Source: a virus. From it: 38,957 nucleotides of DNA. This document shows positions 1-38,957 of this stretch, piece by piece; position 1 is the first letter of the stretch, and each line of letters starts with the position of its first letter. A program made the translations under genes and the position numbers. The notes beneath the pieces were generated by a model. The model saw only the letters and a program-made list of their open reading frames with translations, had not been told where the DNA came from and did not search any database. The stretch is taken from positions 1 through 38,957 of the IMG/VR virus record IMGVR_UViG_3300046804_002185. One strand, given 5' to 3'.

Positions 1-1
1 A

Positions 2-811
2 ATCAATCTTGATGAACTTTTGCAATCTCTCAAGGAAGAGATTGAAGGTGACGAAAAGAAGGAAGACGAGAAAGACGAAACCATTGATGAACAGACCAAG
101 TTGGCATCATCGGGCATCGGCGGCAAGACCGGCGGTTCCGATAACAAGAAGCCATCCGCATCTGCTCACAATAGCTCGAAAATCGAGTCTGGTGGTATCA
201 AGAACAACGGAATTCCAGAAGGAAAGTCCGGTCCTGAAGATGCAACCAATGCGGCTCGTCCTAACAAGGCCAAGAACGCAACTTCGACCAACCTCTCGAC
301 CCCATCAAAGGGTGGAGAATCTGGTCCCGCACTCAAGGCAGCACGTCCAAACTCGAAGGGTGACTTCGAGAATACGCCAAAGCTGCATGAGGAAAACGAA
401 TCCTTGAAGAAACAACTTGAAGAACACATTGAGGTTATCAAGTATGTCAAGGGACAACTTAATGAGGTTAATTTGCTGAATGCTAAACTGCTTTACACGA
501 ACAAGCTGTTTAAGGAATTCGCAATGGGCAACGAGCAGAAGATGCGTGTTGTCGAAATGTTTGACCTCGCCAAAAACGTTCGTGAAGTTAAACTGACTTA
601 CGCTAACATTGCCGAGTCGTTGAATTTCGGTGCAAATGAGCCAAAGAAGAAGACCAATCCGGTCGCAACTTCCACTGCTCAATCCATCACCGAAGGTCTC
701 GCATCGAAGCCAGTCGGAAGCACGAAGCCAAGTGCTCAGATTATCTCTGAGAACAAGGTTTCAACACAGGTAACTCGATTCCAGAAACTCGCCGGAATCA
801 AAGGTGCCTAA
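2..811 (+). CDS. prohead scaffold/core protein, gp22-like (5' truncated)
   Basis: The frame is open from the left edge of the window, so the true start lies upstream. Residues are very charged and low-complexity at first (Glu/Lys/Asp, then Ser/Gly/Asn/Lys-rich). A coiled-coil-like helix follows, from about nt 385 to 490, running into the segment NLLNAKLLYTNKLFK and a conserved-looking tail containing VREVKLTYANIAESLNFG. This charged, helical layout directly upstream of the major capsid gene is what is expected of a T4-type prohead core protein, which is degraded by the prohead protease. Two I-x-E tripeptides near the C-terminus (ITE, ISE) fit the T4 gp21 protease consensus (L/I)-x-E. The family assignment rests on gene order and composition. 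A different capsid-assembly accessory protein is possible. Confidence 0.7.
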   Translation: MNLDELLQSLKEEIEGDEKKEDEKDETIDEQTKLASSGIGGKTGGSDNKKPSASAHNSSKIESGGIKNNGIPEGKSGPEDATNAARPNKAKNATSTNLSTPSKGGESGPALKAARPNSKGDFENTPKLHEENESLKKQLEEHIEVIKYVKGQLNEVNLLNAKLLYTNKLFKEFAMGNEQKMRVVEMFDLAKNVREVKLTYANIAESLNFGANEPKKKTNPVATSTAQSITEGLASKPVGSTKPSAQIISENKVSTQVTRFQKLAGIKGA

Positions 812-855
812 ACAACCAAAAGCAAAGTTAGCGAGTAAAAACAATCACAAAATCT

Positions 856-2550
856 ATGGAAAACGTTAAAGAACTGTTGACCAATGCATTGAACCCTCAA
901 GCACGCTTGATGGCCGAAACCCGTGGACTCGTGTCCAAGTGGGAAAAGACCGGCTTGCTCGAAGGTCTCAAGAATGACATTGAGAAGTCAAACATGTCCG
1001 TTTTGCTTGAAAACCAAGCAAAGCAACTCATTGAAGAATCATCTGTCACTGGCACTCAGTCCAACTCTGAGCAGTGGGCAGGTGTCGCACTTCCTCTCGT
1101 TCGTCGTGTATTCGCCGAAATCGCAGCTAAGGAATTCGTCTCCGTTCAACCAATGAACCTGCCTTCGGGTCTGGTGTTCTACTTGGACTTCAAGTATGGC
1201 ACGACCACTGGTGCGTTCACGGCTGATTCGAGCACCAACTATTCATCGCTCTTCGGTGGAACTGGTGCAAAGTCTGGTTCAACTGACCAACCAACGGGCG
1301 GTCTCTATGGCCCGGGCCGTTATGCCTACACTGTCAACGACCAAATTGCATGGAGCCAGTCCACTGGTTCTGCTGCAACTGTCGCAGACATCAACTTCGA
1401 TACTGGTAACAGTAACGATTCAGTTAACCAAACGTTGTCAGCATCGCTGGCCGCTGGTCAACTCTATACCTTGACCACCAATAACTTGACTTCGGTTGTG
1501 TTGTCAGCCTCGGGTTCATACCCAGACCTCAACGCAGTCCGTTCGTTCTCGCCATCTGGCTCGGGTATCGTTACCTACTTCCCCGGCTTCACCCGCTTTA
1601 GCGGTGCAGAAGTTGTGTTCGTTGTCTCTGGTTCGGCAATTTTGACTGGTTCGGCATCGCCCGCAATCAAGGTCAACTTGAGCTTGCAACCAAAGGATAC
1701 TTCCCGTGGTGACTTTGAAGACCGTCTCGGTGCTTCGACCACTGCTACGGATACTGGTCTTAACAAAGACATTGGTATTCCAGAAGTTAACCTCGAACTC
1801 CGCAGCGAGCCTATCGTTGCTAAGACCCGTAAGTTGAAGGCTGTCTGGACTCCAGAATTGGCTCAAGACTTGAACGCCTACCACTCGGTTGACGCAGAAG
1901 CAGAATTGACTGCACTGTTGTCAGAGTATGTTTCGATGGAAATCGATCTCGAAATCCTCGACATGCTTATCAACAACGCCCCAGCAATCAACAAAGAACG
2001 CTGGTCGGCTAAGTTGAACCGTGAAATCATCAAGACTGGTGCTTCCAGCTACCAGATTGTTGACCAAACGACCGCTGGTTCCGGTGGTTACTACACCAAG
2101 GCAACTTGGTATCAAACCCTCGGTAACAAGATTCAAAAGGTATCTAACAAGATTCACCAATTGACTCTCCGTGGTGGTGCAAACTTCATGGTCGTCGGTC
2201 CAGATGTGGCAACCATCCTCGAATCCATCCCCGGATTTGTGGTGAACACAGACGGTGACTCGGCCAAGTTCGCAATGGGCGTTTCTCGTGTTGGTAGCTT
2301 CGCAAGTCGCTTCCAAGTTTACAAGAACCCATACATGCAAGAGAACTTGATTCTCATGGGCTTCCGTGGAAATAACTTCCTCGAAACCGGCGCAGTGTAT
2401 TCCCCATACATTCCGCTCATCCAGACCCCTCTGGTGTATGACCCTGTGAACTTCACGCCTCGCCGTGGTGTCATGACTCGTTACGCCAAGAAGATTGTGC
2501 GTCCTGAGTTCTACGGTCTCATCTACGTGGCAGACACGAACCAAGTCTAA
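856..2550 (+). CDS. major capsid protein, gp23-like
   Basis: 564 aa. Forms the capsid shell hexamers. It carries gp23-family signatures: an N-terminal helical region (about 1-60), then VQPMNLPSGLVFYLDFKYG (about 97-116), and a central block with IPEVNLELRSEPIVAKTRKL and WTPELAQDLNAYHSVDAEAE. The end is typical of the family, with a TPRRGVMTRYAKK-like segment. An L-I-E tripeptide at residues 58-60 lies close to where T4 gp23 is cut (after E65), so I expect maturation cleavage there. Between about 120 and 290 there is a Ser/Thr/Gly-rich stretch, probably the surface insertion domain. The 45 nt before the ATG have no Shine-Dalgarno-like sequence and are A-rich, which is unusual for one of the most abundant phage proteins. 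A strong terminator follows the gene. Confidence 0.95.
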   Translation: MENVKELLTNALNPQARLMAETRGLVSKWEKTGLLEGLKNDIEKSNMSVLLENQAKQLIEESSVTGTQSNSEQWAGVALPLVRRVFAEIAAKEFVSVQPMNLPSGLVFYLDFKYGTTTGAFTADSSTNYSSLFGGTGAKSGSTDQPTGGLYGPGRYAYTVNDQIAWSQSTGSAATVADINFDTGNSNDSVNQTLSASLAAGQLYTLTTNNLTSVVLSASGSYPDLNAVRSFSPSGSGIVTYFPGFTRFSGAEVVFVVSGSAILTGSASPAIKVNLSLQPKDTSRGDFEDRLGASTTATDTGLNKDIGIPEVNLELRSEPIVAKTRKLKAVWTPELAQDLNAYHSVDAEAELTALLSEYVSMEIDLEILDMLINNAPAINKERWSAKLNREIIKTGASSYQIVDQTTAGSGGYYTKATWYQTLGNKIQKVSNKIHQLTLRGGANFMVVGPDVATILESIPGFVVNTDGDSAKFAMGVSRVGSFASRFQVYKNPYMQENLILMGFRGNNFLETGAVYSPYIPLIQTPLVYDPVNFTPRRGVMTRYAKKIVRPEFYGLIYVADTNQV

Positions 2551-2568
2551 TCTTGGTGACAGAATCAC

Positions 2569-2599
2569 GAACCCCGACTTCGGTCGGGGTTCTTTTTTT
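2569..2599 (+). terminator. intrinsic terminator after the major capsid gene
   Basis: A 10-bp GC-rich stem (2569-2578 with 2583-2592) closed by a TTCG tetraloop is followed by seven T (2593-2599). It sits 19 bp after the capsid stop codon and separates the capsid unit from the next transcription unit. Confidence 0.93.
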
Positions 2600-2620
2600 G
2601 TACTGACGAAATGAATTTTG

Positions 2621-2629
2621 ATATTTATA
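2621..2629 (+). promoter_or_regulatory. ATATTTATA element (candidate phage promoter)
   Basis: Reads ATATTTATA, one copy of the element that recurs in the same orientation before transcription-unit starts across the window. It lies just after the capsid terminator and 3 nt before the ATG at 2633. That spacing is too short for a normal leader, unless the transcript is leaderless or starts downstream. Confidence 0.4.
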
Positions 2630-2632
2630 TTC

Positions 2633-3517
2633 ATGAAGGTAATTGCATACACTGCATTAGTCCTCTTAAGTGTATTTGCGTTAATTTGCAACTCTTCTAA
2701 ACCCATAGTGTTAGACTCTGATTGTAACCGTGATTCTATCCAAATTGCCCTCGATTCCAATTCATCTATCCGTCTTCCCAACAAAACAATCGAAGTTGAT
2801 GCCCCAATTATTCTGTCCCGCAGCAATCAGAAACTTATCGGTGGAACAAATACCGTGTTGGTTTTGAAGAGCAACGCCAACTGTCCTGTCATCATTATTG
2901 GTCTTCAAGAAAATGTTCCCATCCAAAAAGTTTCGATAGAGAACATTCGGATTGATGGCAACCGATTGCAGCAAACAAACGAAACGTGGAAACCCTCTGG
3001 CCTCGGTCATTTGATGTATAATAACGGCATCATCGTCCAGAACGCCCGTTCAGTTTCGATAAAGAACGTGACTGTTTACAACTGTCGGTCGGGCGGATTA
3101 GTCTCTACTTATCATGTTTCTCGTTTGACCGTTGATTCCAGCGAATTCTACAACAATCAATTTGATGGCATTGCTTGTTATCAGACTACAAAAAGCGTCT
3201 TCAAGAATTCAAAGACACATGATAACTTGGCCGCAGGAATTTCACTAGACCTAGATTTCAACAGGAACGACTTCAAGAACATGGATGTTTACAACAATGA
3301 TATTGGTATCTTCATGCGAAAGTCTAATGGTAACATGTTTGACCGAATTTACATGGCTGGTAATCGTTCTCATGACATTTTCATGTCATCCGTGGATGAC
3401 TTACCAAATACGGGCTGTTCACAGAATACTTTTGTTTTAACCAAGAACCGGACTATTTATGACCGAGACATGCAGTGTGTCTCAAACACCTATTTAACAA
3501 TTCCGCTTGACAGATGA
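2633..3517 (+). CDS. secreted parallel beta-helix repeat protein
   Basis: 294 aa. The ATG at 2633 is preferred over an upstream TTG because it gives a clean signal peptide: a basic start (MK), a hydrophobic core (about 4-18) and Cys19. The lipobox is poor, so a lipoprotein is uncertain. The body has short repeating Asn/Val/Ile-rich rungs such as VSIENIRIDGN, VSIKNVTVYNC, LTVDSSEFYNN and FKNMDVYNND, as in right-handed beta-helix proteins (pectate-lyase or tailspike-like folds). Beta-helix phage proteins often bind or cut polysaccharides, but no catalytic residues can be assigned here. A signal peptide on a gene in a late virion region is odd: virion fibres are not secreted. It may act in the host envelope or be a gene acquired from a host. 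Its stop overlaps the next start (ATGA). Confidence 0.7.
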   Translation: MKVIAYTALVLLSVFALICNSSKPIVLDSDCNRDSIQIALDSNSSIRLPNKTIEVDAPIILSRSNQKLIGGTNTVLVLKSNANCPVIIIGLQENVPIQKVSIENIRIDGNRLQQTNETWKPSGLGHLMYNNGIIVQNARSVSIKNVTVYNCRSGGLVSTYHVSRLTVDSSEFYNNQFDGIACYQTTKSVFKNSKTHDNLAAGISLDLDFNRNDFKNMDVYNNDIGIFMRKSNGNMFDRIYMAGNRSHDIFMSSVDDLPNTGCSQNTFVLTKNRTIYDRDMQCVSNTYLTIPLDR

Positions 3518-4180
3518 TAGCGGAAATAGTAAACTCTACGAGTATGATTATCGAAATCAGAGCATCAGAAGGCGGCGACGACGCCAAGTCATTGGTGTTG
3601 ACGCAGGTTGACATTTACACCCGCTTAGTCAAACGTTCGGGGTTACTTTGACCTCGAAATTGTTGACCTAAGACCGGGGTTGGCAGTTCTTCAAGTCGGT
3701 CAGGATGCCGCTCATATCTTCAAAAATGAATCGGGTGGCCATCGTTGGCAACACGCTCCCACAGGAAAAGTTCATACCAGCACCATCACGGTCGCTGTCA
3801 TGGACGAACCTTCCCCAATCGAACTCCAAATCAACCCAAACGATTTGGATATAATAACTACCCGTGCGGGTGGAAATGGGGGTCAGAACCGAAACAAGGT
3901 TGAGACTTGTATTGTTATTCGTCACATACCGACAAATACGGTTGTGCGTTGTGCATCTGAACGTTCACAATATCAAAACAAAGAAAGTGCGATGAAAGTT
4001 CTTAAAGCACGGTTATGGGATTTGAAAAAATCTCAAATGCATAAAGAACAATGTAACCAACGAAATCAACAGATTGGTTGCGGTGATAGACGAAGAACTA
4101 TTCAGGCACAGAACAATGTTGTGAAAGACCGAGATGGGCGTGTTTGGAGGTATCAAGACTATTTGAAGGGGAAGTGGTAA
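3514..4180 (+). CDS. class-I peptide chain release factor homologue, expressed by +1 frameshift at UGA
   Basis: Expected product 221 aa: frame 1 from the ATG at 3514 to CTT 3646-3648, then a +1 shift past the in-frame TGA (3649-3651), continuing in the frame that ends at 4180. Residues 11-24 (IIEIRASEGGDDAK) match the release-factor core start ('EIRAG.GGDEA'). Residues 74-98 contain GGHRWQHAPTGKVHTST, the codon-recognition region. Residues 117-130 carry the catalytic GGQ (GGNGGQNRNKVE; Q124), followed by ERSQYQNKESAMKVL. Neither reading frame alone encodes a complete core, but together they are collinear with RF1/RF2. The helical domain 1 (about 100 aa) of full-length factors is absent, so the size is closer to PrfH-like short factors. 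The recognition loop is about 4 residues shorter than in RF1/RF2. It may terminate translation, rescue ribosomes or alter stop-codon use. Confidence 0.87.
3639..3652 (+). promoter_or_regulatory. prfB-type programmed +1 frameshift site
   Basis: The sequence GGGG TTA CTT TGA C has the same parts and spacing as the bacterial RF2 recoding site (AGGGGG UAU CUU UGA C). It has a G-rich Shine-Dalgarno-like stretch three nucleotides before the slippery CTT, then TGA followed by C. The shift joins two frames that together encode a collinear release-factor core. In bacterial prfB the site lies near codon 25, before domain 1. Here it is after codon 45, inside the core domain. Confidence 0.88.
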
Positions 4181-4682
4181 TATGTTGATACCGAAGAATA
4201 ATTTGTTTTGCCCACACGACTAAATCTTCGGGGCGTTGTCCTGATGGATGAGATTTACACCAAAGTTCAAGATTATCGGGATGATTATCTGCTCGGCGAC
4301 CGTTTTTATGATGGACTTGTTCATCTTTTTCAAGCGGTCGTCCGAGTATTTTTTCCATGACCATTCGGTGCTCCAAGTATTGTTTACCATCAATCGTAAA
4401 CGCCTTATATCCTTTGTCGGTGATATAACCTTGTCCTTTTTCGTTGATAAGGATTTTGGTTGCATCACCGTGGCGTTTCCATCGTCCATAATGCTTATGG
4501 CACAGTGGATGGTCGGTCTTCAAATCCTTTGCCGCCAAACCTCCGCAAATGACGCAGGATTTGTCCAACGACGTTAAGGTAACATTTGGGTCGCCATGAC
4601 GCTTCCAACGCTTGTAATGCCTATCACAGTAGTTTTTACGACGTGTTTGGTTTGTGCATCCTTCGGCTAAACATTTTCTCAT
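4098..4682 (-). CDS. HNH homing-type endonuclease with duplicated zinc fingers
   Basis: 194 aa from the ATG at 4682, chosen over an upstream in-frame start because it lies just after the recurrent TATTTATT element. The N-terminus has two similar Cys/His modules, each ending HY(K/G)RWKRHGD, a DNA-binding zinc-finger pattern of phage HNH enzymes. The centre and C-terminus have HRMVMEKILGRPL, then VHHKNGRRADNHPDNLELW: the HNH catalytic core (HH, N, N). The last 28 codons overlap the 3' end of the release-factor gene on the opposite strand. It is a free-standing selfish endonuclease inserted between late genes; the target site is unknown. Confidence 0.88.
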   Translation of the reverse strand: MRKCLAEGCTNQTRRKNYCDRHYKRWKRHGDPNVTLTSLDKSCVICGGLAAKDLKTDHPLCHKHYGRWKRHGDATKILINEKGQGYITDKGYKAFTIDGKQYLEHRMVMEKILGRPLEKDEQVHHKNGRRADNHPDNLELWCKSHPSGQRPEDLVVWAKQIILRYQHITTSPSNSLDTSKHAHLGLSQHCSVPE

Positions 4683-4685
4683 GAT

Positions 4686-4693
4686 AATAAATA
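4686..4693 (-). promoter_or_regulatory. TATTTATT element upstream of HNH gene
   Basis: Read on the minus strand it is CTATTTATT, ending 3 nt before the HNH start codon. It forms a divergent pair with the element at 4793-4801. Confidence 0.35.
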
Positions 4694-4792
4694 GAAACAA
4701 AAAAGTAATGGTGGATTATTATATGTTATATTCTTATTTTGTCACACAATTGGAAATGGTAAATGGAAAGGCGTTTAATGTGAATAAGACGC

Positions 4793-4801
4793 ATATTTAT
4801 A
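4793..4801 (+). promoter_or_regulatory. ATATTTATA element
   Basis: ATATTTATA ends 7 nt before the ATG at 4809, in the short gap between two divergent genes. Same orientation relative to its gene as the other copies. Confidence 0.42.
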
Positions 4802-4808
4802 CTTAGCC

Positions 4809-5561
4809 ATGATTTCCTTTGCAAACATAATGCGGAAGATGTTGCTTGAGCGTATGTCATTCAGTGACCTTTACGCCAGTAGCACCCCTGACCGTGTTGA
4901 CCGTTCCAAGAATGTAAATGCCCGCTCCCTCCGTGTCACCAGCATGGGTGGACAGGAAGCATGGACATTCACATACAAATCCAACCCATCTACGACGGGA
5001 CATCGTTGGCATGGCTACGTTCGTTTCTTAAACGAAGATGTCATGCAGGCAACCAGTGCCGCCGAGTTGGATTGTATGGTGGACTGTGACTGCCCCGACT
5101 ATCGCTATCGGTTTGCTTACAACAATGCCAAAGCCGATGCTGGGGCAATTGGACCGGGGTCATGGAATCAGAACAATGGTCGTCCTCCCCGCCCTCGTGA
5201 ACAAGGTGGAGTTGGTGACTATGGCACGGGCATGTGCAAACATTTGATTGCTCTCGGCGAATTCTTGAAAACGAACATCGAACCCGATGCTCCTGAACCA
5301 GAAGAACCAAAAGCAACTCAGCCCCAACAGCAACCTAAGCCAGTTGCTCCCAAACCAAAAGTCAAACCACAACCCAAGCAAAAGCCGCAGCCAAAACCTG
5401 CGTCTCAACGTCCACAAACTGTCAATGCACCAGACCCCGACGATGACAGTTATTCAGACTCTCGTGGGGACATGTTGCAAGAGACGACTGGACACTTGGC
5501 GGAACGACTGAATAACTTGGTGAAATCCAAACCAGAATTTGACGTGTGGTATGAAGACTGA
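4809..5561 (+). CDS. SWIM-type zinc-binding protein of unknown function
   Basis: 250 aa. Residues about 93-97 (CDCPDY) and about 139-145 (GMCKHLIALG) give the CxC...CxH zinc ligand pattern of SWIM domains, which bind DNA or proteins. A Pro/Gln/Lys-rich linker of about 60 residues follows (160-215), then an acidic helical tail. The N-terminus is hydrophobic/basic and includes L-L-E at residues 12-14, an (L/I)-x-E tripeptide, so it could also be capsid-targeted; this is weaker than in the MIKL family. It overlaps the next gene by 11 bp, and the two probably form one unit. Confidence 0.6.
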   Translation: MISFANIMRKMLLERMSFSDLYASSTPDRVDRSKNVNARSLRVTSMGGQEAWTFTYKSNPSTTGHRWHGYVRFLNEDVMQATSAAELDCMVDCDCPDYRYRFAYNNAKADAGAIGPGSWNQNNGRPPRPREQGGVGDYGTGMCKHLIALGEFLKTNIEPDAPEPEEPKATQPQQQPKPVAPKPKVKPQPKQKPQPKPASQRPQTVNAPDPDDDSYSDSRGDMLQETTGHLAERLNNLVKSKPEFDVWYED

Positions 5562-6690
5562 TAAACTCAAAGAACTCATTCGACACATTGTCATGGAAAG
5601 CCTTGATGCTTTGCAAGAAGAGCATCAAAAAGGCGAGTGGTGGATTACCGACGATGGTGGAACAATTTTTGCCGATATTGATATTGGCGACTCAGGACAT
5701 GAAGGCGTTGTCATTCAGCATTTGACAAGCGAGATTCTTGGCCATTTCAACATTCATGACGTAGAAGGCGGAATGAACGACTATGAAGAGACCATTAAAG
5801 GTGTATTGGAGTCAGACGGTAGGTTTTCAGAAGAAGATAACGAAGAGTGGGAAAGCCGAGGCCCATCGGAAGTCATCCTCAAGAAAATCATTGAAGATAA
5901 ACTGTATCCTACCCCTGAGCAGGCCGAAGACGCTCTCTACATTGCTTACGGAAATACATCCCGAGACGCACGTAACTATGGAATGAGATACTTGAACTGG
6001 AAGATAATGAAGACTTACGGCAAGTATATTGAAATCCAGACGTGGCATCTGAAGCCAGACGATTTGTCGGCCATCGTTCGTGGATTGTGGGACATCATCG
6101 AAGATGACCCTGAGAACGAAGAAGACCCCGACAATCAAGTTGGAGAAGATGGTTTCCAAGGCCCACGCATCAATCTGACCGTAGCTGCTTCACAGAAACG
6201 CTTCCACGATATTCCTATGGCGGTGCTTGAGAAGAAGATGGCACAGAAGCTTCAAGCTTATCAGTCAGGCGTTCATGTTGGCTATACCGAAGCCATCAAC
6301 GAAGATTACCATTTCCATCACAAAGAGTATCGCCTATATGAAGGCAACCGTCACATTGTTGTCGCTTTTGATGACAACACCCGTCTCAAGTTTGAAGTTC
6401 ACTTCCGTAATGCACGGGGAGTTGACAAAGAGAAGTGGCGTCGTAAGGCTATGTCCACATGGAAATCATGTGCGAATGAGTTGCATCGGGACGTTCCATT
6501 GAGCGATGCTTTGAATCCTATTCAGAAGTCTTGGAAGGAATGCTTCAAGGAAGCCATGAAGAACCCTAAGATGAAGCCTTACATCCGAGTGCATCATCAC
6601 CACAAGATTTTCGATGACAAGGGCTATCCTGCCGCAGTTCAAGGCAAACCACAAGCCGTGGTTGACCCCGTGAATCTTACCCCTCGTTAA
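5551..6690 (+). CDS. hypothetical phage protein
   Basis: 379 aa from the ATG at 5551, which overlaps the preceding gene by 11 bp; an upstream TTG is less likely. I do not recognise a family. The start LKELIRHIVMESLDAL is a short amphipathic helix, followed by an acidic, Asp/Gly-rich segment with aspartate and isoleucine repeats (about 30-60). The C-terminal half is basic and His-rich (RVHHHHK near 352) and ends in VNLTPR. There is no signal peptide or membrane segment. Given its partner, it is probably a virion-associated or accessory protein. It converges with the leftward array that ends at 6709. Confidence 0.55.
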   Translation: MKTDKLKELIRHIVMESLDALQEEHQKGEWWITDDGGTIFADIDIGDSGHEGVVIQHLTSEILGHFNIHDVEGGMNDYEETIKGVLESDGRFSEEDNEEWESRGPSEVILKKIIEDKLYPTPEQAEDALYIAYGNTSRDARNYGMRYLNWKIMKTYGKYIEIQTWHLKPDDLSAIVRGLWDIIEDDPENEEDPDNQVGEDGFQGPRINLTVAASQKRFHDIPMAVLEKKMAQKLQAYQSGVHVGYTEAINEDYHFHHKEYRLYEGNRHIVVAFDDNTRLKFEVHFRNARGVDKEKWRRKAMSTWKSCANELHRDVPLSDALNPIQKSWKECFKEAMKNPKMKPYIRVHHHHKIFDDKGYPAAVQGKPQAVVDPVNLTPR

Positions 6691-6708
6691 TTGTTCACAA
6701 GTAACAAA

Positions 6709-6861
6709 TCATATGCTGCAACACATGTTGCAGTTCCGCTGCATGTAAAACGTAATGCCACCGTAACCACTCGTATTATCAATAACGAGGCTTGATGATA
6801 CCGATGCCGATAAATTTCCGACTGTCCCGAATGTGAGTTGTGAGTTTCCGTCGTATGCCAT
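6709..6861 (-). CDS. small hypothetical protein (50 aa)
   Basis: The ATG at 6861 has a good Shine-Dalgarno-like AAGGAG six nucleotides upstream, overlapping the stop of the fibre gene, so translation coupling is likely. The product begins MAYDGNSQLTFGTVGNLSAS and ends Cys-rich (NCNMCCSI). The Ser/Gly/Thr-rich composition resembles the neighbouring fibre and it may be a small virion or fibre-associated protein. A 7-bp perfect hairpin (6716-6733) lies inside its 3' end without a clear T-run. No family recognised. Confidence 0.5.
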   Translation of the reverse strand: MAYDGNSQLTFGTVGNLSASVSSSLVIDNTSGYGGITFYMQRNCNMCCSI

Positions 6862-6870
6862 AAATGCTCC

Positions 6871-8589
6871 TTAGAAAATGAACCAGCTTCCACTATATGC
6901 ATGAAGAGTTAGCGATGCATATTGTGTTGTGATTTGTTGTTGTGATTGACCATCAATCAAATCGGTTCCGCTTGCACTAATGACCAGTGACCCCGAGTTG
7001 TCAATCTTTTTGATGTTGAAAATTTGCCCATCAAGACCCGTGGTTGATGGTAATGTGATGATAAACGAACCACTTCCCAGCAACGCATAATCAAAGCTAT
7101 TGGGCGTATAACTGGCCGTAATAATCTGGATTGCTTGCTTCATTCCGACCATGACAGATCCAGATTGTCTCAAAAATGAGCCACTGGCAGTGTTACCATA
7201 TTCAGCGGATGTCAAGTGATAATAGTTGCCACTTGAGCCGCCCTGAATGTTATTCAGGTTGTTGTGGTCGGTAATACCCGCAGGAGAAAATGTCTGATTG
7301 AATGCCGAGTCTATTTGAACCGATTGGCTTGTACCTTGTTGGAAGATGGCTCTTCCGACCAAGAAAATAACTTCTCCGGTTTCACCCGGCACGGCAGGCG
7401 GTTGGCTTGCAACTGCGTCCGCCAAAACCCGATATTGAGTTCCAAGCTGGATTGCCGCTGAGTTTCGATTTTCGGTTGAACGATATACCCAATTGACAAC
7501 ATAATAGTTGTTGCTAAGTGGAACCAGATTAGTTCCATCATCATAGACCGTGTTGATGTATGTGCTTTGGATAGAACCCGAAAACACGCTGGCAGAATGG
7601 GAGAATAAAATCATTCTTCCAGTTGCACTGTTGAACTGTGGGATGGATGTTCTTACAATACCTTTCCATACACTGCCCGATGTGATGGTAACATACATCG
7701 AACTGCTCTGGCCAAGAACCAGCCCCGTTTCTCGTTTGATTTCTTCCAATGCTTGCGTGCGAAGAAGTTGTTTGTTGGGCAAAGAAATTGCGGGGCTATC
7801 CCAATCCGTATAGGACAATGCACCATCAACACCGTTGAAAACCGTGAATACTTGTGTCGTCTGGATTCCATCTACGGAATCTTTGTTGGTGTTGAAAGTG
7901 TAAATTGGAGAACCGTTGTTATATGTTACCAAAACATACATGGCATCATACAACGATGCCGTCATTGCAAAACTCGCCGATTGGAGAGCATAAACACTTA
8001 GTATCCCCGTGCCATCACTGTTTGTGCAAAGACAAACACTACCTGTTCCAACATGAACAATACTTCCAGATGGACTGAAACTGCTCGAAGTAAAGCTCGG
8101 AACTGAAAGCATACCCACATACAAGTGGGGAGTTGCCAAAGAAAACGAAGCCGTATATGCGTTTGATGCAGAAACGGTGGATACTGCAACACTGGCGGTG
8201 TTTGCCCAGCTTGAGGTTACTGCATATGATGCTGAAGTGCTGGGACTGCCGGGAGCATAGGATGCACTAATTGCCGTAGTTGCTGATACCGCTAAAGATG
8301 CTGTGTCAGCAAACTCGGCAGATATGGCAAGTGAGGCCGTGTCAGCAATGATTGCGGTTGCTGCTGAAGATGCAACGTTGGCATATGATGCCGAAATGGA
8401 TTGTGATACAGTTTGTCCAGTCGTGACTATTCCCTGACCATACGAAGCCGAAGGCAGTGAAAGAACAACTTCTCCCCGGCCATCCAAAAGGTAATACGTG
8501 CTACCAGTAGGTTGGTATTTTTGAAGAACATTCTGATAACTTTCAGAAATGTATTGATTGGTAAAATCTCGTGTTGGGAAGGATGGCAT
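6871..8589 (-). CDS. tail fibre-like protein with SASYA-type repeats
   Basis: 572 aa. The N-terminal 65 residues (starting MPSFPTRDFTNQYISESYQN) probably anchor the fibre. Residues about 65-160 are a degenerate repeat of the form A-S-[YFW]-A-x-x-A/S (SISASYANVASS, TASLAISAEFAD), as in the two rightward fibre genes at 20.5-26.1 kb. The remainder is a beta-rich Ser/Gly body, with DHNNLNNIQGGSSGNYYHLT (about 455-475), a short module often seen in phage distal tail and fibre proteins. The C-terminal 60 residues are beta-rich and end in SGSWFIF. The likely role is receptor binding or a fibre shaft. It is transcribed opposite to the other fibre genes. Confidence 0.75.
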   Translation of the reverse strand: MPSFPTRDFTNQYISESYQNVLQKYQPTGSTYYLLDGRGEVVLSLPSASYGQGIVTTGQTVSQSISASYANVASSAATAIIADTASLAISAEFADTASLAVSATTAISASYAPGSPSTSASYAVTSSWANTASVAVSTVSASNAYTASFSLATPHLYVGMLSVPSFTSSSFSPSGSIVHVGTGSVCLCTNSDGTGILSVYALQSASFAMTASLYDAMYVLVTYNNGSPIYTFNTNKDSVDGIQTTQVFTVFNGVDGALSYTDWDSPAISLPNKQLLRTQALEEIKRETGLVLGQSSSMYVTITSGSVWKGIVRTSIPQFNSATGRMILFSHSASVFSGSIQSTYINTVYDDGTNLVPLSNNYYVVNWVYRSTENRNSAAIQLGTQYRVLADAVASQPPAVPGETGEVIFLVGRAIFQQGTSQSVQIDSAFNQTFSPAGITDHNNLNNIQGGSSGNYYHLTSAEYGNTASGSFLRQSGSVMVGMKQAIQIITASYTPNSFDYALLGSGSFIITLPSTTGLDGQIFNIKKIDNSGSLVISASGTDLIDGQSQQQITTQYASLTLHAYSGSWFIF

Positions 8590-8595
8590 AACGCA

Positions 8596-9138
8596 TTATT
8601 TTAGGAACGACTTTAGACCAGCGAGAATGCTACGTTGATGTGGTTGAAATTCGGGGTTGGAAGCAAAATACTCCTTGAGGATTTGTGCCAACTCTTTCTT
8701 CTTTGTGCCGCAGGATTGTTTGGTTATTCCAAACGCTTCACAAATGGTTGAGATTTCTTTCAAAGGTATCCACATGTTTATACCTTTGGCTGGGACTTTG
8801 ACATCCACAGATGGTTTTGATGGTTCGACATGCTCGTTGATAGAAACTTTCACGGATGAATGTTCTTTCACTACATAGTCGGACTGCCACGGTTTGAACA
8901 AAGTATCTTCAACAATGATTTCCAAATGCATCTTTCCTTGGTCATTCTCTTCAAGCAATCCTTTCATTCGGCGGACGGGAATGATACATTTTTGTCCGTT
9001 AATTTTACCTTCAAAGACATAGTTCACCCCTGCACCCGATTCAACCACGAGTCGTGCTGCCGAACCTTTTAGTGAGGCGTTTCTTACGGAAACTTCGCAC
9101 TCGAAGTTTTCATTCTTGTCTGTGTACAATGTGTACAT
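8596..9138 (-). CDS. conserved virion-type protein of unknown function
   Basis: 180 aa from the ATG at 9138; a TTG at 9150 would add four residues. The N-terminal 90 residues look like a beta-sandwich, with alternating hydrophobics (ECEVSVRNASLKG, ARLVVESGAGVNYVFEGKI, IIPVRRMKGLLEE). A basic linker and a C-terminal helical domain (about 115-180) follow. The pattern recalls small structural proteins near head genes of T4-like marine phages, but I cannot assign a specific one. It overlaps the upstream Trp-repeat gene by 29 bp. Confidence 0.55.
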   Translation of the reverse strand: MYTLYTDKNENFECEVSVRNASLKGSAARLVVESGAGVNYVFEGKINGQKCIIPVRRMKGLLEENDQGKMHLEIIVEDTLFKPWQSDYVVKEHSSVKVSINEHVEPSKPSVDVKVPAKGINMWIPLKEISTICEAFGITKQSCGTKKKELAQILKEYFASNPEFQPHQRSILAGLKSFLK

Positions 9139-9664
9139 TTGGGTTTCCAATCTTTATATCAAAGTCAGTGTTGGTCACTTCCTTGATGAGTAATTTTATG
9201 TCACCGACGGTCACTTTACAATTTGATGAGTATTTCTGTTCATCAAACCGCTGACCCTTTACTTTGCAAATCAGTTCGACAAGTTTCTTTTTCCGTTCTT
9301 GTGCCTTGTATGGATTCCAAGGCTCTTCTTCTTGTCTCAGCCACGGTTGAATGAGGGTAGTTGCATCAACACCGTCATATCTGACCGAGGCAGTTGTGGG
9401 CGTAGGAGGCTCAGGAGTAGGTGTAGGTTCACTACAACCATTCCACAACCAATTCGCTTCCGACCACTTAACGTCTGTGTTGCCCCATGTATAGCAAATG
9501 TCACAGCCGCTCCATTGTTGGAGAGTGTCGCTCCATTTTACGTTAGCACTTCCCCAAACAAGGCATTCGGCGAGTTCCCGAACCATTTGGCATTCATCCC
9601 ACGTCCAATTGCTTTCCGACCACTTGGTATCGGCTGAACTCCAAAATGAACAAACTCGTATCAT
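9110..9664 (-). CDS. Trp/Cys repeat protein
   Basis: 184 aa. Three copies of an 18-residue motif W-x-x-[AT]-[DN]-x-KWS-x-x-x-x-W-x-x-x-C occupy residues 8-25, 37-54 and 60-77. Trp and Cys are strictly placed, suggesting small stacked or metal-binding/disulfide modules. A Pro/Thr linker (PTPTPEPPTPTT, about 82-93) leads to a second, mixed alpha/beta domain that ends the protein. I do not recognise a family. Trp-rich repeats in phages are often in fibres or carbohydrate-binding proteins. The start codon follows directly on the recurrent ATATTTAT element. Confidence 0.55.
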   Translation of the reverse strand: MIRVCSFWSSADTKWSESNWTWDECQMVRELAECLVWGSANVKWSDTLQQWSGCDICYTWGNTDVKWSEANWLWNGCSEPTPTPEPPTPTTASVRYDGVDATTLIQPWLRQEEEPWNPYKAQERKKKLVELICKVKGQRFDEQKYSSNCKVTVGDIKLLIKEVTNTDFDIKIGNPNVHIVHRQE

Positions 9665-9672
9665 ATAAATAT
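9665..9672 (-). promoter_or_regulatory. ATATTTAT element abutting a start codon
   Basis: On the minus strand GATATTTAT is followed immediately by the ATG at 9664. It lies in the 39-bp gap after the cargo operon. Confidence 0.38.
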
Positions 9673-9703
9673 CCGTTTACTGGAAGACAATGCTTTTTTA
9701 TAC

Positions 9704-10537
9704 TTACATCACGAATATCTTGCCAATGTTTTCTCCAAGGACACTTTCGACATAATATGGGAATGTATTGGCCAAATCGGTCAAATGATACTCTCCATTC
9801 TCCCTGTCTTTGAGACGGCGATATTCTTTACGGCCAAATGCACCATGACCTGTGAGCAATACATCGGGCAACGGATTGAATTTCACTGACCCATTCTTTA
9901 GGAACTGTGCAAACAATTCATAGAGAAACTCGAACTCTTCTCTGAGATTCTTATCCCGAGCACTCTTGAATGTGCCGATGGTCTCGCATAAATGTCGAGT
10001 AGCCAATTGATACTCACGGAATCGGCGGTAATTGCCATCATCATAGTAATTACGATGCACTTGAGCAATGCCGTATGTTTCCAAAATTCTTGCCAGTTTA
10101 CCTTCAACCCAAGGTGCAAGTTCTTTGTCCCAATTGTGCTGGCGGCGAAGGACGTGTCCAAGACGGTGAGCAATAATCCAAGCAGTAAGTGGAAGACGTT
10201 CCCCACCCTTGTTGTTAGTGAAGAACACGGTAATAGCATCCCGATTGATGCGACCATCCTTCAACTGCTCTGGCTTGATGTTGAGTTTGTCATAGATAAA
10301 CGACTCTTTGACTTCACCAAGTTCGGTGTATTTTCGGGCTTCTTTTGAATTGACAAAGTAGAAATCGAAGTCAACTTCAGTGTTTTGGAAGAAGTCTTTG
10401 ACTTTCTGAACTGAAGTAGGATTGGTCACGAGAGCACGGTCAACCTTGTTGGTAAAGGAAGACCCCTTGGAGAAATCTCCAATAGTCTGGAAGGTGTCAA
10501 TTGGTGCTTCCGACAAGATTTTTTTTAACTTAATCAT
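9704..10537 (-). CDS. capsid-targeted cargo protein with HRLGH (metalloprotease-like) motif
   Basis: 277 aa. The N-terminus MIKLKKILSE is the shared 10-residue leader ending in L-S-E, the (L/I)-x-E prohead-protease rule, so cleavage after E10 and packaging in the head are inferred. In the middle, AWIIAHRLGHVLRRQ has H124 and H128 spaced as in the HExxH zinc-protease motif, but with Arg instead of the catalytic Glu. Downstream acidic residues (EEFEFLYELFAQ, about 198-211) could supply a third ligand. It may be a divergent or inactive zincin, or an unrelated fold. It is the last of the four 4-bp-overlapped cargo genes. Confidence 0.7.
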   Translation of the reverse strand: MIKLKKILSEAPIDTFQTIGDFSKGSSFTNKVDRALVTNPTSVQKVKDFFQNTEVDFDFYFVNSKEARKYTELGEVKESFIYDKLNIKPEQLKDGRINRDAITVFFTNNKGGERLPLTAWIIAHRLGHVLRRQHNWDKELAPWVEGKLARILETYGIAQVHRNYYDDGNYRRFREYQLATRHLCETIGTFKSARDKNLREEFEFLYELFAQFLKNGSVKFNPLPDVLLTGHGAFGRKEYRRLKDRENGEYHLTDLANTFPYYVESVLGENIGKIFVM

Positions 10538-11214
10538 ACGTGTTCAAAGGATAAATACTTGGCTGGGACGGCTGAATGTATAATAATGGTGTCATCCGTC
10601 GTCCCTTCGCTTTGTGCATTTGAAGATGCACGGTCATCATCCCATGCTTTAATCTTGTTAGCAATGAAGTTGGTAACGTCAGCTTCGACGTGGTTTGGCT
10701 CTTTTGTTACCATTGGCATGAACCCGTCTTGTTTCATCAAATCAGTGTGAATGGTTACAACAGAAGGGCCGTAGCTTTGGGTAATCCAATCTGGCTCGGT
10801 GCTCGTGAAAACCGCTTGCCGAATATGTCTGTTTGCCAATCCACGGCTCTTATGTTGGGCCTGCAATCCATGCTGTTTGATGTTCTCTACGTTTTCGGTT
10901 GGCGTAGCGTGAAAAAGACGTTCGGGACGTTCCCAAAAACGACGGTTGAATTCTTCTTCAAACGCATCAGTCAACCGAGATACAAGGCGTTGACCTTCGG
11001 AACGATACAACCAGTCTTGTTTTTCCTTGACAACTGGATATTCAACATCTACAATGTTATCATCCCAAATAATGTATTCGTCTGTTCCAAGAACAACGAC
11101 TTCGGGCTGCTCGCCATGTGCCTGTAAGTATTGGAGAATAGCTTCCTTACCTACGAGTTCTTCGAGTTCGTAGTTATCCACTTCTTCGTTCAGAATTTTC
11201 TTAAGCTTAATCAT
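10534..11214 (-). CDS. capsid-targeted ADP-ribosyltransferase-like protein
   Basis: 226 aa. Leader MIKLKKILNE (L-N-E at 8-10). The C-terminal half has an ART-fold pattern: RLFHATPTENVENIKQHGL (H102, motif I, with the following 'N..I..HGL' as in DarT/PARP-like enzymes), then AVFTSTEPDWITQSYG (about 134-149, motif II) and a closing beta strand IIIHSAVPAKYLSF. The N-terminal part (11-90) is helical and acidic. T4 packages an ART (Alt) by the same kind of leader. The substrate here is unknown. A GTATTTATC sequence near the 3' end (10550-10556) resembles the recurrent promoter-like element. Confidence 0.72.
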   Translation of the reverse strand: MIKLKKILNEEVDNYELEELVGKEAILQYLQAHGEQPEVVVLGTDEYIIWDDNIVDVEYPVVKEKQDWLYRSEGQRLVSRLTDAFEEEFNRRFWERPERLFHATPTENVENIKQHGLQAQHKSRGLANRHIRQAVFTSTEPDWITQSYGPSVVTIHTDLMKQDGFMPMVTKEPNHVEADVTNFIANKIKAWDDDRASSNAQSEGTTDDTIIIHSAVPAKYLSFEHV

Positions 11215-12107
11215 AGAATCTCAATCCACTTGTCCAAAAGTTGTTGCTGGATGCCGCCCTTTTCAAACTTGACCGTGTAAAGATACTTGGCATCTTCCGT
11301 CCAAGATGTCAGAGGGTATGCTTTGCGAAACTCTTCGGCATCTTGTCGGGCGATGATTATTCCCTTCGTTCCCATTGGCACAGTTATTTCGCCACGGTTG
11401 TATCGGTCAATGTTGACCTTGGCACGAACTTTCGACCCGACTTCTCCACGTTGAGCCAGCTTGGGGTCCATGCGGTAAATGATAGCTGGGTCATACACAC
11501 AAACTTGGTCGCCATCCAACAGTTTGAACATGCCCTTGCCCTTATACCACACGGCATCATATTTCTCCTTGAGCACTTTGGTCATGTTGATGGTTGCTCG
11601 AAGGCGTTCTTCACGAATGGCGGGAAGGGTGTTCTTCGTTCCTCCCCAATCAGTTCTCATTCCGCCAAACGTAGTTTCAGGCGTGACTTTGTAATCGTAG
11701 CCGTTATCCATCCACCACTTCATCATCGTGCGAGGCGAACCCCAATTGATGACTTCCATTCGGGGCGCATCAATATAGAAGACGGGCATACCTTTGGCAG
11801 TCCCATGATTGTATTTCTTAGCGATTGCCTTGCTGGTCGTGAAATAGACACCAAACCCAAGGTGGTGAATCGGGGCAGGAATGCCGCCATAATAGTCAGA
11901 AACTTCATACCCATTGGCAATGTCGCCCGAGCGTTCGCTTCCCTGAAATATCTTGAAGCCGTCCACCGCAATCTTTTCCCAGCGGTCAGCGGTTGTTCCG
12001 TGATACACAGGGCCAAAGAGTTTCTTATCCATAACGGCCTGTGGGCTTAGAGCCACAATGCGCTCGGACAGCAAGACTTCGTTGAGAATGTTACCCAGCT
12101 TAATCAT
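11211..12107 (-). CDS. capsid-targeted ADP-ribosyltransferase (PARP/ART-like)
   Basis: 298 aa from the ATG at 12107; the longer start at 12119 is rejected because the ATG at 12107 gives the shared leader and the usual 4-bp overlap. A GGGAGG lies seven nucleotides upstream. Leader MIKLGNILNE (L-N-E 8-10), with a second L-S-E at 13-15. ART features: PVYHGTTADRWEKI..GF (H36), LGFGVYFTTSKAIAKKY (Y88) and GDQVCVYDPAII (about 199-210), the third motif where the usual Glu/Gln-type residue sits (Q201). It is likely to modify a host protein after injection, in analogy with T4 Alt. The C-terminus (220-298) is an additional beta-rich domain. Confidence 0.77.
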   Translation of the reverse strand: MIKLGNILNEVLLSERIVALSPQAVMDKKLFGPVYHGTTADRWEKIAVDGFKIFQGSERSGDIANGYEVSDYYGGIPAPIHHLGFGVYFTTSKAIAKKYNHGTAKGMPVFYIDAPRMEVINWGSPRTMMKWWMDNGYDYKVTPETTFGGMRTDWGGTKNTLPAIREERLRATINMTKVLKEKYDAVWYKGKGMFKLLDGDQVCVYDPAIIYRMDPKLAQRGEVGSKVRAKVNIDRYNRGEITVPMGTKGIIIARQDAEEFRKAYPLTSWTEDAKYLYTVKFEKGGIQQQLLDKWIEIL

Positions 12108-13087
12108 AAATCCTCCCATGTAAATACGCTGAGTGCGTTGGAGTCACCCGTCAGATGTTTGACGATGCTCGTTGGTTCTCCGTATTCCTCTTCGTTTGCC
12201 ATGTTGTAAATTCCCGGTGATTCTTCGTCGGCATTCTCAAATGGTTTGGTTACAACATGCATGAACGATTTATCGGTTGGAGGAATGGAGAAATCAATGA
12301 TGGTATAGACGTGTCCATTGAAGCTGTAATAGTCAAAATGCTCTCCGGCCTTACCATATTCAGACCCATATGAAAAACACCATAGAGAATTACATCCCAA
12401 TGCTTTCATTCCGGGCTGACCAGTCACGTCGATAATGACAATGTTTCCCTTGTCATAGACGATTTTCAAATCGTAATTATTTGCCTTGACAATTTGTCTC
12501 AAATCATACTTGGATAACTTGAACGTTCCGGCTATCAGGTTTTCCTTTTCTTCAACATAATCCAGAACATCCTCGAAGGTTGGGTGGTCGCTGCTGAAAA
12601 TCTTTTTCAGAAGGATAACCTTTTGTTCATCTGACCTATTTTCCAAGTAACTCAAATGTGCATTGATATACTCTACTCGGTCAAGTAAATGCGAAAACGA
12701 AGCACGAGGTTTGCGAATATCTCCACGGAGATTACGCAGCGAAAACTTAGGCCATTTACTGACGGCTTTGATGACCTTGGCTCGGTCACTCAGGGTTCGT
12801 TGATGAACCGATGGGATTGGCGAATCGAAGGAGAATCCTTCAATTGGGAAGAGATTCTTATTGTAATTCAGGAGTTGTGAATAAGCATCTTGCCATTGCT
12901 GCAAAGTCCATCGAACATGTGATTGCTTGTCTTCAAGCATCAATTCAACCAATGTCTTGTAGGTGTGGTCTTTCTTACCACCAGTCACCCTATCCAGCCA
13001 TTCAATATCAGCAGCTTCCAGCTTGTCGCCATAAAGTTTGGTAGCAAGTTGGACATTTTCTGATAGTAAATGACGGAGTTTAATCAT
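12104..13087 (-). CDS. capsid-targeted cargo protein, unknown function
   Basis: 327 aa. Leader MIKLRHLLSE (L-S-E 8-10). The middle is helical and charged. Around residues 225-240 there is GMKALGCNSLWCFSYGSEYG, a G-x-x-x-x-WC pattern reminiscent of phage proteins with a 'G..TKWC' signature, followed by a segment YYSFNGHVYTIIDFS; no catalytic family can be named. There are no membrane segments. It is first of the four overlapping cargo genes, translated from a start that overlaps the stop of the CCA/HD gene. Confidence 0.62.
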   Translation of the reverse strand: MIKLRHLLSENVQLATKLYGDKLEAADIEWLDRVTGGKKDHTYKTLVELMLEDKQSHVRWTLQQWQDAYSQLLNYNKNLFPIEGFSFDSPIPSVHQRTLSDRAKVIKAVSKWPKFSLRNLRGDIRKPRASFSHLLDRVEYINAHLSYLENRSDEQKVILLKKIFSSDHPTFEDVLDYVEEKENLIAGTFKLSKYDLRQIVKANNYDLKIVYDKGNIVIIDVTGQPGMKALGCNSLWCFSYGSEYGKAGEHFDYYSFNGHVYTIIDFSIPPTDKSFMHVVTKPFENADEESPGIYNMANEEEYGEPTSIVKHLTGDSNALSVFTWEDL

Positions 13088-15636
13088 TGGTTACGCATAG
13101 CCAATGCAATTTCTGTTGCTTCGGCCTTCGAGATATTTGGGTTCTCATACCACGCATCCGTAACGGCAGACAGAATCTTGCCGATGAGCGGGCCTTTTGG
13201 AATGCCCATCATTTGCAAGTCGTTTCCGTTGATAGGAAGCGTTGGCTTTGATACTTGAATGTCGAGGTTCTTGAGACGACGACGCACATGTTCAATCTGG
13301 TTTGGCATGGCGGATGCATCCGCATGAGCGATGTTGTCGGCGTGAATCACGTCGAGCAAATTCTCCAAGTTATTCCCAAGTTCAATCTTGAACTTGCGAA
13401 GCGACTTGTCGGACAACTTGACCGCATCATCCCCACCATGCTTCAAACGCATGTGGTTAGCCACACCCGCCTTGACAGCGTTGATGATGTCCGTAGGATA
13501 CTTCAAATCACGAAGCACACGGTCAACAATGTCAGCACCAGCCTGTTCATGTCCATAGAAATGCACACCCGTTGGTGTTTCGGAACGAGTTGCAACCTTG
13601 CCAATGTCATGGAACAACGCCATCAGGCGTTGCACCAACTCAGGCTTCGTGTTTGTGAGCACTTCAAGCGTGTGGTCGAATACATCGTGTGTATGGTGAA
13701 CATTTTGAGCCATACCGATGGCTTGTTGCAATTCGGCAGCAATGTGTGGCAACAGCCCAACGTCTTTCAGCAAACGAATGCCTCGGACGGGGTTCTTGGA
13801 CAAAAGAATCTTGTTCAACTCGTCACGGACACGTTCTTTTGACGTGTTACCGAGACGGTGAAGGTTGTTCTTGATGCCTTCAATGACTTCGGGAGCAATC
13901 TGGAAATTGAATTGCGTTGCGAAGCGAACTGCACGGAACATGCGGAGGGCGTCGTCCGTGTAAATCACGTTGGGGTCAATGGGCGTGCGAACCAGCCCAG
14001 CCTTCAAATCGGCCATTCCCTTTCCCGTAGGGTCGAGAATCTTACCAGATGACACATCTTTATACAAAGCATTGAATGTCAAGTCACGACGACTTGCATC
14101 CACTTCAATGTAAGGCGTGTATTGAACGACTGGCTTGCGGCTGTTTGGGTCGTGGTATTGCTCTTTACGGAACATGACTGCATCCACATTTTGAGCGGAG
14201 AAATCAATACCGTTCCAAACCACACCTTCCAAACGAAGATTGGCTGTGCCGAACGTCGGGTAAATGACGGGGTTGGTCTTTTCCTTAAAGATGCCAAGCT
14301 TCTTGCCGAGCCATTCGGTGAATTCGACGCCGCCTTGGAACTTTCCAACAACAATGTCAGCATCCTTGGGTGGTTTGCCCAAGAGTTCGTCACGGACAAA
14401 GCCGCCTACGAGGAAGACTTTACCTTCCCATTCAGTGCCTTTGATTTGTTCCCGAAGAAATGCTTCGAGGTCTTTTGGTGTTGCGGCTTTTGATTCCATA
14501 ATCTGTAACTTATTTTCGTCCACTCCATACCCGCCCTTTGTCGGATACATGTTAGACTTTGGCTCTGGCTTTTCTTTTGTCCAATCCAAATTCTTGTGAT
14601 GTTTGACTTCATATCCCATTCTTTCGAGATAGTTAGTCACATCTACTCTTGACTCGTCATCGGGTGGAAAATTCCACCAGAACACAGCTTTGACATCGGC
14701 GTTGTAAACCCAGCGATTCCAACCCATGTCTGGCGAATGACCACCGACATTTTTCTTTGCTACAATCCTACCAGTGCTCCAAATGCCACCATAAACGATG
14801 TCAGATTTTTCTGGTTTTTCTTGCTTTGGATTGAAAGAGAAAATCTCAGTCAATGGCTTGCGAACAAAATCACCCCGAGAGTTTACATGTCTCAAGACAG
14901 GGTATCCTTTCTTTTTCAAGAAATCTTCGACGGCAACATAGTTGTCCGTGTCAGTTGATGGCACCCACCAACTTACCGATTGCGAATATGGCCAGTATGA
15001 GAATCGGTTGTGACTGTTACCAAATCCGAACTCATCATGCATCCGCTCTCCGTCTTGAGGAAGTGGAAGATGAACTTTCCCATACGCATCCACCATTCCT
15101 ACCCATCTTTCTGTCGGGCTAAACCCTTCATTTAATCCAACTCGGCGCAATTGCGATTGCCAAGACAAATCCGTGCCCTTGGCAGGCTCATCCAATTTAG
15201 CGAGCCATATTCTACTCCATTCCTTCGATTTGTCAACGTCAAACCCTGTATAGTCATCCTTGACCCACAACCACTTATGATGCCAGATGCTATCTGAGTG
15301 TCCTTCTCGGGGCGGGGCTGTCCCATCTAATGATACGACCACGTAATCTCCGACATGTGGTTCGGATGCGGTATCGAAATCGGGAGCTTCATCAAAGCGA
15401 ACGATTTTCCGCTTTGCATCAACCATGATGGTGTTGTAGTTAAACTCGGGCTTGGCACGAGTCATTATGGCTTCGGCCTTTTGCAAAATCGCTGCGGGAA
15501 TGACTTCATCGGCATACAATTTATGCACGTAAACACTGCTGCCGACTTGTTTGCCGACATTTCCCCGATAACGACGAATAGCCGAACCTTGTTTGGTTCG
15601 GAGCGTCGTCTCATAGAATTGCGTGTATTGCGTCAT
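13084..15636 (-). CDS. CCA-adding/poly(A) polymerase-HD domain protein with phage N-terminal repeats
   Basis: 850 aa from the ATG at 15636 (4-bp overlap with the upstream stop); a longer frame to 15714 is less likely. Residues 385-620 are a class-II tRNA nucleotidyltransferase/poly(A) polymerase: VGGFVRDELLG with DAD (425-427), VDASRRDLTFNALY (512-525) and RMFRAVRFATQFNF (566-578). Residues 670-790 are an HD phosphohydrolase (ALFHDIGK; HD 676-677). The N-terminal 380 residues are unlike bacterial CCA enzymes. Residues 1-155 form a first domain, then two related modules (about 180-250 and 283-347) share a 'VSWW...VEDFLKKKGYPVLRH' / 'VFWW...VTNYLERMGYEVKHH' pattern. L-N-E at 168-170 and L-T-E at 262-264 fit prohead-protease sites. 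It could repair tRNA 3' ends damaged by host defences. Confidence 0.85.
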   Translation of the reverse strand: MTQYTQFYETTLRTKQGSAIRRYRGNVGKQVGSSVYVHKLYADEVIPAAILQKAEAIMTRAKPEFNYNTIMVDAKRKIVRFDEAPDFDTASEPHVGDYVVVSLDGTAPPREGHSDSIWHHKWLWVKDDYTGFDVDKSKEWSRIWLAKLDEPAKGTDLSWQSQLRRVGLNEGFSPTERWVGMVDAYGKVHLPLPQDGERMHDEFGFGNSHNRFSYWPYSQSVSWWVPSTDTDNYVAVEDFLKKKGYPVLRHVNSRGDFVRKPLTEIFSFNPKQEKPEKSDIVYGGIWSTGRIVAKKNVGGHSPDMGWNRWVYNADVKAVFWWNFPPDDESRVDVTNYLERMGYEVKHHKNLDWTKEKPEPKSNMYPTKGGYGVDENKLQIMESKAATPKDLEAFLREQIKGTEWEGKVFLVGGFVRDELLGKPPKDADIVVGKFQGGVEFTEWLGKKLGIFKEKTNPVIYPTFGTANLRLEGVVWNGIDFSAQNVDAVMFRKEQYHDPNSRKPVVQYTPYIEVDASRRDLTFNALYKDVSSGKILDPTGKGMADLKAGLVRTPIDPNVIYTDDALRMFRAVRFATQFNFQIAPEVIEGIKNNLHRLGNTSKERVRDELNKILLSKNPVRGIRLLKDVGLLPHIAAELQQAIGMAQNVHHTHDVFDHTLEVLTNTKPELVQRLMALFHDIGKVATRSETPTGVHFYGHEQAGADIVDRVLRDLKYPTDIINAVKAGVANHMRLKHGGDDAVKLSDKSLRKFKIELGNNLENLLDVIHADNIAHADASAMPNQIEHVRRRLKNLDIQVSKPTLPINGNDLQMMGIPKGPLIGKILSAVTDAWYENPNISKAEATEIALAMRNQ

Positions 15637-16982
15637 ACGTCTTGTGGATGTCTCACATTGATGATTGGAACATTGAACTCCTTGGAGAACCGTTCCAACA
15701 CATGCTTCACCCACGCCATTCCTGACATGGTGTAACTACCGGGGTTCAACCGACCCTTCTTTTCTTTCATGAACTCAAAAAACTTCCGTAACAATTCCTT
15801 GGAATATCCCTTATCACGAAACTCTGGCTTGGTTTGAATCATCAACAAATGGAAAACGTTAGATGTCTTGTCATGACCAAATGCGAGATAGCCATATGGC
15901 GTAACCCATTTGTAACCATGCGTGCTAATATCAATCAGCCCTTGAGGTTGAACCTCGTAGGACTCTTTTAGAGATTTCAAATACCTATTGGCAAAGACTT
16001 TATTGCGTCCAAGCTCAACCCGATTACCATTAACTTTGACCGTGCGTTTATATTCTTTTCCGGCTTCTTCCCAATTTTTGTTCAAGACTGCTCGCACAAA
16101 TTTCGGAAATCCAGTTAGAGTCCCCAAATTAAACGCATAGTCTGTGAGTATTTCTTCTTGGGTATCGTCTAACACAATTTGTACACCAAACATCTTCTTT
16201 ATGTCGTCGTGGGCCTTTTTCTTTGCCAATTGCAAATCCAACACCAACAACTTTTCAATTGTTCGGTCGTCCACACCTTTTATGAATTTTTTCAACTCGG
16301 ACTTGCTCTTAATCTTGTGTCCGTATCCTATAGTTGGCATACCGCCTTCGGGTGATTTGTGCGGATACCATTTTCCTTTCTTAAACCCAGACTTTCCCGA
16401 GTTTTCCACGGACTTGATGTAGTTGACAAAATCCTGAGAAAAAGAATTCGTCGAGTGATGTATGGCAGGTGGAGTATCCATTTCTGAAAGGGTGTTTTTT
16501 GCTTTTTTGGACTTTATCAAGTCTATCACCCTTTTTATCTTATGTCCATCATTTTTAATGAGTTCTTCCATTCCGAAATGCAATGGCTCTGGCCATTGAC
16601 CATATTCAACCCATACCGAACCTTCGTTTTCCCAATTGAGTTGTGGGGCGAATTCAAACGGAACGATAACCAAATAGTTATGATAGGAAAACTCTCCGTC
16701 TCGGTAAACGTAAAGTGGGTGGATTTTATAGCGACCAGTGAATCCTGTTTCTTCTTCAACTTCACGTTCGACGGCATCCTTGGGAGTTTCCCCAGCATCT
16801 ACCTTGCCGCCCCATGTTCCCCATGTTTCTGGTTCGTAGTCAACTTGGTTGCTTCGATGCGCCAGAAGAATGCGTCCAGTATCACGAGCAATAAAAATAC
16901 AACCAGCCGCTTCACTTCCCCAATACTCTCGGGTTCCTTGGTCTGCATCTAAGAAATCGTCTTGGTTTGGTTCAAATGGCAT
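15633..16982 (-). CDS. Nudix-lysozyme-GNAT three-domain fusion
   Basis: 449 aa. Residues 24-150 are a Nudix hydrolase with a perfect Nudix box, G59-x5-E65-x7-R73-E74-V75-E76-E77-E78-T79-G80-F81. Residues 180-335 are a T4-type lysozyme/muraminidase: SVENSG (E193, the general acid by alignment) and PEGGMPTIGYGHK, with T217 equivalent to T26, but S210 where T4 has D20. Residues 345-449 resemble a GNAT acetyltransferase, with EFRDKGYSKELL (R389-x-x-G392). The linkers carry L-S-E (165-167) and L-K-E (338-340), both (L/I)-x-E, so a polyprotein cut by prohead protease is possible. It leads the leftward array, preceded by a promoter-like element 37 nt upstream. Confidence 0.85.
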   Translation of the reverse strand: MPFEPNQDDFLDADQGTREYWGSEAAGCIFIARDTGRILLAHRSNQVDYEPETWGTWGGKVDAGETPKDAVEREVEEETGFTGRYKIHPLYVYRDGEFSYHNYLVIVPFEFAPQLNWENEGSVWVEYGQWPEPLHFGMEELIKNDGHKIKRVIDLIKSKKAKNTLSEMDTPPAIHHSTNSFSQDFVNYIKSVENSGKSGFKKGKWYPHKSPEGGMPTIGYGHKIKSKSELKKFIKGVDDRTIEKLLVLDLQLAKKKAHDDIKKMFGVQIVLDDTQEEILTDYAFNLGTLTGFPKFVRAVLNKNWEEAGKEYKRTVKVNGNRVELGRNKVFANRYLKSLKESYEVQPQGLIDISTHGYKWVTPYGYLAFGHDKTSNVFHLLMIQTKPEFRDKGYSKELLRKFFEFMKEKKGRLNPGSYTMSGMAWVKHVLERFSKEFNVPIINVRHPQDV

Positions 16983-17018
16983 AATGGTACGTTACCCCAC
17001 AAAGGCAGGGTATGGGAC

Positions 17019-17030
17019 ATAAATAAATAT
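17019..17030 (-). promoter_or_regulatory. ATATTTATTTAT element for the leftward array
   Basis: Read on the minus strand it is ATATTTATTTAT, ending 36 nt before the ATG at 16982. It faces away from the element at 17063-17072, giving a divergent promoter region of 124 bp between genes. The spacing is compatible with a true -10 element. Confidence 0.45.
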
Positions 17031-17062
17031 CGGCGTTTCTCCGCATCAATGCGATTGGTTTC

Positions 17063-17072
17063 TATATTTATT
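17063..17072 (+). promoter_or_regulatory. TATATTTATT element for the neck operon
   Basis: TATATTTATT lies 34 nt upstream of the ATG at 17107, mirrored by the minus-strand copy at 17019-17030. Confidence 0.45.
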
Positions 17073-17106
17073 GGGAGACACTTGTGGCTCACAAGACACT
17101 TTTTAT

Positions 17107-18279
17107 ATGGCAACGATTGACCAAGATAGAGTAAGATTCCCCGGAAGCGGTTCATCTGTCCCCCAAGGGACAGCGTTCCACACGTATGACACTGACCCCG
17201 TGTTTGTTTCCGACTGTTACAACGCTATGATTTGGGCGGCAAGCCGTTTGGGTTATCCCGTTGTTGATGTTGAAATGGTTGATGGTCAGTTCTACAAGGC
17301 ATTTGAAGAAGCCGTGAACGTTTACAGTGGAAAGGTGAACGAGTTCAACATGATTAACAACATGTTCGCTCTTCAAGGCCAACGCATTGATTCTATTGGC
17401 AATCTCACAAACCGTGTCATCACTGGCACTGGTCTTCCTTTCTTGACTCAATTGGCTCAAGATTACGGCACGGAAGCAGGCACAGGTGGAAAAGTAGATT
17501 GGAAGAAGGCATTTGTTCAGGCTCGTTCTGGTGTGCAAGATTACGACCTTCAAGCGTTGGTTGGTGATGTCTCGGAAAGTTGCTCTCGAATTACCATTCG
17601 TCGTATTTTCCATGACCGCCCACCAGCCTCGGCACGTATCTACGACCCATTTTCTATGACAGGAATGAGCTATTCCAACGTTCTCAACGAACTTGGTTTC
17701 GGAGCATATTCTCCTGCCGTTCAATTTTTGATGACACCAATCTTTGAAGATTTGCTGCGTATGCAAGCAATCGAATTCAATGATATGGTGCGTAAGAGTC
17801 AATACTCTTTCCAGTTGATTAACAACAAGTTGCGCTTGTTTCCTATTCCAACCTACGATTACAAGGTGTGGTTTGAATATACGAACGACAACCAAGTGTT
17901 TGAAAGTGGTTCGATGAGTCAGTCGGGGTCAAAAGTCATTTCCGACTTTGCCAACATCCCTTACAAGACTCACATTTACTCTGACATCAACGATGCTGGA
18001 AAGCAATGGATTCGCAACTATTTCTTGGCAAACTGTAAGGAAATTCTCGGAGCAATTCGTCAGAAGTATCAGACGATTCCAATTCCGGGCGGCGAAGTCA
18101 CCTTGGATGGTGCAGAACTTCGTTCAGAAGCTCAACAAGAAAAGCAACGCTTACTCGATAGTTTGCGTGAAATGCTTGAAGCTGCTGGTAAGTTCAACCA
18201 GATGGAAAAACAAGCACAGATGTCCCAACAACTCCAAGACTCATTGAAGGGTGTTCCTTTGATGATATACATCGGATAA
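17107..18279 (+). CDS. neck / head-completion protein, gp13-like
   Basis: 390 aa from the ATG at 17107; a longer frame to 17071 would begin inside the promoter region. Contains YNAMIWAASRLGYPVVDVEM (about 38-57), RPPASARIYDPFSMTGMSYS and NVLNELGFGAYSPAVQFLMTP, a highly conserved-looking block of T4-like neck proteins, then a segment FQLINNKLRLFPIPTYDYKV and a helical Gln-rich tail (RSEAQQEKQRLLDSLREMLE). It lies next to gp14- and gp15-like genes, as in T4-like phages. Assignment to gp13 is by context and resemblance. Confidence 0.65.
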   Translation: MATIDQDRVRFPGSGSSVPQGTAFHTYDTDPVFVSDCYNAMIWAASRLGYPVVDVEMVDGQFYKAFEEAVNVYSGKVNEFNMINNMFALQGQRIDSIGNLTNRVITGTGLPFLTQLAQDYGTEAGTGGKVDWKKAFVQARSGVQDYDLQALVGDVSESCSRITIRRIFHDRPPASARIYDPFSMTGMSYSNVLNELGFGAYSPAVQFLMTPIFEDLLRMQAIEFNDMVRKSQYSFQLINNKLRLFPIPTYDYKVWFEYTNDNQVFESGSMSQSGSKVISDFANIPYKTHIYSDINDAGKQWIRNYFLANCKEILGAIRQKYQTIPIPGGEVTLDGAELRSEAQQEKQRLLDSLREMLEAAGKFNQMEKQAQMSQQLQDSLKGVPLMIYIG

Positions 18280-18283
18280 CTTT

Positions 18284-18859
18284 ATGATTAACCTAAAAAA
18301 ACTGCTCACGGAAAACACCGTTGCCGCCAAACCACAACTGACCGAATCTGACCACGTTCACAACGGTCTGCATAAGGTTTTCGGTGCAGGCGACCCTGAA
18401 ATTTCAGTCCGTCGTTGCGAAAACGTTGGTCTTGGATACATCAAGAACATCAGCGAAGCAATTAAGATTGCCAACGTTGAAGCTCAAAAGGTCGCCAAGA
18501 TTTACGGCTATCGTTTGGATGAAGCCAAGGCAAAGTTTATCAAGGAAGACAACGACTTTACCAAGCTTGATGCTCAATCTCCTGAAAGTGCTCAGGCAAA
18601 GGTGACGCCAGACGAGCAGCCACATGATGAAACCAACATGGACGAGCCAGAAGAAAAGGCAGAAGTCCGCATTGGTAACGAAATTTTGAACTTGACTGCC
18701 AAACTGAGAACCGCTGTGGAAGCAGACCACGAGGCACAGTCCGCAGTTACGCAGATTCAAGCATTGGCTAAGGAATTGCTTTCGATTCACGGCCAATCCG
18801 ATAAGAAGCCATATGCAGGCCCACCCATCTTTACTGGTGGTGGACATGGAGGACTCTAA
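18284..18859 (+). CDS. capsid-targeted internal protein (MINLKKLLTE leader)
   Basis: 191 aa. Leader MINLKKLLTE ends in L-T-E at residues 8-10; a second L-T-E sits at 19-21. The body is helical and charged (HKVFGAG...ISEAIKIANVEAQKVAKIYGYR, then acidic 105-130), and ends GGGHGGL. There is no recognised enzyme domain. It lies between the gp13- and gp14-like neck genes on the opposite strand from the other four leader-bearing proteins, showing the leader is not confined to one operon. It could be an internal protein or a neck-associated assembly factor. Confidence 0.65.
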   Translation: MINLKKLLTENTVAAKPQLTESDHVHNGLHKVFGAGDPEISVRRCENVGLGYIKNISEAIKIANVEAQKVAKIYGYRLDEAKAKFIKEDNDFTKLDAQSPESAQAKVTPDEQPHDETNMDEPEEKAEVRIGNEILNLTAKLRTAVEADHEAQSAVTQIQALAKELLSIHGQSDKKPYAGPPIFTGGGHGGL

Positions 18860-18861
18860 TC

Positions 18862-19335
18862 ATGGGACTCAAAGGTAGATTTTTTTCGGTTCGAGATATG
18901 AACCTGTTTCACTCGCTTAATGGCGAGTTGATGGGTGATATTATCCAGACCGAAGTCACCTTGTTCAAGATTTGTGCGGACGTAACGCAGACGAATATCT
19001 ACGGTGAAAGCAAATCCACTGTGGGCAAGCAATACTTTCCCGGCGTTGAAATTACTGCACTTATTGACCGTGCTGCTATTGCGACAGACGCCGAAGATTT
19101 TGGCCCTGACCGTAAGCAGAACGTTGTGTTCAAGTTCCGTGAAAAGATGCTCAAAGAAATCAATTTCTATCCTCAAACTGGTGATTTGGTATTGTTTAAC
19201 GAACGTTATCATGAAATTGATACCGTGGAACAAGAACAGCTTTTGGGCGGTGTGGATGACAAGTCATGGAGCATCATCGTGAACACGCATTACAGCCGTC
19301 TCAGTAAGGTTGATTTGGTGCAAAGACAATCCTAA
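18862..19335 (+). CDS. neck protein, gp14-like
   Basis: 157 aa. The sequence includes LFKICADVTQTNIYGESKSTVGK (about 32-54), then a predicted beta domain with the segment NFYPQTGDLVLFNERYHEIDTVEQEQLLGG (about 96-125). That order ('D.YGE...', 'P..GDL..F', 'FEI..VE.E...Q.G') is the gp14/head-closure pattern seen in T4-like phages. It probably closes the neck between head and tail. It follows the previous gene by 2 bp and is part of the neck operon. Confidence 0.62.
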   Translation: MGLKGRFFSVRDMNLFHSLNGELMGDIIQTEVTLFKICADVTQTNIYGESKSTVGKQYFPGVEITALIDRAAIATDAEDFGPDRKQNVVFKFREKMLKEINFYPQTGDLVLFNERYHEIDTVEQEQLLGGVDDKSWSIIVNTHYSRLSKVDLVQRQS

Positions 19336-19338
19336 TCT

Positions 19339-20502
19339 ATGCCAAGTTGGAAAGGTAACAATAACAATCCAGTTCCGAACGATGTAAGAGAAAGTGACGC
19401 TCGTTCAGAGAAGCCTATTGCCTCGAACCGAGCAGAACAAGTGCGGAGAGATACTGACCGCCAACGGAACTTCACGATTGACCTTTACGACATTGACGAG
19501 ACAATTCTCGAACACCTTAAGACACTTCAGCTTGAAGTAACTGATGCTGGCAAGAAAATCGTTGTCCCAACCTTTTTTGGTTCTCCTGAACAATGGACAT
19601 CGGCTCAACGTGATGGCTACATTCGTGATAACCAAGGCAAGTTGATTTTGCCAGCTATCATCCTGAAACGCACTACATCAGAAGACGACCAATCCCTGAA
19701 GTTCTTCAACCGTTACCTCAATTCTGCGGCCATCAAGCTGTATTCGTCCAAGAACAAATACACTCAATTTTCTCTGCTTTCAGGTCAAAATGCTCCTGTC
19801 AACGAGATATATCGAATCGTTGTTCCCGACCACGTTGTTTTAACATATCACTTCATCATTTGGACTGAATATGTTGAACAAATGAATGACCTTGTATTGA
19901 AGCTGAAGTTCAACACCAACGACTATTGGGGAAGTAAAAAAGGATTCCGCTTCCGTGTTAAGTCTGAAACTTTTTCTCATACCGTTGAAGTGAAGACTGG
20001 TGAAGACCGTATGGTTCGCACTGAGTTTGATTTGACCACACACGGCTATGTGTTGCCAGACACGATGGTTAAGTTGGATGACCACGAAACGACGGTGAAG
20101 AAGATGTTCACGCCCAAGAAAGTCATCATGGGAGCAGAAGTGGTTGGAACAGGATTCAATATGCTGTCGTTGGATAAAAACAAAGAAAAATGGCGCAATC
20201 CAAACTTTCCAAATTTGCAGAAGGATGTTGTCATTCCAGCACCACCAATCACGGTATCTGATGACATTACTGACAATTCAATTGTCTCTCAAATCAGTCA
20301 GGCGATGAAGGCAACTACTTCTACGAAATTACCCGTCACTCTGCCCGACGCCATTGCCGCAAACCCAAGTTTGAGAATCGTATCAATTCCATCTGGTCCA
20401 AACGCACTAGGAACTCCCGGGGATGTTTCATATGATGAAAACTATTTTTACATCTATGCAGATGGTGCTTGGCGCAGCGTTCCAATCTCTGAGTTGGCTT
20501 AA
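19339..20502 (+). CDS. tail completion/sheath-stabiliser-like protein (gp15-like)
   Basis: 387 aa. N-terminal 45 residues are polar and probably flexible. A middle block (about 160-230) reads HVVLTYHFIIWTEYVEQMNDLVLKLKF...FRFRVKSETFSHTVEVKTGEDRMVRTEFDLTTHGYVLPD, resembling the gp15 pattern of T4-like phages ('..Y.V.IWT....Q...L......'). The C-terminus ends in a SYDENYFYIYADGAWRSVPI-type beta motif common in virion proteins. It follows gp14-like in the order expected for the tail terminus. The assignment is by context plus partial resemblance. Confidence 0.5.
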   Translation: MPSWKGNNNNPVPNDVRESDARSEKPIASNRAEQVRRDTDRQRNFTIDLYDIDETILEHLKTLQLEVTDAGKKIVVPTFFGSPEQWTSAQRDGYIRDNQGKLILPAIILKRTTSEDDQSLKFFNRYLNSAAIKLYSSKNKYTQFSLLSGQNAPVNEIYRIVVPDHVVLTYHFIIWTEYVEQMNDLVLKLKFNTNDYWGSKKGFRFRVKSETFSHTVEVKTGEDRMVRTEFDLTTHGYVLPDTMVKLDDHETTVKKMFTPKKVIMGAEVVGTGFNMLSLDKNKEKWRNPNFPNLQKDVVIPAPPITVSDDITDNSIVSQISQAMKATTSTKLPVTLPDAIAANPSLRIVSIPSGPNALGTPGDVSYDENYFYIYADGAWRSVPISELA

Positions 20503-20505
20503 TAT

Positions 20506-22695
20506 ATGATTAACTACAACGTAAAAGACATTGCATTGCAGCGTAAAAAGACTCATGGGTTTGAAGAGTATCGGCTTGCTATGTCTCCGAACTCAGTAAT
20601 TGTAAGTGATGCTGCCAACAATCTATCAATGGTTGATACGGCGTCTTTTTTTGTATCGTCATCAACTACCCTATCTTCGTCATATGCATCTACTGCAAGC
20701 TATCTTGTTGGTGGACAGTCTCTATCGTCGTCTTGGGCGTCTCAATCACTTAGTTCTTCATATTCTTATTTATCGGAGCAGTCAATTTCGGCTTCATATG
20801 CACCATTCACTCAAGAGGTTCAGACATCGGCTTCTTGGGCATCACAATCTTTAAGTTCATCATATTCTTATTTATCGGAGCAGTCAATTTCGGCTTCATA
20901 TGCACCATTCATTCAAGAGGTTCAGACATCGGCTTCTTGGGCATCACAATCTTTAAGTTCATCATACTCTTATTTGTCGGAGCAATCAATTTCAGCATCA
21001 TATGCACCATTCATTCAAGAGGTTCAGGTATCATCGTCGTGGGCATCTCAATCTTTAAGTTCATCATATTCTCAGACAGCAACTTTGACTGTTACATCTT
21101 CTTACTCAACTAATGCGGAAGTGGCATATAGTGTAAATTTTGTTCCGGTTACAGCAATATCAGCATCATGGATTTCTGCTTCGGCTATTGGAACGCCAGC
21201 GGCAGCAAACTCGGCATCGTATGCTTCAGCATCAACTGTGGCATCAAGTATTAACTTTGTTCCAACGAATACCATTAGTGCATCGTGGGTTTCTGCATCT
21301 ACTCACATCATAACGGCTGACACAGCAAGCTATATTTCTCCATTATTGGTCGGAACACCCGCAGCAGCGACTAGCGCATCCTTCGCATCGGCTTCAGCGG
21401 TTGCATATTCAATCAATTTTGTTCCGGTAAGTGCTGCAAGTGCATCTTGGATCAGTGCATCCGCAATAGGAACACCATCTTCGGCTACAAGTGCATCATA
21501 TGCTTCTGCATCAGTAAGTGCATCATATGTTAGTGGTTCAAACTCAGTTCTTGGAACGTTGCTTTTAAGCCCATCGCCATCTAGTAGTGCGTTGGTTATT
21601 TCTCAGTCTCTACCAATATCACAATCATTTCCACCCATCATAAACATGGTATCTGTGTGGAGTGGTTCATCATCACAGGTATTCACAGGCATCAAATACA
21701 ACGTGATTGATAGTGGAAGTGCGTCAACCAGTAGTTTAATAGATTTACAATCACAGGGTTTAAGTAAGTTTAGGGTTGATAAATTGGGTAATGTTTATGT
21801 ATCTCCATCGTCCACTATCCTTTCTACTGGAAACAATTTATCGGTTGGCTCGAATCTACAACTATTTTTTTCCTTGGGAGGCTCAAACTATTACACAGTC
21901 AATACATCTGGAATTTTTCCCGGGGTTGCCGGACTTACGCTTGGAGATATTACTCGTCCATATAGAGAATTATGGTTGGGAAGTGGTCCGAGTTTAGCCA
22001 GCGGACCAACAGTTTTGACTTCAGATGCAACGAGTTCCTTGGCATTGCGGAACGGAGGAACATTATCTGTTCCTGCATCTCAATCATTTCGTATTTACAA
22101 CTTCTACTCTTCTTCGGGAGCCGATTTTGAAAGAGCCAACCATTATTGGAGTGGTAGTACATATTACATTGCGACCGAGTATTCTGGTTCAGGTCAACCT
22201 CGTAACATCGTATTTCAAACTTCGGGTTCAAACCGAATGTTGATTACCTCTTCGGGAAGTGTCTTGGTGGGTTCAGGTTCAATCCCAAATACGACCAACC
22301 CGTTTCAAGTTCACGTCTCAAATACCTCTCCGTCATTTTGGGTGGACACAAGCGGACACTCAAGAATGTCCCAAGGCCGCAGATTTTACGTGGATGGAAC
22401 AGGTGCGTTATCTTGTATTTACTACACCAACAGCAACCTAATTTTCCAACAAAACGGCAACACGGATATGATGTCGTTGGACAAGAGCGGGTCGTTGTGG
22501 CTTGGAACCAACGTGGTTGCCGGAACTCCGTTCAACAAACTTAACGTTCAGGGAAACATCTCATGTTCTGTTATTACGGCCTCGGCCTACAGTTCAATCA
22601 CAAGTTCAATAACTCCTGCCAATTCTTCGTCCATCGCAGCATGGCTTCCAGTATTTGCTAACGGCCAAACGTTTTACATGCCGCTCTATCAATAA
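20506..22695 (+). CDS. tail fibre protein with tandem SASYA/SASWA repeats
   Basis: 729 aa. N-terminal 50 residues form an attachment region. Residues about 50-340 are a Ser/Ala repeat of the form [ST]-A-S-[YWF]-A, including a 34-residue unit repeated three times (SYSYLSEQSISASYAP...WASQSLSS). The C-terminal half is a beta-rich body with LSVGSNLQLFFSLGG and KLNVQGNISCSVITAS, the latter also present in the next gene (KLHVQGNISASLVTAS). It is probably a long fibre or shaft protein whose repeats vary by recombination. The stop is followed by a 57-bp gap and the next element. Confidence 0.78.
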   Translation: MINYNVKDIALQRKKTHGFEEYRLAMSPNSVIVSDAANNLSMVDTASFFVSSSTTLSSSYASTASYLVGGQSLSSSWASQSLSSSYSYLSEQSISASYAPFTQEVQTSASWASQSLSSSYSYLSEQSISASYAPFIQEVQTSASWASQSLSSSYSYLSEQSISASYAPFIQEVQVSSSWASQSLSSSYSQTATLTVTSSYSTNAEVAYSVNFVPVTAISASWISASAIGTPAAANSASYASASTVASSINFVPTNTISASWVSASTHIITADTASYISPLLVGTPAAATSASFASASAVAYSINFVPVSAASASWISASAIGTPSSATSASYASASVSASYVSGSNSVLGTLLLSPSPSSSALVISQSLPISQSFPPIINMVSVWSGSSSQVFTGIKYNVIDSGSASTSSLIDLQSQGLSKFRVDKLGNVYVSPSSTILSTGNNLSVGSNLQLFFSLGGSNYYTVNTSGIFPGVAGLTLGDITRPYRELWLGSGPSLASGPTVLTSDATSSLALRNGGTLSVPASQSFRIYNFYSSSGADFERANHYWSGSTYYIATEYSGSGQPRNIVFQTSGSNRMLITSSGSVLVGSGSIPNTTNPFQVHVSNTSPSFWVDTSGHSRMSQGRRFYVDGTGALSCIYYTNSNLIFQQNGNTDMMSLDKSGSLWLGTNVVAGTPFNKLNVQGNISCSVITASAYSSITSSITPANSSSIAAWLPVFANGQTFYMPLYQ
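20761..21066 (+). repeat. 102-bp in-frame tandem repeat
   Basis: Three near-identical 102-bp units begin at 20761, 20863 and 20965, encoding a 34-residue repeat of the fibre. The first two units are almost identical; the third has diverged by several synonymous changes. It is coding, not CRISPR. Confidence 0.9.
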
Positions 22696-22733
22696 TAAAG
22701 GGCAAACTGCCCCACAAAATACATTCATATCTC

Positions 22734-22741
22734 ATATTTAT
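22734..22741 (+). promoter_or_regulatory. ATATTTAT element before the second fibre gene
   Basis: ATATTTAT ends 11 nt before the ATG at 22753, in the 57-bp gap between two fibre genes. Confidence 0.4.
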
Positions 22742-22752
22742 CTTTGAGACTT

Positions 22753-25700
22753 ATGGCATTTCCCGATACACCACACAAGCTGGAAGCGGTTTTTATCCAG
22801 CGAGATACAACGAATAGCAGATATGACCAGATTAACATATCGGCATCGAATGCTATCGTGTACTTGGATGAAGACGGAAAAATTCAGGTTGATAAAGTAA
22901 ATGTTTGGGCGGCGAAATATGGTATTTCGTCTGCTTCGGGTAGTGCAGCTACAGCGTCGTGGGCATCCCAATCACTTTTTGCATTCACAGCATCATTTGC
23001 GACGAGTTCCATTTCGGCTTCATATGCTTTAACAGCGTCCTATGCGATAAGTGCGTCACACGCACCCGTAGCAAATACGGCATCCTACTTTTCGGGGTCA
23101 ACTATAACCGCCTCGGCAATTCTCGTTAAAGATATTTTGCCGTTAGGTAGTTCAATTGGTTCACCGTCTCAAAAATTTTCAACGGTCTATGCCGATAACA
23201 TATATGGCACTGCATCCATTGCTGTCAGTGCTTCATATGCTCCCGGTGCGCCGTCAATCAGTGCTTCATATGCTTTAACTGCTTCATATGCATTAAATGG
23301 TGGAAATGGAGGAAGTGGAACTGGTTCGGCATCAACGGCAAGCATTGGACTGGTATCTCTTGATTCAAATATGGCGACGAAAGTTCCATTTTTTAGTCAA
23401 GACAATTCTCTATCGGCATCAAAAGTTTCGGTGACAAATGGATTGACCGTAAACGTTTATACTGATTCCCATACCGCACCGCCAATGGAACGGGTGTTGT
23501 ATATCGGTCGTGACGGAAACGTGAATACTTGGGCAGCGATGGGGTTCTATAACGATGCTGGTGGAACCAATGCAAAGTATTGGTTGAACTATGCCGACCA
23601 AGTAAACAATCTTGAATGGTCTGCTGTTAGCGATGATTTTTCAATTGTGAGTCCGTGGTTGACGGTAACTCGTTCTGGCTCGGCTATTTCTCAAATCCTT
23701 TTCCAAACAGATACTTCAATCAAAGGCAATTTACTTCCATCAACAAACCTGACCCGTTCTTTAGGAACTGCATCATTGCAATGGAAAAATGCATGGATTC
23801 AAAACGTATTTGGAACTGCGTCTTTTGCAAACACGGCATCATTCATTACTTCTTCTGCAATCTCAGGCAAGATAACCAACGCAGTTGTGTCGGCATCATT
23901 CGCTTCGATGTCAATCAGCGCATCCTATGCGCCATCCGCACCATCAGTTAGTGCGTCCTACGCTGCGACTTCTTCCTATGCTTACAACGCTGGAACGGCA
24001 AGTTTGTTGCTTGGTTCGATTGAAAGTGCTTCGTATGCGTTGTCGGCATCCTTTGCTCAGACTGCATCGTTCATTACAACCGCAGCCACAGCATCGTTCG
24101 TATCAGCTTCGGCAATTTCGGGAAAAATAACCAATGCGGTAGTGACTGCTTCGTGGGCTTCGGCATCACAGACTGCGGTCACTGCGACAAGTGCTAACAC
24201 CGCAACCACGGCTACGACTGCTTCGTGGGCGGCAACGGTAACGGCTTCAGGAATCATCGGGAATCCACAAATAGCTTTGTCAGCATCGTGGACTTCCGCC
24301 TCACTTTCGTCAAGTTATTCCCAAACAGCATCGTGGGCATTGTCAGCATCTTACGCACCATCCGCACCATCCATCAGTGCATCCTATGCTGAAACCGCCT
24401 CATATGCATATCAGGCAGGAACGGCAAGTTTGCTGCTTGGGTCGGTGGAAAGTGCGTCATACGCTTTGACCGCTTCGTTTGCATTTTCGTCATCGAATGC
24501 AATATCATCCAGCAATTCATTTTCGTCATCTTATGCGGGAACGGCAAGTTTGCTGCTTGGGTCGGTGGAAAATGCAACTATCGCAGTTTCAGCATCGTTT
24601 GCTTCGGCTTCTATTTCTGCAAGCTATGCCTTGAGTTCTTCGGCTACGATTAGTGGCTCATATTCATTCAATGCAGTAAATGCCGAATCGTCATCATATC
24701 CTTGGGCGGTATTTTCAGGAAGTCCCGTCCACATTTCAAAACCAGTTGGAATTGGTGTCCAACAAATATCGGCTTCTCGACTTTCAATTCTGGAAACGAC
24801 AAGTAATCATGTATCTGCCTCAGTTGTTACAATCCACACAACTAGGACAGATACACAAGTAGGAACGTTAGATATTAGAAACTTGGCGTCATCGGCAAAC
24901 GCAAACGCCCGTTCCGGCATCTTGCTTACGTTGGGGCCGACAGGGAGTCTTGAGGGTGGTAGTATTTTTGTAACTAGAACTGCCACTCCCGCACAAGGTC
25001 TGGTTAATGGTTTGAACATTACTCCGAACGCAGCCTCGGCGGACATTGGTATCCGAACTGGTGCGGCATTGAGTGGTTCCGTATCTGGTCCTCAACTGCA
25101 AATCAAAGCAAACGGAGCAATTGGTATGGGCGTTGCTACCCCCACCAATGCTCGTTTACATATCGGTGGAACAGAATTGGCATTCTACAACGCCACCATT
25201 CGTTTGACCAATGGTTCTGCTGGTGGTGCTGACGTTTACATGGCTGCAACCGACGATGCGTGGGGAGGTTCGGTTACTGGAAAATTCTTGATTGGAACGG
25301 GCGACCCTTCGTCGGGAACTCCTATTCTTCAACTTTTCCCAACCTCGGCAAGCGTTGGTATTGGTATTGCAAACAATCTTCAGCCTCAAGCTAAACTCCA
25401 TGTCCAAGGAAATATCAGTGCAAGCTTGGTCACAGCATCTTTGGCGGGAACGGCAAGTTGGGCAAACAATGCTCTCACTTCAAATACGGCCTCTTTTGTT
25501 TTAACAGCATCGTTTGCATTCCAAGCAACCAGTGCATCATGGGCACCCTCGGCTGCATCAGATATAGCAGTCTCAGCGTCTTGGGCGTCTCAATCATTAA
25601 GTTCATCATATGCCACTACTGCATCGTATAGTATCAGTTCGTCGGCAAGTAACACTGCCTCGTTCGCTTTCTCAGCATCATATGCCCCCGGTGCTCCTGC

Positions 25701-26127
25701 TATCACAGCATCGTTTGCAATTACTGCTTCATATGCGTTGAATGCCTCGGGGCAAAATGCAGCAAGTTCGAGAGCAATGGTTTTGTGTGCAGGTTTCACA
25801 CCATATTTGACTGGTGCTGACGTGGCCGAAATTCCAGTTCCATATTCAAGCGATGGAACAACACCGTTATCATGGTCCGTCAACCGTGTCAATTTGAGAG
25901 TTCAACTCTCAGGCAGTACGACTTCATCCGTAACGATACAGAAATCATCAGATGCAACTGTTTTCAATCCCGTCTTTGTTACATCAATGAGTTTGAATTC
26001 AAGTTCTTACCAAACCTACACGGGGTCATTGGTTGGTGTAGTGAGTGGCGACAAACTCCGTTTCTTCGTGAATACCATAGGAACCGCACAGTATTGGACA
26101 ATTACTACCGAAATCACATCGTTATAA
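22753..26127 (+). CDS. large tail fibre protein with SASYA repeats and C-terminal beta module
   Basis: 1124 aa from the ATG at 22753; an earlier TTG would add three residues. Begins MAFPDTPHKLEAVFIQRDTT. Residues 60-650 are dominated by repeats of [ST]-A-S-[YWF]-[AV], including three copies of AGTASLLLGS(I/V)E (24.0, 24.4 and 24.5 kb). A beta-rich domain follows. KLHVQGNISASLVTAS (about 880) is shared with the previous gene. The last 130 residues (CAGFTPYLTGADVAEIPVPY ...) form a C-terminal module of the type found at the ends of phage fibres. It is probably the distal adhesin. Confidence 0.78.
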   Translation: MAFPDTPHKLEAVFIQRDTTNSRYDQINISASNAIVYLDEDGKIQVDKVNVWAAKYGISSASGSAATASWASQSLFAFTASFATSSISASYALTASYAISASHAPVANTASYFSGSTITASAILVKDILPLGSSIGSPSQKFSTVYADNIYGTASIAVSASYAPGAPSISASYALTASYALNGGNGGSGTGSASTASIGLVSLDSNMATKVPFFSQDNSLSASKVSVTNGLTVNVYTDSHTAPPMERVLYIGRDGNVNTWAAMGFYNDAGGTNAKYWLNYADQVNNLEWSAVSDDFSIVSPWLTVTRSGSAISQILFQTDTSIKGNLLPSTNLTRSLGTASLQWKNAWIQNVFGTASFANTASFITSSAISGKITNAVVSASFASMSISASYAPSAPSVSASYAATSSYAYNAGTASLLLGSIESASYALSASFAQTASFITTAATASFVSASAISGKITNAVVTASWASASQTAVTATSANTATTATTASWAATVTASGIIGNPQIALSASWTSASLSSSYSQTASWALSASYAPSAPSISASYAETASYAYQAGTASLLLGSVESASYALTASFAFSSSNAISSSNSFSSSYAGTASLLLGSVENATIAVSASFASASISASYALSSSATISGSYSFNAVNAESSSYPWAVFSGSPVHISKPVGIGVQQISASRLSILETTSNHVSASVVTIHTTRTDTQVGTLDIRNLASSANANARSGILLTLGPTGSLEGGSIFVTRTATPAQGLVNGLNITPNAASADIGIRTGAALSGSVSGPQLQIKANGAIGMGVATPTNARLHIGGTELAFYNATIRLTNGSAGGADVYMAATDDAWGGSVTGKFLIGTGDPSSGTPILQLFPTSASVGIGIANNLQPQAKLHVQGNISASLVTASLAGTASWANNALTSNTASFVLTASFAFQATSASWAPSAASDIAVSASWASQSLSSSYATTASYSISSSASNTASFAFSASYAPGAPAITASFAITASYALNASGQNAASSRAMVLCAGFTPYLTGADVAEIPVPYSSDGTTPLSWSVNRVNLRVQLSGSTTSSVTIQKSSDATVFNPVFVTSMSLNSSSYQTYTGSLVGVVSGDKLRFFVNTIGTAQYWTITTEITSL

Positions 26128-26163
26128 TAAAGGAAATTTCCATCGGTTTCACTATGTAATGTT

Positions 26164-27261
26164 ATGGCAGCGAGTCAATTCAAAGTTTATGATTGGGGCG
26201 ACCCCGGAGCACCGACATTAGATGGAACATCTGGTTCTCTCATTCGTGTTTTGGAAGGATGTCTCGTCAATGGTTATGGCACAAAAACCCCTGTGGGATG
26301 GACACAGCCCATTCCAACCATTTCAGCAAGTTGGGGTTACATGGCATGTTTCAAACAACCTTCGGGGTCGGGATGCACGTTGATGATTAACGATGGTGCC
26401 CCTACCGGTAGTTTGAGTGGTAGCGGTGTTCCCGTCGGAAGTCAAATTTACGGAACAATGGAAGCATGGGCAACGGGCTGGGAAACTCTTCTTGGGTTTA
26501 CTGGTTCTGCCACAGGTAACACTGGTAGTGGTCAAATTGGAACAGGTAGTGGTCAGTTTCCCCTACCCAGCATGACAGGATTGGGTGATGGGCTTGATAC
26601 ATCTGGTTCGGTTGAATGGTTGAAAGCCGCAAATCTTGGAAGTCGTCAGCAGAGACCGTGGAGAATTTATGCGGACGCATACACAATGTATTTTTTTGTA
26701 GGTCATGGCACAGTTGATGAGTTTGCCTATTCTCTTTATGGGTTTGGTGACATTTACTCGTTCAAACCTACTTCCGACAGATACAAGTGTATGATTATGG
26801 GAAGAATACGGCGTATTGTTGCCACCACTCCACAATTTGACACCAGTGATTTCTTTGTATCAATCACTGCCACAGGAATTGCTCCTGTATTTTTTCAACG
26901 CTCGTTCACGGGTATCCCGGGAGCTATAGCGGGTAATAAAATTGGAAGTTCTAACTTTTGTAATATGGCACTTGGTTCTACCAACTATTCTCCGATGGTT
27001 GGAATAGTAAGAAGCACCGGACAAAACGAAAATATATGTCCAATCACGCCGATATTAACAACCGATGGAACTACTGCTATCCGAGGAAAGTTTCGTGGAC
27101 TGTGGTTTCCAAGCCATCACTCTACAACTTTGCTTGATGGTCAGATTATTTCTGGAAGTAATCATAACAACGGACGAATTTTCCAAGTTATCCGCCGTGG
27201 CCCTGCAAACGGAATATGGGCGATGGAAATTTCAAACACAATTGAAACGAACGACAACTAA
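26164..27261 (+). CDS. paralogous virion protein 1 of 3
   Basis: 365 aa. Shares with the next two genes an N-terminal block (QFKVYDWGDPGAPTLDGTSG, SLI-VL-G-LVNGYGTK-P-GW-P), a middle Y-FGD--S--P segment and the end MEIS-NTIETND. The N-terminal block is common in phage structural proteins near tail fibres. This copy has a distinct insertion (GAPTGSLSGSGVPVGSQIYG, about 78-97). Likely a baseplate or tail-fibre accessory protein. The three copies are separated by 3 nt between stop and start, suggesting tight coupling. Confidence 0.7.
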   Translation: MAASQFKVYDWGDPGAPTLDGTSGSLIRVLEGCLVNGYGTKTPVGWTQPIPTISASWGYMACFKQPSGSGCTLMINDGAPTGSLSGSGVPVGSQIYGTMEAWATGWETLLGFTGSATGNTGSGQIGTGSGQFPLPSMTGLGDGLDTSGSVEWLKAANLGSRQQRPWRIYADAYTMYFFVGHGTVDEFAYSLYGFGDIYSFKPTSDRYKCMIMGRIRRIVATTPQFDTSDFFVSITATGIAPVFFQRSFTGIPGAIAGNKIGSSNFCNMALGSTNYSPMVGIVRSTGQNENICPITPILTTDGTTAIRGKFRGLWFPSHHSTTLLDGQIISGSNHNNGRIFQVIRRGPANGIWAMEISNTIETNDN

Positions 27262-27264
27262 AAT

Positions 27265-28290
27265 ATGACATCACAGTTTACAATATATTCGGCATCGGAC
27301 CCTGCTGCACCACAACTAAATGGATTGTCGGGTTCTTTAATTGATGTTCTCAATGGTTGTCTATACACTGGTTATGGGACAAAAACTCCATTGAAATGGC
27401 TTAAGCCAATTCCCGACGACCCTGTGTATGATGTTGCATGTTGGCAGCAACCCTCGGGGTCTGGTCTTATTCTTCATATCAACGATACGGGACCGTTTTC
27501 TTCTTCTGTTGCGTGGACTCAAGAAGCATGGGCAACTGGATATGAATCTATTTTGGGACTTACTGGAAGTTTTCCAAACGGAACTGGTTTTGGTCAGTTT
27601 CCATACCCCGGCCAAACTGGACTTTCAAACTTTCCATCTTCAACTTCGGGGTCGGTAATTTGGAGGAAGAGCGACATTCGTTCAAACGCATCCCGCCATT
27701 GGATTTTGTTTGGGGATGCATATGGATTCTACCTTTTCGTCGCACATAACCAAACGCAGTATTCTCTATACACATTTGGTGATATATTCTCATTCAAACC
27801 CGGAAGAGATGCATACAAATGTGTTTTAAGCGGAAGAATTCAAAGTTCCAACGCAAACAGCATTACGATTGACCAATCCGATTACGTATTTCAACCCGAC
27901 TTTGGAACTTATCCAATGTATGCTGCTCGGTCATCTGGTGGTGGAGGACGCTCAATTCGTATGGTCAAAAATGGGGATGCAGGTAAATGTAGTATGGCAT
28001 CAGGAGTTCAATACGTTCTGATGGCTGGATTGATTCCCGCACCAAATGCGGTTGATGGTGCGATTTATATGAGTCCATTGTGGGCATGTGAAGTTGATAG
28101 CTCGTCTTTGCGTGGACGCTTCCGTGGGCTATGGTTTCCAACTCATTTAGTTTCAAACTTTGGAGACGGTCAAACGTTTTCTGGAACAGGTGAACTTTCG
28201 GGAAAAACATTCATGATAATAAGCCCCGGAGTAAACAGCGGGCACTTTGCAGTTGAAATTTCAAACACCGTTGAAACCAACGATAACTAA
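27265..28290 (+). CDS. paralogous virion protein 2 of 3
   Basis: 341 aa. Closest in layout to copy 1: starts MTSQFTIYSASDPAAPQLNG, has GCLYTGYGTKTPLKWLKPIP, a middle block FGDIFSFKPGRDAYKCVLSG, RGRFRGLWFPTH, and ends VEISNTVETNDN. Divergence is mostly in the central region, suggesting duplication followed by selection for different binding surfaces. Role as for copy 1, inferred. Confidence 0.7.
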   Translation: MTSQFTIYSASDPAAPQLNGLSGSLIDVLNGCLYTGYGTKTPLKWLKPIPDDPVYDVACWQQPSGSGLILHINDTGPFSSSVAWTQEAWATGYESILGLTGSFPNGTGFGQFPYPGQTGLSNFPSSTSGSVIWRKSDIRSNASRHWILFGDAYGFYLFVAHNQTQYSLYTFGDIFSFKPGRDAYKCVLSGRIQSSNANSITIDQSDYVFQPDFGTYPMYAARSSGGGGRSIRMVKNGDAGKCSMASGVQYVLMAGLIPAPNAVDGAIYMSPLWACEVDSSSLRGRFRGLWFPTHLVSNFGDGQTFSGTGELSGKTFMIISPGVNSGHFAVEISNTVETNDN

Positions 28291-28293
28291 CAT

Positions 28294-29268
28294 ATGGCAC
28301 AATTCACAATTTATCAATCAACCGACTCGGGCGCACCAACATTGACTGGTTTGACTGGTTCTTTGCTTACGGTTTTGGATGCCATCCTTGTCAATGGATA
28401 TGGAACCCAGCCGGGGGCTGGGTGGCTAAAACCTATGGCAAATACCAGTAGTTACGGTATCTATCAATTGCCATCTGGCTCAACTGGTCATTATTTATTC
28501 GTTGATGATGCTGGTTCTGGAAGTGCATTGGGTACGGAAGCTCGTCTGCAAGGATGGGACAGCATTACTACATTCGATAACGGTGCAGTGACAGGAAGCA
28601 ATCAATTTCCAACATTGGCACAACTGGCTATCGGACGTGGCTCTGTTATTGCGAGAAAAAGCACTGCTCCAACTGCTGTAGCAAGAACGTGGATTGCGTT
28701 TGCAGATAGTCGGTCGTTGTATTTCAATGTTCTAACGGGCGATGTTGCCAACAACTATTTTTCGTTTATGTTTGGCGAGTTCTTTTCAATCAAATCTGGT
28801 TCTGTAGATACTGGTAGAACTATGATTGCAGGAAGAAGCGTTGCAAGTAGTTCTCTGGCGGCGACAGAAAAGCTTGATACGTTAAGTTACACGATTACAA
28901 CGGCAGTAGCAGGGAATTTTGCGGCACATGCTTTTGGTGGTGGTGGTTCCTCAATTACATTGAATAAACATGGTGATGCAGGGAAAAGTAACTCTGCAAC
29001 GTCGCTATTGGGAACTGTTCAGTATTTCAATTCTGCGGATTCTGGTCTTTACATATCACCTGTTTGGGTTGTAGATAATGCAACTTCAACTGTAAGAGGA
29101 AGAATGCGGGGATTCCACCAATTCTTACATGCAATTTCAAACGTTTCAGATGGACAAGTGTTTACTGGTTCTGGTGAGTTTGCAGGACGAAATTTCCAAG
29201 TTGTAAAACAAACCGGAAACTCTGGTGTCTATTTCATGGAGACTACCAATACATTGGAAACAAATTGA
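28294..29268 (+). CDS. paralogous virion protein 3 of 3
   Basis: 324 aa. Begins MAQFTIYQSTDSGAPTLTGL and keeps the GSLLTVLDAILVNGYGTQPGAGWLKP block and a FGEFFSIKSGSVDTGRTMIAGR segment; it ends METTNTLETN. It is the most divergent of the three and lacks some Cys residues. The block resembles that of structural proteins found singly in other phages, so copy 3 may be nearest the ancestral form. Its stop overlaps by proximity with the next gene (ATG 2 nt after). Confidence 0.7.
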   Translation: MAQFTIYQSTDSGAPTLTGLTGSLLTVLDAILVNGYGTQPGAGWLKPMANTSSYGIYQLPSGSTGHYLFVDDAGSGSALGTEARLQGWDSITTFDNGAVTGSNQFPTLAQLAIGRGSVIARKSTAPTAVARTWIAFADSRSLYFNVLTGDVANNYFSFMFGEFFSIKSGSVDTGRTMIAGRSVASSSLAATEKLDTLSYTITTAVAGNFAAHAFGGGGSSITLNKHGDAGKSNSATSLLGTVQYFNSADSGLYISPVWVVDNATSTVRGRMRGFHQFLHAISNVSDGQVFTGSGEFAGRNFQVVKQTGNSGVYFMETTNTLETN

Positions 29269-29269
29269 T

Positions 29270-29791
29270 ATGGCTATCACCAAAGGACTATTAACAAAAA
29301 AAGCAGTGGACTTAATTCCAAACTCATATGCTTTGAATCCAAGTGGTAGTTCTGCTCCGGTATTACGTGGTATTGCAACAAATGCGCCATCATCAATGGA
29401 AGGGGATGATTCGTCAGGCATAAGAAACTACGTCTATGGATTGTCAAAAGAACTAAGTGAGGGGAGTCCGTCTGCACCGTGTATTAGACTTGAATATCCT
29501 TCGTTTTGGAGATTTCGCTGGGTGGTAAAGCCCGGGCAACGTCAAATTTCAGTTCGGGTAAAACAAGTGAAAGCATTCACGGGGCAGCGTCCGATATTGA
29601 CTGTCAAAGCCAATTCAAACGTTGGATTAACTACTGACCAAGTAGCGGTCGCACCTAATGGGACGGATTGGGTAGTAGTTGGGCCTATCATTTTTACAGC
29701 AACGGGAACAGATATGGTTTATGTTGAAGTTGAAAATCGGCTTCAGATGACCAATGGGCCTTTGTTTATTGACCGAATAGTAGCAACATGA
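29270..29791 (+). CDS. hypothetical virion protein
   Basis: 173 aa from the ATG at 29270, just after the previous stop; a longer frame from 29225 would overlap the fibre paralogue. Begins MAITKGLLTKKAVDLIPNSY. The C-terminal part (about 75-173) is beta-rich (RFRWVVKPGQRQISVRVKQV, DMVYVEVENRLQ) and ends FIDRIVAT. No family recognised. It is co-directional and coupled to the paralogue trio, so it is probably part of the same tail structure. Confidence 0.6.
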   Translation: MAITKGLLTKKAVDLIPNSYALNPSGSSAPVLRGIATNAPSSMEGDDSSGIRNYVYGLSKELSEGSPSAPCIRLEYPSFWRFRWVVKPGQRQISVRVKQVKAFTGQRPILTVKANSNVGLTTDQVAVAPNGTDWVVVGPIIFTATGTDMVYVEVENRLQMTNGPLFIDRIVAT

Positions 29792-29952
29792 TAATTCCAC
29801 ACGAACTTTTAGTATGGTATTTGGATGCTCCCGTAGTATGTATAGGCACTGATTTCGAGATTGATACCCGTAATCAGTTGTCACTTAGCGGGTCAATGCA
29901 CGATATTGATGAGAGCTATGCTCTCGACCGTCGGCGTGCCGACATTTTTTAA
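29788..29952 (+). CDS. small hypothetical protein (54 aa)
   Basis: ATG at 29788 overlaps the previous stop (ATGA). Sequence starts MIIPHELLVWYLDAPVVCIG and ends DRRRADIF. The last codons coincide with a terminator-like hairpin (29930-29950). No family recognised. Coding potential is supported only by the overlap with the previous stop and by the open frame. Confidence 0.4.
   Translation: MIIPHELLVWYLDAPVVCIGTDFEIDTRNQLSLSGSMHDIDESYALDRRRADIF
29930..29950 (+). terminator. candidate intrinsic terminator
   Basis: Stem GTCGG (29930-29934) with CCGAC (29939-29943), loop CGTG, followed by A then six or more T (29945-29950). It overlaps the end of the 54-aa frame and would end the fibre/paralogue unit. 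Confidence 0.6.
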
Positions 29953-29967
29953 CCACAAAGGAAAGTT

Positions 29968-30252
29968 ATGAGCGAAGCAGTAAAGATAGACGAAAACATC
30001 ATTGCAGAAATCAAGATGTTGCAATCCAAGTTTCAAGAAAGCATCTACAAGATGGGCAACCTCCACGTCGAAAAAATGGAGTTGGACCGTCTGGTGAACG
30101 AGTTCGTTGAAAAGGAAAAGAAAATCAACGAAGAGTGGACAAGCCTTCAAAAACTCGAACAAGGTCTCATGGACAAGATTGTTCAAAAGTATGGTGAAGG
30201 AAACTTGAACATGGCTGATGGAACTTTTGTTCCCGCAGCACCCCCAAAGTAA
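29968..30252 (+). CDS. small coiled-coil protein
   Basis: 94 aa. The ATG is preceded by an AAAGGAAAG Shine-Dalgarno-like stretch. Nearly all of it is a charged amphipathic helix: DENIIAEIKMLQSKFQESIY, LVNEFVEKEKKINEEWTSLQ. The tail ends AAPPK. Small coiled-coil proteins of this type are common in phage operons, function unknown. It is followed by the HNH gene after 3 nt. Confidence 0.65.
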   Translation: MSEAVKIDENIIAEIKMLQSKFQESIYKMGNLHVEKMELDRLVNEFVEKEKKINEEWTSLQKLEQGLMDKIVQKYGEGNLNMADGTFVPAAPPK

Positions 30253-30255
30253 TGT

Positions 30256-30834
30256 ATGACGCCGGAAGAGTTCATCTTCGAGTATCTTGAGGCCGACCAA
30301 GATACGGGTGCTGGGTCGTATGAGAAGATGATTTCCGAAATTCATACACTTGATTGGGAAAAAGTCAAGCCTCACATTCTGAAACTTCGTTACTTCTACT
30401 TTCTGAAGACATCCTACTGGATGATTATCTCGTCAGAAGTAAAGCGGAGAAGTAAGTGGAAGTGCAATTCCTGTTTCGGTAGAGTTGGTCTTCAAGTTCA
30501 CCATGAAACCGAGGGCGATGCCAACCACGGGCAAGAACATCTTCTTTTGCTGGGCGGTCTTATTCGTGGGCTTCGTTGTGTTTGTGAAAAGTGTCATGAA
30601 AAAGAACACGGCCCTGCAATCAAAGTGAAAGATGCAGAAAAGAAACGGCAGAAGAATCTTCGCAAAGAAAACATTCTCAACCAACTTCCTTATTACCCCG
30701 GTCGGATTCCCGAAGAAAGCATCAGCGGTTCATCGTTTGTGTTGACTCGAAAGTTATTGGAAGAACTTGAGCACGAACGGAAAATCATGATAGAGCGGAA
30801 GCTTTATGATGGTTGGAAAATTCATCGTCTATAA
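30256..30834 (+). CDS. HNH endonuclease-like / zinc-binding protein
   Basis: 192 aa. Residues about 66-118 show KCNSCFGRVGLQVHHE and LRCVCEKCHEKEHGP: CxxC, HH and CxxCH..H, the HNH fold with structural zinc. The N-terminal 60 residues are helical (FIFEYLEADQDTG...), and the C-terminal 70 are basic, possibly DNA-binding. It could be a free-standing endonuclease or a phage-packaging-type nuclease. Unlike the other endonuclease genes in this window it has no ATATTTAT element in front, and is in an operon with the coiled-coil gene. Confidence 0.65.
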   Translation: MTPEEFIFEYLEADQDTGAGSYEKMISEIHTLDWEKVKPHILKLRYFYFLKTSYWMIISSEVKRRSKWKCNSCFGRVGLQVHHETEGDANHGQEHLLLLGGLIRGLRCVCEKCHEKEHGPAIKVKDAEKKRQKNLRKENILNQLPYYPGRIPEESISGSSFVLTRKLLEELEHERKIMIERKLYDGWKIHRL

Positions 30835-30864
30835 AAAAGAAACGCTCCCCCGAGGGAGCGTTTC
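30833..30864 (-). terminator. terminator for leftward transcription
   Basis: Perfect 11-bp stem (30839-30849 with 30854-30864) and CCGA loop. The T-run is on the minus strand (A30833-30838 on plus), so it is an efficient terminator for leftward, not rightward, transcripts. It overlaps the stop of the HNH-like gene. Confidence 0.8.
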
Positions 30865-30959
30865 AGTTGAAGAGTAGAGCGGTGGCAGTCAAAAACAATG
30901 AACATTGTTATATTCCAACCGCCGTTCTCCTATGCGTAACTTCTTGGTTGATGAGAACC
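30833..30959 (-). ncRNA. candidate leftward structured small RNA
   Basis: This gene-free stretch has a minus-strand TATTTATA element at 30967-30974, and a strong minus-strand terminator at 30833-30864 (11-bp stem plus six T). Between them are two further hairpins: TTGGTT/AACCAA (30944-30961, loop of six) and AACAATG/CATTGTT (30894-30909). A long-range stem is also possible, GCGGT-GG with CC-A-ACCGC (about 30879-30885 and 30915-30922). About 125 nt would be transcribed. No open frame over 30 codons starts at a credible site. It does not match a tRNA by eye. Transcription is inferred. Confidence 0.45.
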
Positions 30960-30966
30960 AACCAAA

Positions 30967-30974
30967 TATAAATA
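30967..30974 (-). promoter_or_regulatory. TATTTATA element driving the candidate small RNA
   Basis: On the minus strand the sequence is CTATTTATA. It points away from the plus-strand copy at 31043-31050, as in the other divergent pairs, although no minus-strand protein gene follows. Confidence 0.42.
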
Positions 30975-31042
30975 GTATCTAAAACCGGAAATCTTTTAAG
31001 TTGACTAAATAAACAAATAGTTTATTTTGACAAACATATCTG

Positions 31043-31050
31043 ATATTTAT
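31043..31050 (+). promoter_or_regulatory. ATATTTAT element before endonuclease VII-like gene
   Basis: ATATTTAT ends 4 nt before the ATG at 31055. TTGACA lies at 31027-31032, 10 nt before the element; this is too close for a host-type -35/-10 pair, so may be coincidental. Confidence 0.38.
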
Positions 31051-31054
31051 CAAC

Positions 31055-31483
31055 ATGACAAAAGAAGAACGGTCGGCTTACAACAAGGCATATAACGAAA
31101 AGAACAAAGAGAAAATTCTCCTTCGCAAAAAACAGTTCTATCAATCCAACAAAAAACGTCTTACCAAAGTTCAAACTGAATATAATAAAGCACACTATGC
31201 TGAAATGCGGGAATATCAGAGAACATACTACCGACTAAAATGCTATGGTATAGACAAAGCAACATTCGATAAAATGTTGCATGATCAACAGGGAAAATGT
31301 GTTATATGTGAAGTATTGTTTGATTTGAATAGTAAAGTGACCAGTCCACATGTTGACCATAACCATGCCACAGGCAAAGTAAGGTCGCTTCTCTGCCACA
31401 AATGTAATTTGGGATTGGGGAACTTTTTAGAGAGACCAGATTCTCTCATCAAAGCGGCGGAATACCTTAAGTATCATGCTTGA
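31055..31483 (+). CDS. recombination endonuclease VII-like (homing) protein
   Basis: 142 aa. The basic N-terminal half (about 1-60, Lys/Tyr-rich) is followed by the endonuclease VII core: GIDKATFDKMLHDQQGKCVIC (about 66-86), HVDHNHATGKVRSLLCHKCN (about 107-126) and GLGNFLERPDSLIKAAEYL. Zinc ligands CxxC...CxxC and the DHNHATG catalytic segment are present. T4 gp49 is the resolvase of this fold, but many small free-standing members are mobile endonucleases. The position between late genes suggests the latter. Confidence 0.9.
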   Translation: MTKEERSAYNKAYNEKNKEKILLRKKQFYQSNKKRLTKVQTEYNKAHYAEMREYQRTYYRLKCYGIDKATFDKMLHDQQGKCVICEVLFDLNSKVTSPHVDHNHATGKVRSLLCHKCNLGLGNFLERPDSLIKAAEYLKYHA

Positions 31484-31513
31484 TAGATTTTTTGTCTTTC
31501 AAAAAATCGAAGC

Positions 31514-31522
31514 ATATTTATA
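31514..31522 (+). promoter_or_regulatory. ATATTTATA element before the tail sheath gene
   Basis: ATATTTATA lies 39 nt upstream of the ATG at 31562, with a purine-rich AAGGA at about 31549-31553. The spacing is compatible with a promoter and leader. Confidence 0.48.
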
Positions 31523-31561
31523 GTTAAGTCAAATCCATGAACCAATCGAAGGATACAATTT

Positions 31562-34500
31562 ATGCCAATCACTGAAGGTGGAAGATTTACCCCCAATGAC
31601 CGCATCGTAAGCCCGGGTGTATTCACCCGTGAAAATGACCTATCTGGTATCGCTCAAGGCGTTGCCGACATCGGAGGCGTGGTATTAGCCCCGTTTGCAA
31701 AAGGTCCGGGTTTCTCACCAACACTTGTTCGCAGTGTTTCAGAACTTGAAAGCAAGTTCGGAACTGCTGACGGAACTCTCTATGGTCCATACACGGCCAA
31801 GCAATACATTCAAGAAAAAGGATTTGTCACGGTCTGTCGTGTCGGTGCTTTGACTGGTTATCACCAGAAGTATCCTTGGGTCATTTGGGCAGAAAAGGGA
31901 ACGTGGATTCGTCAACAAGACTCAGCATCAATTGTTGCTGGTTCTTCTACGTTGAGCCAAACTGGTTTGACTTGGGTAACTGCTGGTCAACAGACCAGTG
32001 CTTCCGTAAGTTCCTACACTGGTTCTGTGACTTTGGTCAGCCAATCCGTCACCCTTGGTCTCACGGGCAGCACTCTTTACAACAACACAACTGTTGTTGG
32101 CACGATTAGCGGTAAGTTCAGCTTCACTGGTTCATTGAACCTTTCGACTGCTTCTGCAACCTCGGCTTCTATCTTGGAAGCAATCTTCGATGCAGGATAT
32201 TTCACTGGCTCACTTGCTGGTGCAACTTTCTTGAGCAGCCAAACCCCATTCGATGCCGCATTCTTGACGAATGCATGGCACTTGACTGGTGTTAGCCAAT
32301 CCGTTGATTCTTGCAACAATCTCACCTTGAATGTTTCGGGTGATATTTCGGGAAGCATCGGTAACTACAACGGCAACTTCGTCAGTGGTTCTGGCACATT
32401 CGACCCTTGCACGGGAACGTGGACAATGGGTGGAACGGAATACAAGATTCTCGCCGTTCTTGCCGACACGCAAAACGCAACCATCAATTCTGATTTGGAA
32501 GCACCCGGCTTCTATGGTTCAACCCAATCCTATGCTCCTTCGCCTTCTGGAAGCGATTCTGTTGGTGTGGCATTCGACTTGGCTTTGAGCGCATCTGAAA
32601 ATGGTGGCTACGGCATTTACAACTTCTCACTTGACCCAAACAGCGTCAAGTATATCACCAACGTATTCGGTGCTGATGCACAAGCTGGCGACCCTGACAC
32701 GTATGTTGCAGGAACCAAGCGTGAAGCAGCATACCTTTACAAAGTGTTTGAAGACGACATTGCAACGGTCTCTGGAAATTCTTCGCAATGGAGAATCAAC
32801 GGAACGGCAATGCCATCAGGCTCATGGACTGGTGAACCTCTCAAGTTTGTTGACCAATGGTCATTGGACTTGCTGAATGGTGACTCGGCCTATGGTCTTA
32901 CCAACGCTTACACTCCTTGGGTTGTTTCCCAAAAGGTCTCTCCTTGGAATGGTGGAACTTCGACTCGTTTCCCATTGTTCCGTCTCTTGACGTTGAGCGA
33001 TGGCACGAACCAGAATACCTCGTTCAAGATTGAAATCTCCCAAGTCAAGTTGGCTGGCACGGTTGCTGGCAGCGATTGGGGAACTTTCACCCTCACGGTG
33101 CGTGATTACAGCGACACCGACAAGAAGCCAAAGATTTTGGAGCAGTTCAACAACTGTAACCTCGACCCTGACTCTCCAAACTTCGTGGCTCGCAAAATCG
33201 GCGACCGCTACAACTACATCCGCTTCGATGGTAAAATCATCGAATTTGGAACGTATGACAATCTCAGCAAGTATATTCGTGTTGAAATGTCATCGAATCC
33301 TTGGCCAACCACGGCTGTTCCTTACGGCTTCCAAGCCTACACGGTTCCAGTCAACGGCGCACTTGGTCAGCAATGCAATCCAATTGCATACACCAAGGCA
33401 TCGGTCTATGGATTGTTCCCCGGCAAGTATCCATCGGGTATTGACTTCGGTGGTGCTCCTGCGGGTGCAGATAGCCAACTCACCGCATTGTATCCAACCT
33501 CTTCGGCTGGTGTCGAACATTACAGAGACAATCTGCAATACTTCGCCCCTGTGCCAGATGGTGCTACGGTGGGTAACAACACACTCTTTGCTCTTGATGA
33601 AGAAATCACTGCAAATGGTATCGGAACTGGTTCTTACATCAGCGCAAGCAACGTAGTGCCAGCCATCTATGACGCAGCAAATGAAACCACCTACATCAAG
33701 ATGCGTAAGTTCGTCTTCGGATTCCAAGGTGGATTTGATGGTCAATCGCCAGCTATTCCGCTGAATCTCGGTGCAGACATCACTGCGGGCAACACCCAAG
33801 GTTTGAACTGCGCTAACAGCACGACAGCAGGTTCGATTGCATACAATCAATGTATTGGCGCACTCGGAAATGCAGACGAGTTCGACATCAACTTGATTGT
33901 AACTCCGGGTATCATCTACTCGTTGCACAGCTACGTCACCAACACGGTGGTTGAAATGTGCGAACGCCGTGGTGATTGCTTCTACATCGCCGACCTCTAC
34001 CAAGATGATGGCAACCCAACGTCGGGTCAAATTGATGAAGTCGTAAGTTTGGCTTCTGAGTTCGACACGTCCTACGCTGGAACTTACTATCCTTGGATTA
34101 AGATTAAGGATACAAACACGAACAAAATCGTGACTGTTCCTCCTTCGGTAGTGATGCCAGCAGTTTACGCAGCCAACGACCGTGTGGCTGGTGAATGGTG
34201 GGCAGTAGCAGGTTTGAACCGTGGTGGTATTCCAGTGGCAACACAAGTCACCGACCGCACGACCCACGTTGAGCGTGATACGCTCTATGAAGGCCGTGTC
34301 AACCCAATCGCAGCATTCCCCGGTCAGGGTATCTGTGTGTGGGGTCAGAAGACCTTGCAAGTCGAGTCATCGGCTCTTGACCGCATCAACGTCCGTCGTT
34401 TGTTGATTGAAATCAAGAAGTTCTTCGCTTCGACTGCACGCTACTTGGTGTTCGAGCAAAACACGGCTGCAACACGCAACAAGTTCTTGGCAATCGTCAA

Positions 34501-34699
34501 CCCTTACTTGGAGAGCGTGCAGCAACGCAGTGGTTTGTATGCCTTCCAAGTCGTAATGGATGACAGCAACAACACGCCTGACTTGGTTGACCGTAACATC
34601 CTGTATGGTCAAATCTACTTGAAGCCAACCAAGGCCGCTGAATTCATCGTCTTGGACTTCAACGTTCTGCCAACGGGCGCAACGTTCCCAACGGCCTAA
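31562..34699 (+). CDS. tail sheath protein, gp18-like
   Basis: 1045 aa, versus about 660 in T4. N-terminus SPGVFTRENDLSGI (about 17-30) and ADIGGVVLAPFAKGP are typical of sheath proteins; the C-terminal 110 residues (GQGICVWGQKTLQVESSALDRINVRRL...ARYLVFEQN) are the conserved sheath domain that polymerises and contracts. The extra length is mainly in residues about 115-330, a Ser/Thr/Gly-rich stretch, and in the middle. This suggests surface domains decorating the tail. A strong terminator follows. It has its own promoter-like element. Confidence 0.93.
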   Translation: MPITEGGRFTPNDRIVSPGVFTRENDLSGIAQGVADIGGVVLAPFAKGPGFSPTLVRSVSELESKFGTADGTLYGPYTAKQYIQEKGFVTVCRVGALTGYHQKYPWVIWAEKGTWIRQQDSASIVAGSSTLSQTGLTWVTAGQQTSASVSSYTGSVTLVSQSVTLGLTGSTLYNNTTVVGTISGKFSFTGSLNLSTASATSASILEAIFDAGYFTGSLAGATFLSSQTPFDAAFLTNAWHLTGVSQSVDSCNNLTLNVSGDISGSIGNYNGNFVSGSGTFDPCTGTWTMGGTEYKILAVLADTQNATINSDLEAPGFYGSTQSYAPSPSGSDSVGVAFDLALSASENGGYGIYNFSLDPNSVKYITNVFGADAQAGDPDTYVAGTKREAAYLYKVFEDDIATVSGNSSQWRINGTAMPSGSWTGEPLKFVDQWSLDLLNGDSAYGLTNAYTPWVVSQKVSPWNGGTSTRFPLFRLLTLSDGTNQNTSFKIEISQVKLAGTVAGSDWGTFTLTVRDYSDTDKKPKILEQFNNCNLDPDSPNFVARKIGDRYNYIRFDGKIIEFGTYDNLSKYIRVEMSSNPWPTTAVPYGFQAYTVPVNGALGQQCNPIAYTKASVYGLFPGKYPSGIDFGGAPAGADSQLTALYPTSSAGVEHYRDNLQYFAPVPDGATVGNNTLFALDEEITANGIGTGSYISASNVVPAIYDAANETTYIKMRKFVFGFQGGFDGQSPAIPLNLGADITAGNTQGLNCANSTTAGSIAYNQCIGALGNADEFDINLIVTPGIIYSLHSYVTNTVVEMCERRGDCFYIADLYQDDGNPTSGQIDEVVSLASEFDTSYAGTYYPWIKIKDTNTNKIVTVPPSVVMPAVYAANDRVAGEWWAVAGLNRGGIPVATQVTDRTTHVERDTLYEGRVNPIAAFPGQGICVWGQKTLQVESSALDRINVRRLLIEIKKFFASTARYLVFEQNTAATRNKFLAIVNPYLESVQQRSGLYAFQVVMDDSNNTPDLVDRNILYGQIYLKPTKAAEFIVLDFNVLPTGATFPTA

Positions 34700-34714
34700 A
34701 CGGTATAATAATTC

Positions 34715-34745
34715 AAAAGGGGCGGAAAATTCCGCCCCTTTTTTT
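34715..34745 (+). terminator. terminator between sheath and HNH gene
   Basis: Stem AAGGGGCGGA with TCCGCCCCTT (34717-34726 and 34731-34740) with an AAAT loop, followed by T (34741-34745). Because A residues precede the stem it could also act on the convergent leftward HNH transcript. Confidence 0.92.
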
Positions 34746-35172
34746 ATTGCACTTGCAACTTTAACTTATTCAGGATTTCTCTAAGGGTATATTTTTGTTC
34801 GAGTTCATTCTGGTCGAAAGTGTTTTCGAGAAGGTTTATCGCTGAAAGTAATTCTGTTTTATGGGCATGTATTGAATTTTCGGTAACTGAATTCCATTCA
34901 AGATTGTCTGCTTTATTATCCAGTTTGTTTCGATTTTTATGATTGACAACAGACTTTTTTGAAGGGTTTGGTATAAATGCCAATGCTACTAATCGGTTTA
35001 CACGATGCGTAGATGGTATTCCTTGTTTGTATAAATGAACTACGGCATACCCTGTTTTCACTATACCTGCCTTAAGTATTCTTTTGGACTTTATTCTCCT
35101 AATACGTCCTAAATTTGATACTTCGTATATGGAGTCATATCCATCAATTGCTTTCCATTTTTCTTGTCTCAT
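34744..35172 (-). CDS. NUMOD4/HNH homing endonuclease
   Basis: 142 aa from the ATG at 35172, which follows the TATTTATT element; a longer frame to 35193 is less likely. N-terminus MRQEKWKAIDGYDSIYEVSN..GRIRRI is NUMOD4 (a DNA-binding module of homing endonucleases), followed by the HNH segment VNHKNRNKLDNKADNLEWNS with HxxxN...N. The C-terminal 50 residues are helical and charged. It is a free-standing endonuclease on the opposite strand, inserted between the sheath and the 801-aa gene. Confidence 0.9.
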   Translation of the reverse strand: MRQEKWKAIDGYDSIYEVSNLGRIRRIKSKRILKAGIVKTGYAVVHLYKQGIPSTHRVNRLVALAFIPNPSKKSVVNHKNRNKLDNKADNLEWNSVTENSIHAHKTELLSAINLLENTFDQNELEQKYTLREILNKLKLQVQ

Positions 35173-35175
35173 TGC

Positions 35176-35183
35176 AATAAATA
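35176..35183 (-). promoter_or_regulatory. TATTTATT element upstream of HNH gene
   Basis: Minus-strand TATTTATT ends 3 nt before the ATG at 35172; divergent to 35250-35257. Confidence 0.36.
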
Positions 35184-35249
35184 GGCGTCTCAAACGGAAG
35201 GACGCCCTTCTTCTTTTATAGAATGTTGACGGGAAGGTGGTTTTATGCC

Positions 35250-35257
35250 ATATTTAT
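35250..35257 (+). promoter_or_regulatory. ATATTTAT element
   Basis: ATATTTATTTA lies before the ATG at 35264 (6 nt after the ATATTTAT core). Confidence 0.4.
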
Positions 35258-35263
35258 TTACGT

Positions 35264-37669
35264 ATGGACAAAGAATACTTGCAGAACATCGCTGGCTCTC
35301 CCCATGTTAATGAAGGTCTCGGAGACCGCATCTTGGCTCGTGGCTCATCTGGCCTCCAAAGAGTGTCTGCCATGACCGGTGGAAACATCGAAGACCTTAA
35401 CTACAAAAAGGTCAGCACCCTCTTCAACGGATTCATCAAAAAGCTTACTGGCATCCTTAAGGATTTCGCCGAAGGTCCAAACAGCGTTGCCAATCGTCTT
35501 GAGCAAATGCGTCCAGCAATTACCCCTGCTCAGAAAGCGTCCATCCAGCAACTTCGTGATTTGTATTCAACTCTTGTTCCAACTGGTTTTCAACAGCATC
35601 AGCTTGGACAAAGCGTGCTCAATCCTCGTCAACAAAATCGTTCGGCATTGACTGAAATGTTGAAGGAAGGTATTTTTTCCCGTGACTTGTCATTGAACAA
35701 AGCTTTGCAGTCAAACAATCCCGCCACGATTCTTTCGGCCTACACCAACGAAATCAAAAAGGCATATGATTCTTTCATTCGTGATGCCATGAAAGTTACA
35801 GGTGCTCCCCGTGATTACGTTAAACGAGTGGTTGGTAATTTTGATAAGAAATGGGCACCAATTTTGAACAAGGTGGAACAAACGATAAATCAACCAGCAG
35901 TTCCACCAGTCATTCCTCCGTCTGCCCCGCCAGCCGATGCAAGTGCAGTTCCTCCTGTAATCCCAGCAGCAGGCCAAGCTGCTCCAACGGCACAAACAGC
36001 AATTCAGGCCAAACCAGCCGCTTCAAGTGAAGAGGATTTGGTTGTCATCATTACCAAAGTGGCTGACATCGTTATCGAAGCAGTCAAGGGCGATATGGAA
36101 CGTGCTGCTCCATATTTCAAACCCGGAAGTGGTGGAAATGAATATGAAGATTTGCCTCAAGATTGGGATGCGCCTGCGGTAACAAAGGAAGCCGAAGACC
36201 CCGAGTCAGACGGCCCAAGCGATGCTGAAAAAGCAGCTATGAAAGATGCTCCCGAAGGCGAGCAAAACGAATTTCTTTACAACTTCCACTCATTGTATCG
36301 TAAGCAACGTCACTTTGCTATCGAAGTTCCACAGACTAAGCAATTCACTTACACAAGTCGTGACAAAAAGAGCCTGAACAAGATTGAAGTTGTGTGGGCA
36401 AACAATAGTCACGAAAACACCATCTATGCCAAGCACACACCTGTAAAGGTTGAAAAAGATGCTGAAACGCAAGATGACGTTTTCACGCCTACAGGTAAGT
36501 CGGGCGATGTTGCCATTTTCAAGTTTTGGGATGACCAAGTGAATCCTCGAACCGCCGAATCCAAGAAGTTCACCATTCAGACTTTGTTTGACCAAGCCAA
36601 CAAGAACATCAAAGATATTGTTCGTAAAGTAGAGAAGAAGAATCCCGGTTTGATTATGGAAATGAACAAACGAGAGAAGCCACTCCAACGTGCTCTCTAT
36701 GCTACGGTCAGCCGTAAGCGCATGGAATTCAAACCTAAGAAGGCAGTTTCCTTACAGTTGAAAGATGGAGAAGTTTTCCTCAAAGGCAAGCAGGTTAGCC
36801 AGACCGAATTGCGTCAGAAGTTGTTCAGTAGCAACATCGTTGAAGCAAACAACTGGATTGGGGCTTTGGATGATATTGATTACTTTGCCTCTCATCCAGA
36901 AATGATTGAGACCCGAAATAAGGCCGAAGCAATTGTGCAATTGGCAAATGCAAATCATTTGCAAGCTGATGCTGCCGAAGCAGTGGGCAATGTAACAAAG
37001 ACGATGAAGCCAGAAGAAATGCAAGTCAACAATATCATCACGTTGGCGAAGCAATATCTTTTGAAAAAGAAAGATGCAATGTCGGCAGAAGCCAAAGACG
37101 CTGTGTTATCCTTGGTGAAACTTGGGTATAAAGAACCCGATGCACAAAACAAAGTCAAGCAGGCAATTGTTCAAATTGGGGACGATAAAACTGCCGAGGA
37201 ATATACCAAGACCGCATTGGCTGGGCCAAAAGCAACAACCGCCACAGGAAATACGTCGAACGTTCCAGTATCAACTCCTGCCCCAAGCGCACCAGTATCA
37301 GCACCCGTGAGTGCTCCTGTTTCTGCACCTGTAAGTTCGCCAGTGAGTGCTCCTGTTTCTGCACCTGTAAGCGCACCAGTATCAAAAGAAAAGCCACAGC
37401 CCGAAAAGGCAAAAGAAAAATCTACAGTGACTATTTCAGACGATGGGGCAATCTCTGGCATTGACCCAAAGTCGGGTCAGGTAAAAAGCTGGAAAGTGGG
37501 ACAAATGATTCCAAAAACAATTGCGTCAGCAATCATGAACGACCCCGACTTGAAGAAGAAATTTTCCGACTTGATGGCAAAGCGTGCTGCTGCGAAAGCA
37601 GCTAAGACAGGAAACACTGACTTGAAGGAAGAGTTTGTCAATCCCTTCAACCCTTCCAACTTTCTCTAA
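35264..37669 (+). CDS. large unknown protein with Pro/Ala-rich linkers
   Basis: 801 aa from the ATG at 35264. N-terminus (about 1-60) is basic and polar: MDKEYLQNIAGSPHVNEGLG. A helical block (about 65-190) follows, then a Pro/Ala-rich linker (about 205-250), a mixed domain (about 255-640), an APVS repeat linker (about 675-708) and an 85-residue end containing DDGAISGIDPKSGQVKSWKV and L-K-E near the end (before EFVNPF). No family recognised. The multiple linkers suggest a modular virion or cargo protein, or a structural adaptor. It follows the sheath region and is preceded by its own promoter-like element. Confidence 0.55.
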   Translation: MDKEYLQNIAGSPHVNEGLGDRILARGSSGLQRVSAMTGGNIEDLNYKKVSTLFNGFIKKLTGILKDFAEGPNSVANRLEQMRPAITPAQKASIQQLRDLYSTLVPTGFQQHQLGQSVLNPRQQNRSALTEMLKEGIFSRDLSLNKALQSNNPATILSAYTNEIKKAYDSFIRDAMKVTGAPRDYVKRVVGNFDKKWAPILNKVEQTINQPAVPPVIPPSAPPADASAVPPVIPAAGQAAPTAQTAIQAKPAASSEEDLVVIITKVADIVIEAVKGDMERAAPYFKPGSGGNEYEDLPQDWDAPAVTKEAEDPESDGPSDAEKAAMKDAPEGEQNEFLYNFHSLYRKQRHFAIEVPQTKQFTYTSRDKKSLNKIEVVWANNSHENTIYAKHTPVKVEKDAETQDDVFTPTGKSGDVAIFKFWDDQVNPRTAESKKFTIQTLFDQANKNIKDIVRKVEKKNPGLIMEMNKREKPLQRALYATVSRKRMEFKPKKAVSLQLKDGEVFLKGKQVSQTELRQKLFSSNIVEANNWIGALDDIDYFASHPEMIETRNKAEAIVQLANANHLQADAAEAVGNVTKTMKPEEMQVNNIITLAKQYLLKKKDAMSAEAKDAVLSLVKLGYKEPDAQNKVKQAIVQIGDDKTAEEYTKTALAGPKATTATGNTSNVPVSTPAPSAPVSAPVSAPVSAPVSSPVSAPVSAPVSAPVSKEKPQPEKAKEKSTVTISDDGAISGIDPKSGQVKSWKVGQMIPKTIASAIMNDPDLKKKFSDLMAKRAAAKAAKTGNTDLKEEFVNPFNPSNFL
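37291..37383 (+). repeat. 12-bp in-frame repeat encoding APVS units
   Basis: A run of 12-nt units encodes about eight APVS/SPVS tetrapeptides. Codons vary (GCA CCC GTG AGT, GCT CCT GTT TCT and similar), alternating in pairs, which suggests duplication of a 24-36-bp unit. Confidence 0.75.
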
Positions 37670-37733
37670 GTACTTAGGATCTATTGATTAAGTACTTTCA
37701 TATTATTATGATCTGATTCTGATCATAGTACTT
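37669..37733. repeat. AGTACTT repeats and inverted repeat (candidate operator)
   Basis: AGTACTT occurs at about 37669, 37691 and 37727. The first two also form an inverted repeat, AGTACTTA...TAAGTACT (37669-37676 and 37689-37696). Between them and the third copy lies TGATCTGATTCTGATCA (37709-37725), itself made of short TGAT repeats. The 102-bp intergenic region upstream of the HAD gene has no ATATTTAT element, so it may be a distinct regulatory site. Confidence 0.4.
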
Positions 37734-37771
37734 TAGAATAAAAGAATAGTCAAGTTTTTTTAACAAACAAA

Positions 37772-38347
37772 ATGCAAGCCGTTACAGAAAATAAAAATAG
37801 TGACTCCATCCTGTATTTAGACATGGATAGGGTTCTGGTTGATTTTGACAAGTCATATGAACAATTGACGGGTGGTCTTAGCCTCCGTGCTTATTCAAAA
37901 AAAGTCGGAGACCGTAAGGCTCATGACATTTTTTTAGAGGCTGGTACAAAGTATTGGGCTGACATGGATTGGATTCAAGGTGGTCGGGAACTTCTGGCAG
38001 CAGCAGAAAACCTTTTTTCAAACGTCTGGATTCTGTCTTCCGCAGGCACTACAAGTCCCGAACTGGCCAAAACCGTTATTGCTGGCAAGCAGGAATGGCT
38101 TAAGAGACACGTTCCTTCAATTCCCATGTCCAAGGTGCTTATCGTCCTCGGACGCCACAGGAAGAAGGAATACGCTGCAAAGAACGCTATTCTGGTAGAT
38201 GACATGCCCGACACCATCGAAAGTTGGAACAAAAAGGGTGGTGATGGCATCCTTCACAGCCATTTGACATATAAAAACTCGATTGAAGCGTTGGAAGATT
38301 TGGCCAAACCAATCAAGTTAAGTGAGCTTGCGAAGCGAAATCACTGA
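37772..38347 (+). CDS. HAD-family phosphatase (5'-nucleotidase-like)
   Basis: 191 aa. Motif I is LYLDMDRVLVDFD (D17 and D19 as nucleophile and acid), motif II lies in WILSSAG (about 86-92), and motif III/IV in LVDDMPDTIESWNKKGG (about 140-157). This is the layout of deoxyribonucleotidases and phage nucleotide-salvage or polynucleotide phosphatases. The substrate is uncertain. It follows a region with AGTACTT repeats. A nucleotidyltransferase gene follows. Confidence 0.8.
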   Translation: MQAVTENKNSDSILYLDMDRVLVDFDKSYEQLTGGLSLRAYSKKVGDRKAHDIFLEAGTKYWADMDWIQGGRELLAAAENLFSNVWILSSAGTTSPELAKTVIAGKQEWLKRHVPSIPMSKVLIVLGRHRKKEYAAKNAILVDDMPDTIESWNKKGGDGILHSHLTYKNSIEALEDLAKPIKLSELAKRNH

Positions 38348-38355
38348 TATTTATA
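38347..38355 (+). promoter_or_regulatory. ATATTTATA element before the nucleotidyltransferase
   Basis: ATATTTATA ends 6 nt before the ATG at 38362 and touches the stop of the HAD gene (38345-38347). Confidence 0.4.
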
Positions 38356-38361
38356 AGATGC

Positions 38362-38957
38362 ATGGACACCGACCTTAAAAAAATCATAGACGAGACAATC
38401 GAACAATTCTTCGAGAATGCTCCTATCAAGATGATTGAAAAAGGTGTTCGGGAAGAAACGTTTGACGTTTGTCCTCATTGCAAGAAAGAAATCTACGAGA
38501 AACACGAATACACCGAAGACGGTGGAAAAACGTGGCGTCATAGTGATTGCAAAGGCTTGATTCGTCGCCCGCCGCTTGACCCAGCATCTATCCCCGACTG
38601 GCTTCGTCCATATATGGATAACAGCCTCAACGAGTATTTCGGCAGCGACCCGTCTAAGATTGGAATTGAGAGTGGTGAGAAAAAGTATTCCGAGCAAGAG
38701 CCGGGTGGACAAATGGCCGCAGTAAATTGCAACGAAACTGCGTTCCGTGTTTACAACGAAACACTTTGCCCCGCTCTGTGGGACGAACAACAACACCTTG
38801 ACCCCGAGGTTCGTTTGAATCTTCTCCGCATGGCACAAGACTTCTACGAGAAGACCAAATTCACCGCTCCAATTCTGGATGTCTATTTGATGGGTTCGAT
38901 TGCCAACTACAATTGGACGCCTGATAGTGACGCCGATGTTCATGTCATCATTGATTT
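38362..38957 (+). CDS. nucleotidyltransferase-fold protein with zinc ribbon (3' truncated)
   Basis: At least 198 aa, running off the window. The N-terminus has DVCPHCKKEI...TWRHSDCKG (CxxC...HxxC, about 33-60), a zinc ribbon. Near the end, MGSIANYNWTPDSDADVHVIID (about 177-197) is the nucleotidyltransferase active site, with G-S...SDxD. Such proteins in large phages are thought to act on nucleotides or RNA, but the substrate is unknown. An alternative ATG at 38358 is in another frame. Only the start of the catalytic domain is visible. Confidence 0.75.
   Translation, partial: MDTDLKKIIDETIEQFFENAPIKMIEKGVREETFDVCPHCKKEIYEKHEYTEDGGKTWRHSDCKGLIRRPPLDPASIPDWLRPYMDNSLNEYFGSDPSKIGIESGEKKYSEQEPGGQMAAVNCNETAFRVYNETLCPALWDEQQHLDPEVRLNLLRMAQDFYEKTKFTAPILDVYLMGSIANYNWTPDSDADVHVIID

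Follow-up and report, generated by a model that had tools for sequence, protein, structure and literature searches.

The window, that is, the whole stretch of 38,957 bases of the virus record analysed here, came from a T4-like myovirus and carried a gene for a class-I release factor divided between two reading frames (Table 1). The ATG opening the zero-frame ORF overlaps the stop codon of the upstream gene (ATGA), while the ATG at position 3544 is the start that matches, and is conserved in, the family of homologues described below. A single +1 step at CTT-T joins both frames into a class-I release factor of 221 aa, which matched both PF03462 and PF00472, each half alone matching its own part only. 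The preliminary description of this DNA had proposed a phage release factor in two frames with the GGQ in the second, and this held. It had also likened the junction to the bacterial RF2 recoding site in its parts and their spacing, and the E. coli prfB site, which reads AGGGGG-TAT-CTT-TGA-C, did match the GGGG-TTA-CTT-TGA-C of the window, with a spacer of 3 nt in both. Moreover, this layout (a Shine-Dalgarno-like stretch, 3 nt, CTT and a stop, with the rest of the gene in the second frame) was found both in the window and in the family. However, the motif RGGK-N3-CTTTGA occurred once in the window when 0.38 occurrences would be expected by chance, so that the motif alone is weak evidence and proves nothing.

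Table 1. Features of the release-factor gene and its surroundings in the window (positions from the first base of the window).
Feature	Position	Strand	Remarks
gp23-type major capsid protein	856..2550	+	T4-like myovirus context
Right-handed beta-helix protein	2618..3517	+	Upstream gene; its stop overlaps ATG 3514
Zero-frame ORF	3514..3651	+	Start of release-factor domain 2 (MIIEIRASEGGDDAK...); ends at TGA 3649-3651
Shine-Dalgarno-like G-rich stretch GGGG	3639..3642	+	3 nt before CTT; family consensus CGGAGGGGT-CTT
Spacer TTA	3643-3645	+	Between GGGG and CTT
Shift site CTT-TGA-C	3646..3652	+	CTT 3646-3648, TGA 3649-3651, C 3652; putative mechanism, after prfB
51-nt run identical to L003	3646..3696	+	Starts at the shift site
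+1-frame ORF	3650..4180	+	Open from 3629; remainder of domain 2, GGQ domain 3, end of domain 4
Codon-recognition loop	3749..3781	+	QHAPTGKVHTS, 4 residues shorter than family QRVPPTEKRGRVHTS and RF1 QRVPATESQGRIHTS
GGQ peptidyl-tRNA hydrolysis motif	3878..3886	+	Read in the fused translation
Junction peptide of the fused protein			...KRSGLLDLEIVDLR...
HNH endonuclease gene	4098-4700	-	On the other strand; runs into the 3' end of the release-factor gene
876-aa protein	13084-15714	-	tRNA-nucleotidyltransferase-like half (phrog_2244) fused to another domain (phrog_16075)
Tail sheath	31562-34699		T4-like myovirus context

The protein encoded in the window is an RF1-type class-I release factor without domain 1. 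The fused translation scored 165.6 bits with the RF1 model against 120.6 bits with the RF2 model, a difference of 45 bits that set it apart from RF2 (prfB), and all 36 members of the family that were scanned also matched prfB, with a weaker best E-value and an outgroup position in the tree. The scores lay far below the RF1 equivalog cut-offs (164.7 of 423.25 bits and 165.6 of 400 bits for TIGR00019 and NF001859, respectively) because domain 1 is missing, the match starting at position 111 of the RF1 model. Furthermore, an assignment to ArfB disagreed with the presence of the PCRF domain and with a score of 32 of 100 bits, and the PrfH model (TIGR03072) reached 58 bits of the 166.65 of its cut-off. 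The GGQ of the window protein lies within the PF00472 domain and was present in all 93 members long enough to be scored, and the acid residue after GGx, which is E in RF1 and RF2, was D in 93 of 94 members. Since the protein is of the RF1 type and not of the RF2 type, the suggestion that the site had either moved or arisen again stands as a separate occurrence, but not as a simple move of the prfB site within the same gene. The site had also been placed in the core domain and away from the N-terminus; it does lie inside domain 2, which is owed solely to the loss of domain 1, but counted from the start codon it comes early in the ORF, at codon 35-45 (~37).

Regarding the codon-recognition loop, most members had the form QRVPPTEKRGRVHTS or its variant ending in -QTS, near the QRVPATESQGRIHTS of RF1, and PPT was kept in most relatives. 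The window itself did not present a PxT loop of RF1 length, as four residues were missing, and the same shortening was found in L003, L027, L019 and L072, the loop being also short in L083/L085. As the short-loop L019 groups with the long-loop L044, this shortening happened more than once, and since the loop reads the stop codon, either peptide release or the recognition of codons may differ in the window and these few relatives. Such a loop, lost in separate branches, would suit a rescue factor resembling PrfH, by which damage to the decoding centre would slow termination and call up a factor needing no correct stop reading; domain 1 is absent in PrfH too, and RtcB2-PrfH protects from colicin E3 (PMC9223846). 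We nevertheless regarded this reading as unlikely, given that most members had an RF1-type PPT loop together with the Q..HT/QT residues, that the PrfH score was far below its cut-off and that no RtcB was found among the neighbours scanned (the gene directly upstream in the window encoding the beta-helix protein). In addition, the structure predicted by AlphaFold for the relative L072 (pLDDT 88.6) had a TM score of 0.92 to ribosome-bound RF1 and of 0.69 to PrfH, so that the modelled fold of L072 resembles RF1 more closely than PrfH. The short loop in the branch of the window may still leave room for a rescue role at ribosomes unable to read stops.

A homologue search, begun with the fused protein and extended with alignments of related proteins, yielded 94 distinct scored homologues, found in nearly all cases on viral contigs (many of them of 100-735 kb), with seven from contigs of bacterial MAGs. 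The preliminary description had proposed looking for the site in related phages, and a total of 73 out of 94 homologues broke frame by +1 at a CTT-stop, with a Shine-Dalgarno-like stretch at least four bases long upstream in 65 of them; four more homologues outside this count also had the CTT-stop. These 73 sequences, mostly of uncultured phages, formed 56 clusters at 70% identity, with a median pairwise identity of 51%. Nearly all the breaks appeared at one codon position, 31 codons past the EIRA motif, the break being displaced downstream by at least 10 codons in L131 and L125. Eight homologues had the CTT-stop without a clear Shine-Dalgarno-like stretch, and that of the window was only GGGG. 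CTT was required for the shift class; the class kept for +1 breaks at any other codon contained no homologue apart from L056, a probably decayed locus with an internal deletion and no CTT-stop. Moreover, the leucine codon before the stop was CTT in 73 of 73 homologues, compared to 16% of the leucine codons elsewhere in the same genes, and the arginine codon at -9 to -7 was AGG in 41 of 44 (10.6% elsewhere), an excess which indicates that codon choice here serves the nucleotide motif.

Wherever an estimate of dS was possible, dN (0.01-0.28) was well below dS, which was much larger or saturated, on both sides of the break. Both parts of the gene are therefore under purifying selection, with the substitution rates of a working protein. 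A pseudogene or a sequencing error might be supposed from the two frames, from the gene of L059, broken by an insertion sequence, and from the decayed L056, but it was refuted by conservation, as the identical break recurred across 73 distinct sequences, drawn from numerous metagenomes and assemblies, with dN well below dS downstream of it, and virtually no likelihood is left to it. The two-frame release factor with a prfB-type shift site is thus confirmed as real, the proof being comparative and coming from conservation. Separately, in L059 the gene was split, at about 4307-6445, by an insert of ~2.1 kb with an IS1595/ISXO2-type transposase. Furthermore, outside the 51-nt run that the window shares with L003, the two genes were 66% identical, and the capsid proteins of both were 95% identical. 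A 3' RNA structure behind this run was rejected, as its fold was no better than that of shuffled sequences (z of 0.26 and 0.04), and the run may stem from either recombination or some further constraint.

The stop codon at the shift site was UGA in 59 of the 73 homologues, UAG in 13 and UAA in one. On the maximum-likelihood tree, with a bootstrap that was not fully settled, at least 11 changes of stop identity were counted, UAG and UAA being gained repeatedly within UGA clades, and the class of the gene (shift, in-frame stop or open) changed at least 10 times. In particular, 17 homologues without the shift had one or two in-frame UGA codons (L004, L005, L020-L023, L048, L052, L054, L057, L060, L072, L082, L114, L117, L123 and L130), amounting to 22 stops, all of them UGA and all followed by A or C, never by U or G. 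The in-frame TGA was located at the shift codon itself in three cases (L060, L072 and L082), as CTN-TGA-CTR, L072 reading CTC-TGA-CTG, while the related L020, L023, L048, L052, L054 and L057 had a common TGA ~13 codons downstream, where L125 has CTT-TAG and the shift. The TGA of L048 stands in ATC-TGA-ATT. Only four homologues were open, so the switch is not indispensable.

A recoded genetic code was rejected for LR756502, LR745206, LR756504 and LR756501, in which 79-91% of ~49 kb was covered by table-11 ORFs with TGA among their terminators, L004 and L005 being outside this verdict. Moreover, no suppressor tRNA with the anticodon UCA was found among 221 tRNAs (ARAGORN, main tRNA clusters of five phages). 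The relatives with in-frame UGA, in phages mostly using the standard code, are putative cases of programmed readthrough. Several of them sit in phages of 634-735 kb, which PMC7162821 places in the Mahaphage clade, predicting Bacteroidetes as their hosts. As described for F. johnsoniae, Bacteroidetes ribosomes make little use of Shine-Dalgarno pairing and perform the prfB shift poorly (PMC12421855), this weak use being a possible cause of the switch of route. As judged from the aligned genes, an internal stop is maintained, and its identity and apparent recoding route vary.

The preliminary description had tied the level of the phage factor to host RF2, the factor rising when termination at UGA by RF2 is slow. 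The UGA of the window, of 59 of the 73 shift members and of the 22 in-frame stops agrees with such a sensor, but UAG, the stop of the 13 members above, is read by RF1 alone. A survey of prfB genes with the motif in 8,164 genomes reported 98.6% UGA, 1.4% UAA and no UAG, as well as no programmed shift in prfA (PMC12421855), so that the prfB pattern of a UGA (rarely UAA) read by the encoded factor was not that of this family. In addition, the RF1-type loop of most members would not read UGA, and a simple autoregulation like that of prfB therefore misfits the UGA sites as well. The swaps of UGA for UAG and UAA speak against a gauge of host RF2 alone, which we hold to be rather improbable. Given the varied stops and the in-frame UGA branch, the link to host RF2 is at most part of the story, and slow termination of any kind explains the family better.

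Regarding the genomic context, the window resembles its three closest relatives in having the gene 3' of the gp23-type capsid gene, which fits the expression late in infection supposed in the preliminary description, the other collected loci differing in this respect. No partner gene was conserved across loci, the capsid neighbourhood being common to the nearest relatives only. In 17 out of 17 large phage records tested, this was the sole RF1-like gene, and the MAGs carrying a family gene had two full-length release factors elsewhere. No cultured phage with the gene was found in 50,697 records, its carriers being uncultured huge phages. One locus (L060) was located on JAFDWS010000002.1, a contig of 1.36 Mb from an Armatimonadetes MAG, with the phage-like region being on, or binned as, that contig. 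There, the gene with in-frame TGA adjoins a PTH2 peptidyl-tRNA hydrolase, which is suggestive, and a T4-like deoxynucleotide monophosphate kinase.

The gene probably encodes a backup terminator, of the RF1 type and without domain 1, made when termination is slow and subject to feedback control. Its product could be made only if a ribosome failed to stop ~37 codons in. In the window, the ribosome would pause at UGA with tRNA-Leu on CUU in the P site, the G-rich stretch would pair with the 16S rRNA and pull the mRNA by one base, tRNA-Leu would slip from CUU to UUU, and decoding would resume at GAC to give the full factor, while rapid termination would leave a useless peptide of ~45 aa. In the members with in-frame UGA, a near-cognate tRNA would pass the stop. 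With the stop inside the gene, the factor would be made in proportion to the failure of termination there, so that its level would mirror slow termination in infected cells, with the factor then supplying peptide release. Either the overall termination capacity would be sensed, or the phage factor would act at the stop of its own gene as a negative feedback. From the sequence, we infer that the +1 shift occurs in vivo and that the product, with its release machinery kept, releases peptides; by analogy, the shift would rise with slow termination.

The internal stop might instead be only a throttle that senses nothing and holds a toxic release factor low, and overproduction of release factors does lower fitness in B. 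subtilis (PMC12421855). However, a weak start or promoter would suffice for this, and the strong selection for a stop together with a strong shift motif, as well as the swaps of stop and route, point to a stop-dependent step, making the throttle a highly doubtful explanation. The backup terminator can also be read more broadly as a general termination sensor, a view whose chances we see as about even, in which the stop is kept while its identity, its position and the means of passing it (+1 shift or readthrough) vary, and in which the product perhaps acts at any stop or on damaged ribosomes. On this view, the family would hold the first RF1-type gene under programmed recoding and the first in-frame stop readthrough in a release-factor gene of the bacterial type.

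No RF1-type gene combining programmed recoding with exchangeable stops and two routes inside a single phage family came up in literature searches limited to an open-access library. The parts are known singly (frameshifting in prfB, and shift plus readthrough in Mimivirus), and it is their combination in an RF1-type phage gene that was not found and appears new. According to a 2016 review (PMC5009743), readthrough of an in-frame UGA in RF2 genes and the equivalent with UAG in RF1 genes were unknown outside a giant virus; reviews and a 2025 survey likewise report that neither an RF1 counterpart of prfB frameshifting nor readthrough of in-frame stops in bacterial release-factor genes is known (PMC5009743, PMC12421855). 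Here, both putative routes, with interchangeable stops, appeared in one widespread and almost wholly uncultured phage gene family, which is under-annotated because standard gene callers split or truncate the gene. Why large phages carry a release factor becomes a testable question, as does whether infected cells are short of termination capacity or have that capacity attacked by a host defence.

Frameshifting in prfB is the textbook example of a release factor that gauges its own activity. The phage gene shares with it the Shine-Dalgarno-like stretch, the 3-nt spacer, the CTT, the stop and the C, as well as a short zero-frame product with the rest in +1, but it is of the RF1 type, lacks domain 1, has the site inside domain 2 and, across the family, uses UGA, UAG or UAA. 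With RF1 (prfA) it has in common domains 2-4, the GGQ, a loop mostly of the PxT type, the best-scoring models and the fold, while it differs in the absence of domain 1, the scores below the equivalog cut-off, the apparent need for recoding and, in the window, the short loop. PrfH likewise lacks domain 1 and has an altered recognition region; in contrast, the phage factor is far below the PrfH cut-off and has no RtcB partner nearby, and we know of no recoding of an intact prfH. ArfA is alike in its logic, being a rescue factor made when another termination or rescue step fails (PMC10107115), but it is an unrelated protein whose mechanism relies on an mRNA without a stop. The nearest precedent is the release factor of Mimivirus and Megavirus (R726/mg280), also a virus-borne class-I factor whose gene needs recoding, by readthrough of one stop plus a +1 shift, the shift site being either CUU UAG C or CUU UAA C; in E. 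coli, the Mimivirus CUU UAG C site yielded the full-length factor through such a shift (PMC3521657). However, that factor belongs to the eRF1 family (eukaryotic/archaeal) in a virus of amoebae and has its two routes in one gene, whereas here the bacterial RF1 family is found in phages, with the two routes in different members; large viruses of two kinds of host would thus have reached the same solution.

Follow-up and report, generated by a model that had tools for sequence, protein, structure and literature searches.

The window analysed here, the whole 38,957-nucleotide stretch of viral DNA in IMG/VR record IMGVR_UViG_3300046804_002185, carries five genes whose products begin with similar ten-residue leaders, four of them adjacent and a fifth farther along, together with capsid and scaffold genes. 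The features concerned are as follows.

20..811, plus strand: prohead scaffold homologue, C-terminal part.
856..2550, plus strand: T4-type major capsid protein (MCP).
4809..5561, plus strand: likely sixth member, with 14-residue variant leader MISFANIMRKMLLE, then RMSF.
5551..6690, plus strand: gene with a second leader class (MKTDKLKELIRHIVME).
9704..10537, minus strand: cargo 1, 277 aa, without family, AHRLGH motif.
10508..10537, minus strand: cargo 1 leader MIKLKKILSE, residues 1-10 of gene 9704-10537.
10534..11214, minus strand: cargo 2, 226 aa, predicted ADP-ribosyltransferase (ART) fold at residues ~85-226, closest to Tpt1/KptA.
11185..11214, minus strand: cargo 2 leader MIKLKKILNE, residues 1-10 of gene 10534-11214.
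11211..12107, minus strand: cargo 3, 298 aa, ART-like YHGT..GF..GVYFT pattern with weak profile support.
12078..12107, minus strand: cargo 3 leader MIKLGNILNE, residues 1-10 of gene 11211-12107.
12104..13087, minus strand: cargo 4, 327 aa, no relative detected.
13058..13087, minus strand: cargo 4 leader MIKLRHLLSE, residues 1-10 of gene 12104-13087.
18284..18859, plus strand: cargo 5, 191 aa, directly 3' of the neck (head-tail adaptor) gene.
18284..18313, plus strand: cargo 5 leader MINLKKLLTE, residues 1-10 of gene 18284-18859.

The start MIKL/MINL..[IL]L.E, which the initial annotation had described for four adjacent genes and the gene at 18284, is seen in the translations, and a gp21-type L/I-x-E site terminates all five leaders (for cargo 3 the leader methionine lies at 12107, and the longest open reading frame begins four codons earlier, at 12119). 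BLASTP among the five cargos from residue 11 onward gave nothing better than E = 0.7, so the accompanying claim that the rest of each protein is unrelated holds. The span first assigned to the family, 9704-13087, is real, but the family reaches beyond it. Stop and start codons overlap, as had been proposed, in a 4-base ATGA at the four clustered genes, but not at gene 18284, whose start follows the upstream stop after a short gap. The overlap suggests translational coupling only; the idea of interchangeable cassettes draws its support instead from the number of cargo families (at least 129) and from shuffled domain architectures.

Viral contigs yielded no close relative of cargos 1, 3 and 4 and one of cargo 2, and tblastn against a phage collection gave no match for cargos 1, 3 and 4 and one distant match for cargo 2. 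A homologue of cargo 1 (L020:7003-7839) has the same leader, and the C-terminal part of another gene, G006:73350-74558, which has the leader plus an inserted domain, is also homologous to cargo 1. ART domains had been proposed for two of the cargos. For cargo 2 the modelled fold bears this out: residues 85-226 match Tpt1 (1wfx) with a Z score of 9.4 and an rmsd of 2.7 over 92 residues (model pLDDT 69.6), the best Foldseek E value is 6.4e-3, and NCBIfam adds only RNA 2'-phosphotransferase, below cut-off. Membership of the ART superfamily is thus well supported for the predicted structure of cargo 2. Cargo 3 may be an ART, an assignment only weakly supported by a Pfam ART-PolyVal match at E 0.038; its structure model has a pLDDT of 29.9, and no convincing match was found among PDB sequences. 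Orthologues of cargo 5 start with different N-termini. The orthologue of the gene at 4809..5561 (L014:15353-16156) has a 10-residue leader, MIKLRDLLCE, followed by the same RMSF.

A search of related genomes for the leader motif, as the initial annotation had suggested, turned up further cargos in six large T4-like relatives, where the leader is present on 48 of 2743 genes versus 1 of 1385 in viral loci taken as background (genes were called by a simple in-house script rather than a standard gene finder). Five of the six carry 8-11 leaders each; G016 has the same head genes yet just one class I leader, and the class I count is one in Flavobacterium phage immuto (gene 24569-24994) and zero in RM378. 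Microcystis phage Mel-JY01, a cultured phage like immuto, has four leader starts, at 60276-62762. An iterated profile gave a score above 7 to 55 of the 2781 genes in the six relatives and the window, compared with none of 2781 after residues 2-10 were shuffled and 3 of 9156 decamers that begin at an internal Met. When genes were picked by M-I-[KNRSH]-L, and hence by residues 2-4 alone, which keeps the test non-circular for Glu10, this residue was present in 32 of 49 such genes versus 165 of 2694 others (p 4.8e-26). In the same 49 genes residue 7 is hydrophobic in 44 and residue 8 in 44, and an [ILV]xE end falls at residues 9-16 in 40, versus 343 of the 2694 others. Across all 120 pattern loci in IMG/VR, gene starts account for 146 of the 156 leader matches; the corresponding figure with a permuted-codon control is 8 of 121. 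Among orthologues leader length varies and the terminal (I/L/V)xE is kept, and synonymous codons differ at the conserved residues (six Leu codons are used at position 4, for example). A tblastn search with a 25-residue leader query gave no match; a sequence this short would not be expected to. That the leader recurs other than by chance is confirmed.

The S77 prohead protease, T4-type portal, TerL and MCP are present in all six large relatives. A KQLI[ED]E site at MCP residue 60-61 is conserved in these and in the window, where the candidate cleavage site, KQLIEE, would be cut after residue 61 (codon at 1036-1038). [IL]xE sites are enriched at p<0.01 in six of seven scaffolds, and the part of the scaffold present in the window has 9 of them versus 3.3 when shuffled. 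The proteins scanned from the window, itself a fragment, showed no S77 protease. In 27 other leader contigs, mostly larger ones taken from 80 of the 120 loci, S77 was found in 13 and S77 or Gp23 in 14, most of these contigs being fragments. Of the 48 leader genes, 35 have a head or neck gene within 15 kb, versus 408 of 2743; the leader genes are not independent in this count because they form tandem clusters, and 13 of the 48 lie more than 15 kb from any head gene. In G006 and G007 a leader gene is immediately upstream of the protease, the position of T4 gp67/68. The class II leader, MKKSxLKxLIKExxxE, shows weak positional enrichment (12 of 34 within 15 kb).

At least 249 leader proteins group into at least 129 families; some of these sequences were picked with a pattern in which E10 is obligatory, so how often E10 occurs in this set carries no evidential weight. 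Pfam scans covered 94 of 98 proteins, all but three near-duplicates and a gene that straddled a fetch boundary, and then 126 of 151 new proteins, at most three per family. They found ART, GNAT, lysozyme and zeta-toxin-like proteins among the cargos, as well as ART-PolyVal and MPTase-PolyVal domains; tRNA nucleotidyltransferase, NT5C, LysM and cell-wall hydrolase proteins, which are not obvious injected effectors, also carry the leader. ART domains recur: a regular expression, designed after the leader proteins had been seen, matched 7 of 50 leader genes versus 15 of 2693 other genes in the genomes of the six relatives; of those 15, three begin with a variant or class II leader and the remainder look mostly spurious.

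We consider it likely that the ten residues are a head-loading and cleavage leader like the capsid-targeting sequence (CTS) of T4, from which we infer docking, cleavage, packaging and injection as follows. The amphipathic N-terminal segment, hydrophobic at residues 4, 7 and 8, would dock the protein on the scaffold core during prohead assembly; once the shell had closed, the S77 prohead protease would cleave after Glu10 at (I/L/V)xE and free the mature protein within the head, and this protein would likely enter the host together with the DNA. Unrelated proteins (ADP-ribosyltransferases, acetyltransferases, lysozyme-fold proteins, kinases and many unknowns) could be put behind the leader because it alone would suffice, and in the window four leader genes form an array that is probably translationally coupled.

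It is improbable, in our estimation, that the leader addresses the neck, tail tube, baseplate or virion generally rather than the head interior. Cargo 5 does adjoin a neck gene, lysozyme, LysM and cell-wall hydrolase cargos would suit a tail, and the positional test cannot split head from tail because their genes are neighbours; however, the terminal (I/L/V)xE rule suits a prohead protease, a leader gene stands immediately upstream of that protease, and the leader residues are in the T4 CTS register. An uncleaved assembly or anchor motif, such as a helix for docking in a complex inside infected cells, would fit the 9 of 49 MI[KNRSH]L genes without [ILV]xE at residues 9-16. We nevertheless regard it as quite improbable, given that leaders of orthologues vary in length with the final Glu kept just before the conserved mature sequence, and that E10 is conserved alongside the hydrophobic positions.

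The adjacency of four genes with ATGA overlaps and the recurrence of ATGATTAA might instead point to diverged paralogues, or to a gene start that acts as a DNA or RNA expression element and not as a protein signal. The similarity ends at residue 10, the families include different folds, and synonymous codons vary at the kept residues; we therefore rejected the paralogy and DNA-element readings, to which we give hardly any credence. Returning to the CTS-like leader, on our best reading what is new relative to known CTSs is the consensus MIKLKxLLxE and a larger cargo repertoire. We also lean slightly toward a broader proposal, that at least two interchangeable N-terminal labels, MIKLKxLLxE and MKKSxLKxLIKExxxE, are widespread and mark very many injected head proteins across T4-like phages from the environment, jumbo phages in many cases.

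T-even internal proteins, traced through their shared leader, block specific restriction enzymes (PMC12373910, in part). A leader recognisable from sequence in uncultured phages would directly supply candidates for host takeover and anti-defence, most of the families found here being unnamed, and since the tag is on many protein families in related phages it may help predict which proteins are packed and injected. If the broader proposal is true, much of the injected effector repertoire of these environmental phages could be read directly from gene starts. The leaders, as short natural tags, might also serve to load enzymes into the heads of other phages.

Among the matches listed in searches of open-licence PMC papers, for the leader and for publications on the two isolates, none dealt with this leader. 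In the T4 CTS residues 4 and 7 matter for targeting and 8 and 10 for processing (PMC9026906, in part), and these are the conserved positions of our leader; with the matching protease in relatives and the clustering with head genes, this strengthens the parallel first drawn with T4. Like the CTSs of IPI, IPII and IPIII, the leader is N-terminal, about 10 residues long, within the 10-19 residues of T4-type leaders, hydrophobic at 4, 7 and 8 and ends with Glu10 in L/I-x-E, and it is common to otherwise unrelated proteins in a polymorphic cargo set (PMC9026906 and PMC12373910, both in part). The sequence itself is distinct, as had been stated: MIKLKxLLxE versus MKTYQEFIAE of IPII/IPIII, which, like MKTFKEFIKE of gp61.1, is in the same register. 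T4's own leaders differ from one another. Met1, the hydrophobic residues and Glu10 coincide in kind with those of T4, but few residues are identical, and we therefore do not claim homology of the leaders; unlike the T4 internal proteins, the cargos here belong to a different T4-like lineage, number 8-11 per genome in five of the six relatives and are often enzyme-like. T4 Alt, annotated as capsid-located and entering with the DNA, is likewise an ART with a short N-terminal leader, whereas the one modelled ART domain here is closest to Tpt1/KptA. Head propeptides of SPN3US and phiKZ are also cleaved after Glu by their prohead protease, and an identical 15-residue start in two paralogues is akin to our shared leader, but many of those propeptides exceed 100 residues and the motif is A-x-E or S/A-x-E (PMC5694885, in part). 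Finally, the ART-PolyVal and MPTase-PolyVal domains and the predicted injection recall the polyvalent proteins (PMC5512222, in part), from which the leader proteins differ in being mostly shorter and in sharing a cleavable-looking leader.

The 38,957-base IMG/VR fragment holds a T4-type major capsid protein gene (856-2550), the C-terminus of a scaffold (20-811), a neck adaptor, tail genes and a contractile sheath. Translation upholds what the initial annotation reported of its candidate cargo genes: four neighbouring genes on the minus strand and one on the plus strand open with MIKL or MINL and then xx[IL]LxE (the class I leader), and from residue 11 onward the five proteins have no detectable similarity to one another. 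The further statement that each start codon overlaps the upstream stop (ATGA) applies to the four clustered genes and not to the fifth.

The leader was compared with chance in 2781 predicted genes from the window and six large relatives, which were found via the capsid protein and fetched whole. An iterated leader profile scored above 7 for 55 of these 2781 genes, for none after residues 2-10 were shuffled and for 3 of 9156 internal Met decamers. As a non-circular selection, we picked genes solely on M-I-[KNRSH]-L (n=49). Residue 10 is Glu in 32 of them versus 165 of the 2694 other genes, residues 7 and 8 are each I/L/V in 44 of the 49 (about 25% in other genes), and an [ILV]xE end lies at residues 9-16 in 40/49 versus 343/2694. 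Codons vary at the conserved residues, and thus it is at the protein level that the leader is conserved.

IMG/VR was also scanned with a degenerate leader DNA pattern and a control of the same codons in another order (at least 120 stretches each). Among the matches listed, 146 of 156 for the leader and 8 of 121 for the control lie at the start of an ORF that spans 40 residues or more and extends little further 5'; among the stretches listed, two or more matches occur in 25/120 and 1/120, respectively. Class I leaders begin 48 of 2743 genes in the six relatives versus 1 of 1385 in the listed background control loci. With the results of the proposed motif search for other cargos included, the leader proteins number at least 249 in all, in at least 129 families (single-linkage, residues 11 onward). 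The 484-kb uncultured phage LR756508 has variants that keep residues 4, 7, 8 and 10 and leave residue 2 free, with 30 matches to a loose pattern, among them a run of seven at 330-338 kb, versus 21 for its reversed control; its homologue of window cargo 2 (10534-11214) starts MYRLTKILRE versus MIKLKKILNE. Microcystis phage Mel-JY01 has four leader starts within 2.5 kb. One of them, at L195:7734-8481 (Mel-JY01 62733), is a solitary leader ahead of a stop-filled frame, as if a cargo had decayed.

Of 48 leader genes, 35 have a head or neck gene no more than 15 kb away, versus 408 of 2743 genes overall; the associated p of 9e-20 is too small, because leader genes form tandem clusters. Portal proteins are 1011-1420 residues long in four relatives (G003, G005, G006, G007) versus 533-693 in the others, a length that implies large fused extra parts.

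A second start, M-K-K-S-[EQ]-L-K-x-L-I-K-E-[IV]-[IV]-x-E (class II), was found on 39 genes in the nine genomes or records scanned, including window gene 5551-6690 and one lipoprotein-like false match. The proteins behind it, in the window and in relatives, are otherwise varied. Relative G016 has it on ten genes and class I on one, and in several relatives a class II gene lies between portal and protease; the positional link is weak, with 12 of 34 inside the 15-kb distance. Both classes occur together even in one background contig, L330.

Most of the leader proteins scanned match no named family. Among 94 (E 0.01) we found ART-PolyVal (ADP-ribosyltransferase) in eight, a GNAT model in seven, phage lysozyme in four, and PARP, Tpt1, NUDIX, GIY-YIG and others once each; among 126 from other contigs (E 0.001), zeta toxin in three, exonuclease and cell-wall hydrolase in two each, and tRNA nucleotidyltransferase, NT5C, LysM and MPTase-PolyVal once each. 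The predicted model of cargo 2 has an ART domain nearest to Tpt1/KptA, with Z 9.4 and rmsd 2.7 over 92 residues; the best 16 rows of that structure comparison are all of this family. Foldseek gives E 6.4e-3. The domains that follow the leader are shuffled: cargo 1 (9704-10537) corresponds to the C-terminal part of a longer G006 leader protein, and window 13084-15714 has an N-terminal domain that bears a leader in G003. In 13084-15714 that domain is fused to a tRNA nucleotidyltransferase, and another contig has a leader-bearing tRNA nucleotidyltransferase. Window 15633-16982 encodes a fusion of three domains (Nudix, phage-lysozyme and GNAT) in which an LxE, NTLSE, separates the first two; in G010:9482-10033 the leader is followed by a homologue of the lysozyme domain.

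Orthologues keep the terminal (I/L/V)xE despite varying leader length, and in G006, G007 and G010 the gene directly upstream of the protease occupies the position that genes 67 and 68 have in T4.

Gene starts, with the putative cut at the slash.
L014 (viral locus), RMSF orthologue set: MIKLRDLLCE/RMSF
L016 (viral locus), RMSF orthologue set: MISFSKILRRLLTE/RMSF
Window 4809-5561, RMSF orthologue set: MISFANIMRKMLLE/RMSF
G007, gene upstream of protease: MIKLKELLNVTE/QAPQPP
G006, gene upstream of protease: MIRLKNLIKIQE/ASP
G010, gene upstream of protease: MSKKIKLRNLLNLTE/QAPQPP

In L027, L073, L075, L079 and others, the capsid gene is closely followed by the gene for a conserved protein (about 200 residues) that has the leader in some phages and lacks it in others.

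In T4, according to PMC9026906, a ten-residue sequence is enough for a protein to be packaged in the head, with residues 4 and 7 serving targeting and 8 and 10 processing, and gp21 cleaves after L/I-x-E. T4 IPII and IPIII start MKTYQEFIAE and gp61.1 MKTFKEFIKE; IPI has a longer start with ITE at residues 17-19. The register of the present leader is identical, and its sequence, as the initial annotation had said, is different. All six relatives encode an S77 (prohead protease family) protease along with a portal, a terminase and a capsid protein of the T4 type, and 27 further leader contigs, mostly fragments, have S77 in 13, Gp23 in 9 and either in 14. Capsid proteins of the window and the six relatives have KQLI[ED]E at residue 60-61 followed by conserved mature sequence, and [IL]xE sites in scaffolds exceed shuffles in six of seven (p<0.01; the seventh p 0.055).

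We found no account of this leader in the open-licence literature. Unrelated proteins with only a capsid leader in common are described for T-even phages in PMC12373910 and PMC9026906, as is cleavage of giant-phage head proteins after Glu in PMC5694885. The lineage's relatives may include phages with predicted Bacteroidetes hosts (PMC9723584), a membership that we infer in part because of a Flavobacterium phage match. What is new relative to the T-even leaders is the different consensus, the larger, enzyme-rich repertoire and the occurrence in another T4-like lineage.
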